Positions 1 through 64,000 of a DNA stretch of 64,000 nt are shown here, in pieces. Each line of letters starts with the position of its first letter. Positions within the stretch are counted from its first letter, which is position 1. The translations under genes were made by a program, and so were the position numbers. The notes under the pieces are model-generated. The model ran no database searches. It was not told the origin of the DNA and worked only from the letters and a program-made list of their open reading frames with translations. Origin of the DNA: Deltaproteobacteria bacterium (GTDB lineage: Bacteria > Desulfobacterota > Desulfobulbia > Desulfobulbales > Desulfocapsaceae); assembly GCA_026388715.1 (NCBI GenBank), contig JAPLJF010000034.1, forward strand, positions 1-64,000, read 5' to 3'.

Positions 1-430
<430 letters not shown>

Positions 431-775
431 TATCCTGAACTGATTTCTCAGTTGTTTTTACTCAGTGACTGACTTCTCAGTTACTTCTTGTACTGCCCAG
501 TATCTCCGCCAAAGCTTAGATACCGGAGAATGCATAAATGCATCCATTGGGCCCGTTTGCTGTTTGCTGCTATTCAGTTTTCAAGGATCATCCCGGCCGC
601 CTCAGTCTCCCAGGCAGCCGTGCAGCTCAAGGCTGCGACGAAGTTCGTAACTTAACTAAATCCTAACAACCTGTCAATAACTTTCTTTCCCAGATCATTC
701 GTTTTACTGCCCTATCACTTCTCTACTTATCTCCGGATGGTGCACATCAAATGTGACGCACCCGGCGACCGCGGC

Positions 776-804
776 AAACTACTCAATCAACTGGATCATG
801 TCAA
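776..804 (-). promoter_or_regulatory. Candidate sigma70-type promoter for the rRNA operon
   Basis: Minus strand: TTGACA (799-804), 17-nt spacer, TAGTTT (776-781), about 350 nt upstream of the 16S 5' end. Consensus match only. Confidence 0.4.
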
Positions 805-986
805 TGGAAAAAAGACCGGAAGGAACGCCGACGCCCTCTTTATAGCTTTTTTTCTTTTATTGGCACCATCTTGTTCATTCTCTATGAAAATTGTTTGCTT
901 TTAGCCAGTAGAAACCGTAACATAGCTGATGGTTATTCTGTATTTAACGAACCAGCGTTGTATTATACTGTCCTCTTACCTCTTGC

Positions 987-2408
987 ATGTATGACCTTAT
1001 GACTGACAAAAAACAACTTCTTTGCGCCTTACCCAAAATTGATGAATGCCTTGCCGGCTTAGGTGACAGGGCAGGATCAATCCCTGCCCGGCTTGTCAAA
1101 CTGGCGGTTCGTCATTGCATAGATTCAGAGCGGCAACGTATCTTAACAGATGACAAAGATTGCGTCCTGTTAAGTCATGAACAATGGGACGAACGGCTTC
1201 TGGCAGCTATCACCTTAAAAAGCCAGATGAATCTCCGACGGGTTATTAATGGCACAGGCGTGGTCATTCATACCAATCTTGGCCGCTCTATACTCTCCGC
1301 ACCTATGGTTGACGCCCTTCAACAGGCCGGTGCCTATTATACCAATCTGGAATTTGATCTCAACACCGGCAAGCGAGGCAGCAGATACAGTCTGGTAGAA
1401 GAAATCATCTGCGACCTGACAGGGGCTGAGGCGGCCCTGGTTGTCAACAATAATGCCGCTGCCGTACTGCTGGTGCTGGACACCCTGGCCAGCGGCAAAC
1501 AAGTGATTGTCTCCAGGGGCCAGTTAGTTGAAATCGGCGGCTCGTTCAGAATTCCTGATGTAATAGGCAAAAGCGGCGCTCATCTGGTCGAAGTCGGGGC
1601 CACCAATCGAACCCATCTCGCTGATTATGAAAAAGAGATAAATAATGAAACCGCCCTGTTACTCAAGGTCCACACCTCGAATTTTCGGGTCATCGGTTTC
1701 ACATCCGAGGTTTCGGCTGAAGATTTAGTGACGCTGGCACATGCGAATGGACTGCCTGTAGTGGAAGATCTCGGCAGTGGCAGCCTGGTCGATCTTTCTT
1801 CATTTGGCCTGCCGCCAGAGCCAACTGTCCAGCAAATTGTCAAGGCTGGAGTTGATGTGGTCACATTCAGTGGCGATAAACTCCTTGGCGGCCCCCAGGC
1901 TGGTCTTATCGTCGGGAAAAAAGAAGTTATCAACCGCATCAAGCGCAATCCATTGAATCGTGCCCTGCGCATAGACAAGTTCACCCTGGCCTCCCTTGAA
2001 GCAGTTTTACGGAACTATTATGACCTGGATCAGGCTCTTACCACTGTCCCCACCCTCAGGATGTTAACCCAGCCTGTTGAACTGATAAAAAGAAGAGCCA
2101 AGAGGCTCATGCGCAGGATCCATACAACCGGCAGGCCGGTATGCTCCTTCTGTCTGCGCCCCACAATGTCACGTGTGGGTGGCGGCGCCATGCCTGAACA
2201 TGGTTTGTCAAGCTGGGCCGTTGCCTTCAAACCTCTTCATATGCCTGTCAGCGCCATGGAAAAAGGCTTGCGCAAACTCACCATCCCCGTCATCGGCAGG
2301 ATTGAAGACGATTTATTCCTCTTGGATATGAGGACAGTAGCCGACAATGAAGTCCCTGATCTGGCTACTTCTTTACTTACTTTCCTGGAGCAAGGTGTGC
2401 TCTCGTGA
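987..2408 (+). CDS. selA: L-seryl-tRNA(Sec) selenium transferase
   Basis: 473 aa; SelA-like sequence including VINGTGVVIHTNLGRS and FSGDKLLGGPQAG (PLP-lysine region). Confidence 0.95.
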   Translation: MYDLMTDKKQLLCALPKIDECLAGLGDRAGSIPARLVKLAVRHCIDSERQRILTDDKDCVLLSHEQWDERLLAAITLKSQMNLRRVINGTGVVIHTNLGRSILSAPMVDALQQAGAYYTNLEFDLNTGKRGSRYSLVEEIICDLTGAEAALVVNNNAAAVLLVLDTLASGKQVIVSRGQLVEIGGSFRIPDVIGKSGAHLVEVGATNRTHLADYEKEINNETALLLKVHTSNFRVIGFTSEVSAEDLVTLAHANGLPVVEDLGSGSLVDLSSFGLPPEPTVQQIVKAGVDVVTFSGDKLLGGPQAGLIVGKKEVINRIKRNPLNRALRIDKFTLASLEAVLRNYYDLDQALTTVPTLRMLTQPVELIKRRAKRLMRRIHTTGRPVCSFCLRPTMSRVGGGAMPEHGLSSWAVAFKPLHMPVSAMEKGLRKLTIPVIGRIEDDLFLLDMRTVADNEVPDLATSLLTFLEQGVLS

Positions 2409-4561
2409 TTCATCATTTTCCTCTATTTACAGACGATCATAGCCTTTCACGCCAGGACTTCCGCAACTTTTTCCTCCCTTTTTCAAAGGTAATAAAAGGG
2501 AAAATAGCCACAGCCACTGATGTCTATTTTCTTGAAGATACCTGGCAACTTGACAGTTTACCCGTTGACGTCTCACAACGCTCTCTACTCAAGGAAATTT
2601 TCCTCAACACCTCACAAACTCATATACCTGTGGCCCACAAAAACTGCCTGTTTTTTCCATTTGCGGTTCATGACGAACAGATTATCGTGGCCCTGGTTAC
2701 GGGAATTGACCCATTACTTATAAAAAAGGTTGGCCACGATTGGCTGCAAGAGGTCCGCGACACCCTGCAGCAAGAATTTCTGACACTCAAACAGGCGGGT
2801 ATCGACCCGCAGACCGGTCTTCTCAACTGTGCCCATCTGGACACATTACTTGATACCTTTCCCGAAGGAGAGCATGCTGGCCTGGCCTTGGTGGAGATAT
2901 ACCCCCAGGCCCGTACCGCCATGGAAGCGATGCAACATGTGCGGCGTGCAGCGACAGCACTGAAGTCCTTTGTTGGAGAACGTGCCCCTCTGCATCATAT
3001 CGGCCAATCTGTTTTTGCCTTCTTTTGCCGGAACTGTAACGAAGATTCTGCCGCACGCCTCGGCCCTTTACTGGTCTCTTTCCTGAAGCGAGAACAATTC
3101 AAACGCGTTCACATAGGGTACAGCCAAGGGGAAATAGGTCATGACAGACAAGATAAAACCCGACAAATCTTCGATGAAGCCTGGCTTGCCCTCCAGATGG
3201 CCTGCAAAAGAGGGCCTTTTAGTTTCTGCACTCATCGCTCCCTGCAAAACTCCCAGCGCCATCCCCTGTACGCCTCGGATCGAGCCATCCTGACCAGGAT
3301 CCAACCCCATTGGATGCAGTTGGATCAGTTCGCCCTGATCCAACTGCATCCTACAAAGGCCACATACAATATCTATGACAATATTATCCTGAATCCTGTT
3401 GACAGTAAAAAATTCAAGGGGCAAGATAACGACATCTATATTTTGCTTCCAAGCACTGACACCAGAAAGGTGCTCTCTCTTGTCAGAAAGATGCTGCAAT
3501 CCATACCCCGTGACAAAAAAGTCAAAAGTGCCGTGGCTGCGGGTATTGCCTTTTTTCCATTCAACGATTTTAAAAAATCAGAGATGGTGCTCAATTGCCG
3601 AAAAGCCCTGTTACATGGAGCTTTACTGGGAGAAGGCATGCTCACAATCTTTGACGCCTTGAGCTTAAATGTCAGTGGTGATATTTTCTATGGAGAAGGC
3701 GATCTTCCCCGAGCTGTCAAGGAATATAAACGCGGCTTATCCATCCAACCTCAGGACGTAAACCTGCTCAACAGTCTTGGTGTTTGCTACGCGATGATGA
3801 ACAGACCCCGCTTGGCCAATGACTGCTTTCTCAAAACACTGGCAATAAAAGATGATGATTTTATATCCTGGTATAATCTGGGACTTGGACGTGAAGCGCA
3901 GGGAAATATTTCAGGGGCGGTGGATGCCTTTGAACATGCCTGTAAATGCCATATTGACGACGAACAGAATAGCGCCAACGTCAGAGATGAACTCCCTTTC
4001 CAGCTTGGAAAAAGCTACTGTCAAACAGGACGCTATCAAGAGGCACTCGATATCCTTGCCCCTTGGTATAATACAAAAAAGAGCGATCCAGAATCTGGCA
4101 GGGCGCTACGTTATCTCGGAGAATCTTTTCATGGAGTGGGCCGCATTCGGGAGGCAATGAGCTGGCTGCAACGAGCCATACGTTTTGATGAATTTGACGC
4201 AGATGCCTTGAGCCTATTGGGCGAGACCTACCTTGACAACAACGAAGGCGACCAGATTGCCCTCAAACTCTGCGAAAAAAGTATCGAGTTAAACCCGATG
4301 CCGGCCCTGCTTTACCTTCGCCTCGCAAGAGCGCAGATTCGATGCGGCTACCTGGACGTGGCCAGAGATACTCTTCGGTGTTGCCTCAGAGACAAAGGCA
4401 CAAAAGGAGCTGCCTGGTTCCAAATGGGGTTAATCTATTGGGAAAAAGGACAAAAAACAAGGGCCAGACATTGGTTTGCCAAGACAGTTACCCATGAAGA
4501 GGCTGGGACCAACTGGCATACACAGGCCAGCAGCTATATGGCAGAACCCCAGACAAAATAA
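2405..4561 (+). CDS. TPR-repeat protein with degenerate GGDEF-like regions
   Basis: 718 aa, GTG start overlapping the selA stop by 4 nt. Middle part resembles GGDEF domains (DPQTGLLNCAHLDTLL; GQDNDIYILLP); C-terminal half has TPR-like repeats. Confidence 0.65.
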   Translation: MIHHFPLFTDDHSLSRQDFRNFFLPFSKVIKGKIATATDVYFLEDTWQLDSLPVDVSQRSLLKEIFLNTSQTHIPVAHKNCLFFPFAVHDEQIIVALVTGIDPLLIKKVGHDWLQEVRDTLQQEFLTLKQAGIDPQTGLLNCAHLDTLLDTFPEGEHAGLALVEIYPQARTAMEAMQHVRRAATALKSFVGERAPLHHIGQSVFAFFCRNCNEDSAARLGPLLVSFLKREQFKRVHIGYSQGEIGHDRQDKTRQIFDEAWLALQMACKRGPFSFCTHRSLQNSQRHPLYASDRAILTRIQPHWMQLDQFALIQLHPTKATYNIYDNIILNPVDSKKFKGQDNDIYILLPSTDTRKVLSLVRKMLQSIPRDKKVKSAVAAGIAFFPFNDFKKSEMVLNCRKALLHGALLGEGMLTIFDALSLNVSGDIFYGEGDLPRAVKEYKRGLSIQPQDVNLLNSLGVCYAMMNRPRLANDCFLKTLAIKDDDFISWYNLGLGREAQGNISGAVDAFEHACKCHIDDEQNSANVRDELPFQLGKSYCQTGRYQEALDILAPWYNTKKSDPESGRALRYLGESFHGVGRIREAMSWLQRAIRFDEFDADALSLLGETYLDNNEGDQIALKLCEKSIELNPMPALLYLRLARAQIRCGYLDVARDTLRCCLRDKGTKGAAWFQMGLIYWEKGQKTRARHWFAKTVTHEEAGTNWHTQASSYMAEPQTK

Positions 4562-4594
4562 ACAAATCAAGCTCGAGAAAAGGATTATTGCAAC

Positions 4595-5278
4595 ATGCAG
4601 AATAGCGATCGACGGCGGATAAAAAGGGAACCTAAGTATTGCCTGGATAACACTGTGGTTGGCGATTCATGGCGGATGTTCCGCATCATGTCGGAATTTG
4701 TTAATGGTTTTGACGCCCTGTCCTCAATAGATGTACCGGTGGTTACAATTTACGGTTCAGCCAGATCGACAAAAGATAATTATTATTACAAACTTGCAGA
4801 AGAACTTGCCGGCAAATTAGCCAACGCTGGTTATGGAATCGTCACCGGAGGCGGTCCGGGGATCATGGAGGCGGCCAACAAGGGCGCATTTGAGGCAGGC
4901 GGCATCTCCATTGGTCTCAATATCGACCTTCCCCACGAACAGGTACCCAATACATTTATTAACTTCCCCTTGTATTTCAAGTATTTTTTTGTGCGTAAGG
5001 TGATGTTTATGAAATACTCCATGGCCTTTATCTGTATGCCCGGCGGCTTTGGTTCACTCGATGAACTTTTTGAATCTCTGACCCTTATCCAGACCCAGAG
5101 AGTTAAACCATTCCCTGTCATTCTGGTTGGCAGTGATTTTTGGGGTGGACTTTTAGAGTGGATTAAAGATAAATTTATAACAAATGGGACAATAACCAAC
5201 GATGATCTTTTAATCATCGATGTCATGGATGATGTAGAAAGTGTAGTCAATTATATAAAAAAGACCGTTGTAGTTTAA
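4595..5278 (+). CDS. LOG family (TIGR00730-type) Rossmann-fold protein
   Basis: 227 aa; GYGIVTGGGPGIMEAANKGA and MPGGFGSLDELFE motifs of the LOG/lysine decarboxylase-like family. Confidence 0.9.
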   Translation: MQNSDRRRIKREPKYCLDNTVVGDSWRMFRIMSEFVNGFDALSSIDVPVVTIYGSARSTKDNYYYKLAEELAGKLANAGYGIVTGGGPGIMEAANKGAFEAGGISIGLNIDLPHEQVPNTFINFPLYFKYFFVRKVMFMKYSMAFICMPGGFGSLDELFESLTLIQTQRVKPFPVILVGSDFWGGLLEWIKDKFITNGTITNDDLLIIDVMDDVESVVNYIKKTVVV

Positions 5279-5417
5279 GAGCCGTTACGAAATAACCATC
5301 GCCGTTACCACTGCCACATTTTTTACCATTTCGTTACGACGGCCATGAATGGCATAGTGTCCCTTGTAGAGTCGGCGCCCCGAAGGCAGTACCCTTGGGG
5401 TATGGACGAAGAGCGAC
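5279..5417. repeat. Copy 1 of dispersed palindromic element family (GAGCCGTTACGAAATAA...)
   Basis: GAGCCGTTACGAAATAACCAT...CCATTTCGTTACG...GGCGCCCCGAAGGCAGTACCCTTGGGGTATGGACGAAGAGCGAC; parallels 6625-6761. Confidence 0.7.
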
Positions 5418-5537
5418 CGGCTGCTTATGCCGGGCATGGCCTTATAATATTACAGTTATTTTTGAACAATGATGTAATGTCAATCAGCTCATTTTCCTCT
5501 GAAAGAATACAGCAAAATTAATGGACAAGGTGAAGGT

Positions 5538-6620
5538 ATGGCTCAGATAGATGCTTTTTTTAAATTGATGCACGATGAAGGCGCCTCGGATTTACACATG
5601 GTGGCAGGCCAACAGCCTATTCTCCGTATTCGTGGAGATATGGAGCGGGTAAAATTTAAAATCATGGAAAATGAAGAATTAAAAAAAATGCTCTATGAGA
5701 TCTGTGCAGAAGATAAGATCAAAACCTTTGAAGAGTCAGGGGATGTCGATTTTGGTTATGAGATTCCCGGGCTTGCCCGTTACCGTTGCAACTTTTTCCA
5801 GCAGAAATATGGCATGGGCGCCGTCTTCCGTGAAATTCCCAGTGACATCATGTCCTGCGAACAATTGGGATTGCCCAAAGTTGTCTCCCGTCTGGCCCAA
5901 CTTCCCAAGGGGCTTGTCCTGGTGACCGGCCCTACCGGATCCGGTAAATCAACAACCCTGGCAGCCATTGTTGATGAGGTGAACAAGACCCGCAAAGATC
6001 ATGTTCTGACCATTGAAGACCCCATCGAGTTTGTGCATCAAAGTCAGAAGTGTATCATCAATCACCGGGAGGTGGGTCAGCACACCAAATCCTTTACGTC
6101 AGCCCTTCGTGGTGCCTTGCGTGAAGATCCTGACATCATCATGGTCGGCGAAATGCGCGATCTGGAAACCATCTCCCTGGCCATGGAGGCCGCCATGACC
6201 GGTCATCTTGTCTTTGGCACCCTGCACACCTTGAATGCCATGAAGACCGTTGATCGTATCATTGAAATCTTTCCCGCCAATCAGCAGGGCCAGGTCAGAT
6301 CCACCCTCTCGGATGCCTTGAAGGCCGTCGTCTCGCAAACCCTGTTCAAACGTGTTGACATCAAAGGGCGATGCGCCGCCCTTGAAATCCTGATTGCCAC
6401 CCCGGCCGTACGAAATCTCATTCGTGAAGGCAAAACCTACCAGATCGCCTCGGTAATGCAGACCGGGAAAAAATACGGGATGCAAACCCTTGATGATGCC
6501 ATCTTGGGTTTTCTTGACAAAAAAATGATCAGTCCTGATGCCGCCTATTCCAACTGTATTGACAAGGCTAAGTTCGTCAAATATCTCCTCCATCCCCCTT
6601 CTGATTTTACCGAGGTCTGA
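5538..6620 (+). CDS. pilT: PilT-family twitching motility / type IV pilus retraction ATPase
   Basis: 360 aa; Walker A GPTGSGKSTTLA, Asp box and AIRGALREDPD-like SALREDPDIIMVGEMRD, GHLVFGTLHT. Confidence 0.93.
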   Translation: MAQIDAFFKLMHDEGASDLHMVAGQQPILRIRGDMERVKFKIMENEELKKMLYEICAEDKIKTFEESGDVDFGYEIPGLARYRCNFFQQKYGMGAVFREIPSDIMSCEQLGLPKVVSRLAQLPKGLVLVTGPTGSGKSTTLAAIVDEVNKTRKDHVLTIEDPIEFVHQSQKCIINHREVGQHTKSFTSALRGALREDPDIIMVGEMRDLETISLAMEAAMTGHLVFGTLHTLNAMKTVDRIIEIFPANQQGQVRSTLSDALKAVVSQTLFKRVDIKGRCAALEILIATPAVRNLIREGKTYQIASVMQTGKKYGMQTLDDAILGFLDKKMISPDAAYSNCIDKAKFVKYLLHPPSDFTEV

Positions 6621-6624
6621 TATC

Positions 6625-6761
6625 GAGCCGCCACGAAATAATCATTCCGTTCCCTGCCATTTCGCTACGGTTCCCAACGCAGAGCAGGGGGGATGCACCC
6701 ATGTCGCTTGCGGAATGGACGCCCCGAAGGAAGTGCGCTTGGGGTATGGGTGAAGAATGAC
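6625..6761. repeat. Copy 2 of dispersed palindromic element family, immediately 3' of pilT
   Basis: GAGCCGCCACGAAATAATCATTCCG...CCATTTCGCTACGG...GACGCCCCGAAGGAAGTGCGCTTGGGGTATGGGTGAAGAATGAC. Confidence 0.65.
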
Positions 6762-6840
6762 TGCCGCTTTTCCCTTCAGATGACGACATTATTTCATGAG
6801 AACGGCGGAGTGCGTCGTCCGGTATCGAGATGGTTTTTTC

Positions 6841-6869
6841 TTGACAAAGATCAGGCCGTGAATTATTGC
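6841..6869 (+). promoter_or_regulatory. Candidate sigma70-type promoter for the ferredoxin gene
   Basis: Perfect TTGACA at 6841-6846, 17-nt spacer, weak -10 TATTGC. Confidence 0.3.
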
Positions 6870-6960
6870 ATCAGGGACGAAATTAAAAATCGTACTGATT
6901 GTAAAATTGTTGTTTAAGTATAAGATACTTGTTCTTTTAATTCTATTCTGGAGGTGTATT

Positions 6961-7149
6961 ATGGCTTGGGATATCCAAATCGATTTAGACAAATGTGTTG
7001 GTGATGAAGAATGTGTAAATGCCTGTCCTGCTCAGGTATATGAGATGCGTGACGGCAAGGCCTTTGCTGCCGAGCCTGATGAGTGTCTTGGTTGTGAGAC
7101 CTGTGTTGAAGTTTGTCCTGAGGGCGCCATCACCGTCACTGAAGTGTAA
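6961..7149 (+). CDS. 4Fe-4S ferredoxin (2x4Fe-4S-like small protein)
   Basis: MAWDIQIDLDKCVGDEECVNACPAQVYE...CLGCETCVEVCPEGAITV; start preceded by a GGAGG RBS (ORF track start at 6907 is probably too long). Confidence 0.92.
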   Translation: MAWDIQIDLDKCVGDEECVNACPAQVYEMRDGKAFAAEPDECLGCETCVEVCPEGAITVTEV

Positions 7150-7170
7150 TCTCCATCGACCTCAGTCTGT

Positions 7171-7213
7171 AACAAGCCCATTCCCTCTTGGGGGAATGGG
7201 CTTGTCTTGTTTT
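7171..7213 (+). terminator. Rho-independent terminator after ferredoxin
   Basis: Stem AACAAGCCCATTCCC / GGGAATGGGCTTGT followed by CTTGTTTT. Confidence 0.85.
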
Positions 7214-7279
7214 AAACCGTCGTTCAAAGATAACCGTAACATTGGAATAGTGTGGCCGGCATAAGGATACAGGTTCCAG

Positions 7280-7723
7280 ATGATAAAACGGATAGTTACA
7301 AATTTAAAGCCAGGGGCACCCAAACGGATTCATCTGTTACTTGCAGCTACTTTGTGGAGTTTAATAGGAAGCATGCTCATATTCCGTGGAGTTTCCTGGC
7401 TGATGCCCGTCGGAGGTCTCTGGATCATGGTTCCGGCCCTGATTGCCGGAACCATAAAATCATTTTTTATACTTGACAACACCGCCAGAAAAGGGGTGCG
7501 ACGCATTCTGGATATAGCAGATGGAACGTGCCTGGGAGCAGTCTATTCGATACAAACATGGTTATTGGTTCTGGTAATGATGGGAGCTGGCATGGCGCTC
7601 CGCCATTCCGCCTTACCAAGAGAGATATTGGGTGGTTTGTATGTGGCAATTGGCTGGGCCTTGTTTTTTTCCAGTCGCCACGCCTGGAGAGCTTGTCGGC
7701 ATTTTTTTCCGAAAAAACCGTAA
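7280..7723 (+). CDS. Small integral membrane protein, unknown function
   Basis: 147 aa with several hydrophobic segments (LLLAATLWSLIGSMLIF, WLLVLVMMGAGMAL). Confidence 0.65.
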   Translation: MIKRIVTNLKPGAPKRIHLLLAATLWSLIGSMLIFRGVSWLMPVGGLWIMVPALIAGTIKSFFILDNTARKGVRRILDIADGTCLGAVYSIQTWLLVLVMMGAGMALRHSALPREILGGLYVAIGWALFFSSRHAWRACRHFFPKKP

Positions 7724-7864
7724 TTATTTCATCTGTGCAAAAACACTCACTCGCTTCGACGAGTATTAGTCCTACTACCTTACAGCGTAATCTCAAGATA
7801 TTACAATAACAAGTCGGCAAAGATATTTAAATCATGGCTGTGCAAATAAATTTGAGGATAATAA

Positions 7865-9010
7865 ATGATATCTTTTATTGAGAGACCCACTCAAATACTG
7901 ATTGATTTGAAAAATATGGCTTGGAATCTTGATGCTATCAGACAATTTACAGGTAACAAAAAAATGCTTGTCGTTGTCAAGGCCAATGCCTATGGACATG
8001 GTTTAGTAGAAGTTGCAAAATTCTTACAAGATTACTCAATTCGGCGTGCTGCACAGCTTGAGTTGGGAGTGGCTTATATTGAAGAAGCCGTAGAGCTGAG
8101 GATGAAAAGCATAACAATACCAATTCTTGTTATGGGAGCCGCTATAAAAGAGCAAATATATCTTTATATTAAAAATAACATTAATATCACGGTATCATCA
8201 ATTGATAAATTGAATCATGTAATATGTGAAGCTACCAGATTAAATATAAAAGCAAATATCCATATTAAAATTGATACTGGAATGTCTCGAATTGGAGTTA
8301 AAGAATCCACTGCTCCCAGTTTAATAGAAAAGGCATTAACAAATAAATTTATAAAGATAAATGGCATATATTCCCATTTTGTTTCTTCAGAAATTAAAAC
8401 TGGCAACACAACCTCTATACAACTCGAAAAGTTCCTTAACGTATGTGAATATTTCAATAAAATCGGGGCAGAAATACCAACTAGGCACATAGCTAATTCT
8501 GGAGCCATTATAAATAATAAAGAATCATATCTTGATATGATTCGCCCAGGCATAATAACATATGGTGTTTATTCAACTAACACCATGGAAAAGCCTATTC
8601 CCTTAAAGCCTGTTATGAGTCTTGTTTCACAAGTTAGTTATTTTAAAATTATCGAAGAAGGATGTTCTGTAAGTTATGGTTCAACATGGACAGCAAGCAA
8701 GCCAACAAGAATAGCAACTATTCCAATTGGATATGGAGATGGATATCAACGAGCGCTATCAAACAAGGCAGAAGTTATTATTAATGGCAATAAACACACA
8801 ATTGTCGGAAATATCTGCATGGATCAGTTGATGGTTAATTTAACAGACCATAGTGCTTATAATGGTGATCAGGTTATTTTAATCGGCAATAACGGCAATT
8901 GTAAAATTACTGTAGAAGAGCTTGCTGATAAAGCAAATACGGTACCTCATCATATACTAACAAATCTCAATGAGAGAATTCCTCGATTTTATAATTATTG
9001 GTATAATTGA
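7865..9010 (+). CDS. alr: Alanine racemase
   Basis: 381 aa; PLP-lysine motif VVVKANAYGHG, DTGMSRIG, IPIGYGDGYQR, GNICMDQLMV. Confidence 0.93.
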   Translation: MISFIERPTQILIDLKNMAWNLDAIRQFTGNKKMLVVVKANAYGHGLVEVAKFLQDYSIRRAAQLELGVAYIEEAVELRMKSITIPILVMGAAIKEQIYLYIKNNINITVSSIDKLNHVICEATRLNIKANIHIKIDTGMSRIGVKESTAPSLIEKALTNKFIKINGIYSHFVSSEIKTGNTTSIQLEKFLNVCEYFNKIGAEIPTRHIANSGAIINNKESYLDMIRPGIITYGVYSTNTMEKPIPLKPVMSLVSQVSYFKIIEEGCSVSYGSTWTASKPTRIATIPIGYGDGYQRALSNKAEVIINGNKHTIVGNICMDQLMVNLTDHSAYNGDQVILIGNNGNCKITVEELADKANTVPHHILTNLNERIPRFYNYWYN

Positions 9011-9177
9011 CATATTCATGAAAAGTCCAATCACGACCTCTTTTAAACCATAACTTACTGAAATTATTAAATACATCTTTGCCATGTTTAACTTTTTACG
9101 AGATCATCATGAGTAAAGTCTCTACCTTATTCGTCCAATATTCATAAACTAAACAATACGTAGAAAATTAACTAAAT

Positions 9178-10836
9178 ATGATACAACACCAACTAAAACA
9201 AGTCATTGACGCCTGTTTTGAACAGGGGGTCAGTGTAGGAGAATGGCCGGCAGATCTGGCCGGGAAATATACGGTAGAAGTCCCTAAACGGGAGGGCCAT
9301 GGGGATTTTTCCACCAATATGGCCCTGATTCTTGCGGGCAAGCAGAAAAGCAACCCCCGGCAGATCGCCGCCCAACTGGTGGCCATTCTCGAAAAAGAAA
9401 CGGAACTCATCGATCATCTGGAGATTGCCGGCCCCGGGTTTGTCAATATCTTCCTGAAGGACAGGGTCTGGCAGCATGCGCTTTTTCCAGTGCTTGAACA
9501 GCGGGATCATTTTGGTCTCTCCACGATTGGCAATGGCAAAAGAGTGATGGTGGAGTTCGTCAGTGCCAATCCCACCGGCCCTCTCAGTGTTGGTCATGGT
9601 CGCCAGGCCATCCTTGGTGACACCATTGCCCGTCTGCTGACGGCCACTGGCCATGATGTCTTCCGTGAATATTATTTCAATGATGCCGGACGGCAGATGC
9701 GGGTGCTCGGTGAGTCCACCCGGGCCAGATATCTGGAACTGCTTGGCCTGCCCAGCCAGTTTCCGGAAGACGGGTATCAAGGAGATTATATCCAGGATAT
9801 TGCCAGAGAAATGATTGCCGAACATGGAGATTCTCTCAAAAACCATACGGATGTCGCCCCCTTCACCGAAAAGGCCAAAGAATTGATCTTCAAGGATATT
9901 GCCGGGACCCTGCAACGGATGGGGATTGTTTTTGACAACTATTTCAACGAACACACCCTCTATGAGAATGGCCATGTGGACTCGGTGGTCGCCGAGCTCA
10001 GGGCCAAAGGGCTCGTCTATGAAAAAGAGGGCGCTACCTGGTTCAAGACCACCGAGTTTGGCCAGGAGCAGGACCGGGTTATCATCAAGAGTACCGGCGA
10101 GCCCACCTACCGCCTGCCTGACATCGCCTATCACCGGGAAAAATTCCGGCGCAACTTTGACTGGCTGATCAACGTGTTCGGCTCCGATCATATCGCCACC
10201 GTCCCTGATGTGCTGGCCGGAGTGCGGGCCCTTGGCTATGACGACTCCAAGGTAACGGTAGTCCTCCATCAGTTTGTGACCCTGATGCGTGATGGCAAAC
10301 AGGTGAAGATGTCCACTCGCAAGGCGACCTTTGTCACGGTGGACGAACTCCTTGATGAGGTTGGGGTTGACGTGGCCCGCTTCTTTTTCATGATGCGCAA
10401 GGCCGACAGCCAGCTTGAGTTTGACCTGGATCTGGCCACCAAAGAGAGTCAGGAAAATCCTGTCTATTATGTTCAATATGCCCATGCCCGGATCTGCTCT
10501 ATCCTGCGTCAGGCCGGGGAAAAGGGAGTGGAAAAACTTCCCTTGCCGGATGTGGATATCTCCCTGCTGACTGAGCCAGAGGAATTGCAGCTATTAAAAA
10601 GCATGGCCGCCTTCCCGGCCATGATTGAAGACGCGGCGACAGGTCTTGCCCCACACCGGGTCATATTTTTCCTGATGGAGCTTGCAGGTCAGTTTCATAG
10701 CTATTATAACAAACACAAAGTTATTACTGATGCCATTGCCCTGAGTCAATCCAGGCTCTGCCTGATGGAGGGCTTGCAGGTGGTCTTCCAGAACGGACTA
10801 CGAATTGTCGGATTGACCGCACCTGAAGAGATGTGA
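9178..10836 (+). CDS. argS: Arginyl-tRNA synthetase
   Basis: 552 aa; EFVSANPTGPLSVGHGRQAILGD signature and anticodon-binding C-terminus. Confidence 0.97.
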   Translation: MIQHQLKQVIDACFEQGVSVGEWPADLAGKYTVEVPKREGHGDFSTNMALILAGKQKSNPRQIAAQLVAILEKETELIDHLEIAGPGFVNIFLKDRVWQHALFPVLEQRDHFGLSTIGNGKRVMVEFVSANPTGPLSVGHGRQAILGDTIARLLTATGHDVFREYYFNDAGRQMRVLGESTRARYLELLGLPSQFPEDGYQGDYIQDIAREMIAEHGDSLKNHTDVAPFTEKAKELIFKDIAGTLQRMGIVFDNYFNEHTLYENGHVDSVVAELRAKGLVYEKEGATWFKTTEFGQEQDRVIIKSTGEPTYRLPDIAYHREKFRRNFDWLINVFGSDHIATVPDVLAGVRALGYDDSKVTVVLHQFVTLMRDGKQVKMSTRKATFVTVDELLDEVGVDVARFFFMMRKADSQLEFDLDLATKESQENPVYYVQYAHARICSILRQAGEKGVEKLPLPDVDISLLTEPEELQLLKSMAAFPAMIEDAATGLAPHRVIFFLMELAGQFHSYYNKHKVITDAIALSQSRLCLMEGLQVVFQNGLRIVGLTAPEEM

Positions 10837-10852
10837 CTGGAGCCGTTGAGGG

Positions 10853-11056
10853 ATGGCCGCGACACCACGAAAGCAGACAAAAAAGATCAAGTTTGAGCTG
10901 ACGCGTAGCGCCATTGCCGGAGTGTGTGTAGTCTTTTTCTGCATCTTTCTCTGGATGTTTCTGCTGGGCGTCTGGGCAGGAGAATCTTTACTGCGGCCAT
11001 TAAAGATTACAAAGACGGAGACCAGCACGACCGCAGTGCTCAAAAAATCAGATTAG
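10853..11056 (+). CDS. Small single-TM protein
   Basis: 67 aa, basic N-terminus then AGVCVVFFCIFLWMFLLGVWAG; 16 nt after argS. Confidence 0.55.
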   Translation: MAATPRKQTKKIKFELTRSAIAGVCVVFFCIFLWMFLLGVWAGESLLRPLKITKTETSTTAVLKKSD

Positions 11057-11096
11057 TCTGCCCCACCCGACTGGTCAGACTGGAGCTATAAAGCCA

Positions 11097-11576
11097 ATGG
11101 CACCGACACAAACAATGATACGAAACGCCCGCATGGACGACGTAAAGATAATCCACTCCCTGCTCAATCATTTTGCAGCCAAAGGACTACTGCTTGGTCG
11201 TTCCATCAGTTCTCTTTATGACCATCTTCGTGACTTTATTGTTCTCACCAATGAGGCGGGCCAGATCCTTGGGGTCTGCGCCCTGCAGATCAGCTGGGAA
11301 AACCTGGCTGAGATCAGGTCGCTGGCGGTCGACGAGGCCGTCCAAGGCCAGGGATTTGGGGCGCAATTAGTCCAGGCCTGTCTTCAGGAGGCGAAAAAAC
11401 TGGAAATCGAAAAGATCTTTACCCTGACCTATCAGGCAGGTTTCTTTCGTAAACAAGGTTTTACCGATATTGACAAACGGGATCTGCCCCACAAGATCTG
11501 GAGTGATTGTCTCCACTGCCATAAGTTTCCCGACTGTGATGAGGAAGCGCTGGTCTTCACCATGAATTCAAAATAA
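11097..11576 (+). CDS. GNAT N-acetyltransferase, ArgA-like short form
   Basis: 159 aa; [20 protein letters not shown]...[21 protein letters not shown], acetyl-CoA binding motif. Confidence 0.85.
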
Positions 11577-11586
11577 AGAAAATGAT

Positions 11587-14145
11587 ATGATTGGAAAATT
11601 ACTGACAAAAGTCTTCGGCAGCACCAATGAACGGGCACTCAAACAGATTAAGCCTCTGGTAACCCGGATCAACGACCTGGAAGATTCCCTCCTGACCCTC
11701 GATGACGCGCAACTTGCCGCCAAAACCGTGGCCTTTAAAGAGCGTCTGGTCAAAGGCGAGCCCCTTGATGATCTCCTCCCTGAATCCTTTGCAGTAATAC
11801 GTGAGGCGGCCAAACGGATCCTGGGGGAGAGACACTATGATGTGCAGCTTATTGGCGGGGTCATTCTCCATCAGGGCAAAATTGCCGAGATGAAGACCGG
11901 CGAAGGCAAGACCCTGACCTCTACCCTGCCCACATATCTCAATGCCCTCACCGGGAAGGGGGTGCATCTGGTCACAGTCAACGATTATCTGGCCGCCCGT
12001 GATGCGGAATGGATGGGCAAGGTCTACCAATTCCTAGGACTCAGCGTTGGCAAGATTGTCCATGGCCTGGACGACAGCGCCCGCCGGGCCGCCTATGGTG
12101 CCGACGTCACCTATGGAACCAACAATGAGTTTGGTTTTGATTATCTGCGTGACAATATGAAATTTGAGCTGAGTGATTTCTGCCAGCGTGGATTTAACTA
12201 CGCCATTGTCGATGAGGTGGACTCCATCCTTATTGATGAGGCCCGGACTCCGCTTATTATCTCCGGTCCTGCGGAGATTTCAACCGAGCTCTATAACAAT
12301 GTCGACACGATCATGTCGCATTTCCATGCGGACGAACATTATATCGTTGATGAAAAGGCCAAGCAGGTAGCCCTGACTGAAGAAGGTGTTGCCTTGGGCG
12401 AACAACTCCTGGAAGTTGAAAATCTGTACGATCCCTCCAGCATCGAGCAACTGCACCATCTGACCCAGGCCTTGAAGGCCCATGCCCTTTTTCAGCGTGA
12501 CGTTGACTATATTGTCAAAAACGGTGAAGTCATCATCGTCGATGAGTTTACCGGCCGTACCATGGAAGGTCGGCGCTACAGCGAGGGCCTGCATCAGGCG
12601 CTTGAGGCCAAGGAGCATGTCGCAATCCAAAAGGAAAATCAGACCCTTGCCTCTATCACCTTCCAGAATTATTTCCGCATGTACGACAAGCTGTCAGGAA
12701 TGACGGGTACTGCCGACACCGAGGCCCCTGAGTTCAAGAAGATCTATGATCTGAGCGTCATTATCATGCCCACCAACCAGCCCATGATCCGCAAGGATTT
12801 TGCCGATGTAATCTATAAAAATGAGGCGGCAAAATATCGGGCAGTGGTGCAGGAGATCAAAAACCTGCATGCCATTGGCCAGCCGGTCCTGGTGGGAACC
12901 ATCTCCATTGATGTGTCCGAGAAGATCTCCACTATGTTAATAAAAGAAAAGGTTCCCCATGAGGTGCTCAATGCCAAGCAGCATGATCGTGAGGCCGAGA
13001 TTATCGCCGGCGCCGGCCAACTGGGCAAGGTGACCATTGCCACCAACATGGCAGGCCGCGGCACCGATATCAAACTGGGTGAGGGAGTGCGTGAAGTAGG
13101 CGGTCTGCATATCCTTGGCACCTCCCGCCATGAATCCAGGCGCATTGATAACCAGTTACGAGGGCGATCCGGACGTCAGGGCGATCCCGGGTCTTCACGT
13201 TTTTACCTCTCGCTCGAAGACGACCTGCTCCGTATCTTCGGTTCAGGGCGAATCGCCGGAATCATGGACAAACTGGGCATGGAGGAGGATGAGCCCATTG
13301 AACACAACATGATCTCCAAGGCCATCGAGAATGCCCAGCGCAAGGTAGAGGGACACAACTTTGACATCCGTAAACATCTGCTTGAGTATGATGATGTCAT
13401 GAACAAGCAGCGTGAGGTTATCTACCGCCAGCGTCGTGAGGTTCTGGCGGGTGAAGATCTTGTGGGTGTTATTAAAAACATGATATCCGACTTGACCGAT
13501 ACCGTGGTGGAAGATTTTTCTCAAGAACGCAAGGCCTCAGAAGATTGGGACTGGCAAGACTTTGACAAACGAATGCTGGAAACGTTCAACATTCAGCCAG
13601 GATGGAGCGAACAGGATCGTGCCGGCATGAACAAAGAGAGCTTCCGGGAGAAATTGAATGTACTCGTTGCCAATGCTTATACAGCCCAGGAACAACGCAA
13701 TACCGTGCCCATTCAGCGGCATCTGGAGCGAGTGGTGCTGTTGCAGATGGTTGACGATCTGTGGAAAGACCACCTCTTGTCCATGGACCACCTGAAACAG
13801 GGGATCGGGCTCAGGGGTTATGGCCAGAAAAATCCCTTGATTGAGTATAAAAAAGAGGGGTACCATCTGTTTATGCGGATGATTGAGATGGTCAAGGAAC
13901 AAACTGTTTTCACACTGATGCGCGTTCATGTAGTCCAGGAAGATGAGGTTGAACGCCTGGAAGAGGAACACCGCAGACGTCAGGCCCAAGAGCTGCAGTT
14001 AAACATGGGGCCGGCTGGTGTAGAAAAAAACGAAATCGCACCTCAGAAACCTGTCAAACGTGAAATTGACAAAGTAGGCCGTAATGCCGATTGCCCATGC
14101 GGTTCAGGGAAAAAATATAAAAAATGTTGTGGGCTGCCGCAATAA
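11587..14145 (+). CDS. secA: Preprotein translocase subunit SecA
   Basis: 852 aa; [37 protein letters not shown]-terminal zinc motif [14 protein letters not shown]. Confidence 0.98.
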
Positions 14146-14196
14146 GCGGTCACTGCTTAACTGTCAGATTTGCGCTGAGCACTAAGTGCTGACCGC
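14146..14196. repeat. Inverted repeat between secA and pfkA
   Basis: GCGGTCAcTGCTTA ... TAAGTGCTGACCGC, with AGCACTAAGTGCT inside. Confidence 0.5.
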
Positions 14197-14234
14197 AAAA
14201 TGCTCCTTTCCATCATCTTCAAGGGAAAACGCAC

Positions 14235-15368
14235 ATGGCAAAACATGTAGGCATTCTCACAGCGGGCGGGGACTGCCCAGGTCTCAACGCCGCAATCCGC
14301 GCCATCGGCAAGGGCGCCATGAATACCGATATGCAGGTAATTGGCTTTCGTGATGGGTTTCGCGGGTTGATGGAGAACCGGACTGTCCAGCTGGAGGGTG
14401 AGTCGATGATGGGGCTGCTGACCCTGGGCGGCACCATTCTTGGCACCAGTCGTGACAAACCGCATAAGATGCCGGTAGGCGGGACCCTGATGGACATGAC
14501 TGACGTTATTGTTGATAATTACCATAGTCACCATCTTGACGCCCTGATCTGCATCGGCGGCGGCGGAACCCAGAAAAACGCCTATCGCCTGGCACAAAAA
14601 GGTCTCAATATCATCACCCTGCCCAAGACCATTGACAATGACGTGGCCATGACCGATATCAGCTTCGGTTATGACACGGCGCTGTCCATTGCCGCCGAGG
14701 CCATCGACCGCCTGCACTCCACTGCCCACAGCCATCATCGCATTATTGTTGTCGAGGTCATGGGCCATAATGCCGGCTGGCTGGGACTTGGCGCCGGCCT
14801 GGCAAGCGGGGCCGACGTTATCCTCATCCCCGAAATCCCGTACGATATTCAACTGGTGGCCAATGCCATCCGTAAACGTGTGCACCGGGGGCGTAATTTC
14901 AGCATTGTGGCCGTCTCTGAAGGAGCGCTTTCACTGGAAGAACATAAAACCTTGGTTGACCTTCAAACCAGAAAAGAAGAGGCCAAGGCGCAGGATGAAA
15001 AGAAGATGATGCGGCAGATTGTGGCCGCCCTGACCAAATTTGAGGCAAAACGAGCCAATCACACTCTGGATCTGGCCCGGAACCTGGAAAAATTAACCGG
15101 ACTTGAGGCGCGACTGACCATTCTTGGTCATCTGCAACGAGGAGGTACACCGTCAGCCGCTGACCGAGTGCTGTCCACTAAACTTGGCACCGCCTGTGTC
15201 CGTCTGATCAATGAAGGGGTTTTCGGAGTGATGATAGCGGTGCAAGGCCGAAAGATTGTGCCGGTGCCGCTGGAAGACGTTGTCAACAAACGGAAGGTTG
15301 TGCCGCTGGATCATGCCTGGATTGAATCAGCCCGCAGTGTGGGCACCTGCCTGGGTGATTGCCGGTAA
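14235..15368 (+). CDS. pfkA: 6-phosphofructokinase (PfkA family)
   Basis: 377 aa; [52 protein letters not shown]. Confidence 0.92.
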
Positions 15369-15396
15369 AGTGATTCCGAGTAATCTGGAATAAAAA

Positions 15397-15440
15397 AAGA
15401 GACCAGTGAACTGTAAGACGTCACTGGTCTCTTCCTGTTT
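15397..15440. terminator. Bidirectional intrinsic terminator between pfkA and ppk2
   Basis: Perfect stem AAGAGACCAGTGA / TCACTGGTCTCTT with 11-nt loop between convergent genes; A-tract on one side, T-rich on the other. Confidence 0.85.
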
Positions 15441-15454
15441 CGTTATCTTGTTCT

Positions 15455-16366
15455 TTACCCGTGTAACTTGTCAGGGCTCAGCAGATTTTTCTGCATATGC
15501 TGCAATTCATCAATCCCTGAAATAATGATCTTCGAATCAGGGGTTAAATGTTTATCCGACAGTTTGTCGGTATAGTTCATTGACGCAAGGATAAACTTCA
15601 TGCAGTTGATCCTTGCCATCTTCTTATCATCTGAACGGATAATGGTCCAGGGAGAAAGGGACCGATTCGTCTCCGACAGCATCTGAAATTTGCGGACTGA
15701 ATACTGATCCCAGTATTTCTGGGCCAGATTATCGACAGGTGAAAGTTTGTACTGCTTCAGCGGGTCAACTTTTCTGGCATCGAACCGTTCCTTCTGTATC
15801 TCCTTGGATACAGAGAAATAAAACTTGAACAACTTGATCCCGTCTTTTACCAGAAGCTCTTCCACCATCGGCGCATCTTTCAGAAATCGCTTATTCTGCT
15901 CATCCGTACAAAAGCCCATGACCGGTTCAACCATGGCCCGATTATACCAGCTCCGATCAAAGAGAACGATTTCACCGGCATGGGGCAATTCCTCAATATA
16001 CCGTTGAAAATACCACTGACTCTGTTCAGTTTCATTCGGTTTCGTCAGGGCCACCACCCTCGTATTCCGTGGGTTCAGGTTGGTTATAATCCGCTGGATA
16101 GTGCCACCCTTCCCTGCCGCGTCCCGTCCCTCAAAAATGGCCAGTATCCGTTCGCCACTCTTCTGCATGTGTTGCTGCAGTTTCATCAATTCAATCTGCA
16201 GAACCTTTAATTCCGCCTCATACGCCAGATCACTTTCTTTTACCCAGACAGCAACACGGTCATCTTCTTTTTTGGCATCACGATTTCTCATGGCTGTCCC
16301 CTCGAGAAGATTAATCTCCCGTTTTTCATCGCTCTTTTTGTTATTTTTTGCCATGGTGTCATGCAT
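15455..16366 (-). CDS. Polyphosphate kinase 2 family protein (copy A)
   Basis: 303 aa; IFEGRDAAGKGGTIQRI and EIVLFDRSWYNRAMVEPVMGFC. Confidence 0.92.
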   Translation of the reverse strand: MHDTMAKNNKKSDEKREINLLEGTAMRNRDAKKEDDRVAVWVKESDLAYEAELKVLQIELMKLQQHMQKSGERILAIFEGRDAAGKGGTIQRIITNLNPRNTRVVALTKPNETEQSQWYFQRYIEELPHAGEIVLFDRSWYNRAMVEPVMGFCTDEQNKRFLKDAPMVEELLVKDGIKLFKFYFSVSKEIQKERFDARKVDPLKQYKLSPVDNLAQKYWDQYSVRKFQMLSETNRSLSPWTIIRSDDKKMARINCMKFILASMNYTDKLSDKHLTPDSKIIISGIDELQHMQKNLLSPDKLHG

Positions 16367-16428
16367 CCTTAATTAGAGGGAAACAGGGTAAACGTTAGTG
16401 GAGACACAGACCTCTTTAAGTCCCTTGT

Positions 16429-17400
16429 TCAACTGAGAGGAACACCAAATTCTTTTTCCTGTTTCAACATAATTCGTAATTCTTTGTCACCGGGAATAAC
16501 AATTTCAGGATTCGCGGTAAAGTCGAGCGTTCGACTGCGTCCCCGGTATTTTACTGAATTGAGGATCAATTTCATGGTTTCCAGCCTGGCAAGATGTTTA
16601 TTATCAGAACGGATAATCCACCATTTTGAATTTTTGGTATGCGTCTTCTGCAGGAGGATCTTTTTCTTTTCCGTAAACTCATTCCATAATTCCTGCGCCT
16701 GCAGATCGACTTCGCTCAGTTTCCATTGACGGAGAGGATCGTTTTTGCGGCGTTTAAATCTTTTGGCCTGCTCCTCTTTGGTCACCGAAAAATAAAGCTT
16801 CAGGAGAATGGTTCGCCCGGCATCCAAAATAAAATTCTGCTCATACGTGGTAACCTTATGCAGAAATCGATGATATTGTTCATTGGAGCAAAAACCCATA
16901 ACCGGTTCAACCATTGCCCGATTATACCAGCTGCGATCAAAAAGCACAATTTCACCAGCATGAGGAAAACGCTCGATATAGCGCTTCATATGTAACTCTG
17001 TTCTCTGCTCATCTGTTGGTTTTCCCAGGGCCTCGATCCGATATCGTTTTTCATTCATATATCTGGTAACAGCACGGATCGTTCCCCCTTTTCCCGAGGC
17101 ATCACGACCATCAAAAAGGACAATCATCTTTTTACCGGTTCGTTCAAGATGGGCATGCATCTTGATCAGTTCAGCCTGAAAAGGCTTCAACTCTTCAGCA
17201 TTACAATAGTTGAGCAACGCTGATGCCACTATTACTTCCTTGTGTCGTGCTTTCAGAACCTCAACAAGCTTACTGCTTATTTCCACAGATGCGTGTTCTT
17301 TCAATTCATTGTCAAGATTTTTGACAAGCTGACGGATAATAGCGGTAGTTCCTTTTTGTTCCGCAACAGGGAGTTGCTTCTTTTTAGCAGCTGGCGACAT
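16429..17400 (-). CDS. Polyphosphate kinase 2 family protein (copy B)
   Basis: LFDGRDASGKGGTIRAV and EIVLFDRSWYNRAMVEPVMGFC. Start placed at MSPAAKKK (17400) behind a GGAG RBS; track ORF extends to 17439. Confidence 0.92.
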   Translation of the reverse strand: MSPAAKKKQLPVAEQKGTTAIIRQLVKNLDNELKEHASVEISSKLVEVLKARHKEVIVASALLNYCNAEELKPFQAELIKMHAHLERTGKKMIVLFDGRDASGKGGTIRAVTRYMNEKRYRIEALGKPTDEQRTELHMKRYIERFPHAGEIVLFDRSWYNRAMVEPVMGFCSNEQYHRFLHKVTTYEQNFILDAGRTILLKLYFSVTKEEQAKRFKRRKNDPLRQWKLSEVDLQAQELWNEFTEKKKILLQKTHTKNSKWWIIRSDNKHLARLETMKLILNSVKYRGRSRTLDFTANPEIVIPGDKELRIMLKQEKEFGVPLS

Positions 17401-17835
17401 ATTAATCTCCTGGCACGAAAATGATATTTCTGTCAACAATACAAAAAAAATGAGAAGGCTATTAAATAATTACACAGGAACAAACAAAAAAACAAGAAGT
17501 GCAAACAGTATGTGGAGGACAAGAAGCAATTTAATCCTATTCTAACACAATCCGAACAATACACAGATACTGCATCTTACGTCACGATCTTTACAATCGA
17601 CAAAACTGACTCCGCACGATATCGAGACAATTAGAGAATGCCATAACAATATAAAGGACTTGATACTAATCAAACCTTTTATCTTTTTTTAGAATGGATA
17701 GTAAAAACGTTAAAAATCCAGTATGAATAAGCATTGTATCCAGTATAATTAAAGGATATTGATTTTTGTGAAAATGTGCAAAAAAACTGCCTAAAACGTA
17801 TTTATCTGCAAATCAAACGACACAAGGAGAAGACT

Positions 17836-18030
17836 ATGACAACAATTAAGATTAAAGGCATGAGCTGTCAACACTGTGTAGGCTCTACCAAAAAAGCACT
17901 TGAAGCAATAGACGGAATTTCCAATGTCCAGATAAATCTGGCACAAGGGGAAGCGACATTTGACGGCAAGGTAGATATCCAAACAGTGAAAGAGGCAATC
18001 ACCAGGATTGGCTTTGAGGTAATACAATAA
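17836..18030 (+). CDS. Heavy-metal-associated domain protein (CopZ-like)
   Basis: MTTIKIKGMSCQHCVGSTKKALEAIDGISNVQINL: HMA fold with GMSCxHC; RBS aaggaga upstream. Confidence 0.9.
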   Translation: MTTIKIKGMSCQHCVGSTKKALEAIDGISNVQINLAQGEATFDGKVDIQTVKEAITRIGFEVIQ

Positions 18031-18072
18031 GACGCTATAAATAAGATATCCACCTGAATGGCCAGAGCGGCC

Positions 18073-18129
18073 TTAGGAGCCGTTACGAAATAGTTATAAA
18101 GAGAAAAATTATTTCGTAACGGCTCCTAA
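18073..18129. repeat. Perfect palindromic copy of the dispersed element
   Basis: TTAGGAGCCGTTACGAAATA, 17-nt spacer, TATTTCGTAACGGCTCCTAA: 20-bp perfect inverted repeat. Confidence 0.95.
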
Positions 18130-18177
18130 CCATCACAAGGGGCAGGATGATCTGTCCTACCCCTCTTTTCAACATAT

Positions 18178-19698
18178 GTGACGATGAGGTCAAAAGGAAT
18201 TAAATCCCATATTGCAGTCACTCTGGCAATCCTCCTGACTCTCGGCATGTTCTTGACGAGCATGGTTGTCACCATCTTCTGGCAACGGAGCTTGATGCGT
18301 GCGGAGAGGGAAAAGGCAATCTCCATACTCTCTACCGCGGCTTATCTTGCTAAAGAGACACCGGACGACAAGGATATTTTCTCGTCAAAAATCCTGACCC
18401 GCCTGCAACAGGATCTGGGCGCATCGTGCATCATGCTGTCCATCAATACCATCTTCGCCAGGATTCCTGAAAAATGTGACACAGCCGACTCGACACTGCA
18501 GGAAAAGCTAAAACAGGTTATCAGAACAGGGGTTGCAAGCTCAAAAATAATCGACATAGGGCCAAACCTTCCTTTTCTGGGTCGCAAGCTGCTGGTAACG
18601 GCCATCCCTTTTCAGCAGCATGGCATACAAGGCGGGATAGGCGCTGTAAGTTCCTTGCAGTCCGTGGATGACCTGGTAAATCAGGGACGTCGGATTGCCT
18701 CTCTCTATATATTCGTCAATGTCCTTATCCTCACGACCATCGGCCTATTTCGCTTGATTCAAGTTGTGGTGCGTCCCATCGAACATCTAGTTACACTGAC
18801 AGATACCTATCAAAGTACTGAGAACAGCCCTTTTTTTTCTGATACAGAGGGCAATGAATTTGGACAGCTTTCCATTGCCTTGAACAAAATGCTCCATCGT
18901 ATTGACGATGACCGGCAGAAACTACGTGACACGGTGGACTCGCTTGAAAAAGCAAATCAACAGTTGCACGCCACCCAGCAAAAAATGGTGCAGACTGAAA
19001 AAATGGCAGCAATTGGCAGACTGGCCGCCGGTCTTGCCCATGAAATTGGCAATCCCATTGGGATTGTGCAGGGTTATCTTGAACTGTTAGGACAATCCGG
19101 CCTGACAAAAGAGGAGCAGAAACAATTTTCCAGTCGTTCCCTGCAGGAGTTGGGACGGATCAATCGTCTTATTCATCAACTCCTGAATTTTTCCAGCACC
19201 CGAACCGATGATTCCGGCAGTATGGAGATCCACCCCTTACTCCACGAACTTGTTGACATGCTCCAGGCACAGAAAGAATTGGCAGGAGTGGAGTTTCAAT
19301 TGCATCTTGATGCCGAGCATGATCTGGTAACGGCCAATAGTGAGAGTCTCCATCAAGTCTTTCTCAACTGTTTGCTGAATGCAATTGATGCCATAAAAGA
19401 ATGCGACGAGAGCCATAAGGGCAAGATATGCCTCGCTACTGTCAATACCACCAGTGACGAGGGAAGGCGTTTTATTCAGGTCACGATCCAGGACAACGGC
19501 ATCGGGATCAAGGATACAGACAGAGACAGCCTGTTTGACCCATTCTTTACTACCAAGGAACCAGGCAAAGGAACCGGACTTGGCCTTTCTGTCTCCTATG
19601 CGCTTGTTGAAGGAGTGGGCGGGCACATGCAGATAAAAGGCAAAGAAGATCAGGGCGCCACGGTATACATCCTTCTCCCATTGTGGGCGAATCAATGA
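18178..19698 (+). CDS. Membrane sensor histidine kinase
   Basis: 506 aa; two TMs, HAMP-like region, H-box [17 protein letters not shown]-boxes DNGIGI and [14 protein letters not shown]. Confidence 0.9.
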
Positions 19699-19741
19699 AC
19701 CCATTGCTTGGTACTCTTTCAGAACCCATGTTTTCGATATT

Positions 19742-21124
19742 ATGAAACAAAACAGAACATTGCTGATCGTCGATGACGAAGAAAACATGCGTCACATGCT
19801 GCAAGCCATGGTGAGTCGTCATGGTTATACAGTAGAAACTGCTGTTGATGGTCAGGATGCCCTTATCAAGATTGCCGGGCAACACTTCGATTTCATCCTC
19901 TGCGATATCAGAATGCCGCACATGGACGGCATTTCTTTTCTCCGGAAAGCAGGGCCAGCCATCCAGACATCGACCGTTATCATGATGTCAGCGTATGGAA
20001 CCATCAACATGGCCCTGGAGGCTATCAAGGCCGGGGCCTATGATTTTATTTCAAAACCCTTCAAGACCGACGAGGTCCTGCTTACCCTGAAAAAAGCAGA
20101 AGAAAGAGAGCTTCTCAAACAGGAGAACCGCCTGCTGAAGAAGCAGATACACGAGATCACGACCGGTGAGGGTTTTGACAAAATGGTGGCTGGCAGCAAG
20201 AGCATGCATTCCCTGTTCGCCCTGGCCAGAAAAGTTGCCCCTTATGACACGACCGTCCTCATTATTGGTGAATCGGGCACTGGAAAAGAGCTGGTGGCCA
20301 AAGGAATTTACGCGTCATCACCGCGCAACAAGCAGCCCTTTATTGCCGTGAACTGTGGCAGTATCCCGGGGAATTTACTGGAAAGTGAGCTTTTTGGATA
20401 TGTCAAAGGCGCGTTTACCGGAGCAGATAAAACCCGGAAAGGCATCTTGACTGAGGCAGACGGAGGAACGCTTTTCCTCGATGAAATAGGTGAGCTCCCC
20501 TTAGACATGCAGGTAAAGCTCCTCCGGGTCTTGCAGGAGGGAGAGATTAAACCTGTTGGTGCCAATAAAACCGAACAGATCAATGTCCGGATCCTGGCCG
20601 CAACTGCCAGAAATCTGGAGGATGAAGTGCGGCAGGGAACCTTTCGGGAAGACCTGTTTTACCGCCTCAATGTTCTGACTATCCACATTCCACCCCTCAG
20701 AGAAAGACCTGAAGACATCCCCCTGTTGTGCAATCACTTCATAAAAAAATTTAATAGAACCCTGGGAAGAGACATTGCCTCAATAACACCTGAGGCCATG
20801 GCAAGGCTCTTGACTCATACCTGGCCCGGCAATGTGCGGGAGTTGGAAAACATCATCCAGAGGGGGATTGTACTGGCGGAAGATCAAACCATTGGTCTGG
20901 AACAATTGCCTCCCTATCTTGTGCAAACAATTCCAGCGGAATGTTTTGAACAGTTCTTTACCGGTTTCTCCCTGAAAGAGGCTCAAAAAATAATGGAAGA
21001 AAAGATAATTGCCAAGGCCTTGCAGGAGACAAAGGGCAATCGTGTGCAGGCCTCAAAGTTGTTGGAGATAAGCTATCCTTCCCTATTAAGCAAAATCAAA
21101 GACTACAAGATCGTCATTGCATAA
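19742..21124 (+). CDS. Sigma54-dependent NtrC-family response regulator
   Basis: 460 aa; receiver (LLIVDDEENMR), [28 protein letters not shown], Fis-type HTH C-terminus. Confidence 0.95.
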   Translation: MKQNRTLLIVDDEENMRHMLQAMVSRHGYTVETAVDGQDALIKIAGQHFDFILCDIRMPHMDGISFLRKAGPAIQTSTVIMMSAYGTINMALEAIKAGAYDFISKPFKTDEVLLTLKKAEERELLKQENRLLKKQIHEITTGEGFDKMVAGSKSMHSLFALARKVAPYDTTVLIIGESGTGKELVAKGIYASSPRNKQPFIAVNCGSIPGNLLESELFGYVKGAFTGADKTRKGILTEADGGTLFLDEIGELPLDMQVKLLRVLQEGEIKPVGANKTEQINVRILAATARNLEDEVRQGTFREDLFYRLNVLTIHIPPLRERPEDIPLLCNHFIKKFNRTLGRDIASITPEAMARLLTHTWPGNVRELENIIQRGIVLAEDQTIGLEQLPPYLVQTIPAECFEQFFTGFSLKEAQKIMEEKIIAKALQETKGNRVQASKLLEISYPSLLSKIKDYKIVIA

Positions 21125-21190
21125 AAGAACTGGCGACCTTACAGTCAATAATCACACCGCACCAGACAACAATTTACGAAAACAGCGCTA

Positions 21191-21242
21191 AACCGTTGTA
21201 ACAAATTAACAACACTATTAAAATACCGTGAACAGCTCCTAA
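21191..21242. repeat. Degenerate copy of the dispersed element overlapping the fabZ stop codon
   Basis: AACCGTTGTAACAAATTAACA...ACCGTGAACAGCTCCTAA resembles the family termini. Confidence 0.5.
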
Positions 21243-21691
21243 CCAAACGATGCCATCAACTCGGCCTCGGCCACAAGTTTTTCTTCCACATAGGCCTGAC
21301 CTGCCATCTGCCAGATCCCCCGCCGCTTCTTCAAGATTTCCAGCTTGAAGTGAACCTGATCCCCCGGTGTTACCGGCTGCCGAAAGCGGGCCTTGTCAAT
21401 GCCCACAAAATAGAGCACCTTGTTGCCAATATTCTCCGGCTCCGAATAAAAGGCCAGGATCCCGCCGACCTGGGCCATTCCCTCCAGGATCAAGACGCCT
21501 GGCATGACAGGCCGTCCGGGAAAATGCCCCTGGAAAAACGGCTCATTAAAAGTGACGTTCTTCAACCCGACAATATCCTTGTCTGGATTGATCGTCAGAA
21601 TCCGATCCACCATCACAAAGGGGTAGCGATGAGGCAGGAGCCTCAATATCTCCAGGATATCTATTTTTTCAGGAATGACTGTTTCAGACAT
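21239..21691 (-). CDS. fabZ: 3-hydroxyacyl-ACP dehydratase FabZ
   Basis: 150 aa; LPHRYPFVMVDRIL, FFQGHFPGRPVMPGVLILEGMAQ. Confidence 0.96.
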   Translation of the reverse strand: MSETVIPEKIDILEILRLLPHRYPFVMVDRILTINPDKDIVGLKNVTFNEPFFQGHFPGRPVMPGVLILEGMAQVGGILAFYSEPENIGNKVLYFVGIDKARFRQPVTPGDQVHFKLEILKKRRGIWQMAGQAYVEEKLVAEAELMASFG

Positions 21692-21779
21692 GTTCCTCTC
21701 TCCTTTTATATTTGATAATCTTGTAAAAAATGACGAAGGATGCAGTACAACGAAGCATTTGGAACTTTGTGCGGTGCCA

Positions 21780-22835
21780 TCATGCTTGCTCTTTTTTTAT
21801 ACCTTGTAAGCCGTTAATCTCCTTACGCATGCGTCGCAACTCGGTTACCATTTCCGGTAATTTCCCCATGGCGGCAACAATCCGGGCAAATTTTCTCATG
21901 GGAATGGCGGGAGTACCGGCAACAACCGCACCCCGTGGCTGATTATTATGGACCCCACCCTGAGCTGCCACCATCACCCCGTCCTCCAGGTGAATATGCC
22001 CCGAAAGGCCGGCCTGACCGCCAAGCACCACATTGCGGCCAAGGCTTGTTGAGCCGGCAATACCTACCTGGGCCACGAGCAGACAATTTTCACCGACCAC
22101 CACATTATGGGCCACCTGAACCAGATTATCAATCTTGGTTCCGGCCTTGATCCAGGTCACGCCAAAAGTGGCCCGATCGATACAGGCATTGGCACCGATC
22201 TCCACATCATCATCGATCTGCACAATTCCCACCTGCGGCCGTTTCAGATGACAGCCCCTGCTATCGGTGGCATAGCCATAGCCATCGCTGCCAATCACCG
22301 TACCCGGGTGGATGGTCACCCGGCAGCCGATCCGGCAGCCATGCCCCACCGTCACATTGGCCAGGATCCTGGTATCATCACCGATCTGTACATCATCACC
22401 GATCACCACCCCCGACTCAATGCTCACCCGCTGGCCAAGGCGCACCCGCTGACCAATCACCGCCAGAGGGGCAATGGAGATTTGATCCGGCACCACCGTC
22501 TGATCTCCCACATGGGCCTTGGGATGCACTCCGGTGGCCAGAAAAGGGGTTGCCAATAAATGGGTATGGACAAGGGCTGCGGCCATATACGGGTCACGCA
22601 CCCGTATAATGGGCATGGCTGCGGCCTCAATGGCCATAGGCACAATCACTGCCGAAGCGGCAGCCGTTGCCAGAGACGCCTCATCCTTGGCCTGGGCCAG
22701 AAAGCTGATCGCGCCTGGGCCTGCCGTCTCCAGGGCGTTCAACTCATGGATCCGCACCTCTCCATTACCAACCAGCTCTCCCTGTACCAACTCTGCCAAC
22801 TGCCGTAAAGAAACACTTTTCACTTTCACACCCAT
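21780..22835 (-). CDS. lpxD: UDP-3-O-(3-hydroxymyristoyl)glucosamine N-acyltransferase
   Basis: Hexapeptide repeats, [41 protein letters not shown]. Start placed at [10 protein letters not shown] (22835); track ORF extends to 22904. Confidence 0.95.
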
Positions 22836-22961
22836 CCTTTTCTCCACCTTGCCATGCTCTTTATATACTGACAGCAATAAGCTGAAAATACGTACAATAT
22901 ACACTCAATGTTAATTGATCTTACCACCATTCAAAATCCCCGCTGGCGATGGGGGAGATTA

Positions 22962-24134
22962 TTATTCCGAATAAAGAAGATACTTCGCCCGCACATGCTT
23001 GAATTCCTGCAACCCTTCCTGCCAACCGGCCTCAATCTCACGCAATGGCAGGCCGGCCTCAAGCTCCTTACGCACCCTCTGATCTCCCAGGATCAGATCC
23101 ATGGGCAGTCGTTCATATTCATACTCATAGGGCGGCTCTTTATACCGAAAATCTTCAGGATAAAGTCGCAAGGCCGCCTGCAGCAAGGCAAGAGATATCC
23201 GGTACGGCAAAAACGTCCGGGCGTCGGTCACATGGAGCTGAAAGCCGACACAGGCCTGGCCGGCCCACTTGCCGGAAGTCGGTTCAAAGACCAGCGGCCG
23301 CAAAAAGCAGCCCGGCAGCTCTGTCTGCTCCAGGGCCTGCAAGATCTTATCATGTTCCCAGAATGGGGCCCCAACCAGCTCAAAAGGCAGGGTGGTGCCC
23401 CGTCCCTCCGAGATATTGGTCCCTTCCCAGATCACCTGACCCGGATAGACCAGGGCCGTTTCCGGCGTCGGCATGTTGGGAGAGGGAAAGACCCAGGGAA
23501 AACCGGTATCCCTGAACAACAGGGACCGCTTCCACCCCTGCAGAGGAACCACCTCAAGCTCCGCGCCAAGCCGGAACTCCTGATTCACATACAGGGCCAG
23601 TTCCCCAAAGGTCAGGCCGTGGCGCATGGGGAGAGGGTACAGTCCGACAAAAGAGGCGCACTCCGGGTCCAGGAGATTGCCCTCAACCGCTATCCCGCCT
23701 AAAGGGTTAGGGCGATCAAGAACCACGACCCGCTTGCCATACTCAGCGGCTGCATGCAGACAATAGGCCATGGTATAGAGAAAGGTATAGACCCTGGTCC
23801 CCACATCCACCAGATCAATGAGCAGGATGTCGAGATGATCAAACATGGCCCTCGACGGCCTCCGGCTTTCGCCATAAAGGCTGAAGAGCGGGAGACCGGT
23901 CAACCGGTCGGTCTCATGGCCCGATTCGATCATATTGTCCTGCTTCTCGCAGAAAAATCCATGCTGCGGGGAAAACAGACAGGTCAACTGGGAGCCGAAG
24001 CGTTGCTGGAGCAGAACCCGCGCATGCACAAGATTCCGGTCAGTGGATGCCTGATTGGAAAGAAGCCCCAGCCGCTTTCCATCCAGACCTGCAGGCGAAC
24101 CAGCCAGGAGATTTTCCAATCCGTTTGTCAACAT
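22962..24134 (-). CDS. DUF1343 family (NamZ-like exo-beta-N-acetylmuramidase)
   Basis: 390 aa; GLLSNQASTDRNLVHARVLL, SPQHGFFCEKQDNM, DLVDVGTRVYTFLYTM, VLDRPNPLGG. Confidence 0.88.
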   Translation of the reverse strand: MLTNGLENLLAGSPAGLDGKRLGLLSNQASTDRNLVHARVLLQQRFGSQLTCLFSPQHGFFCEKQDNMIESGHETDRLTGLPLFSLYGESRRPSRAMFDHLDILLIDLVDVGTRVYTFLYTMAYCLHAAAEYGKRVVVLDRPNPLGGIAVEGNLLDPECASFVGLYPLPMRHGLTFGELALYVNQEFRLGAELEVVPLQGWKRSLLFRDTGFPWVFPSPNMPTPETALVYPGQVIWEGTNISEGRGTTLPFELVGAPFWEHDKILQALEQTELPGCFLRPLVFEPTSGKWAGQACVGFQLHVTDARTFLPYRISLALLQAALRLYPEDFRYKEPPYEYEYERLPMDLILGDQRVRKELEAGLPLREIEAGWQEGLQEFKHVRAKYLLYSE

Positions 24135-24148
24135 AAAAAGTTTACCAT

Positions 24149-25993
24149 TTACTCCACTGTCACACTTTTTGCCAGATTCCGGGGCTGATCGACGTCACAG
24201 CCGCGCCTGACAGCAATCTCATAGGCGAGAAGCTGGGCCGGAATAGTATAGAGAATGGGGTTCATCTCCTCATGTACCTGGGGCAGATATATGACATCCT
24301 CAGTGATAGTCTGCAGATGGCTGTCTCCTTGAGTTCCCAGAAGGATCAGCCGCCCCTGCCGGGCCTTGATCTCCTCCACATTGGAAATTGACTTCTGATA
24401 GACTGCATCCCGGGGCACCAGGGCCAGTATAGGCATCTCCTTGTCAATCAGGGCAATAGGGCCATGCTTGAGCTCGCCTGCGGCATACCCTTCCGCATGG
24501 ATATAGGATATCTCCTTCAGTTTCAAGGCGCCTTCTAGGGCAATGGGAAAATTGAGGCCCCGACCGACAAAGAGAAAATCCCTACAATCATAATAGCTTT
24601 CCACAAGCACTCTGATCTCTTCCTGCAGCCGGGGCAGTTCCGTTTCAATAACGGTGGCGATCCCGATAAGGGCCTGCCCCAGCTCCCTGCTCTTTTCCGC
24701 GGTAATGGTCTTTTTCTGTTCTCCCAGATAGAGGGTAAAAAGAAAGAGTGCCGCCAGCTGCGCAGTAAAGGCCTTGGTGGAGGCTACTCCGATCTCAGGG
24801 CCGGCGTGGGTATAGACCGTCCCATCCGCCTCGCGGGTCATGGTGGAGCCCACCACATTACAGATGGTGATGATCTTTGATCCCAATTTTTTGGCCAGAC
24901 GGATACCGGCCAGGGTATCGGCGGTCTCACCGGACTGGGAGATGGCAATAGTGAGTACCCGATCGCTTACCAACAGCCGGCGGTAGCGAAACTCAGAGGC
25001 GATATCAACCTCCACCGGGATCCCGACCCAGTGTTCAATCCAGTACTTGGCCACCAGGGCCGCATGCCAGGATGTTCCACAGGCAACGAGAAAGATCCTG
25101 TCGATTTTTTCAAGATCCTCCGTGTCCAGATGAATCTCCGGCAGTTCCACCACCCCCGTCTCCAAATCGATCCGGCCACTGACCGTGTTAATAATGGCCT
25201 GGGGCTGTTCAAAGATCTCCTTGAGCATGAAATGACGATACCCGCCCTTCTCCGCCATGGCCGCATTCCACTCAATGGTCTTTATTTCCTTGCTGATCTC
25301 TTTTCCTGTCTTCAGGGAATAAAAGGTGCGGCTCGCAGCAGTCAGCACTGCCAGTTCAAGATCCTCAAGAAAAATAACCTGTTTAGTAAAGGGCAGGAGG
25401 GCGGGAATATCCGAGGCCAGAAACGAGCCCTTTTCATCATCAACGCCAAGGACCAGCGGACTATGATTGCGCACGGCAATCAGGGTATCGGGCTTTCCGG
25501 TCCAGAGGACCCCTAATGCATACGAGCCCTCCACCCGCTCAAGGGCCTTGCGGACCGCCGCCACCAGATCATCACCTCTTAGATACTCTTCAATGAGATG
25601 GGCCAGCACCTCCGTGTCGGTCTCGGAGCTGAAATGATGGCCTTTGGCCAGAAGCTCCTCGCGCAGGGAATGATAATTTTCAATAATCCCATTGTGCACC
25701 ACCACCAGATTTCCGCTGCAATCACAGTGGGGATGGGCATTTTCGGTGGTTGGAGCACCATGGGTCGCCCAGCGGGTATGACCAAGACCGATGTGCGAAG
25801 GGGCCACAATGGCGTCATCAATAATCGCCTCCAGACTGGACAGCTTGCCGGCCGCCCGATACTTCACCAGCCGTCCGTTCTGCAGATAGACAATCCCCGC
25901 TGAATCATACCCACGGTATTCAAGGCGTCGCATACCCTCAAGAAGCACGGGCACAATCCGTCTTGGACCAACATAACCAACAATTCCACACAT
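24149..25993 (-). CDS. glmS: Glutamine--fructose-6-phosphate aminotransferase
   Basis: 614 aa; MCGIVGYVG N-terminus, SQSGETADTL, C-terminal DQPRNLAKSVTVE. Confidence 0.98.
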   Translation of the reverse strand: MCGIVGYVGPRRIVPVLLEGMRRLEYRGYDSAGIVYLQNGRLVKYRAAGKLSSLEAIIDDAIVAPSHIGLGHTRWATHGAPTTENAHPHCDCSGNLVVVHNGIIENYHSLREELLAKGHHFSSETDTEVLAHLIEEYLRGDDLVAAVRKALERVEGSYALGVLWTGKPDTLIAVRNHSPLVLGVDDEKGSFLASDIPALLPFTKQVIFLEDLELAVLTAASRTFYSLKTGKEISKEIKTIEWNAAMAEKGGYRHFMLKEIFEQPQAIINTVSGRIDLETGVVELPEIHLDTEDLEKIDRIFLVACGTSWHAALVAKYWIEHWVGIPVEVDIASEFRYRRLLVSDRVLTIAISQSGETADTLAGIRLAKKLGSKIITICNVVGSTMTREADGTVYTHAGPEIGVASTKAFTAQLAALFLFTLYLGEQKKTITAEKSRELGQALIGIATVIETELPRLQEEIRVLVESYYDCRDFLFVGRGLNFPIALEGALKLKEISYIHAEGYAAGELKHGPIALIDKEMPILALVPRDAVYQKSISNVEEIKARQGRLILLGTQGDSHLQTITEDVIYLPQVHEEMNPILYTIPAQLLAYEIAVRRGCDVDQPRNLAKSVTVE

Positions 25994-26187
25994 AGTTCAC
26001 TCCAAATTTTTATAAAAGAGACTGACCTTAATGATGATTATTTAATCCTTTAAATTAACATAACATTTTTCATTATTGCGAGTTTTTTCTTTTCATAACC
26101 TTGCAAAACAAGTACTTTTCAGAGATACTATTCAATATTTTTCACCTCACTATAATAACAAATAGACACTCCACTAAATGATTCATT

Positions 26188-26739
26188 ATGAATGATCGAC
26201 AACGACTCAAGGAGATACTCCTTGAAAAATCATACCGTCAGGGTTCATTTACCCTCACCTCCGGGCTGACCTCAGATTTCTATATTGACGGCAAACAGAC
26301 CACCCTGTCGGCTGAAGGCGCCTATCTCTGCGGCAAGCTGATCCTGAAACTGATCCTGAAACAAAAAGAACCCATCCAGGCGGTGGGCGGTATGACTCTC
26401 GGCGCCGACCCGCTGGTCACTGCCGTCTCCGTGGTCAGCTTTCTTGAAAAAAAACCCATTCCCGCCTTTATTGTCCGCAAGGAGGCCAAAGGCCACGGCA
26501 CCGGAAACTACATTGAAGGACTGAAAAACATGCCCGCAGGATGCCGGGTCGCCCTTATCGAAGATGTGGTAACAACCGGTGGGACCCTGCTGAAGGTCAT
26601 TGAACGGGTGGAGGCGCAAGGATTCAAAGTGGGCGTGGTCATTACCGTGGTTGAACGACAGGAAGGGGGGATCAAGACCCTGGCAGATGCGGGCTACACC
26701 CTCGAATCCATCTTCACCAGGGAGGAGCTGCTCAGCTAA
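26188..26739 (+). CDS. pyrE: Orotate phosphoribosyltransferase
   Basis: 183 aa; PRPP motif VALIEDVVTTGGTLLK; FTLTSGLTSDFYIDGKQTTL. Confidence 0.95.
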   Translation: MNDRQRLKEILLEKSYRQGSFTLTSGLTSDFYIDGKQTTLSAEGAYLCGKLILKLILKQKEPIQAVGGMTLGADPLVTAVSVVSFLEKKPIPAFIVRKEAKGHGTGNYIEGLKNMPAGCRVALIEDVVTTGGTLLKVIERVEAQGFKVGVVITVVERQEGGIKTLADAGYTLESIFTREELLS

Positions 26740-26744
26740 ACGCC

Positions 26745-26915
26745 ATGAAATGCCGGGAATGTGCCCATAAACTCGAAGTCTTGCGCTCATGCAGACGGAT
26801 ACGACTACGTTGCACAGGTTGCAAACGGGAATACCAGATTCACGAAGTCGCCAGCGACCTTGACCCGGAAACAGAAAAACTGCTGGAAAACTATACAACT
26901 ATCATCTATGATTGA
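26745..26915 (+). CDS. Small CxxC...CxxC zinc-ribbon-like protein (not in ORF track)
   Basis: Own translation: MKCRECAHKLEVLRSCRRIRLRCTGCKREYQIHEVASDLDPETEKLLENYTTIIYD (56 aa), directly after pyrE. Confidence 0.7.
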   Translation: MKCRECAHKLEVLRSCRRIRLRCTGCKREYQIHEVASDLDPETEKLLENYTTIIYD

Positions 26916-26937
26916 TCAGTTGCTGAGTATCGTGAAA

Positions 26938-27100
26938 AAAGCCGTTGTCACAAAATAATGCCATTATCGGGATAGCAAAAACAGCATAAAGAGCCGGTCG
27001 CTCTTTATGCTGTTTCCATGGAGCGAACGATACTATGCTATTCAAGGCCATTGTAACAAAATGGTCATGAATGGTATAGTTATCTCATAACGACTCCTAA
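26938..27100. repeat. Composite copy of the dispersed element with internal perfect 16-bp hairpin
   Basis: Ends GCCGTTGTCACAAAATAA / TCTCATAACGACTCCTAA; internal AAACAGCATAAAGAGC-CGGTC-GCTCTTTATGCTGTTT (26979-27015). Confidence 0.65.
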
Positions 27101-27134
27101 ATAATTCTGCACCGAAAATTAGCTATAAGCTGAT

Positions 27135-27677
27135 ATGATGCCAGACAACAACATGCAAAAAGTTTTTGTCAAACCAGATGATACGGCAACAATCCACTGC
27201 CCTGTGTGCCAACTCGCCAAAACGGTTGATGTCGGCAAATTTCGCGCAACCCGACACACCATAACAGCGCGTTGTACCTGTGGCCACTCTTTTCCCGTCA
27301 GCCTTGAATTTCGTACATACTATAGAAAAAAAACTGCATTACCAGGAACATATGAAGCTCGAGCACCTAAGACTGACAACAAGTACTGGAAAGAGACAAA
27401 CCTGTCAGGTGTCTATAACATGCAGGCACCAGGTAATGACTGTGGCAATTTGCTGGTAACCAATATATCTAGTGGTGGTTTGCAATTCACCACCCCTGGC
27501 AGCCATACCATTGAGGTGGGCCAACAGGCACGAATTACCTTCACCCTCGACGACCGGAAACACACCGAAATCAACAAACGAGTCATCGTTCAATCAGTCA
27601 CCGACAATATTATAGGTTGCCGATTTGCCAGCAATGAAACCCTTGAACAGGGACTCCGTTTTTATCTGTTCCCCTGA
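27135..27677 (+). CDS. PilZ domain protein with N-terminal Cys-rich (zinc-ribbon-like) segment
   Basis: 180 aa; CPVC...CTCGHSF then NISSGGLQFTT (PilZ-like) and GCRF. Confidence 0.7.
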   Translation: MMPDNNMQKVFVKPDDTATIHCPVCQLAKTVDVGKFRATRHTITARCTCGHSFPVSLEFRTYYRKKTALPGTYEARAPKTDNKYWKETNLSGVYNMQAPGNDCGNLLVTNISSGGLQFTTPGSHTIEVGQQARITFTLDDRKHTEINKRVIVQSVTDNIIGCRFASNETLEQGLRFYLFP

Positions 27678-27705
27678 ATCAGAACACCTTTTTTGTTCCC
27701 ACGGC

Positions 27706-29352
27706 TTATTTCAGAATCTTCCCCATCAACTGCTCGGCCCTCTCCAGAAAAGGGGCAAAGGTCCTGGCGTCAAGGGCGCTGATCACCACCCCCTCCTGTC
27801 TGGCCTCGGCCAGGAGCTGCTCACCTACTCCCTCCCGATCAATCTTGTTAAACACCTTGAGACAGGGGATATCCGCCAGTTCCAGCTGGCGCAACAGATC
27901 CTCCACCACCTGTACCTGCTCCCGGAAACAGGGATTGGAGAGGTCAATGACATGCACCAGGAGGTCCGCCTCCTGCAACTCTTCAAGCGTGGCCGCAAAG
28001 GCCTGCAACAATTCAGCGGGCAGATGACTGATAAACCCCACCGTGTCAGTGACAACCACCTCCATATCATGCGGAAAACGCAGCCGGCGGCTGGTGGGAT
28101 CAAGGGTGGCAAAGAGTTTGTCTTCAGCGGTGATATCACTGTTGGTCAAGGTATTGAGCAGCGTTGATTTACCGGCATTGGTATAGCCCACCAGAGAGAG
28201 CACCGGCAGCTCCTTCTTCCGGCGCATGGCCCGTCGGCGGTAGCGCTCTTTACCCACCTGCTCCAGCTCTTTGGTCAGCCTGGCCAGCCGGTCATCAATA
28301 CGCCGCCTATGGGTCTCAAGCTTGGTCTCACCAGGACCCCGGGTGCCGATCCCGCCACTCAAGCGGGAGAGCGCGTCATCACGCGTAGAGAGACGGGGCA
28401 GCATATATTTCAACTGCGCCATCTCCACCTGCAGCCGCCCCTCACGACTCAAGGCCCGATGGGCAAAGATATCGAGGATCAGCTGGGTACGGTCGATCAC
28501 CCGCATCTCGGTATAATCGGTGATCGAACGAACCTGGGAAGGGTTGAGCTCCTGATTGAAGATGAACAGATTGGCATCAAGCTGCAGGGCCTTGATCATG
28601 ATCTCAGCAAGCTTCCCCTTCCCTATGATCAGGCGGGGATTCACCTTTCTGCTCCGCTGGAGCACGGTATCCAAAACCAGGATATTATCGGAACGGGTCA
28701 GCTCGCCAAGTTCGGCCAGAGACTCCTCGGCACGCTGCTGCGACTCAGTTGTCACACTGATCAGGATAGCGCGATCCTGGCCCTTATCAACATCGTTTGT
28801 GATTTGCTGACGGGCAAATTCACCTTCAAGGGCGGCAATGAAGTCGGTAAAAGAATCCGCCTGACTGGCAGGGTGGACAGGTTTCAGAAAGGCCCAGTGT
28901 TTGCCACTTACGGCCACCGGCAGAAGATGCGCGGAATAGAGACGTTCCGGCATCCCTTCGGGGGTGATCTTCAAGACCGAGAGCAGATCGAGACGGAGAA
29001 AGAGCAGATCCATCAGATCTTCATCGCTGATCTCCTCTCCCGCCAGATGGGTATGAATCAGGCGCAGTCCCTTCAAGCGGCCGCCAGCACTGCGGACCGC
29101 TCCCAACCTTGGGATCATGATCCCCTTGAAATCACCGACCACGACCTGTTCCACCTTGCCTGAACGATGAAGCAAAATCCCGATCTGCCGGTTCATCTCA
29201 AAAGAAAGTTGGCTCAGGGTCTTCGCCATCTCCGGGGAGATGACCTGCTCTCTGGCAACCCGTTTACCGCCAAGCCGCTCAAGGGCCGCCAGTTGATGCT
29301 TTTTCAACCCACCGATATTTCCGCTAACATTTCCGATTTTATATTCCTCCAC
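27706..29352 (-). CDS. hflX: GTPase HflX
   Basis: 548 aa; GIGTRGPGETKLETHRR, G1 GYTNAGKSTLLNTL, DTVGFISHLP, FNKID. Confidence 0.95.
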   Translation of the reverse strand: MEEYKIGNVSGNIGGLKKHQLAALERLGGKRVAREQVISPEMAKTLSQLSFEMNRQIGILLHRSGKVEQVVVGDFKGIMIPRLGAVRSAGGRLKGLRLIHTHLAGEEISDEDLMDLLFLRLDLLSVLKITPEGMPERLYSAHLLPVAVSGKHWAFLKPVHPASQADSFTDFIAALEGEFARQQITNDVDKGQDRAILISVTTESQQRAEESLAELGELTRSDNILVLDTVLQRSRKVNPRLIIGKGKLAEIMIKALQLDANLFIFNQELNPSQVRSITDYTEMRVIDRTQLILDIFAHRALSREGRLQVEMAQLKYMLPRLSTRDDALSRLSGGIGTRGPGETKLETHRRRIDDRLARLTKELEQVGKERYRRRAMRRKKELPVLSLVGYTNAGKSTLLNTLTNSDITAEDKLFATLDPTSRRLRFPHDMEVVVTDTVGFISHLPAELLQAFAATLEELQEADLLVHVIDLSNPCFREQVQVVEDLLRQLELADIPCLKVFNKIDREGVGEQLLAEARQEGVVISALDARTFAPFLERAEQLMGKILK

Positions 29353-29538
29353 TACATTTGCAAACCGGGGTACAAAAAAGCCCCGACCTTTTTATTGGGA
29401 TTTGAGTAAATAAGTCACCAATCCACATCTCCAAGGGTATCGTCCCGATACCAAACCCAACGGGAAAGGCCAGCCGTAGCTGCCAAGGCTCCAAACCAGG
29501 CCTGGTTGACTGATATTCCTTATATTCTCCAACCGATA

Positions 29539-29680
29539 GAGCCTTTTGCAAAATGAGGATTTTCGTTCAAAATCAAGGCATGCGAAAAATTTTACCGCAG
29601 GCATATAGTTGATATTCCGATGATAAAATTTTAAGCATAACGCAGAGTTTGGGCGAAAAGACCATTTTTGAAAGAGGCTC
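29539..29680. repeat. Long imperfect inverted-repeat element (MITE-like)
   Basis: GAGCCTTTTGCAAAATGAGGATTTTCGTTCAAAA ... TTTGGGCGAAAAGACCATTTTTGAAAGAGGCTC. Confidence 0.6.
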
Positions 29681-29893
29681 AATAAAGACTGGCTTAAAAT
29701 AGGGAGGCCACTATAAAACAGTGAGTAATGGAGGGGCTGAGGCGACGACAATGGAATCTTGAAACAAGTTCCTGTCGTACGAGAATGGCCGCTTGAGTAA
29801 TGTTATGCTGTCCAAGTTTTACGCACCACTTGAGAACTGGCGGGAAAAATCAGGGAATAGCAGGGTGGAGCGTTGCTGCCTATGTCCTGTGCC

Positions 29894-31216
29894 TTACCAT
29901 TTAAAATACCGCTCGGTTTCCGCCTTGACCACCTGGGCCAGCAACAGCAAGCCGACGATATTGGGGATGGCCATCATCCCATTCATGAGATCGGAGAAGT
30001 TCCAGACGAATTCCAGTTTCATCATCGCCCCCACAATCACCACCGCGACGAAGACCACCCGATAGGGGGCAATGGCGCGGCGACCCGCCAGATACTCGAT
30101 GGCCTTTTCCCCATAGTAATTCCAGCCGATCAGGGTGGAGTAGGCGAAGAGCGCCGTGGCCACGGCGACAATCACCACCCCGGCATGGCCCAGGGTCTCG
30201 CCGAAACTGACACTGGTCAATTGCCCCGGCGCAACCCCTTCCAGCCAGGCATGACTGGTCAAGATCACCATAGCGGTCATGGTGCAGACCACCAGGGTGT
30301 CGATGAAGGTCTGGGTCATACTCACCAGCGCCTGTTTGACCGGGTCATGGGTCCGGGCGGCAGCAGCGGCAATAGGGGATGACCCCAGGCCCGACTCATT
30401 GGAAAAGACGCCGCGGGCAATACCGTAGCGCATGGAGGCAGCCACCACCGAGCCGGCAAAGCCGCCGGAAGCTGCGGCGGGGGTAAAGGCGTGATAGAAA
30501 ATCAGGGCCAGGGCATGGGGGATTTCGCTGGCGTTAAGCGCCAGTACCACAAGCGAAGCGCCGGTGTAGCCGACAATCATGAACGGCACCAGCAGGGAGG
30601 TAAATCGCCCGATGGATTTGATGCCGCCCAGAATCACCAGCCCGGTAAGCAGCATCAGCACTGTGCCGGTGAGCCAGGGTTCGATATTAAAGGTCGATTG
30701 AAAAATGGTGGCCACGGCATTGGCCTGGGTCATATTACCGATGCCGAAGGTGGCGAGGGCGGTGAACAGGGCGAAGAGCCACGCCAGCTTGGGCAGGCCA
30801 GCGCCCTTGGCCAGATAGTACATGGGGCCGCCGCGCATGCCGTGTTCACCCTTCTCCCGGTATTTTACGGCCAGCACCGCTTCCGCGTATTTGGTGGCCA
30901 TTCCAACCAGCCCGGTCATCCACATCCAGAACACCGCTCCTGGCCCGCCAAGGCTGATGGCGGTCGCCACGCCGACGATATTGCCGATCCCCACCGTGGC
31001 CGCGAGCGCTGTCATCAGCGCGGCGAAATGGCTGATGTCGCCGTCGCCGGCGTGCTCCTTGTGCCAGATCAGACGCAGGGCATGGGGAAGAGCGCGAAAC
31101 TGCATGCCGCGCAGGATCACGGTCAGGTACAGGCCGGTCCCCACCAACAGTACCAGCATGGGAGGGCCCCAGACCCACCCGGACAGGGTGGAAATCAACA
31201 ATTCGATGAAATTCAT
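29894..31216 (-). CDS. Alanine/glycine:cation symporter (AGCS) family protein
   Basis: 440 aa; GTGLYLTVILRGMQFRALPHAL, ATVGIGNIVGVATAI, FSNESGLGSSPIAAAAA. Confidence 0.95.
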   Translation of the reverse strand: MNFIELLISTLSGWVWGPPMLVLLVGTGLYLTVILRGMQFRALPHALRLIWHKEHAGDGDISHFAALMTALAATVGIGNIVGVATAISLGGPGAVFWMWMTGLVGMATKYAEAVLAVKYREKGEHGMRGGPMYYLAKGAGLPKLAWLFALFTALATFGIGNMTQANAVATIFQSTFNIEPWLTGTVLMLLTGLVILGGIKSIGRFTSLLVPFMIVGYTGASLVVLALNASEIPHALALIFYHAFTPAAASGGFAGSVVAASMRYGIARGVFSNESGLGSSPIAAAAARTHDPVKQALVSMTQTFIDTLVVCTMTAMVILTSHAWLEGVAPGQLTSVSFGETLGHAGVVIVAVATALFAYSTLIGWNYYGEKAIEYLAGRRAIAPYRVVFVAVVIVGAMMKLEFVWNFSDLMNGMMAIPNIVGLLLLAQVVKAETERYFKW

Positions 31217-31302
31217 AGGTGCAAGCCTTGCATGGTTTTTTGGGAGGAAAAGGGCCTGTATCTCATTTTACTCTCCCTTTTTGAGTTATTTTGGCAACGC
31301 TC

Positions 31303-32607
31303 TCAACTCTTCAGATACTGGACAATGGAAGTGGCGATAGTCTGAAATATCTGGATAAACTTTTCCTCGTCCCGCTCGAGCAAAGTAATACGAAAACCCT
31401 GGAGTTCCGTGGCAAAAGAAGTCAACGGCACCACACAAACCCCGGTGGCGCCCAGCAGATAATAGACAAAACGCTTGTCCACGGAGGTGCCGGGGGCCGC
31501 AACCAGCGATTCGACCAGCTTGCGAATCTCGTTATTGGCAATGGGCAGGATCTGCCGGTGATTGAGGATTCCTTCTTCAAAGCAGACACTCATGTAAAAG
31601 GCGCCGTTCGGACGGTTGACCAGCACCCCCTTGACATCCTTCAGGCTCTCATAGGCAATATTGGAGAACTTTTCATAGCGCCTGATCCGCTCTTGCAGAT
31701 ACCCCTGATAGGCGGGATGGGTCACCACCTTGGGATAGACCACCTGAGGCAGGGTCGTGGAACAGACCTCGACCATTTTGGCGTTGAGGATGGACTGGAT
31801 ATATTTGGCAAACATAGGATCCTTGTCGCCGTTATAGACCTCTATCCAGCCGCAGCGTGAACCGGGCCAGGGCATCTCCTTGGAAATACCGCGCATGGCA
31901 ATGGCCGGGACGTCCCCGATCACATCGGAAAGGGATGGTGTGGAGGTTCCATTATAGACGATATGGTGATAAACTTCGTCACAGATAATAAACAGATCAT
32001 AACGATGGGCAATCTCGACAATGGCCTCGAGGATCTCCCGGGGATAGACCGCACCCGTTGGATTATCAGGATTGATGATCAGGATGCCGGCCACTGCCGG
32101 ATTGTACTTGATACTCTTCTCCAGATCATCGAGATCAGGATACCATTGATGATTCGGATCAAGGATATAGGTCAGGGGTTTGTCCCCGGCATGGGCGGCC
32201 TCGGCGGAAGAATGCGAGGTATAACTGGGGGTCGGCACCAGCACCCGGGCCGTGCTTCGCAGAAAGCCGAAGATCTTGGCAATGGCATCGCCAAGGCCAT
32301 TAAAGAAGATGATATCCTCAGGATCAATCTGGGCCCCGCCCCGCTTGTTGGTCTCGGCGGCAATAAACTCACGGGTGGCCAGCACACCCTTGGTGGGGCA
32401 ATAGCCATAGGTCGCATTATCCATCACCGCCGAAGCCACGATTTCCTTCATCCACAGGGGAATCTGCTCCCCCTTGGCAATGGGATCACCAATATTTTCC
32501 CAGTTGGTGGTCAACCCCAGTTTCTGCAGCTTCATCCCGACATTGACGATATTCCTGATCTCGTATGTCAGTTCTCCGGCACCGATGTGAACGATATCTG
32601 TTCTCAT
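31303..32607 (-). CDS. PLP-dependent aminotransferase, class I/II
   Basis: 434 aa; INPDNPTGAVYP, CDEVYHHIVYNG, RGISKEMPWPGSRCGWIEVY. Confidence 0.92.
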   Translation of the reverse strand: MRTDIVHIGAGELTYEIRNIVNVGMKLQKLGLTTNWENIGDPIAKGEQIPLWMKEIVASAVMDNATYGYCPTKGVLATREFIAAETNKRGGAQIDPEDIIFFNGLGDAIAKIFGFLRSTARVLVPTPSYTSHSSAEAAHAGDKPLTYILDPNHQWYPDLDDLEKSIKYNPAVAGILIINPDNPTGAVYPREILEAIVEIAHRYDLFIICDEVYHHIVYNGTSTPSLSDVIGDVPAIAMRGISKEMPWPGSRCGWIEVYNGDKDPMFAKYIQSILNAKMVEVCSTTLPQVVYPKVVTHPAYQGYLQERIRRYEKFSNIAYESLKDVKGVLVNRPNGAFYMSVCFEEGILNHRQILPIANNEIRKLVESLVAAPGTSVDKRFVYYLLGATGVCVVPLTSFATELQGFRITLLERDEEKFIQIFQTIATSIVQYLKS

Positions 32608-32678
32608 TGAACAAACTCCTGAATAAAAATATTAAATATAAAAAAGGTGTAATTATGCAACGCAATTATCTTACTTTT

Positions 32679-32711
32679 ATCTGGTTTTTATCCGGTGCCT
32701 GGGAACCAGAT
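32679..32711. repeat. Degenerate half-copy of the TGGTTCCCATGCG palindrome
   Basis: ATCTGGTTTTTATCCGGTGCCTGGGAACCAGAT imperfect inverted repeat. Confidence 0.45.
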
Positions 32712-32822
32712 AAATTCATCACGGATTAAGAATTATGGCATGAGCGGATTTTCGCCCGCAGGGGCGATCAACTCCAGCCCTGCCCTGTGGATTCTATTTC
32801 ATTGCATCCAGGTGACCCATTA

Positions 32823-33131
32823 TCAGTTGGCTTTGTAGGTTATAGCCGGCAGAAACATGGGCCATGGGAAACTCACAAGTGGGCCACGGACAAAAACGTC
32901 CGTCATACCATTAGTATCACCGGAGACCAGGTTGCCGGCGTCAGAATAAAAAGCCACATACCGACCGTCCGCGGAAATCGAAGGATTATAGCTGTACCCA
33001 TTTCCCTGGACGCCGCTGGAATCGACACTGACCCTGGTGGTTGCCGGTTGAGCGGCAAAACCGATAGAAGATGACAACAACAGCGCCACTCCGACAACGT
33101 GCAACAGCAAACCAAATCGTTTGTAGTTCAT
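32823..33131 (-). pseudogene. Truncated PD40/TolB-type beta-propeller protein (signal peptide plus one blade)
   Basis: MNYKRFGLLLHVVGVALLLSSSIGFAAQ... then NPSISADGRYVAFYSDAGNLVSGDTNGMTDVFVRGP, ending shortly after. Confidence 0.55.
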
Positions 33132-33251
33132 GGCTCCTCCCATTTGTATGACTTGATATTCTGGACCCAAGTGACAAGGCTATTAAAAAAACTCAGTTCG
33201 TAACCCGTAGCCTGTTTTTCCTGAATCAGATCATAGTACAGTCAAGACAGG

Positions 33252-33276
33252 GGTTCCCATGCGGCGCATGGGAACC
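33252..33276. repeat. Perfect palindrome GGTTCCCATGCG-G-CGCATGGGAACC
   Basis: 12-bp arms, 1-nt centre; same core at 51044-51080. Confidence 0.95.
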
Positions 33277-33476
33277 AGATAATAACATTCCATCCAGACT
33301 TCAAAATTGTCGCCCTGTTAGCTTGTCGTGTCCTTTAGCCGCCTTCTTCCAATACATGGGACACCGCTTCTGATGGGCAACCGCGACAATTCGAATTTTA
33401 CCCAAGCAAATTGCATACATCAGGTTAGAGGAAAACCGCCACAAAGACTTCCGCAGACTCGCATCCCCAACAAATT

Positions 33477-34871
33477 TTATTCTGTTTCAAGAGAGCCCAT
33501 ACTACTTTTAAAACTTAAATCATATCTTTGCAATTTATTCTGCAGGGTCTTTCTGGTAATCCCCAGACGACGGGCCGCCTCACTCTTGTTGCCGCCAGTT
33601 TCTTCCAGGGTCTGGAGGATCAGAAGCCGCTCCGCCTCCTGCAATGAAGAGGGGGCTGCAATGGCCCCTGTCCCTCCCCCTTCCTGCCTCTGAATGGGCA
33701 GGGGCAGGCTTTTTTCGCTGAGTTGCTCCCCGCGCATGAGAATCACCCCGCGCTCAATGGCATTTTCAAGTTCCCGCACATTACCGGGCCAGCCATAATC
33801 CACCAGCAGCTCCATGCACCTGGGGGTCACCGTATCCACAGTGCGCCGGTTCTTCTCCGCAAACTTACGCACGAAATGGGCCACCAGTAAAGGGATATCC
33901 CCCCTTCGCTCTCGCAGAGGCGGCACAAACAGGGTCACCACATTCAAACGATAATAGAGATCCTCGCGGAATCTCCCCGCCTTCACCTCGGCCGCCAGAT
34001 CGCGATTGGTGGCGGCCAGGATCCGCACATCGACCTTGATGGTCTCCTCGCCGCCCACCCGTTGCAGTTCATGTTCCTGCAGGACCCGCAGCATCTTGAC
34101 CTGCATGGCCTGTGTGGTCTCCCCTATTTCATCGAGAAAGAGCGTGCCCCCGTTCGCCTGGACGAATTTTCCCTCCCGCCGCCGATCAGCCCCGGTAAAG
34201 GCCCCCTTTTCATGACCAAAGAGTTCGGACTCCAGCAGGGTCTCGGCCATGGCCGCACAGTTGACCTTGACAAAAGGGCCGTCATATCGGTCACTATTTG
34301 TATGCAATGCAGCTGCGACCAGTTCCTTGCCAGTCCCCGACTCACCGGTGATCAGGACTGTGGCCTCCGTGGCCGCCACATAGGAGATCATCTCCAGCAA
34401 CTCCTGCATGGGAGGGGAATTCCCAATAATGGAGCTCAAGGGATATGGCCGGTTCTCACTCACTTGTTCTTGTGGCCGTGTTTCCACAACCTGCTGGCGA
34501 TCGAGGGCCCGGGTCAGGGTCAGGCGCAGACGATCAAAATTAAGGGGCTTGGTGAGATAATCGTGGGCCCCGTGCCTCATCGCCTCAACGGCGTCATCCA
34601 CCGAAGAATACGCCGTCATGATCACCACCGGCAGGGCTGGTTTCAGGGCATGGATCAGGGCGAAAGCCTGCATCCCATCCATCCTGGCCATGCGGACATC
34701 CATGAGCACCGCATCATAGTCAGACTTGGATACGGCCTCAACTGCGGTGCGACCATCATCGGCCTCTACACATTGCCACCCCCATTCCTTGAACATGGAA
34801 CAGAGCATATAACGATGCACCTGCTCATCATCCACCACCAGAATGGTTATCTGCTTCCCTTTCGTGGTCAC
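33477..34871 (-). CDS. Sigma54-dependent NtrC-family response regulator (no adjacent kinase)
   Basis: 464 aa; receiver [42 protein letters not shown], Fis HTH. Confidence 0.94.
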
Positions 34872-34942
34872 GCCTGCTCCTTATTAGAAGACCGAAGACT
34901 GAAGGCTGAAGTTTTTTACCTTCAGCCTTCTACCTTCGGCCT

Positions 34943-35524
34943 TCAGCCTAATTTGTTCAACAGCCAGGCCATGTTCTGCCCCAGAATGCGCATGGTCTGC
35001 ATTCCTTCCTCATCCTTGGCCACCTCTTCTTTTTCACGCCCCATCCCGATGTTCCAGTAATTGGAACCAACCACAATCATCTGGCCAATGAGAAAAAAAT
35101 GGTTAATGGAATCAAAGACATGAATGGCGCCTGCCCGTCTGGCGGCCACCACGGCTGCCCCCAGCTTCCTTTTAAAGAGATCACCGTTGGCCCGGCTTAC
35201 CATGCCGCAACGATCCATCAGGGCCTTCATCTCCGGGGAGACATCGGCAAAATAGGTGGGTGAGCCAAGGAGAATGGCATCCGCCCCCTTCATCTTATCA
35301 AGGCAGTCATTGATGCAATCTTTCTGAACAGTGCTATACGCACAATAACCATCCTTTCTCTTGAAACACTCATAACAGGCAATACAGCCACGAACCTCCT
35401 GACCGGCAAGCTCGACCAGCTCGGTCTCAACACCTGCCGCCTCAAGCTCCGCCAGAACGGCCTTGAGCAGAAATGCGGTATTCCCATCTTTTCTGGCGCT
35501 GCCACTGAATGCCACAACCTTCAT
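34943..35524 (-). CDS. NAD(P)H-dependent FMN reductase / flavodoxin-family iron-sulfur flavoprotein
   Basis: 193 aa; FSGSARKDGNTAFLLKAVL, CIACYECFKRKDGYC, LGSPTYFADVSPEMKALMDR. Confidence 0.88.
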   Translation of the reverse strand: MKVVAFSGSARKDGNTAFLLKAVLAELEAAGVETELVELAGQEVRGCIACYECFKRKDGYCAYSTVQKDCINDCLDKMKGADAILLGSPTYFADVSPEMKALMDRCGMVSRANGDLFKRKLGAAVVAARRAGAIHVFDSINHFFLIGQMIVVGSNYWNIGMGREKEEVAKDEEGMQTMRILGQNMAWLLNKLG

Positions 35525-35545
35525 ACTCTTCCTCCTCCTGAATCC

Positions 35546-38500
35546 TTATTTCTCAATAGACCAGAGCAAATCAGCGCCGGTCTTATCAGCGCCGACCTCG
35601 GTCTCCACAGAAAAGCCCTTCCATAAATCATACCTGGCCTTAAATATTCCCGCCGAAGTAAACGGATCATACCCATAACTGATATACAGATCTTTAGACA
35701 ACTCCTTACCGACCATCAGCGATACATCTGAAGACTTTTCACCACTTTCCACATAAATATCATTCAGCGCAAACTGGTTTTCCAGACGGGAGAGGATATC
35801 TTCCACAAATGTCCCGCTCTGCACAAGGCCAAGACCTGTGGCCACTGCCCCTATTGTGTTGCTCACCTGATGGCTGGTGGTCCCAGAGTAAGACCGGCCA
35901 GCCAGCAGTTCCCTCAGGACTGCGTCCTCGGCCATGGGAGGATCAGAAAAAAGTTTCAGATCCATATCATTCACCGTTCCCGAGGCCAGCACCCCCACCG
36001 TCTTATCGTTGTTTTTTTTCTGGGCCAGCACATCAATACCCGGATTATCAAGGGGGCCGCTCAGGAAAAAAAAGCGTCCCCTATAAATATCCAGCGCCCG
36101 ATCCCTGACAATAAAGATACCATCGTGCATAGTAAGACTCCCTTTTCCGGTCAGGGGAAGACCAGGCGTGACACTCACCGTCACACTTCCCAGAAGCTGC
36201 CCCTTCAAGCCAAAGGCATTAACACGGACATCCGGCCCAAGCTCCACGATTACCGATCCCTGCAGCGGCAGATCCTTTTTTTCGCCCGCTTCTCCACTGT
36301 CAACGACAACAATATCATGGGAAGCGGTCACCGAGCCCTCAACCTCTTTGATGGTTACAGAGGCGCGGGGCACCAGCACCTTGCCGCTTACCTGCATCAT
36401 CCCTGCACGCCATGCAAAATGGAGATCAGGATCAATGAATATTGCATAGTCAGGAAGATGGGCCACCTCAAACTCCTTGCCGGTGGCCGTGGCATCAGCC
36501 AGCCACCCCTTCTGCATATCACGGGTGAGATCACCGGCAATCCGGATTTTACCCGGGCCGGAAACAGCGTCAAGGACCAGATGCATCCCCTCTTCTTCTC
36601 CCTTTGCCATAACGGAGAGGAGTAAATTTTCAAGGGTTATGCCGGTTGCCGGGATAAATACGTTCCCTTGTATCTGCCGCAGCTCTCCGATGAGATGAGG
36701 ATTCCCCACCCGGCCTTGCACCGCAAAGGTTCCCTTCATCGAGCCTGTCGGCTTCACGGTATAATTTGACAAAACCGCGACCGGGGCCAGATCCTTGACA
36801 TCCAGACCGATCTCCCCCTGAATCGGCAACCCTGCCCAAGAAGCAGAGAGGTCACCAAACCCGCCGATACTGATCATGGCGTCAAGGGCGCTCCCATCCT
36901 GAAACCGGCTTTTTGCCATGCTGACCAGTTTATCGCCAACCAGTTTCAGATCAAGCAGATTGTCTGTCCACCGTAAGATTTGTTCCTCGCCATCTTCATT
37001 CTGGATAGCAAGTTGCACCTCGGGCACTGAAAAACGCCCCTCCATTGTTACCAGTCGCGCCCCAACTCCTGCTGTCCGTACCAAGGCGGCCAGCTTTCCT
37101 TCCACGGAATAGGGCAACAAATGCCACTGATACAGCAGATTGCAGGCAAAGGAATCAAGATTGGCATCCAACCACCACTGGCCGTCACCGCTCCCGTTGT
37201 CACGGGATGGATGCCAGCCTCCCTGCAGGCAAAGCTTGGCCTCTCCTTGCTGAAGACAGACAGAGGTCGGATCAACTCCTTTTCCATCAATCCGCATCGG
37301 CGCGGGACTCTGCAACTGCCACTTACCGTAAGGATCAAGCCGCAAAAGAAGATCGCGGATCTCGCCCTGCCACGTCTGTGCCGTCAGCCCGCCTGCCAGC
37401 ACCAGATCCATATCGCCCGCAGGACCTGTCAACTTTGCCTGCACCTGATGCCGGGCCATGGTTCCACCCAGATCCACAATCAAAGAGCCAAATTCTGTAT
37501 TCCCTGCCCGCAGTCCTTTCCCTGCAAGGTTCACATTCACCGCACCCTGCGGGCCGAATATCCCCTGCCCTGATCCGGTTAAGGCCTGCAACGCGGTATC
37601 TCCATAGAAGAGTTTGCCGGCATCAAGCTCGAAGGAAAACTCCGGCGCCTCCCGGCTGCCCTGAACAGAACCCTTGAGATGCGCCGTACCTCCTGCCTCC
37701 GGCAACAGATTTCCAAGATTTGCCGAATCAAGTTGAACGCGCAGATCCAGGGTGCTGGTCGCTCCGGCGCCGTCTTTGACGCCCGCGCCCACCGTTCCGG
37801 TCACGGCCAGCTCTGACTCGCCGCTGCGCAGCACAAATTCTTTCACCTGAGCCCCATCCTCATCGACGCTCACCGAACCGCTGCCGGAAAGGGGATACCC
37901 GAGCAGATCACCATCGAGTGCCGCAAGCTGCATCTCACCCTGCAACGCCTCATCCTGCAACCGACCGCTGATGTTGATCCTCGTATTGATATGCCCCTGC
38001 CAATCGGGGAAATACGCCCCGGGATTCATATCCTTTCCCGTAAGCTCTATCTGCCAGTGTAAACCATCCCTCCAGCCAACCGCTGCCCGCGCCGTCACCG
38101 CTCCCGCCGGTCGCTCTTTATCCGTCCCTGGAGCTGGCAACACTGTGCTCTCTCCACCCTGCGTTCCCGGCTCCTGCGGCTTGAGGACGTCCTTGTCCGT
38201 CACTGTGCCGGCCGGTAGCTGCGCGACCAACGACACCCACAGCCCATTAGAATCACCTGTAAATTCGGCATGGACCTGCGTCTGAGGCTGGGAAGCGAGG
38301 GGGAGCCGGGACTCCGACTGATTCCAGGCGCCTTGCAGTTGCGCCGTCCCCTGATAGCCGGCCCTTGTGCCCGAGGCCCTGATGTCACCAGACTCCAGTA
38401 CCAGATCCGGCCAGCTCGGGTGCACCTCGGCCAGTTTAACCTGAGACAGGATCGTATCCGCCTGCCAGCGTAACGCCCCGAAAGGATCGGAACAGGCAAG

Positions 38501-39220
38501 ATTCACCCTGGTCTTCACCGGGGTCTGGAGATCAACCTGGGCCACCAGATCGTTCAGGGTGCCGCGAATCACAAAATCTGCCGCGACAGGAGCAGCGAGA
38601 AGGCCGGCACCCTTCTTTTCCATGCGCCACCCGCCCCGCAGGTCAAGGGGCCACTTGCCGCCAAGACCGATAATCCCCTGCATATGCGCGGAGCCCCCAG
38701 GAATTCGGACCTCAGCCCTTTTCAGGATAACATGATTTCTCCGGGTCGCCAGCTCAAGACTGATCTGTTCAATACGCGGCAGTTCCATGCCGGCCATTCC
38801 ATGAATTGACACATCATTCAGCTCAAACGTAGCGAGGGCAACCTCCACGGGCAGCAGGATCTCGGGCAGGGGAAAGGAAGAATATCCCTGGCCCTCCTCC
38901 TTTATCAGCACATCAATCCCTTCTCCATGCACCGTCACAATCCGCACCGTCCCACGAAAAAGGGCCAGGGGCTGCCACTGGGCCACAATCTTTTTACAGC
39001 TCAGATCGGCCGCCGGTGTCTGCAGCCGCAAACCATCCAACTGCCATTTGCCAAGCAGCCGCCCCTGCACATTCTCAACGGCGAGCACCCCGCCGGATAG
39101 ATCCACGGCCATCCCGACCAGTTGCCTGAATCCGGTTTCTGTTAAACCAAGGAAGGCCAAACCCGCCAGGACGATCAACAGGGGCAGCAAGAGCAAACTG
39201 ACAACCCGCCATCGTTTCAC
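35546..39220 (-). CDS. tamB: Translocation/assembly module TamB-like protein
   Basis: 1224 aa; N-terminal TM, AsmA-like repeats, C-terminal TamB domain ending GYDPFTSAGIFKARYDLWKGFSVETEVG; overlaps tamA by 4 nt. Confidence 0.9.
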   Translation of the reverse strand: MKRWRVVSLLLLPLLIVLAGLAFLGLTETGFRQLVGMAVDLSGGVLAVENVQGRLLGKWQLDGLRLQTPAADLSCKKIVAQWQPLALFRGTVRIVTVHGEGIDVLIKEEGQGYSSFPLPEILLPVEVALATFELNDVSIHGMAGMELPRIEQISLELATRRNHVILKRAEVRIPGGSAHMQGIIGLGGKWPLDLRGGWRMEKKGAGLLAAPVAADFVIRGTLNDLVAQVDLQTPVKTRVNLACSDPFGALRWQADTILSQVKLAEVHPSWPDLVLESGDIRASGTRAGYQGTAQLQGAWNQSESRLPLASQPQTQVHAEFTGDSNGLWVSLVAQLPAGTVTDKDVLKPQEPGTQGGESTVLPAPGTDKERPAGAVTARAAVGWRDGLHWQIELTGKDMNPGAYFPDWQGHINTRINISGRLQDEALQGEMQLAALDGDLLGYPLSGSGSVSVDEDGAQVKEFVLRSGESELAVTGTVGAGVKDGAGATSTLDLRVQLDSANLGNLLPEAGGTAHLKGSVQGSREAPEFSFELDAGKLFYGDTALQALTGSGQGIFGPQGAVNVNLAGKGLRAGNTEFGSLIVDLGGTMARHQVQAKLTGPAGDMDLVLAGGLTAQTWQGEIRDLLLRLDPYGKWQLQSPAPMRIDGKGVDPTSVCLQQGEAKLCLQGGWHPSRDNGSGDGQWWLDANLDSFACNLLYQWHLLPYSVEGKLAALVRTAGVGARLVTMEGRFSVPEVQLAIQNEDGEEQILRWTDNLLDLKLVGDKLVSMAKSRFQDGSALDAMISIGGFGDLSASWAGLPIQGEIGLDVKDLAPVAVLSNYTVKPTGSMKGTFAVQGRVGNPHLIGELRQIQGNVFIPATGITLENLLLSVMAKGEEEGMHLVLDAVSGPGKIRIAGDLTRDMQKGWLADATATGKEFEVAHLPDYAIFIDPDLHFAWRAGMMQVSGKVLVPRASVTIKEVEGSVTASHDIVVVDSGEAGEKKDLPLQGSVIVELGPDVRVNAFGLKGQLLGSVTVSVTPGLPLTGKGSLTMHDGIFIVRDRALDIYRGRFFFLSGPLDNPGIDVLAQKKNNDKTVGVLASGTVNDMDLKLFSDPPMAEDAVLRELLAGRSYSGTTSHQVSNTIGAVATGLGLVQSGTFVEDILSRLENQFALNDIYVESGEKSSDVSLMVGKELSKDLYISYGYDPFTSAGIFKARYDLWKGFSVETEVGADKTGADLLWSIEK

Positions 39221-41001
39221 AGGTCTGCCCCAATATTGAGATGAAGACGGAAGGCGTTTTCTTCTTCCAGCAAGGGCATGGCTATATCCAGTCGTATCTG
39301 ACCAAATGGCAGGGCAATCCGCCCCCCAATCCCCACACTTTTTTTCAGATTGACATCCATACTATTCATGGCCTGCCCGGTATCATAAAAAGCGGCCACG
39401 CTCCACATGTCATTTATCTTCCGCTCCACTTCCATACTGCCCACCATCAGATATCGACCGCCAATTACTGTTCCAGAGGCATCAGTGGGGCCAATGCTTT
39501 TATACGCGTACCCACGGACACTCTGGTCGCCACCGGCATAAAATCGCAGGGACGGAGGAAGTTCATCGATAGAGTCCACAGCGGTGCCACCAAGGGTAAA
39601 ACGACCAATAAGCCGCCACTTGTCAAAAAGTGACGTGATCCCCTTCACTCCGGCCTGGGCCTGCACAAAAGTAGCATCCGAGATAATATTCTTGTCAGCG
39701 CCTTTCACATCCACGGAAAAACGCCACCCATCCTGGGTTTTGATCCTGTTATCCGCAAAAACCACACTCCAGCTCCCCCCCGGCAACAGAAGCAGACTTG
39801 AGCCGCTGGTCACGCCCACGTCATATTGTTCATCGCGGACTTCAAGGGTGGCCCCATACTGATAAATCGGCCCGGAATGACTGACAGCCGCAGCCGCAGA
39901 GAGTAAATTTGTTTTGGTGTTATTCCATTCTTCACTGGCCCAGTTTCCGGCATATTTCAAGGCATCATAGCGGGGATCAGCCACGGGAATTTCATAGGAG
40001 GCGCCAACCCTGTTGATCTTTTCAGAAAGGAGCAGAGAACTGCTCACCCGATGGCCACTGTCATTGAAAAGGCGGTTTCTCCACTCCGTCTTGCCCCGGA
40101 ACCCGGTATCAGTGCCATAACCCAGACCAAAGCTGTAACGATTAGGCAGGGCAGGAGCAAGGGTCAAGGCTACGGGCACCCGCAGCTCGCTGATCTTGTC
40201 AAACTCAGGTTCCACCGTCACCCCGCTGAAAAAACCCGTCTCGTAGAGAATTGACTGCAACTGACTGATTTCACGAAGAGAATAAGGATCACCTTCCTTA
40301 TAGGGAAGATAGCGTGACAAAAGATCCTGATTGATAATCTTCTGGGCGGAATAGGTCTTACCGAAAAGAAAGCGATGGCCGGTATTCAGGAGCAGATCGA
40401 TATCGGCCTGATGGTTTCCCCGATGCACCCTGACTTCATTTTTTTCAAATCCGGCCTCGACAAAACCATTTTGTATGGCTAACCGCAGGATCTTTTTCTT
40501 GCCGTCTTCGTATTGCTGATGGTTGAGAACCGCACCATCCTGCAGGGGAAACTGCTTCTCAAGATCAGAGAACAGGGACAATCCACTGCCAGGCCCCGTG
40601 ATCTTTACGGAAACGGAGCGCACCAGCACCGGTTTGCCGGAGGTGATAATGTAAGTGGCATGCCAGATGCCCTCAGTTTCGACAAGCGCGCCTTCTACTG
40701 TCGACGAGTAATAACCCAGAGGCTCCAATGCTGATTTGATGTCCTTCTCCGCCGCTCGATGCAGACGGCGCATCTCACCGACACTGAGCATCGGGTCTTT
40801 CTGCTGCTGATAGATCCTGAGCCGGGCCAGCACAGCCGCGAATGTCTCCTTATCCATGGCGGTCCCGTCAGTCGCTCCTGCGGTATCAGGGCGTCCCTGG
40901 TCGCCATCGCTGACCGTGACATCCAGGACCACTGCCCCGAGCACTGCGTCTGGCATCAAAAGAAACATTATCAGAAAGAGAAGAGACAGAAGACGCATCA
41001 A
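39217..41001 (-). CDS. tamA: TamA-like outer membrane protein (BamA/Omp85 family)
   Basis: 594 aa; signal peptide, POTRA-like region, C-terminal barrel with GGDQSVRGYAYKSIGP. Confidence 0.9.
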   Translation of the reverse strand: MMRLLSLLFLIMFLLMPDAVLGAVVLDVTVSDGDQGRPDTAGATDGTAMDKETFAAVLARLRIYQQQKDPMLSVGEMRRLHRAAEKDIKSALEPLGYYSSTVEGALVETEGIWHATYIITSGKPVLVRSVSVKITGPGSGLSLFSDLEKQFPLQDGAVLNHQQYEDGKKKILRLAIQNGFVEAGFEKNEVRVHRGNHQADIDLLLNTGHRFLFGKTYSAQKIINQDLLSRYLPYKEGDPYSLREISQLQSILYETGFFSGVTVEPEFDKISELRVPVALTLAPALPNRYSFGLGYGTDTGFRGKTEWRNRLFNDSGHRVSSSLLLSEKINRVGASYEIPVADPRYDALKYAGNWASEEWNNTKTNLLSAAAAVSHSGPIYQYGATLEVRDEQYDVGVTSGSSLLLLPGGSWSVVFADNRIKTQDGWRFSVDVKGADKNIISDATFVQAQAGVKGITSLFDKWRLIGRFTLGGTAVDSIDELPPSLRFYAGGDQSVRGYAYKSIGPTDASGTVIGGRYLMVGSMEVERKINDMWSVAAFYDTGQAMNSMDVNLKKSVGIGGRIALPFGQIRLDIAMPLLEEENAFRLHLNIGADL

Positions 41002-41107
41002 AGAATGGTTGGGCTCTTGATTTAAGGATGAAGTTTCACCCCGGAAGGGCTATAAAGGCAATCAATCTCCAAAATACCATTTCATCAACCGATACGTCAT
41101 TGAAAAA

Positions 41108-42460
41108 ATGAGCGACACCCCTCTCAGCATTGAAAAAATAGTCAATGGCGGATACGGCCTGGCCCGCCGGGGCAATGGCCAGATCGTCCTGCTCCGCCAC
41201 GTCCTGCCGGGCGAAACCGTCAAGGCCCGAATCCTGCTGGAGAAAAAGGGCTTTGCCGAGGCCGCTCCCACCGAGATCCTGGCGGCCTCCCCCCACCGCG
41301 TCCCGCCGCCATGCCCGGGATACGGCACCTGTGGCGGTTGCGACCTCCAGCACTGCGACTATGCGCAACAGCTTGAGATCAAAAAGGAGATCATTGCCAA
41401 CTTGCTCCAGCGTGCCCCCCAGAGTGCGCTGCAACAGGCACTCCCGCTGCTCGCTGACCCCATTGCCTCGCCACAGGTCTTCGGCTATCGCCAGCGTCTC
41501 CGGCTGCAGATAGACGAGCACGGGCAACCGGGTTTTCGCCGCTTCCATTCCCATCAATGCGTCCCGATCACAGAATGCCTGCTGGCAAGAGCTGAGCTGA
41601 ACAGGGCCTTGCAACAACTCCAGGCTCAGCTCCCATTCCACAAGATACTGGCCGGCACAACCGAGCTGGAACTCCTGCTGAATCCGGCAAGCGCCCAGGT
41701 GGTCTGTCTTTTTCACCTCTCGCGCAAACCGCGCCCCGCAGACATGAAACAGGCGGAAGCACTGGTGGCAATGCTCCCCGCGATAGAGAGAATAGAGTTT
41801 CACGGCCAGAATTTTCTGCCCTGCGGACCAATCACCAAGGGCAGAGCGGGCTGTAACAACGAAAAATTGCAGTTTCTGCTCCCCCCTCTGCCCGGCCATA
41901 CTGACAAACCCATCTCACTTGCCTGGGAAGCCGGAGGCTTCTGTCAGGTCAATCCGGCCCAAAATATCCAGCTCATCCAGACCGTGCTCGATTTCTGCCG
42001 GCCTGACCCAGAGACAACCGTCCTTGACCTGTTCTGCGGCATGGGCAATTTCTCCATCCCGCTGGGCTTACAATCAGCATCCCTGCTGGGCATTGAGGGC
42101 CAGGGATCGGCCATCCGCTGTGCCCGTAAAAACAGCGAACAAGCAGGCCTCACCAACACCCTGTTCGAGAAAAGCCCCATCCATACCCGTTGTCAGACAC
42201 TGGCCGCAGAAGGCCGGAGCTTTGACTGCGTCGTCATCGACCCGCCCAGACAGGGCGCCCCGGGACTTGCCTCGCACCTTGCCGCCCTCACCCGCAAACG
42301 GCTGGTCTATATTTCCTGCGACCCCGCCACCCTGTGCCGGGATCTGGTCGAGTTGATCCACGCCGGCTTTGTCATCAAAAAGCTTCAGCCCGTGGACATG
42401 TTCCCTCAGACCCATCATATCGAAATCGTGGTCTTGCTTGCAAAGAAACTAAATTTTTGA
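41108..42460 (+). CDS. 23S rRNA (uracil-5-)-methyltransferase, RlmD/RumA family
   Basis: 450 aa; TRAM-like N-terminus, CPGYGTCGGCDLQHCDYAQQL, DLFCGMGNFSIPL, DPPRQGAPG, YISCDPATLCRDL. Confidence 0.92.
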   Translation: MSDTPLSIEKIVNGGYGLARRGNGQIVLLRHVLPGETVKARILLEKKGFAEAAPTEILAASPHRVPPPCPGYGTCGGCDLQHCDYAQQLEIKKEIIANLLQRAPQSALQQALPLLADPIASPQVFGYRQRLRLQIDEHGQPGFRRFHSHQCVPITECLLARAELNRALQQLQAQLPFHKILAGTTELELLLNPASAQVVCLFHLSRKPRPADMKQAEALVAMLPAIERIEFHGQNFLPCGPITKGRAGCNNEKLQFLLPPLPGHTDKPISLAWEAGGFCQVNPAQNIQLIQTVLDFCRPDPETTVLDLFCGMGNFSIPLGLQSASLLGIEGQGSAIRCARKNSEQAGLTNTLFEKSPIHTRCQTLAAEGRSFDCVVIDPPRQGAPGLASHLAALTRKRLVYISCDPATLCRDLVELIHAGFVIKKLQPVDMFPQTHHIEIVVLLAKKLNF

Positions 42461-42534
42461 GGAAACATTGAGACGAGAAAATATCTATTGAGCTTCTTAC
42501 AAAAATTTATTTCTGATTAAGGAAGAAAATAAAA

Positions 42535-42575
42535 GAGGCGGATTTATTTTTATAAAAATAAATCCGCCTCCTTTA
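42535..42575. terminator. Bidirectional intrinsic terminator between rlmD-like gene and pil operon
   Basis: Perfect inverted repeat GAGGCGGATTTATTTTTA / TAAAAATAAATCCGCCTC between convergent genes. Confidence 0.85.
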
Positions 42576-42657
42576 TTCTATTTTTTAAAACTGGGGAGTA
42601 GCCCTAATTCTTCCTGACTATTTGAGCTTACTCCTAACACAGGGGACAATTCTCTTT

Positions 42658-43353
42658 TCAATAAGCATATATTGCCGACAGCCTGGCATTTTCTTGTGTA
42701 TTTACACTCTGAGCCTTAATTTCAGTCTGATAAAGATAGGGAATGTGTTGCGGCGTGACGGTACCACTATTGTTACTGACCACCCCCCCCCCAACCAGAA
42801 CATTTGCAGAGGTGCCGCTGTTGCCGCGGCTTGTGCTTAATATGGTAGTGTTTATAATCATATTGGGGGTTGGCGCCGTAAATGGCAACGTCAAGGTCGC
42901 ATCCGGGTTATTAGCAGGATAAGCCCCAACACCAAGACTACCAGTCGTTGTGATTTTTGTGGCGAAATTCAGGTCGAGAGCGGTCAATATTCCGTTGTAC
43001 GTCCCCATGGAGGCCAGGGTAACACCTCCCACCCCTCTTTGGATAATTTCCTTGGCAAAAAAAATCAGGCCGCCATGAGCGGATTCCAACGCCGTCTGAT
43101 AACGATTCCTTGAACCGCTCGTCCAAATACCGGTTCCCGCCATATAGAGAAGAGATGCCATCATGAGCATACCAACAAGGCCCAAAATCAAAGCCATGAC
43201 CAATGCCACTCCTCTCTCGCTTCCAAGTATTGGTGGGGGCGCAGGCAAGCGAAGCGCAGCCGGGACTCCGAAGAGCCGCACCGCTGTCAGGGACATTGAG
43301 GTTCTTTTCCTTTTTGCGGGGCCAGCAGATATTCTTTGATTAGTCAACCACAT
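42658..43353 (-). CDS. PilX-like pilus assembly protein
   Basis: 231 aa; ERGVALVMALILGLVGMLMMASLLYMAG and ALESAHGGL. Confidence 0.75.
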   Translation of the reverse strand: MWLTNQRISAGPAKRKRTSMSLTAVRLFGVPAALRLPAPPPILGSERGVALVMALILGLVGMLMMASLLYMAGTGIWTSGSRNRYQTALESAHGGLIFFAKEIIQRGVGGVTLASMGTYNGILTALDLNFATKITTTGSLGVGAYPANNPDATLTLPFTAPTPNMIINTTILSTSRGNSGTSANVLVGGGVVSNNSGTVTPQHIPYLYQTEIKAQSVNTQENARLSAIYAY

Positions 43354-43372
43354 ACAGTTTTCCTCATATTGG

Positions 43373-44542
43373 TCATTGCAAATTTCTGGGCGTCACCGCC
43401 AGGCTGTATACCTTCCAGCGGTAGTTGGCCCAGGTTGGGCCGATGTTGTTTGCGGGCAGGCTCAGGTCAAACGCCCGGCCAGCCAGCAGGGTAACTCCAT
43501 CCACATCTACTTCACCCACATTGATCTTAGCATTTGGATGCGTGTAGGCACGATCCACACCTCCTTCATGAGTGAGCACATAACACCGTATAGACTTCAC
43601 CTGGGTCCGGATCTGCTGGGCTGTCAGTCCGGCAAGCCCACTTGCATTGGCTTTCGTATCCCACCCCCCGTCGCCATTAGTGTCCAGGTAATAGACCACC
43701 TGGAAATCGGCTGCACAATCCACGATTGGCAAGATGGAAAACTTATCATCACTCTGGTTCAATGTTGCCTTGACCAAAGTTCCCGTGCCTGGCGCGCAGT
43801 GGGCTGGCACATCGGCATTGTTGATATAATAATCAGTGCGGTTGAATGGCCTTCTTGGATCGATCTTGTCAACAAGCCCATAGAGGAGATAGCGTTCGCC
43901 GTTGGGGTCGTTCGGCGTGGCAGGAGGGGCAAAGGGTTCCAAATTTAACGATATCGGCCGTGTAAAATAGTTACCTGAGGCAGTGCCATTCAGAATAAGC
44001 TGACGATTTTCTCCAGGACTGACCTCGGTGCGGATGACGATAACCCGGTCCTCGTTAGCGAAAGCATCAACGCCTAGGGATTGAACTAAGGCTACATGCG
44101 CACCATCCCGCCCCAGCCAGCCCCATTTTTGGCTGGAAACATTACGCACCACGTTCATGGCCTTGATTGTCAGATAGTCAGAGCCATTCATGCTGGAGGC
44201 AGAGGCATCCTCACTGATCACCGGCCGTGGGACATTGGGCGCATCTTTCATCGCAGCAGGTACCGCCGGCTCAAAATACGGAATCGGCACTCCCCCGACC
44301 GGGAACTCCCATGGCAGGCCAAAGCCGGCATGTTCAAGGTCTGCCCGCAGCAAATCCAGACCCATCCCTGTTTCAATCTTCGTTTCCGTAATACGCCCCT
44401 GTCGGGAGTTTGTTTGCATAACCGGCACGAAGCTATTAAACACCATGGTCATCAAGATTCCCAAAAGAGCCATATAGATTATCAGCTCTATCAAGGTGAA
44501 GCCGGATTCTTCCCGGCGCATAGTTTTACCGTGCTGTTCCAT
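43373..44542 (-). CDS. PilW-like type IV minor pilin
   Basis: 389 aa; prepilin motif EESGFTLIELIIYMALLGILM. Confidence 0.8.
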   Translation of the reverse strand: MEQHGKTMRREESGFTLIELIIYMALLGILMTMVFNSFVPVMQTNSRQGRITETKIETGMGLDLLRADLEHAGFGLPWEFPVGGVPIPYFEPAVPAAMKDAPNVPRPVISEDASASSMNGSDYLTIKAMNVVRNVSSQKWGWLGRDGAHVALVQSLGVDAFANEDRVIVIRTEVSPGENRQLILNGTASGNYFTRPISLNLEPFAPPATPNDPNGERYLLYGLVDKIDPRRPFNRTDYYINNADVPAHCAPGTGTLVKATLNQSDDKFSILPIVDCAADFQVVYYLDTNGDGGWDTKANASGLAGLTAQQIRTQVKSIRCYVLTHEGGVDRAYTHPNAKINVGEVDVDGVTLLAGRAFDLSLPANNIGPTWANYRWKVYSLAVTPRNLQ

Positions 44543-44663
44543 GTCTGCCCCTTAATAATGATGACGTCGCCCAAAAAGGATCGCCCGCATCAGTTTTCAC
44601 AGTGTAACCCTTAGATATTTCATCAATAATCTTTTTGTTTTTCCCTTTTTTGCAAGGGCGTCA

Positions 44664-45140
44664 TTAATCACTGCGCACGATTATTGTGCTTAAGGACACT
44701 TGGCGATTCTTGCCGGTGGCTGGCAGAGCTCCCCCTGTCACGCCGGGTTCGTTCCAACCAACGGCCACATCAATGCGCTTGAGCGCGCTGGCGGCAGTCG
44801 CCAGGTCGGTGACTTGCGTTGCTCTGGCAAAGCTCATTGCCCCCGCACGGACATTGACTAACACAGTGGGGAGGGCGGTCCATGCCGGTGGGATTGTCGC
44901 GGTCAGGTCAACCGAAGTGCCGGAAACGGAAAACTGATCTCCCTTCAGCCGGTTCAAATCATCAGTCGCCAGCCTGAGAGCCTCGTCACGCACCACGTTC
45001 CCCCTGTTGACCCGGATGGTCTGAATAAGCCCAGCGGCCACACCCAGCATAATCACCATAAAGATAAGCAGGGCAATCATGATTTCCACCAGGGTAAAGC
45101 CACTCTGGTGCCTATGGTTTTGTGTATTATTGCAGGACAC
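44664..45140 (-). CDS. PilV-like type IV pilus modification/minor pilin
   Basis: Prepilin motif QSGFTLVEIMIALLIFMVIML. GTG start proposed at 45140 behind GAGGAG; track ORF to 45275 overlaps the neighbour. Confidence 0.75.
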   Translation of the reverse strand: MSCNNTQNHRHQSGFTLVEIMIALLIFMVIMLGVAAGLIQTIRVNRGNVVRDEALRLATDDLNRLKGDQFSVSGTSVDLTATIPPAWTALPTVLVNVRAGAMSFARATQVTDLATAASALKRIDVAVGWNEPGVTGGALPATGKNRQVSLSTIIVRSD

Positions 45141-45190
45141 AGCGTTCTCCTCGTTATCAGGGTGGGGCAACACAGCCCAAGGTTCATTCC

Positions 45191-45691
45191 TTATTGCTGG
45201 ACACACTGTTGTCCTACCGGTTGGGTTGGATCCCATCGGCCCATATTGATGCGGGTTACCGCGACCACGACACAATCCACGCCAGGTGAGGCATTCGGGG
45301 AATAACCAGTAATACTAATAGCCTGGATGTTATCGGTCATGCCTCTTCTGTCGAAAACAATCGTCTCTGGAAGCCCCAGATTTGATTTCAAGGTAAATCG
45401 TGGATACGGACTTGCTGTCGTCCGATCGCCTGCGTTAACAAGGGCATCACCATTGGTATCCTGGTAGGTAGTCACCAGATTAGCAGCCAACGTGACACTA
45501 ACCGGGATGTTGGTGGTTGCCGCGTCGTTTCTGGCCTTCATCAAAATGGAGTAAATCTCCTTGGTGTAGGATTCCACGGTATATTTATCATTCCATTGCG
45601 TAAAATTCAGGGCTATTATTGCCAGCAAGATCCCGATTATGGCAACAACCACCATGACTTCGACCAAGGTGAAGCCAGATTGGGCCTTCAT
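45191..45691 (-). CDS. GspH/FimT-family pseudopilin
   Basis: MKAQSGFTLVEVMVVVAIIGILLAIIALNF; start at 45691 (track ORF extends to 45817 into the pilY1 3' end). Confidence 0.82.
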   Translation of the reverse strand: MKAQSGFTLVEVMVVVAIIGILLAIIALNFTQWNDKYTVESYTKEIYSILMKARNDAATTNIPVSVTLAANLVTTYQDTNGDALVNAGDRTTASPYPRFTLKSNLGLPETIVFDRRGMTDNIQAISITGYSPNASPGVDCVVVAVTRINMGRWDPTQPVGQQCVQQ

Positions 45692-45813
45692 AGTGTCCCG
45701 CCTTGAATGGAAATGGTCTTTTTCGCCCGCTTGCGTTGTTGCGCCCCGGTGTGTCATGCCGAGACTCTCCCCAGTGTTGGCTGGGACGCAGGTTGATCTT
45801 GCCGTTGCCTTCT

Positions 45814-48800
45814 TCATTGTTCCTGCACATGCATGAATTTTTTTATCGGCTCTGGGTTTTTGATCACCATAAGACCCTGGCCTGTTGGTGGAATCCCCTT
45901 GAACCCGGGAGATTTACGACCACTTTCCTGGGTAAGAGCATCGGACATATTTAGTTCCTTGATCTCACCGGTGGATACCTGCACCAGAGCTTTCCCCTGC
46001 ATTGCAAAAGTCACTTGGCCACCGGTTTTGTAATCCAGTGCCCAGAGATACGTGGTGCCGCCAAAGCTGCAGACATCAGCGGTCGGGGCAAAAGACAGGA
46101 AATAAATGGCACCAAGGGTGTCTGGTGTGGGGTTTGAAATAACACGCTCCGCACTCATTGGAGCCACCGCTGCGCCCATGTTGATAAACCAGCCTTTTTG
46201 CGCGGCCGTTAATGGTAATGTATCGCAGGTTTGTCCGCTTGGACAATCAGCTGTTATAGAACACGTCCCCCCTGACGAAGAGCACACTTTCGTCAGCGTT
46301 GTCTGATCTTTCAGGTCAGCCAAGGCAACCGGGGCAATCGTGGTGGGAGTGCTCGTACAGGTGGGAAACATGCTGTTGTTTGCTGCATCAAAGCAGGGTT
46401 CTTGAATGCCGAACAGCTTGCGTTGCGTGGCCAGGTCATCCTGCTTGTAAAAATAGCGGCCTTCAGCGAAATAGAGCCAGAGCTTTCCGCTTGACCGGTC
46501 AAGAAGATTCACCACGGAGGTGGTGACCGGCCCGATATTATCTATTACCTTGCTTACCGTCCAGTTGGCGGGATTGATATCGTCATTGATCACGAGCCGC
46601 AGCACCCCGCCGTTGATGGTGTCCTTGACATAGCCGATATAAACGGCATTATCCTGATAGTTGCCGATCTCACTGGGCCTGTCCTTTTGCAGGTCGAGCG
46701 CGCTGGTGGAGATGGACCCTGCGAAGGCATTGGTGACGCCGGTATCTATGGTGCGCAGCAGCGCTCCTGTCTTGAGATCGAGCACAAAGAGTTTCAGATT
46801 CTTGTCCGAGGTGCCCTTGAATTCCAGGTTTTTAATAGGACCGGTCGATCCTGATGCCAGGATGGCGAACCACCTGCCATTTGTATTAACGCATTTTCCA
46901 TTTGTGGCAATATCGCCGCAAGCGGTGTCCGTAGTGCATACATAGTTGCTGATTGCACACCGTTTCTCGCTGCCGCCGACCTTGACAATCGCTGAACCGA
47001 CGTTAGTAACACCCAAATCGGCATTGCTGAACTCCCACAAGAGTTGTGGAGTCGCCTGATCAGTCACATCAAGGGCGAAGTATGATGACCAGCCAACTGA
47101 CTTACCCCCGACCGAAATTGGCGTGCCGATTCGATCAGGGTCGATGGCGGGGACGCATGTCCCATTATTATTGATGGGATTGCAATCGCTGTCCGTTGTA
47201 CATGCGGTGAAGTTTTTCTCGCACCACTTGGTGGTGGGTGTCTCGCAGGTGGCGCCACCTATTCCTATGCTGCCGACCAGGGTGGTGTGCCAGCTTGTTT
47301 TTGCGAAATCCACAACGCCACTGTCAACACATGTTTCGCTTGTGGGACAATCTGTGTCGATATTGCAGGCTAGTGTTGTGCTTGTGGAGCACACCTTTTT
47401 TATCGTGGTGAGTTTCGGACAGTTCCAGTAATCAGTTAGTGTACAGGTCGATGGTTTATTGATGGAGACGTCTGTTATCACTGTCGGGCCATCTACCATA
47501 TAGATGTGGCAGTAGTCCTCATCGTGAAGGTATTGCAGATAAGGAAGGACATTTTTGGGGATAAAGGCATAACTTTCAGAACCAATCCCTCCTGTGCCGG
47601 TGCCGCCTTCCTGTTTAGCTGCTTCATACCAGTTTTTCCCTGGCCACTTCTGGAGCAACTTGCCAAGCTTAAAGGCATGCAGCATTCCATCGTTAGCGCC
47701 GACAAAGGCAAGCTGCCTGTCCATATAATCATTACTTTTGATGAAATTACTATAGGTTTGGTCGTTGTAGCCAAAGGGAGACTGGACATTGTAATTGTTC
47801 AAATATCCTGGCCCCATAATACGCGGGGTAGATGAGATAATATCGCCCAATTTCCAGACATGTGTTTCCTGGGTACAGGTTTCTCTGATTGTGGTGCTTG
47901 GGGGGATAAGTGGGCAATCAGCATCACTGTTGCATGGACTCTTCCTTGCAGAACAAACCCCCGCAATCACGGTCCTGCTTCTTCCTGCTTTGGAACAATT
48001 GGCTGTTCCGCATTCGCAGGCCGCGCCTGCGGCATCCACGCAATCATAACCGCGAACATAATTAATGGTTGTATTGGCGTCGGCGCTCACGGTCTGGCCC
48101 AAATAATCATCGAGCGTGGCGCTGTTTGTCGTGTCGAATGACATCAAAGTTGGTGGGGTTGGTGGGGTTGATGATGTCGAGGCTAATACGTCCACCGAGG
48201 TGTAGATTTTTCTGGCGGTTGGATCCGTCCACCAGAGGTTGAAACCAGCGCGCCAGATGGGAACGGTTTCTTCTATTGGCACAGTGCCTAAGTCTGTATC
48301 ACCGTAGCCTGTTCCATTTGTATCCTTCCAACGATGCGCCAGTGTCTTGTTCACGGTCGTATCATATGCAAAGTTTGTGATATAATCCTGCTTAAGGTCG
48401 AGCAGCGTGTATGGTGTGGCCGCAGTAGCTCCTTCCCTGACCGTATCCTCTCGAATCTGTGAGTATGTAAAATACGGATCCATATAATACCAGTAATTCA
48501 TCAGATCGCTGGTCCAGGAGACCTCCGTGCCGCCGTCGAATGACCGATCGGGATAAAACAGGGCCTGCATGAGATTGGCGCCACTGCCCTCACTGGAACT
48601 CAATACCGAAACCGCCGTACCGGATGAGGCCTTCTTGAGGATGTCCAGAATAATGGTCATTATCCTGTTTTTTATCTCCAAGGCATCGGTCGCCTTAAAG
48701 AAGGTATCAGGAATGCCGTCACCATCCTTGTCCCAATCCGAGGAAGAAGGCGGCAGTGCGGTGCACGGGCTGCCCTTGCCATCAGAGTTACAATCATCCA

Positions 48801-50139
48801 CATTGCAAGTAACTTTAGGGTAATCCGTCTTATTGCCCGGCCAGGTCTTGGTTGTGTCGAAAGAGCCGTACATGGCCACATTCTTCAAGGCTTGCTCGCC
48901 GGTGCCACCCAGCCACAATCCGACGGTATAGATGGATTCCACATTGGATGCTATATTTCCGGCGGGAACATTGGTGAAGCCCTTTTTGTGCAGCCAATAG
49001 GCGGGGACAACGGGATCGGCCGATGGTTTTTCATAGGCAGTGTCGATGGAGCAGGTGGAGCTCACTGAACCGCTCTGCCCCCCCATGTTCCACTGGCCGT
49101 CGGTAAGCAGGATCATGAAATTCTTGGCACAGGGCACGGAAACTAATTCACCGGGATCGCATACGCCGTTGTTATTGACATCCGGACATTGATACATGGG
49201 GTTCTTCCATTCATTGCCCGCACCCGTTTGCGGCGCAGGACCGCCAAAAACAGCAGATTGCTGGGCAAGGTAGGCATAAGCAGCCCACAGTGCCGGACCC
49301 ATTGGAGTTGCGTCAGCCGGCGTTATTCCATTGACTGCCGTGATCGTATTTTTGTAGGGGTTAAGGGCGTCGACATTGTTTGAACCGGTAAAATCACCAA
49401 GAAGAACAGTATTCTTCACTCTATCATCAGCAAAAAACATCCCACCAATGCGTGGCTGCAGAGCCAATGCCTGGAGCTGATACAGAACCCCCCCGTCATT
49501 TCCCGTGATACGATCCCATCGGGCCTTCACTTTAACTCCTGAGGTGGTTGTTATGGTGCAACCAGTGGCGTCACAAGTCAGGGTGTTGAGGGGGTACAGA
49601 CTTGGGTCGCAAGCTTGAGGACTGAGACTGCTTGTGCAACTATCAGGTTTTCCACCGGTCATCGCCCATCGCAACAGGTCCATTCTGCTCATGTTGAGAT
49701 AATTCAAATAATTACCGTTAATACCACAATCAGGGACTGTCCATTCACTACAACAAGCCCACTTGCTGCCTTTACAACCATGTCCACCCTTTATGCACCC
49801 ACCCATGTTGGCTGCATAACAGCTCCAATCACCCGTACACGTACTGGGGCAAGAAACGACACCCTCCTCATAATAAACGTTATCAACAGTACTCTGCACA
49901 TAGTCTTTTGAAGGGTCAAAATAGCCTTCATACAGCTTCGTGGGGACATATGCAGTGCTGTTATAAGAGTACGCCTTATACCCCATGCTGCCACTGGTAT
50001 CCACCATCAACAAGACATTCGGGGCAGCAGCAGTATTGATAAAGGGCGGAGTCTGACAATAATCAGTCATGTTGGCGGCAATGGCATTTCCCGCCAGCAG
50101 ACAACATGCCATTGAGGCAAATAATATAAGTCTGCGCAT
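45814..50139 (-). CDS. pilY1: PilY1-like pilus tip-associated adhesin/assembly protein
   Basis: 1441 aa; signal peptide, vWA MIDAS-like VLLMVDTSGSMGYK, PilC beta-propeller-like C-terminal half, multiple Cys-rich inserts. Confidence 0.88.
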   Translation of the reverse strand: MRRLILFASMACCLLAGNAIAANMTDYCQTPPFINTAAAPNVLLMVDTSGSMGYKAYSYNSTAYVPTKLYEGYFDPSKDYVQSTVDNVYYEEGVVSCPSTCTGDWSCYAANMGGCIKGGHGCKGSKWACCSEWTVPDCGINGNYLNYLNMSRMDLLRWAMTGGKPDSCTSSLSPQACDPSLYPLNTLTCDATGCTITTTSGVKVKARWDRITGNDGGVLYQLQALALQPRIGGMFFADDRVKNTVLLGDFTGSNNVDALNPYKNTITAVNGITPADATPMGPALWAAYAYLAQQSAVFGGPAPQTGAGNEWKNPMYQCPDVNNNGVCDPGELVSVPCAKNFMILLTDGQWNMGGQSGSVSSTCSIDTAYEKPSADPVVPAYWLHKKGFTNVPAGNIASNVESIYTVGLWLGGTGEQALKNVAMYGSFDTTKTWPGNKTDYPKVTCNVDDCNSDGKGSPCTALPPSSSDWDKDGDGIPDTFFKATDALEIKNRIMTIILDILKKASSGTAVSVLSSSEGSGANLMQALFYPDRSFDGGTEVSWTSDLMNYWYYMDPYFTYSQIREDTVREGATAATPYTLLDLKQDYITNFAYDTTVNKTLAHRWKDTNGTGYGDTDLGTVPIEETVPIWRAGFNLWWTDPTARKIYTSVDVLASTSSTPPTPPTLMSFDTTNSATLDDYLGQTVSADANTTINYVRGYDCVDAAGAACECGTANCSKAGRSRTVIAGVCSARKSPCNSDADCPLIPPSTTIRETCTQETHVWKLGDIISSTPRIMGPGYLNNYNVQSPFGYNDQTYSNFIKSNDYMDRQLAFVGANDGMLHAFKLGKLLQKWPGKNWYEAAKQEGGTGTGGIGSESYAFIPKNVLPYLQYLHDEDYCHIYMVDGPTVITDVSINKPSTCTLTDYWNCPKLTTIKKVCSTSTTLACNIDTDCPTSETCVDSGVVDFAKTSWHTTLVGSIGIGGATCETPTTKWCEKNFTACTTDSDCNPINNNGTCVPAIDPDRIGTPISVGGKSVGWSSYFALDVTDQATPQLLWEFSNADLGVTNVGSAIVKVGGSEKRCAISNYVCTTDTACGDIATNGKCVNTNGRWFAILASGSTGPIKNLEFKGTSDKNLKLFVLDLKTGALLRTIDTGVTNAFAGSISTSALDLQKDRPSEIGNYQDNAVYIGYVKDTINGGVLRLVINDDINPANWTVSKVIDNIGPVTTSVVNLLDRSSGKLWLYFAEGRYFYKQDDLATQRKLFGIQEPCFDAANNSMFPTCTSTPTTIAPVALADLKDQTTLTKVCSSSGGTCSITADCPSGQTCDTLPLTAAQKGWFINMGAAVAPMSAERVISNPTPDTLGAIYFLSFAPTADVCSFGGTTYLWALDYKTGGQVTFAMQGKALVQVSTGEIKELNMSDALTQESGRKSPGFKGIPPTGQGLMVIKNPEPIKKFMHVQEQ

Positions 50140-50143
50140 GATA

Positions 50144-50455
50144 TCACTCCGTCTCTATTTTGGTTATGGTGTATTTATAGCCTGCCTGGCAACGGCTACT
50201 GTCTATGAAAAAACATTTTTGGTCATCAACATTAAGAACTTTCCCGCCCATGGCCGCGGACAGCTTGAACTGTTGAAGACCGTGACAGCTCTCGGATTTG
50301 ACATCAACACTGACTATCGCATCCTTGGTATTAATCTCCTTGATAATTCCACACAGATACAGTTGGTCAACTGCATCAGCGGCAAAGGCCGAAGAGCAAA
50401 AAACAATGCACGAATAGATAAGGGCACAGCATATCGTCATCCATCTTGATTTCAT
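50144..50455 (-). CDS. Small secreted Cys-containing hypothetical protein
   Basis: 103 aa; signal peptide ending SSAFAAD; GGAGG RBS; 4 nt upstream of pilY1. Confidence 0.65.
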   Translation of the reverse strand: MKSRWMTICCALIYSCIVFCSSAFAADAVDQLYLCGIIKEINTKDAIVSVDVKSESCHGLQQFKLSAAMGGKVLNVDDQKCFFIDSSRCQAGYKYTITKIETE

Positions 50456-51043
50456 TGTTCGCCTCCGCTTGTTAAATTAGTCAAAATTGGAGATACCAAT
50501 AACAATAATTTATTGATTCCACAGTGACATGCTGATACATGCTGATACATGTTGCCGGTTTTCATGTGCGCCTTAAATTGGAGATAAAGCAAAAGTTTAT
50601 AAACGATCACAGGGCCTTTCAGCTTTCAGGCAGCTATCCCTCTGCCACGAAATGCTCCACAATACAAAGACGAGCAATAACAGCGAGAGCCACTGCCCAG
50701 AGAAACCATTATCCAAAATAATATATGCACTGATTCTTATGCAAAAGTCAAACCATCGGATCACAATTATTCAATCCATTACGACAATCCGCATTTTAAC
50801 ATATAAAATCATCATGATAAAAAACGACAAAAGGGTCAAGAAGGGAAGTGAAAAACCAGTTTCATCCTTTTAGATTATAAAAAAAGTTACCACATAACTG
50901 GATAGTATAAAAAAAATTGCCAGAAAGAGGCAAAAGCAACAACCGAGGACATAGACGTATATTATAACGAGGTCATAAAACAGGGGGAGGGTCGGTCACG
51001 CTGATAACGTTTTTGTATGCTACGGGTAATCGGTTCATGGTTT

Positions 51044-51080
51044 ACCTCTGGTTCCCATGCGGCGCATGGGAACCAGAGGT
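51044..51080. repeat. Perfect 37-bp palindrome ACCTCTGGTTCCCATGCG-G-CGCATGGGAACCAGAGGT
   Basis: 18-bp perfect arms with a 1-nt centre; same core as 33252-33276. Confidence 0.95.
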
Positions 51081-51121
51081 ATATTCGCTTTGAAAGTATA
51101 ATATGAATGTGAGATATAGGT

Positions 51122-52531
51122 TCAGCCCAGATCCGCCTTGCTCACCATGGCGCACAGCTCATCGGCCATGGCCTGAATAAGCGGCGCGTCCTGGCCTTCG
51201 ACCATCACCCTGATCAACGACTCAGTGCCGGATGGACGGACCAGGATACGCCCGGTATCGCCCAGCCTCTGTTCCATTACCCGCACGGTGGCTGTAAAAT
51301 CAGGGATATGACCCACATCTATCTTTGACGAGGTGCGGACATTTTTCAGCACCTGCGGAAAGTTTTCCATGACCGTGGCCAGTTCGGAGAGGGGCTTGTG
51401 TTGTTTTTTCATGATGGCGAGCAACTGCAGGGCCGCGAGTATGCCGTCGCCGGTGGTGATATGATCGAGAAAGACCAGATGGCCGGACTGCTCACCGCCA
51501 AAGGAATAGCCATTTTTGCGCATTTCCTCGACCACGTACCGGTCACCGACCTTGGTGCGTACCATCCGGCCGCCCATCTGCTGCATGGCCACTTCCAGGC
51601 CCATATTTGACATCACGGTCGCCACCAGGGTCTTCTTCTTCAGCTTCCGCTGCTTCAGCAGCTCGGCGGCGCAGATGGCCATGACATGATCGCCGTCAAT
51701 GATCCGCCCCTTTTCATCGGCAACAATGAGCCGATCGCCGTCGCCATCAAGGGCCAGGCCGATATCGGCGCCCGTCTGCCGCACCACCTCCGCCATGTGC
51801 TCGGGATGCAGCGCCCCGCAATCTTTGTTGATGTTTGTTCCATCCGGATTCACCCCAAAGGTGGTGACCTTCGCCCCCAGTTCCTCAAAGACATGGGGCG
51901 CCACGCCGTAGGTCGCGCCGTGGGCGCAATCAAGGACGATATGGAAATCATCCAGGGTAAATTTCTGGGGAAAGGTATTTTTCAGAAAAACGATATACCG
52001 GCCCTTGGCATCATCAATACGACGGGCCCGTCCCACCTCATCGGCCACGGGTCTTAATGCCGCCATCTTCTGGGAGAAGATCAGCTCCTCGATCTCCGCC
52101 TCATACTCATCCGACAACTTGAATCCATCACGGGAGAAGATCTTGATCCCATTGTCCTGAAAGGGATTATGGGAGGCCGAGATCACCACGCCGGCATCGG
52201 CGCGCATGGAGGTGGTGATAAAGGCGATACCGGGTGTGGGCAAGGGGCCAACGAGAAGCACATCCACGCCCATAGAACAGATTCCCGCGGCCAGGGCATT
52301 TTCAAGCATATAGCCTGAGATGCGGGTATCCTTGCCGATCACGATCCGGTGCCCATGAGCCCGGTCTTTGACCAGAAAGGCGATGGCCCGGCCGACCTGC
52401 ATGGCAATCTCAGTGGTCATGGGATAGATATTGGCCACCCCGCGTATTCCGTCTGTTCCAAATAATTTTTTCAAGGTCATTCTGTCTTTTAATTTTGATG
52501 ACCTCATAGGTTCGCTTACCTGCGAGGCCAT
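51122..52531 (-). CDS. glmM: Phosphoglucosamine mutase
   Basis: [15 protein letters not shown], active-site [24 protein letters not shown]. Start uncertain (52531, 52507 or 52480). Confidence 0.96.
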
Positions 52532-52541
52532 CTTATCTTAT

Positions 52542-52826
52542 TTAACCCGATGCTTCCAATAGTCCGGTTCCCGGTGAAGGTGCAGCCACGATGTAGAGCT
52601 CTCCATCTTCTTCCGCATATAAAATCCCATAAGGAAACCGTCTTATTAAAGACCTTCGGATGTCTTCTCCAATTATTGGCCAAGCCTTTGGATACGCCAT
52701 TGTCCGCTCGATAGTCGCATAAACTTCGACTGCAAAGTCATAACCCAAACTCACTTCACGTTCTTCATAATATTCGATGGCCTGAACAAACTCGGCCTCT
52801 GCCTCTGGATGGAATAAATTTTTCAC
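52542..52826 (-). CDS. RelE/ParE-family toxin, apparently frameshifted near the C-terminus
   Basis: FHPEAEAEFVQAIEYYEEREVSLGYDFAVEV...RRFPYGILYAEEDGELYIVA; the conserved HLHREPDYWKHRV tail is in the +1 frame. Confidence 0.85.
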   Translation of the reverse strand: MKNLFHPEAEAEFVQAIEYYEEREVSLGYDFAVEVYATIERTMAYPKAWPIIGEDIRRSLIRRFPYGILYAEEDGELYIVAAPSPGTGLLEASG

Positions 52827-53047
52827 GCGGGAAATCTATTCCAGATCTTTTGAAATACTTCATCTCCCGGGACAGCTTTAACCTGTCCTGTGCGAAGCTC
52901 ATGCAAGCGCCTCCTGGCCACTGACGCCCATTTCTTATCAATATCTGTTTCCGAAGGATTAAGACTCTTCAAGAGAGTGTCAATAACCATAGCTCTCTCC
53001 TCCACAGGAAGAGAAACTGCCTCTGCTATCAAGTCTGTTGTTTTCAT
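52823..53047 (-). CDS. Antitoxin / addiction module protein
   Basis: MKTTDLIAEAVSLPVEERAMVIDTLLKSLNPSETDIDKKWASVARRRLHELRTGQVKAVPGDEVFQKIWNRFPA; start at 53047, 4-nt overlap with the toxin. Confidence 0.85.
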   Translation of the reverse strand: MKTTDLIAEAVSLPVEERAMVIDTLLKSLNPSETDIDKKWASVARRRLHELRTGQVKAVPGDEVFQKIWNRFPA

Positions 53048-53169
53048 TTTACTGCCATTCAATATTGAATGCCTTTGAAGGTAAAAGGATTGACACATTA
53101 ATGACGATTCCTTCTCTTTCTGCTTTAGAGCTTGTCCGTAAATAAATCTTTGGTGCTCGCATCCGGCTT

Positions 53170-53254
53170 TTGGCCGAATTTGACCGCTCCTCAATCGCAA
53201 AATCCTCGCCGTAGCGCTGCTACGGCTGCGGTTTTACTCAATCGTCTCGGCCAA
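53170..53254. repeat. Imperfect palindromic repeat overlapping the 3' end of cdaR
   Basis: Outer TTGGCCGA/TCGGCCAA, inner perfect CCGTAGC-GCT-GCTACGG. Confidence 0.75.
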
Positions 53255-54286
53255 ATTCGTCTCAAAAGGCGGCAACTTCGGTTTTTTTTCACTATACGTC
53301 ACCACCATGGGTTCAACCTTGATAATCTGGATAAGATGATCTAATGAATTTCCCCGGGGGACAACCCGGGGAACAACCTTGACCGTCATCTGCCCTGCGT
53401 CACCATCATCAACAGCAGTCACCTTGAACAGGGACTGCAGATCTTTGTTTTCCCGGGCCAGACTTCTGGGCAAGAGCACGGTAATCGTCACTGTGGAAGG
53501 GGTAACTTGCCGCGCCCCCCCCTGGCTATTCACCTCAATCGGCAACCCGGAGATACGCTTCTCCACAGTTTCCTCCGCAATAACCAGATCAGCGGTTACC
53601 GATGTTTCACCGATCAGATCAAGAAGGGCAGGGTTCAGATCCAGGGGTATCTGTAACTGCGTCGATTGATTCATGCCGCTGATATCAATTATCTGCGTCT
53701 TCAAGGCATTAAGTTGTGTCAATACTGCCTGTGGCCCGGTGATGGAAATGGTCTCCGGTTTCATCCTGATATCCTGCAAAACATAATGAGCTGCCGGATT
53801 CCCTTTGGTTATCGGCTTTACCGCAAGCTGTTTCTGGATAAGCTTATCCATAGAAAAAATAATCGAGTCGGGCTGGGTACGCAGGACTTTTATCCCACGC
53901 GGCACAGAAATCAAGTGAATCTCATTCTTGATCACCATTGTACCAGGAACGGCCTGGGCAAGATCCACCTGTCTCGTGATATCGCCTTTGTCTATCTTCA
54001 AGACCTGACTGCGCGGCCCACTGATTGTGACCTCGATCTCCCGCTTGAACTGATTGGAGATAACCAGATCTCGTGGCAGATTAATGACTTCAAGGGGAAC
54101 CAGCACGTTTTTATCGACGGTGTCATCACCGCCAACGAAATACCAGAGACCCACGGCCAGAATCAAGGAGATAAAACGGAGGGTCCAGTCTTTTGGCCAC
54201 ATCTCCTGAAAACGCCTGAGATCATCAACATGCAACGACTTGTTTAACTGGTTGAATATCTTCATGATCATGATCGACTCACCCAA
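53234..54286 (-). CDS. cdaR: YbbR-domain protein (CdaR-like regulator of diadenylate cyclase)
   Basis: 350 aa; single TM then YbbR-like repeats; overlaps the cdaA 3' end. Confidence 0.88.
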   Translation of the reverse strand: MGESIMIMKIFNQLNKSLHVDDLRRFQEMWPKDWTLRFISLILAVGLWYFVGGDDTVDKNVLVPLEVINLPRDLVISNQFKREIEVTISGPRSQVLKIDKGDITRQVDLAQAVPGTMVIKNEIHLISVPRGIKVLRTQPDSIIFSMDKLIQKQLAVKPITKGNPAAHYVLQDIRMKPETISITGPQAVLTQLNALKTQIIDISGMNQSTQLQIPLDLNPALLDLIGETSVTADLVIAEETVEKRISGLPIEVNSQGGARQVTPSTVTITVLLPRSLARENKDLQSLFKVTAVDDGDAGQMTVKVVPRVVPRGNSLDHLIQIIKVEPMVVTYSEKKPKLPPFETNLAETIE

Positions 54287-55059
54287 CTCTTCCAGGCCTG
54301 CGGCTGCGGTTCTTTCACCACAAAAATGGCATGGAGTCCCTTGGTCAGGGTCATTTCATCCGTCATGAGCGTCAGCGCGCCATGCTGCACCAGAGAAACC
54401 TCCTGAGTCTCTTCCGAGACGACAACAACCACGGCATCGGTCTCCTCGGACAGACCGATTGCCGCCCGGTGTCTGGTGCCGAATCGTTTGTTGATGTAAG
54501 GATTTTTGGTCAGGGGCAGAATACAGCCTGCCGTCTGAATCCGCCCTTTACGGATAATCACCCCGCCATCATGCAAAGGAGAGACAGGCATAAAGATAGA
54601 GATCAACAGCTCTCTGCTCAAGCTGGCATCAAGATCAGATCCGGATTCCACATAGTCCCGCAATCCGATCTCCCGCTCGAGAACGATCAAGGCGCCAATG
54701 CGCCGTTTGGAAAGATAGAAGACAGCCCGGACAACTTCATCCAGTTCCTTTTCAGCCATATCCGTATTTTTCTGAAAAGGTGATTTTCCCACCTGGGTCA
54801 GGGCCATGCGGATATCATGCTGAAAAACAATCACCACAATCAACAGCAGGGAACTGAGGAAGGTCTTCAACAACCACTGCAGGGCGGCCATATCCAGGGC
54901 TATCGACATGAAATAGACGGCGCTCAGCACCACCAGCCCCAGTATCATCTGCACCGAACGTGTGCCCTTGATAATCAGGATAAGTTGGTGAATGATAAAG
55001 GCCACCACCAGGATATCAAGCATATCCTGCCAGCGGAGTAATTTGAGTATTTCAAGCAT
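54268..55059 (-). CDS. cdaA: Diadenylate cyclase CdaA (DisA_N / TIGR00159 family)
   Basis: LHDGGVIIRKGRIQTAGCILPLT and GTRHRAAIGLSEETDAVVVVVSEETQEVSL; start placed at MLEILKLLRWQDML (55059). Confidence 0.93.
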   Translation of the reverse strand: MLEILKLLRWQDMLDILVVAFIIHQLILIIKGTRSVQMILGLVVLSAVYFMSIALDMAALQWLLKTFLSSLLLIVVIVFQHDIRMALTQVGKSPFQKNTDMAEKELDEVVRAVFYLSKRRIGALIVLEREIGLRDYVESGSDLDASLSRELLISIFMPVSPLHDGGVIIRKGRIQTAGCILPLTKNPYINKRFGTRHRAAIGLSEETDAVVVVVSEETQEVSLVQHGALTLMTDEMTLTKGLHAIFVVKEPQPQAWKSWVSRS

Positions 55060-55318
55060 AGGATCAGGGACCAGGGGACAGGGAACAGGAGACAGGGGGA
55101 ACAGATCAGTCATTGATTCATCGATGAATCATCTAGCTGATAATCCCTGACCTTCCAGACATCGTTTTCTTTTTTTGAGTGTACAGCATAGACTCCGCTT
55201 CTTTCAAGACATACTTTACATAAAAGTTGAAAGTTGAAAGTCAAAGATGTTAGGTTGCGGTATATTATTTTTTTCATGAATACCTTTTTGCACTCTAAAA
55301 TCTGAACTCTGATCAATC

Positions 55319-58300
55319 ATGTCTGATCGTTTTGGCGCCATCTCCATCAATCCTGAGCCCGCTCCTCCTTCTGAGCGTCCAAAAAGACCAAAGGCAAAGC
55401 CAGTACCGCCGTCACGGCCCACACCTGACAAATCAGCTGTGGGGCCAAAAAAATCAAGGCGCTGGTTCATCCTGGCTGCTCTTCCGGTTTTTCTCATTGC
55501 GGCCTACAGCGCCGCCGGTTTTTTCCTCGCCCCGGCGCTGCTGACAAGATACCTCTCTAACTCCCTCCAACAAGCTGCCGACATAGGTCTGACTGCGGGC
55601 GAGGCACACTTTAATCCCTTTACCATGCGCCTGCAACTGGACGATGTTTCGACAATAGCCACCACTGACGTCAATCAGCCCCCGACGCCGGAAACTACGC
55701 TCCTGCACATTGATCATGTCCTCATCAACCTGCACCTGATTGCCCTGCTGCACAACAGTCTTGCCTGCAATAGTCTGGAGATTAAAGGACTGACCGCGTC
55801 AGTCATCCGCTACCCGGACAAATCGTACAACCTGCCCGCTCTGGCCTCGGAAAACACCACTGAAAACAACAGCAAGGCCGAAACCGACTCCCTGTCCCGT
55901 CTGCCCCTGCTCTTTTCCCTGAACAATATCACGATCACCGACAGCAGAATTTTCTTTGATGACCGCCTGAATGGGAAAAAACACAGCGTGGAGCAGATCA
56001 AACTGGATCTTCCAACCCTCTCCAACTTCTCCTTTGAGGCCGGGGAGTACATCCGCCCCCACTTTTCCGCCATCATCAACGGCAGCCCGGTGGAACTGAC
56101 CGGTGAGGCCGCGTTACCAGGTGAAAAGGGTCAAAATGGACTGAAGACCAATCTCGCCTGCACTCTCCAGAATCTCGACCTGCCTCTCTATTTTGCCTAC
56201 CTGCCGAAATCTATGCCCCTGGTTCTTGACAAGGGCAAAGGCGAAGGCAAGATCCAGATTTCATTTACCCCAAAAGACAAAAAAGGAGGCCGTCTGACCG
56301 TTGGCTTCCAACTAACGACAACCGGGATCGAACTGGCCAACACCGAGCACTCCCTGGCCATGACCGCACCCTCAATGCAGATCGAGGGAAGCCTGCAACC
56401 ACTTGATGGCGCTCTGCACCTCCACAACCTGCACATCCTGCAGCCACAATTCTCAGCAGATCAGGGTCACTTTTCACAGGATATGGCCCAGCTCTTTTCC
56501 GGACCTGCCACAAGCAAGGACGCGCCGGAACAGCCGCAACATCACCTGGACATTGACTCGCTCACCGTCGAAAATGGCGCTCTACAACTCACCGACAAAG
56601 AGCAAAAAGGCGCTTTGCCACCCTGGACAACGATCCAGATCCAAGTGAAAAATTTCAGCACCGCCTCAGAGCAGGGCCGGGACAAGGGCACATTTACCCT
56701 CAGCAGCAAACAGGAAAAAACCAATGCGGCCCTGAGCTGGCAAGGATCCTTTAACGACCGGGGCATACCAGGCGGCGCCCTGCAACTGGGCAATATCCAG
56801 GCCGGCACCCTTCTCTCCTTCGTTGATCCGGTTCAGGCAAAAAACGCGACAGGGGCTGCCAGTCTGCACGGCCACTTCAGCTTTGACCCGACAACGAAGC
56901 ACTCCGGCATGATCACCTTGATCGACGCTACGACCGAAGTGCATGATCTGACACTGCTTGACCAGAAACAGACATGGCTTGCGGCCAAAAAGGTACAGAT
57001 CACCGGCACAAAGTTCAAAGAAGGCAACCTTGACTTGGGGACCATTGCCCTTACCGAGAGCGTCCTCATCCTCCATCAGGACAAGCTTCCACCATTTCTG
57101 CAAAGTTTCGGCGCCGACAAAAAACCCATCCTGATACAAGGAATTGATTTTTCAGGAAAGGCTACTCTCCACCCTCAAAAAGAAAAGATGCCGGCCCTGG
57201 AGCTGTCCGAACTGCACATGAAGACCGGCAGCCTGACGGCTAAAGGCGCCAGTCAAAACAACTTCGAGTTTGCGGCCAGGATCAACCAGACAGGCATGTT
57301 GAAGGCGCAAGGCCTGGTCTCTCTGTTTCCTGTGCGTGCCTCGCTCTCCCTGGCTCTGGCCGCTATCAGCTCAGAGCAGGTTGCACCCTGGCTTCCCGAT
57401 GCGCCCCTGTTTCAACAAGGCAGGGCCAGCGTGCATGGCCAGGGGACCTACCGTTATCCTGAATCCAGCTTTACCGGCACCTTGCAGCTGAGCGAGGCCC
57501 TGATTCGGGATGACGAAAAAAGTCCCGGCCTGGCCGCAAGCAAGATTGAGCTCAACGATGTCACCATCAAGACCAATCCGCTCCGCATCGGCATGAAGGA
57601 ACTGATCCTTGACGCCCCGAAACTCACCTGGAAGCTGGAGACAGACGGCCCCGGGCCGGTGGCCCAGATCGCCTCCTTTCTCCGCAATCTGCTCTCCCAG
57701 CCACAAAACAGGAAAAATCAGCAACAAAATGCTGGCGACTCCGTTCTGTCTGGTATCCAGAGGATCAGCTTTGATAACGCCACCATCAGCCATGAAGACC
57801 TGCGACTCGACCCACCCTGGTCAGCGTTAATCAGTCAGGTCAAAGGCCAGATCACCAATCCGCATGAAAAGAGTGACGCGGGCGCAAGCCTTGAGCTCTC
57901 AGGCCTTCTTGACACTGTGCCCTTTACCCTGTCCGGCTCTGGAGATTTTTTGACCGGTAAGGGTAACTCTACAACAAAACTCAACCTCAACGGATTTCCG
58001 CTTCTGCCGCTTGCAGCACAGATCACTCCGCTCCTTGATATCAACCCCAAGGCCGGCAGTTTTAATCTCTCCTGCAGCCACACCCTGCAAAATGGCGAAG
58101 AACAGGGAGAGGCGGCCTTTCTCTTCTCCGGGCTCAACCCTGGTTCCGCGAAATCGGAGACCGCCCTACCACTGGCCTTGCTTGCAGACAGCCAGGATCA
58201 GATGAAACTCCTGGTGCCGCTGGCCAAAGACAGCACCCAACCCCTGCTCAAGCAGACTATCGCCACCTTCCAGGCCCTGATGGTCAAGGCCAAGGAGGCG

Positions 58301-58882
58301 CCCTTGCTGCCGGCAGGAGCCGAGTTTACAGACCTTCACGACAAACAGTCTATCCCGTTCCCCGCCGGCCAAAGCACATTTGACGTGAACAGAAGCAGCA
58401 ACGGCCAGGAAACCTTGCGCCGTTTTAAGGCCCTGCTGGCCGCTCACCCTCATCTTGGCCTGACCCTTACCGGCATGGCCGACCCAATCCATGACCGGGC
58501 CGCGCTTTTGAAGACACTGGAAGAAAAAGAAAGAAAACGGGTGGCCCTGAAAAACGAGCAACAATTACAGGCGTGGCAAAAAAAACAAAAAGAAAAAGAA
58601 AAACAGCAAGCACCTCCCCAAATACCGCTACCGGGAAAGATCATCGAACAGGATATCCCCATTCAGGAGGCCCGGCCCGCCCTGCTTAAGCCTGAACCGG
58701 TCACAGTCTCAGACACCACTCTCTATGACCTTGCCCAGGAGCGGGCTTTACAGGTGTACGACTTCTGCACTACTGATCTTGGCATCACTTCGGAACGGAT
58801 CAGCCTCCAGGAAAAGAGCCAACTTAGCACCCCGGAGACAGCAGGAAACCTGGTGAAGATCGGGCTCAGGCCGTTATTCTAA
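55319..58882 (+). CDS. DUF748/AsmA-like large envelope protein
   Basis: 1187 aa; proline-rich basic N-terminus, one TM, AsmA/DUF748-like body, Lys/Glu-rich segment near the C-terminus. Confidence 0.78.
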   Translation: MSDRFGAISINPEPAPPSERPKRPKAKPVPPSRPTPDKSAVGPKKSRRWFILAALPVFLIAAYSAAGFFLAPALLTRYLSNSLQQAADIGLTAGEAHFNPFTMRLQLDDVSTIATTDVNQPPTPETTLLHIDHVLINLHLIALLHNSLACNSLEIKGLTASVIRYPDKSYNLPALASENTTENNSKAETDSLSRLPLLFSLNNITITDSRIFFDDRLNGKKHSVEQIKLDLPTLSNFSFEAGEYIRPHFSAIINGSPVELTGEAALPGEKGQNGLKTNLACTLQNLDLPLYFAYLPKSMPLVLDKGKGEGKIQISFTPKDKKGGRLTVGFQLTTTGIELANTEHSLAMTAPSMQIEGSLQPLDGALHLHNLHILQPQFSADQGHFSQDMAQLFSGPATSKDAPEQPQHHLDIDSLTVENGALQLTDKEQKGALPPWTTIQIQVKNFSTASEQGRDKGTFTLSSKQEKTNAALSWQGSFNDRGIPGGALQLGNIQAGTLLSFVDPVQAKNATGAASLHGHFSFDPTTKHSGMITLIDATTEVHDLTLLDQKQTWLAAKKVQITGTKFKEGNLDLGTIALTESVLILHQDKLPPFLQSFGADKKPILIQGIDFSGKATLHPQKEKMPALELSELHMKTGSLTAKGASQNNFEFAARINQTGMLKAQGLVSLFPVRASLSLALAAISSEQVAPWLPDAPLFQQGRASVHGQGTYRYPESSFTGTLQLSEALIRDDEKSPGLAASKIELNDVTIKTNPLRIGMKELILDAPKLTWKLETDGPGPVAQIASFLRNLLSQPQNRKNQQQNAGDSVLSGIQRISFDNATISHEDLRLDPPWSALISQVKGQITNPHEKSDAGASLELSGLLDTVPFTLSGSGDFLTGKGNSTTKLNLNGFPLLPLAAQITPLLDINPKAGSFNLSCSHTLQNGEEQGEAAFLFSGLNPGSAKSETALPLALLADSQDQMKLLVPLAKDSTQPLLKQTIATFQALMVKAKEAPLLPAGAEFTDLHDKQSIPFPAGQSTFDVNRSSNGQETLRRFKALLAAHPHLGLTLTGMADPIHDRAALLKTLEEKERKRVALKNEQQLQAWQKKQKEKEKQQAPPQIPLPGKIIEQDIPIQEARPALLKPEPVTVSDTTLYDLAQERALQVYDFCTTDLGITSERISLQEKSQLSTPETAGNLVKIGLRPLF

Positions 58883-58915
58883 AACAACCACAACATCAAA
58901 ATATCTTAACCGGCA

Positions 58916-59099
58916 TAAGGTTCCGTAATAAAATGGTCAGGTCGCTCTTCATCCATTCGCCACAGCTCCTGGTATGTTGTTATCGGCAAGACGCCACTCA
59001 AGGAAACAGTCGGAAATGATTGGCTCTTTCCTTGAAGAGGCATAAGGTGTCGTAATAAAATAAGCAAAAAAGCACTGCTTATTTCATAACGACACCTAA
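58916..59099. repeat. Dispersed element copy; 3' hairpin TAAGGTGTCGT.../...ACGACACCTAA
   Basis: 24-nt arms at 59043-59066 and 59076-59099 with few mismatches; 110-bp homology to 63185-63294. Confidence 0.85.
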
Positions 59100-59119
59100 A
59101 TATATTAAACAGGCAAAAA

Positions 59120-59548
59120 ATGAGCGCGCTACCTTTTCAAATATCATACACAACCTTACTTGAATGGCTGGGGCTGCTTTCAGCGGCAACCTTTCTCATC
59201 AGTCTGCTGCTCATCCCCTTTCTTATCTCCAGGGCCTCTGCCAATTATTTTCTCATTCATGCCACGATTGTGGAACAACGGCATAAACGTCATCCCGCTA
59301 TCGCCCTGTTGATCAAGGTCATCAGAAACAGCCTGGGGTACTTCCTGTGTCTTGCCGGATTCATCATGCTTTTCCTCCCCGGCCAGGGTATCCTCACCAT
59401 TCTGATTGGGGTTTCTCTCCTTGATGTCCCCTTCAGACATAAAGCGCTGAATGTCCTGATCCACCGGCCGGCCCTTCAGCACGCATTGAACTGGATTCGC
59501 CAGAAAACAGGACATCCGCCCTTTAATTTCCCGCCAACGCCGTTATAA
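59120..59548 (+). CDS. Small membrane protein (possibly PGPGW-type transmembrane family)
   Basis: 142 aa; two hydrophobic segments and MLFLPGQGILTILIGVSLLDVPFR. Confidence 0.6.
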   Translation: MSALPFQISYTTLLEWLGLLSAATFLISLLLIPFLISRASANYFLIHATIVEQRHKRHPAIALLIKVIRNSLGYFLCLAGFIMLFLPGQGILTILIGVSLLDVPFRHKALNVLIHRPALQHALNWIRQKTGHPPFNFPPTPL

Positions 59549-59583
59549 AAAATAATACCGTCGCCTGAATGGCAAAAACGGCA

Positions 59584-59673
59584 TAAGGAGCCATAACAAA
59601 ATGACCAGATCGTGTTTCCGCCGGGGCGATCCATGGCCAGCAAGATCTAATTATTCTCTGGCAACGGCTCCTA
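59584..59673. repeat. Dispersed element copy (TAAGGAGCCATAACAAAATGA...GGCAACGGCTCCTAA)
   Basis: Imperfect terminal inverted repeats of the same family. Confidence 0.65.
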
Positions 59674-59736
59674 AATAAAAAAGGCAAGGTAAACCATCCA
59701 CCCTGCCTTATCGCCCTTGAAATTTGTTTTCCTCAA

Positions 59737-60222
59737 TCAGGGAAGATCAAGCTCCTCCAGCATCCGAACCACCATTTTCAGATCATTGGCGTCAGGATGC
59801 CCCTTGGCCGCCGGGGCACAGACAAGCCAGGCAGGCTGCGGGCTTTCCTGGGCTGCTGTTTCCAGTGTCTTGGCGTCCACCTCACCTGGACAGGAAAAAG
59901 TGGCCCGCACATGGGCCCTGGCTGCAATCTCCCTGGCCTTCTTCATGGCATTTTCCGCATGCGCCGATCCCACGGCCGCGCCATGACTGGCAAAGAGGTA
60001 AACTTCCTGTCCCTCCTTCAATTTAGCAAGAAAGGCCTGAGAATCCGGATCGGGCTGACCTGCCTTGAGCCAGAAACCCACAGCCACAAAGTTGTATCCG
60101 GCTGGGTCCGGGGCATCGGTAACTGCCGCAATCTCCTTGTCTCCGCTCAGATATCCATACACCGCTTCGGCCAGTTTCCTGGTATTGCCACTCTTTGAAG
60201 AATAAACGACAAGACTTTTCAT
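59737..60222 (-). CDS. Flavodoxin family protein
   Basis: 161 aa; MKSLVVYSSKSGNTRKLAEAVYGYL and VAVGFWLKAGQPDPDSQAFL. Confidence 0.88.
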   Translation of the reverse strand: MKSLVVYSSKSGNTRKLAEAVYGYLSGDKEIAAVTDAPDPAGYNFVAVGFWLKAGQPDPDSQAFLAKLKEGQEVYLFASHGAAVGSAHAENAMKKAREIAARAHVRATFSCPGEVDAKTLETAAQESPQPAWLVCAPAAKGHPDANDLKMVVRMLEELDLP

Positions 60223-60397
60223 GATTTCTCCTTTTCATTTTGATGGTCTGTCTCTGCTCTCCTCAGTTTTACAAAACCGTTCATTTGTATTATGGATGAA
60301 GAAATTTAAAATTAAAAGGGCATACCTTCTTTTTCAGGAAACTTATGTGTATTTGCCTTAATTTTTTCACCCTTTCCTTGTCACTGTCAATACAGCC

Positions 60398-61582
60398 ATG
60401 TCATTTTCTCTCGCCCCGTTTCAACAGGCCCTGATCACCTGGTTTCACACGGAACAGCGCGCCCTGCCCTGGCGCCAAGGTTATGTCCCTTATCAGATCT
60501 GGATCTCAGAGATCATGCTCCAACAGACCCAGATGGAGAGAGTCACCCTGTTCTTTGACCGCTGGCTGCAACAGTTCCCGGACATCCACTCTCTGGCCCT
60601 GGCCCCGGAAGGCAAGGTGCTCAAGTGCTGGGAAGGACTTGGCTATTACAGCCGGGCCCGCAATATCCGCAAATGCGCCGGGATCATTGTCCGGGATCAT
60701 GACGGGATTATCCCCAGCGACCCGAAAACCCTGCTGGCCCTGCCTGGCATTGGTCCCTATACTGCCGGCGCCATCGCCTCCATCGCCTACAATCTCCCGG
60801 TTCCCTTGGTCGATGCCAATATCGGCCGGCTCTTTGCCCGGCTCTTCGATATCGATATCCCGCTGACGCAGGCAAAAAAACTCCTCTGGCAAAAGGCGGA
60901 AGGACTGGTGCCCGAAGACCAGGCCCGCTCCTTTAACCAGGGATTGATGGAACTAGGGGCGCTGATCTGTACCCCGAAAGATCCCGCCTGCGGGCAATGT
61001 CCCGTAAACCCCTTCTGCATCGCCCACCGGGATAAGCTGATCGCCGAACGTCCCATTCCGCAAAAAGGAAAAAAACAGATCACCATCGAAATGGCAACCG
61101 GTATTTTGATCCATCCGCAAGGAAATGGTCAGTTATTTATCCAGCAACGACTGGCCGATGATGTCTGGGGTAGTCTCTGGGAATTCCCCGGAGGCCGGCT
61201 CAAAGAAGGGGAGCGACCTGAACAGGCCGTTGTTCGCGAGTTTTTTGAAGAGACTGGATTTACCGTGCGGGTCGACAAGAAAATAACAACCACCATCCAT
61301 CATTACACCCGCTACAAGGTGATCCTTCACTGCTTCCTCTGTTCCTTTGACCTCCTTGAATCAGAGGCGCACCCAGACCCCATTCTCTATGCCGCCCAGG
61401 AATACCGCTGGGTACTCTTGCCCGAGTTGGCTGATTTTGCCTTCCCGGCAGGCCACAGAAAACTCATCGAGTTCATGAACATTCAACCTCTATTCTTTGA
61501 CTCAATAACGTCACGGGAAAGCCACACCAGCAGGAGCACGGGAAGCCCCATCAAGGCCGTCATGAGGAAAAAAGATTCATAG
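60398..61582 (+). CDS. mutY: A/G-specific adenine glycosylase
   Basis: 394 aa; HhH LLALPGIGPYTAGAIAS, FeS CTPKDPACGQCPVNPFC, C-terminal NUDIX-like domain. Confidence 0.95.
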   Translation: MSFSLAPFQQALITWFHTEQRALPWRQGYVPYQIWISEIMLQQTQMERVTLFFDRWLQQFPDIHSLALAPEGKVLKCWEGLGYYSRARNIRKCAGIIVRDHDGIIPSDPKTLLALPGIGPYTAGAIASIAYNLPVPLVDANIGRLFARLFDIDIPLTQAKKLLWQKAEGLVPEDQARSFNQGLMELGALICTPKDPACGQCPVNPFCIAHRDKLIAERPIPQKGKKQITIEMATGILIHPQGNGQLFIQQRLADDVWGSLWEFPGGRLKEGERPEQAVVREFFEETGFTVRVDKKITTTIHHYTRYKVILHCFLCSFDLLESEAHPDPILYAAQEYRWVLLPELADFAFPAGHRKLIEFMNIQPLFFDSITSRESHTSRSTGSPIKAVMRKKDS

Positions 61583-63066
61583 CCCCAGGCGGCAACAATC
61601 GTCCCGGAATAGCCGCCAATAAGTTTGGGAAACAGGGTCATGAGCGAGCTGAACAGGGCATACTGGACTGCGGTAAAAGAGATATTGGTCAGACTGGAGA
61701 GAAAGGCAATAAAGGCGGTACTGGCAAGTCCGGAGCAAAAATTGTCAGCACCAATGACAAAAGTCAACACCGTCAGATCTGCGCCGCTTTGAGCCAGAAG
61801 CATGAACAGCAAATTGGCACCAACGGCCAGCAGGGCGCCGGCAAAGAGAATGACATACACCCCGAAACGCACGGTCAGCATCCCACCAAAAAAGCCGCCA
61901 ACCAGGGTCATGCCCAGGCCAAAGGTCTTGGTCACCGTGGCAATCACATTCTTGCTGAACCCCATATCCAGATAAAAGACGTTGGATACCACGCCGAGAA
62001 CGATATCTGAGACCCGGTAAAAACCGACGAGGAGGAGAAGCAAAATCGCCGTCTTTATGCCATATCTGCTAAAAAAATCCCGCAACGGGGCAACATAGGT
62101 CGCACGCACCACCTCCTGATCGACAATACCAAGCAGGACAGCGCCCCTGGCGACAACGACCGCCACCCCCAGAGCGAGCATCAGACGGCAAGACTCCACC
62201 ACAAACCCGACCAGTTCAACATGGGTTCCCGCTCCCTTAATAAATTTTTCCTTTGCGGAAGCGACAAGCGGGGCACTGAAAAAAAAGCCGCCGCCAAAAG
62301 AGGCCGCCACCAGCACAAACAGGATCAGAAATCGCAGATAGTGTTGCACCGAGTAGTGGTGCGTGTTGGCGCCCTCATTTATCTCTGGTTCCGTAATGCA
62401 CAGGGTGGTGATCACCCCGACAGACATGACCCCGGCCATGATCAGATAGGTCATCTGCCAGGCCTCAAAACGATACAGCTCCCTGGTCGTTCCAAAAAGG
62501 GTGGCCAGATACAGCGACCCGGCGCCGGCAACCAGCATCCCGATCCGGTAGCCGGCAACATAACTGGACGCGAGCAACGCCTGCATGGACACGCCGATAC
62601 ATTCGATGCGATAGGCGTCAATGACGATATCCTGAGTGGCAGAGGAAAATCCCAGCAGAACCGCGGCCAGGGCCATCGCGATCATCTTCCTCTCACCCAG
62701 AACCGGATTGGTACAGGCCATCCACACAATGGCTGCCATGATGGACAACTGGGCCACCAGCAGCCAGGAACGCCGCCTGCCCAGCTTACTGGTGAGCAGA
62801 GGCAGAGGCATCTTGTCGATGAGCGGGGCCCAGATGAACTTAAAGGAATAGCCAAGGGCGGCCCAACTGAAAAAAGTGACGGCGGCACGATCAATTCCAG
62901 CCTCACGCAACCAGACAGAGAGTGTGGAAAAAATCAGCAGAATTGGGATACCCGCAGAAAAACCCAGGAGAAACAAGATCAAGACCTGGGGATGCAGCCA
63001 GGCCTGGAACATTCGGTCACGGGCCGCAGTTTTCTCATTTTTCTTGCTCATTCTTGTCTTTTCCAT
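61483..63066 (-). CDS. MFS transporter, AmpG-like
   Basis: 527 aa; LLGFSAGIPILLIFSTLSVWLREAGID, FIWAPLIDKMPLPLL, TQDIVIDAYRIE. Confidence 0.88.
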   Translation of the reverse strand: MEKTRMSKKNEKTAARDRMFQAWLHPQVLILFLLGFSAGIPILLIFSTLSVWLREAGIDRAAVTFFSWAALGYSFKFIWAPLIDKMPLPLLTSKLGRRRSWLLVAQLSIMAAIVWMACTNPVLGERKMIAMALAAVLLGFSSATQDIVIDAYRIECIGVSMQALLASSYVAGYRIGMLVAGAGSLYLATLFGTTRELYRFEAWQMTYLIMAGVMSVGVITTLCITEPEINEGANTHHYSVQHYLRFLILFVLVAASFGGGFFFSAPLVASAKEKFIKGAGTHVELVGFVVESCRLMLALGVAVVVARGAVLLGIVDQEVVRATYVAPLRDFFSRYGIKTAILLLLLVGFYRVSDIVLGVVSNVFYLDMGFSKNVIATVTKTFGLGMTLVGGFFGGMLTVRFGVYVILFAGALLAVGANLLFMLLAQSGADLTVLTFVIGADNFCSGLASTAFIAFLSSLTNISFTAVQYALFSSLMTLFPKLIGGYSGTIVAAWGYESFFLMTALMGLPVLLLVWLSRDVIESKNRG

Positions 63067-63113
63067 CCAATATGGTTATGCTACATATGATAATAACTGA
63101 TATTCTCTCACAA

Positions 63114-63294
63114 GCCGTTAAAATAAAATAACCATATTATTTAAATGGCCATAACGGCATAAGGAGCCATTATGAAATTTGCTAGACGCCACTCACAGAA
63201 ACAACCGGAAAAGATTAGCTATTTCTTTGAAGCGGCATAAGGTGCCGTAATAAAATAAGCAAAAAAGCACTGCTTATTTCATAACGGCACCTAA
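63114..63294. repeat. Composite dispersed element copy with 3' hairpin TAAGGTGCCGT.../...ACGGCACCTAA
   Basis: 24-nt arms at 63238-63261 and 63271-63294; 110-bp homology to 58990-59099. Confidence 0.85.
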
Positions 63295-63363
63295 AAAGCA
63301 GATACGTTTCTTTTTCTACTGAAATCATCGCCACAGATCAAGACATAAACACCTTTCATCCCC

Positions 63364-64000
63364 ATGCCCATACAAACTTACAATACATTAACCCGCAAAA
63401 AAGAGCCTCTCGTACCGCTTACGAACGGTCATATCAAACTGTATGTCTGCGGAATCACGTCCTATGACTTCTGCCACATCGGCCATGCCCGATCAGCCCT
63501 GGCCTTTGATATGATCGTCCGTTATCTGCGCTACCGTGGATATACCGTCACCTATGTCCGCAATTTCACTGACATTGACGACAAAATCATCAACCGGGCT
63601 GCCGAGCAGGGTGTCAGCGCCAGTGCCCTGGCTGGGCGCTTTATCGATGAATTTTATGTGGATATGGACAGGCTGGGTGTCGATCGCCCGACCCTTGAAC
63701 CCCGCGCCACCGAACACATCCAGGAGATGATCGATCTGATTGGCGAACTGATTGGCAAAGGACTGGCCTATCAGTCAGGCGCCGATGTCTATTATTCGGT
63801 AAATGGGTTTCCTGAATACGGCAAGCTCTCAGGCCGCAACCTGGCTGACATGCAGGCAGGCGCCCGCATCGCCATCAATGAAAACAAGAACAATCCCATG
63901 GACTTTGTCCTGTGGAAAGGATCAAAACCCGGCGAACCAACCTGGGACAGCCCCTGGGGGCCAGGCCGCCCCGGCTGGCATATCGAATGCTCGGCCATGA
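63364..64000 (+). CDS. cysS: Cysteinyl-tRNA synthetase (partial, runs off the right edge)
   Basis: Own translation: [79 protein letters not shown]...[10 protein letters not shown]. Confidence 0.95.

Follow-up and report, generated by a model that had tools for sequence, protein, structure and literature searches.

The window analysed here is a 64,000-nucleotide stretch of a Desulfocapsaceae genome (contig JAPLJF010000034.1), and all of its features described below are given for the forward strand. It carries two copies of a 110-bp repeat, at positions 58990-59099 and 63185-63294. A first-pass annotation had reported the pair as being of equal length with roughly 11 mismatches, and both copies are indeed found at these positions, aligning without gaps over 110 of 110 bases with 90% identity and 11 mismatches. 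The stem feet read GGTGTCGT...ACGACACC in copy 1 and GGTGCCGT...ACGGCACC in copy 2, so that the T-to-C change on one arm is compensated by A-to-G on the other, as had been noticed, while the core AATAAAATAAGC-AAAAAAGCACT-GCTTATTTCAT is identical in the two window copies. Across an alignment of 40 copies from the source genome, this pair is C-G in 38, T-A in one (copy 1) and A-T in one. It is therefore copy 1 that holds the derived state.

The repeat as first delimited is real, but its limits were drawn too narrowly, since copy 1 sits within an insertion of approximately 231 bp (58868-59098) that has two extra degenerate hairpins 5' of the 110-bp repeat. The complete insertion consists of hairpins C and B', a linker, and hairpins A and B. 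Hairpin C (58869-58914, GCCGTT...CCGGC) is degenerate, forms the left end and is also present as a module of the full-length elements found in other genera; its first bases substitute for the final codons of the upstream ORF. It is followed by a degenerate B' hairpin (58918-58970, AGGTTCCGTAATAAAATGG...GCTCCT), recognized from its sequence, and by a linker (58971-58992, TGTTATCGGCAAGAC) that is conserved in the 40-copy alignment. Hairpin A (58993-59041, GCCACTCAAGGAAACAG...CTCTTTCCTTGAAGAGGC) is helix 1 of the covariation analyses, and hairpin B (59045-59097, AGGTGTCGT...ACGACACCT), which bears the compensatory T-A pair, comprises helices 2 and 3. The copy ends in a TAA (59097-59099; TTA on the other strand), probably the target or target-duplication trinucleotide, which 142 of 143 copies have at this position. 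Copy 2 retains a C hairpin (63114-63158, GCCGTTAAAATAAAATAACCAT...ATGGCCATAACGGC), identified from sequence and from comparison with the relatives G009 and G008, and a remnant of the B' hairpin and linker (63161-63184, AGGAGCCATTATGAAATTTGCTA) left by an internal deletion. Its hairpins A (63188-63236) and B (63240-63292, AGGTGCCGT...ACGGCACCT, with the consensus C-G pair) are supported by the 40-copy alignment and by covariation, and its terminal TAA (63292-63294) coincides with a TAA in the empty site of G009.

Comparison with related genomes shows insertion polymorphism at both sites. For copy 1, the three nearest relatives (G004, G008 and G009) lack the 231 bp and are joined cleanly across the site. 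In more distant relatives the end of the upstream gene is uninterrupted at this site, and one of the more distant genomes, G001, carries an element at this position. Copy 2 is absent in G009 and represented in G008 by a shorter version with the C hairpin. Further filled and empty orthologous sites occur at other loci. The upstream ORF at copy 1 encodes 1187 amino acids (55319-58882), and the insertion altered its C-terminus, which now reads LRPLF (58860-58882); in G004 the same ORF continues with LQYIKQAGQ to a stop overlapping the start of the next gene. At another locus (L041), hairpin B is precisely lost in one relative, and an A-B fusion that still forms a hairpin is present in another (L322 from G009, L323 from G004). 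A further candidate for an empty and filled pair, L029 and L084, was discarded as it proved to be a rearrangement breakpoint and not a simple insertion.

A search of the 36 contigs of the source genome yielded at least 44 copies, and each of the 17 genomes that represent the genus, which are Desulfocapsaceae/Desulfobulbales MAGs, contains the element; these numbers place the repeat far beyond chance. Named records containing an exact 21-base core were Desulfobulbaceae, Desulfocapsaceae and Desulfocapsa MAGs, plus a small number under the names Desulfoarculaceae or Proteobacteria. In the 40-copy alignment the unit consists of two hairpins, a conserved hairpin A and a hairpin B with a conserved foot. 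The consensus begins with the linker TTGTATGTTATCTGCCAGAC before hairpin A, which reads GCCACTC..GAAACAGCC on one arm and GGCTGTTTC..GAAGCGGC on the other and usually contains a bulged A as well as an A·C mismatch. A spacer of three bases (ATA) leads to hairpin B. Above its foot (AGGTGCCGT/ACGGCACCT) this has an internal loop (AA/A), then an inner stem with about 10 pairs, capped by a loop rich in A, and it is directly followed by TAA. The inner stem of B differs in nearly every copy and is almost always self-complementary: 140 copies have 83 distinct 10-mers as their inner arm. Two subtypes of B can be distinguished, BI (AATAAAATAAGC...), which varies little, and others with a nearly copy-specific inner arm. 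Degenerate C and B' hairpins lie 5' of many copies. The units, of about 124 bp, also occur in tandem arrays; at five loci (L030, L033, L080, L101 and L202) the period is approximately 120-150 bp, and in these arrays only the terminal unit has the complete 3' arm of hairpin B, and the linker is specific to the locus yet common to the units within one array.

The full-length C-B' elements from other genera and families of the order reveal what the intact ends look like. These read YTAA|GCCG...CGGCNCC|TAA, and TAA was found by eye at both ends of all 12 oriented full-length elements from other genera, with the base before TAA being mostly C. The terminal inverted repeats of the full-length elements are imperfect, reading inwards AGCCGTTGTC... 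on the left and GGNGCCGTTACG... on the right. On the left sides of the window copies, CAG or CAA stands in place of TAA and the target duplication is not clean. As read from sequence, the full-length ends resemble those of a MITE that duplicates TAA (perhaps YTAA). Moreover, as in MITEs, there are many similar copies without coding capacity, and orthologous sites occur both filled and empty. No transposase gene was found between element ends in the 1.36 Mb of sequence examined, and a search for an autonomous copy by way of terminal repeats 0.6-2.6 kb apart gave no convincing transposase. Diverged C-B' elements were also observed in individual genomes of other Desulfobulbales genera and families (G051, G035, G041 and G019, loci L399-L428), with up to 30 matches per genome.

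A literature search found no description of this element family. The pair is assigned to a previously undescribed family of small mobile palindromic elements of the Desulfobulbales, bacteria of the sulfur cycle, new as a family and of a known general kind. Like the bacterial MITEs with TA termini, namely Correia/NEMIS, ERIC (RU-1) and RUP (reviewed in PMC2229807), the elements are small, palindromic, present in high copy number and able to form stable stem-loops, and they are mostly intergenic, with insertion polymorphism and short conserved ends. Unlike these, to which no sequence relation was seen, they are compounds of hairpins A and B with nearly copy-specific inner stems, have TAA ends, overlap stop codons exactly and are confined to the Desulfobulbales in the searches made. 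Similarity to YPAL (RU-2) of Yersinia is also apparent, as YPAL is palindromic, approximately 168 bp long and mobile as judged from empty and filled sites, while it has no TA termini and generates duplications of 3-26 bp (PMC2229807). The family is unusual in that its stems differ from copy to copy and still pair strictly, and in the precision with which it uses stop codons.

REP, BIME and REPIN sequences with their RAYT proteins (PMC3116915; PMC8266576; PMC3733652) are likewise dispersed hairpins in which mismatches are conserved, and their units too are connected by linkers and form mosaic arrays in tandem, although the present units are longer (about 110-124 bp) and have inner stems of free sequence. 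A rival explanation is that the elements are substrates of a single-strand (HUH/Y1, TnpA_REP-like) transposase that reads structure and unpaired bases, in which case pairing would be selected in the folded single-stranded DNA while the stem sequence is free to vary. The conserved strand asymmetry (A·C mismatch, bulged A, AA/A internal loop and A-rich loop) around an inner stem of free sequence fits this view, and there is precedent in E. coli TnpA_REP, for which the unpaired state of a bulge matters and not its sequence (PMC8266576). Y1 transposases are also present in all 17 genomes. However, no element lies within about 1.5 kb of any of the 30 Y1 loci examined, which led us to reject a RAYT/REP link, and the source genome carries just a Y1 fragment. 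REP and REPIN are defined by a GTAG or CGTC tag at the foot of the hairpin (PMC3733652). This tag is absent in the 40-copy alignment, where the conserved flanks are ATAAGG and TAA, and TAA at both termini points instead to a DDE-type MITE. We regard the Y1 explanation as unlikely.

The attC sites of integrons offer another parallel in that they too are folded sites with a conserved foot, an inner stem conserved only in structure and a stop codon at the edge. The elements could then be dispersed attC-like recombination sites: the stop codon overlaps the site, the order of gene, stop and folded site is that of a gene cassette, and integron integrases score above the cut-off in 9 of 17 genomes including the source genome. 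Against this, the RYYYAAC/GTTRRRY core boxes are missing from the consensus, cassette arrays are absent, and the elements are dispersed behind conserved genes, mostly distant from intI. Furthermore, the site near intI in the source genome is of the ordinary GCCCAAC...GTTGGGC kind and separate from the element. An attC origin was rejected on the grounds of the absent boxes and the normal attC-like site, and it is highly improbable. The integrase in question (G000:C7:43275-44201, equivalent to L360:9775-10701) scores 369 bits against TIGR02249, with the attC-like site lying at a distance of about 3 kb (L360:13703). The same contig also has a pair of B-like hairpins spaced by about 107 bp (L360:5612-5782), about 4 kb from intI.

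The first-pass annotation had taken the compensatory change as a sign that the fold is under selection, as RNA or as cruciform DNA, or that the arms are homogenised during transposition. Rather than losing significance in a larger alignment, covariation there is massive and statistically clear. Among the 40 copies of the source genome, 93.5% of cells pair and double changes occur at 22 of 39 pairs, with 121 double-change cells compared to 29.0 +/- 4.1 in shuffles and at most 24 in slid controls. In 81 copies from relatives there are 278 double-change cells compared to 73.7 +/- 6.0 in shuffles, in an alignment that was fitted to the structure model and is thus biased towards structure. Covariation of this kind is usually read as proof of a selected RNA structure.

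The mismatches point elsewhere. By a single transition, G·T and A·C arise equally easily from Watson-Crick pairs, and an RNA helix would retain the former and reject the latter. At paired sites of the element, the ratio of G·T to A·C is 63:70 overall (24:33 and 39:37 in the two alignments), counted without the columns of fixed mismatches, and parity holds on either strand. In tRNAs of the same genome the ratio is 32:0, where A·C may be under-counted as the stems were drawn by ARAGORN, which may omit mismatches. With G·T no commoner than A·C, in contrast to the tRNA control, it is most likely as DNA, rather than through selection acting on an RNA, that pairing is maintained, and the conclusion should shift from RNA selection to maintenance of the arms as DNA. 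The alternative is that the elements are 3'-UTR hairpins selected for mRNA stabilization or the end of transcription, with covariation reflecting RNA folding. This explanation would account for the strong covariation, for the exact placement behind a stop codon at about half of the loci, for retention at the same loci across up to six species and for the strand specificity of loop and mismatches. It is at odds with G·U being no more frequent than A·C, whichever strand is read, and with the position of many copies, including both in the window, upstream of genes or off stop codons. Nor does the element match any family described in Rfam. A reading as an intrinsic terminator was dismissed because no T-run follows the stem on either strand, and the RNA explanation as a whole appears quite improbable.

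How, then, do the arms stay matched? Orthologous loci were grouped by their flanks into 32 groups, a few of which are array units of a single locus. Between orthologs, flanks have diverged by 11%, the foot by 5-9% and the inner arms by 40-42%, the last value being possibly inflated by register shifts. Over 683 pair positions, both sides had changed at 238 and one side at 47. In addition, L098 differs from L033 and L078 by a 4-bp insertion (ACAG/CTGT) that is symmetric in both arms. Joint change of orthologous arms and the mirrored insertion bear out the homogenisation part of the earlier proposal, at the level of DNA, while a tie to transposition in particular finds no such support, as arms change also in copies that stay at one locus. 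Switches of template from one arm of an inverted repeat to the other have been documented (PMC7202029; PMC8794818; PMC8604942), and mirrored multi-base changes would be its expected footprint. Switching of the replication template within the palindrome would copy a mutation of one arm into the other and keep the two complementary; the inner arms would hence drift fast, becoming unique in nearly every copy and still paired.

Template switching does not fit every observation. Fixed mismatches remain in about two-thirds of copies, and if switching were unrestrained, frequent inversion of the loop would be expected, whereas none of 140 main B hairpins has an inverted apex. Because main B loops are never inverted, loop and foot are taken to be under some strand-specific constraint. 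Sequence-specific constraint, possibly recognition of one folded strand, would hold the foot of B together with the inner part of stem A, the loop rich in A, and the fixed bulged A and A·C mismatch. One B' hairpin (L034:528) does have an inverted loop, inside a perfect palindrome.

The position of the elements relative to genes is just as distinctive. The element ends in ...CCTAA, which on the opposite strand reads TTAGG, and the TAG within it closes an open frame of at least 40 codons in 94 of 143 copies, compared to 23 and 19 for the other frames. When each locus is counted once and at least 60 codons are required, 50 of 90 are in frame and 10 and 9 in the others. When distances are measured between the element end and the longest convergent ORF, they form one sharp peak, at 0 (47 of 90 distinct loci), and 142 of 143 copies have a T before the stop. 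On the far side, ORF heuristics gave an ambiguous gene orientation. YPAL is said, from work by De Gregorio in 2006, to tend to sit closely behind stop codons; here, unlike in YPAL, the element end itself provides the stop. Related C-B' elements from other genera do not sit at stop codons.

Element-free orthologs terminate at the same codon with their native stop. Of 11 informative loci, 8 (L017, L018, L020, L031, L035, L041, L045 and L046) read T-TAA or T-TAG there, with the caveat that some of the G016 sites counted as empty have CCTAA at their end and could be what is left of elements since lost. The exceptions are L026, L037 and L040, the empty orthologs of which have TGA or ATAA at the stop. 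The sequence of the empty sites suggests insertion into a TTA(R) target, and such insertion together with a rebuilt TAG would explain both the exact position and the almost invariant T. Target preference alone may not yield so sharp a peak, since TTAA and TTAG occur in intergenic DNA too. Selection for a hairpin right behind the gene may contribute, and target choice and selection against disrupting compact operons may each have a share.

Taken together, high copy number, presence throughout the genus, an insertion polymorphism with a clean junction, the compound nature of the hairpins, the TAA that bounds full-length relatives on both sides and covariation without G·U preference make it probable that the pair are non-autonomous, palindromic, MITE-like mobile elements with YTAA/TTAR-like insertion and arms matched by template switching. 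A putative transposase acting in trans would insert them at YTAA/TTAR-like targets, of which a stop TAA or TAG after T is one. As the element end reads TTAGG outwards, an in-frame TAG would be rebuilt and the gene left intact, so that many surviving copies would be those exactly on stop codons. More tentatively, the element may actively target stop codons, its transposase recognizing TTA(R), its own end rebuilding TAG and replication matching its arms. We consider this stronger version possible, if rather doubtful. If true, the element would spread through compact operons without breaking genes, its copy-unique inner stems would limit recombination between copies, and a stop supplied at the insertion site would be a neat way of spreading harmlessly through genomes dense with genes.

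Being numerous, natural, strongly covarying and intolerant of G·U, these hairpins are also a test case for separating DNA-level from RNA-level patterns, as the copying of arms by template switching would produce just such a DNA-level pattern. The family model can further be used in annotating Desulfobulbales MAGs. Elsewhere in the window, at 18076-18126, sequence inspection reveals a related B'-type hairpin element, a near-perfect palindrome bounded by TTA and TAA, with a loop and inner stem unlike those of the family.
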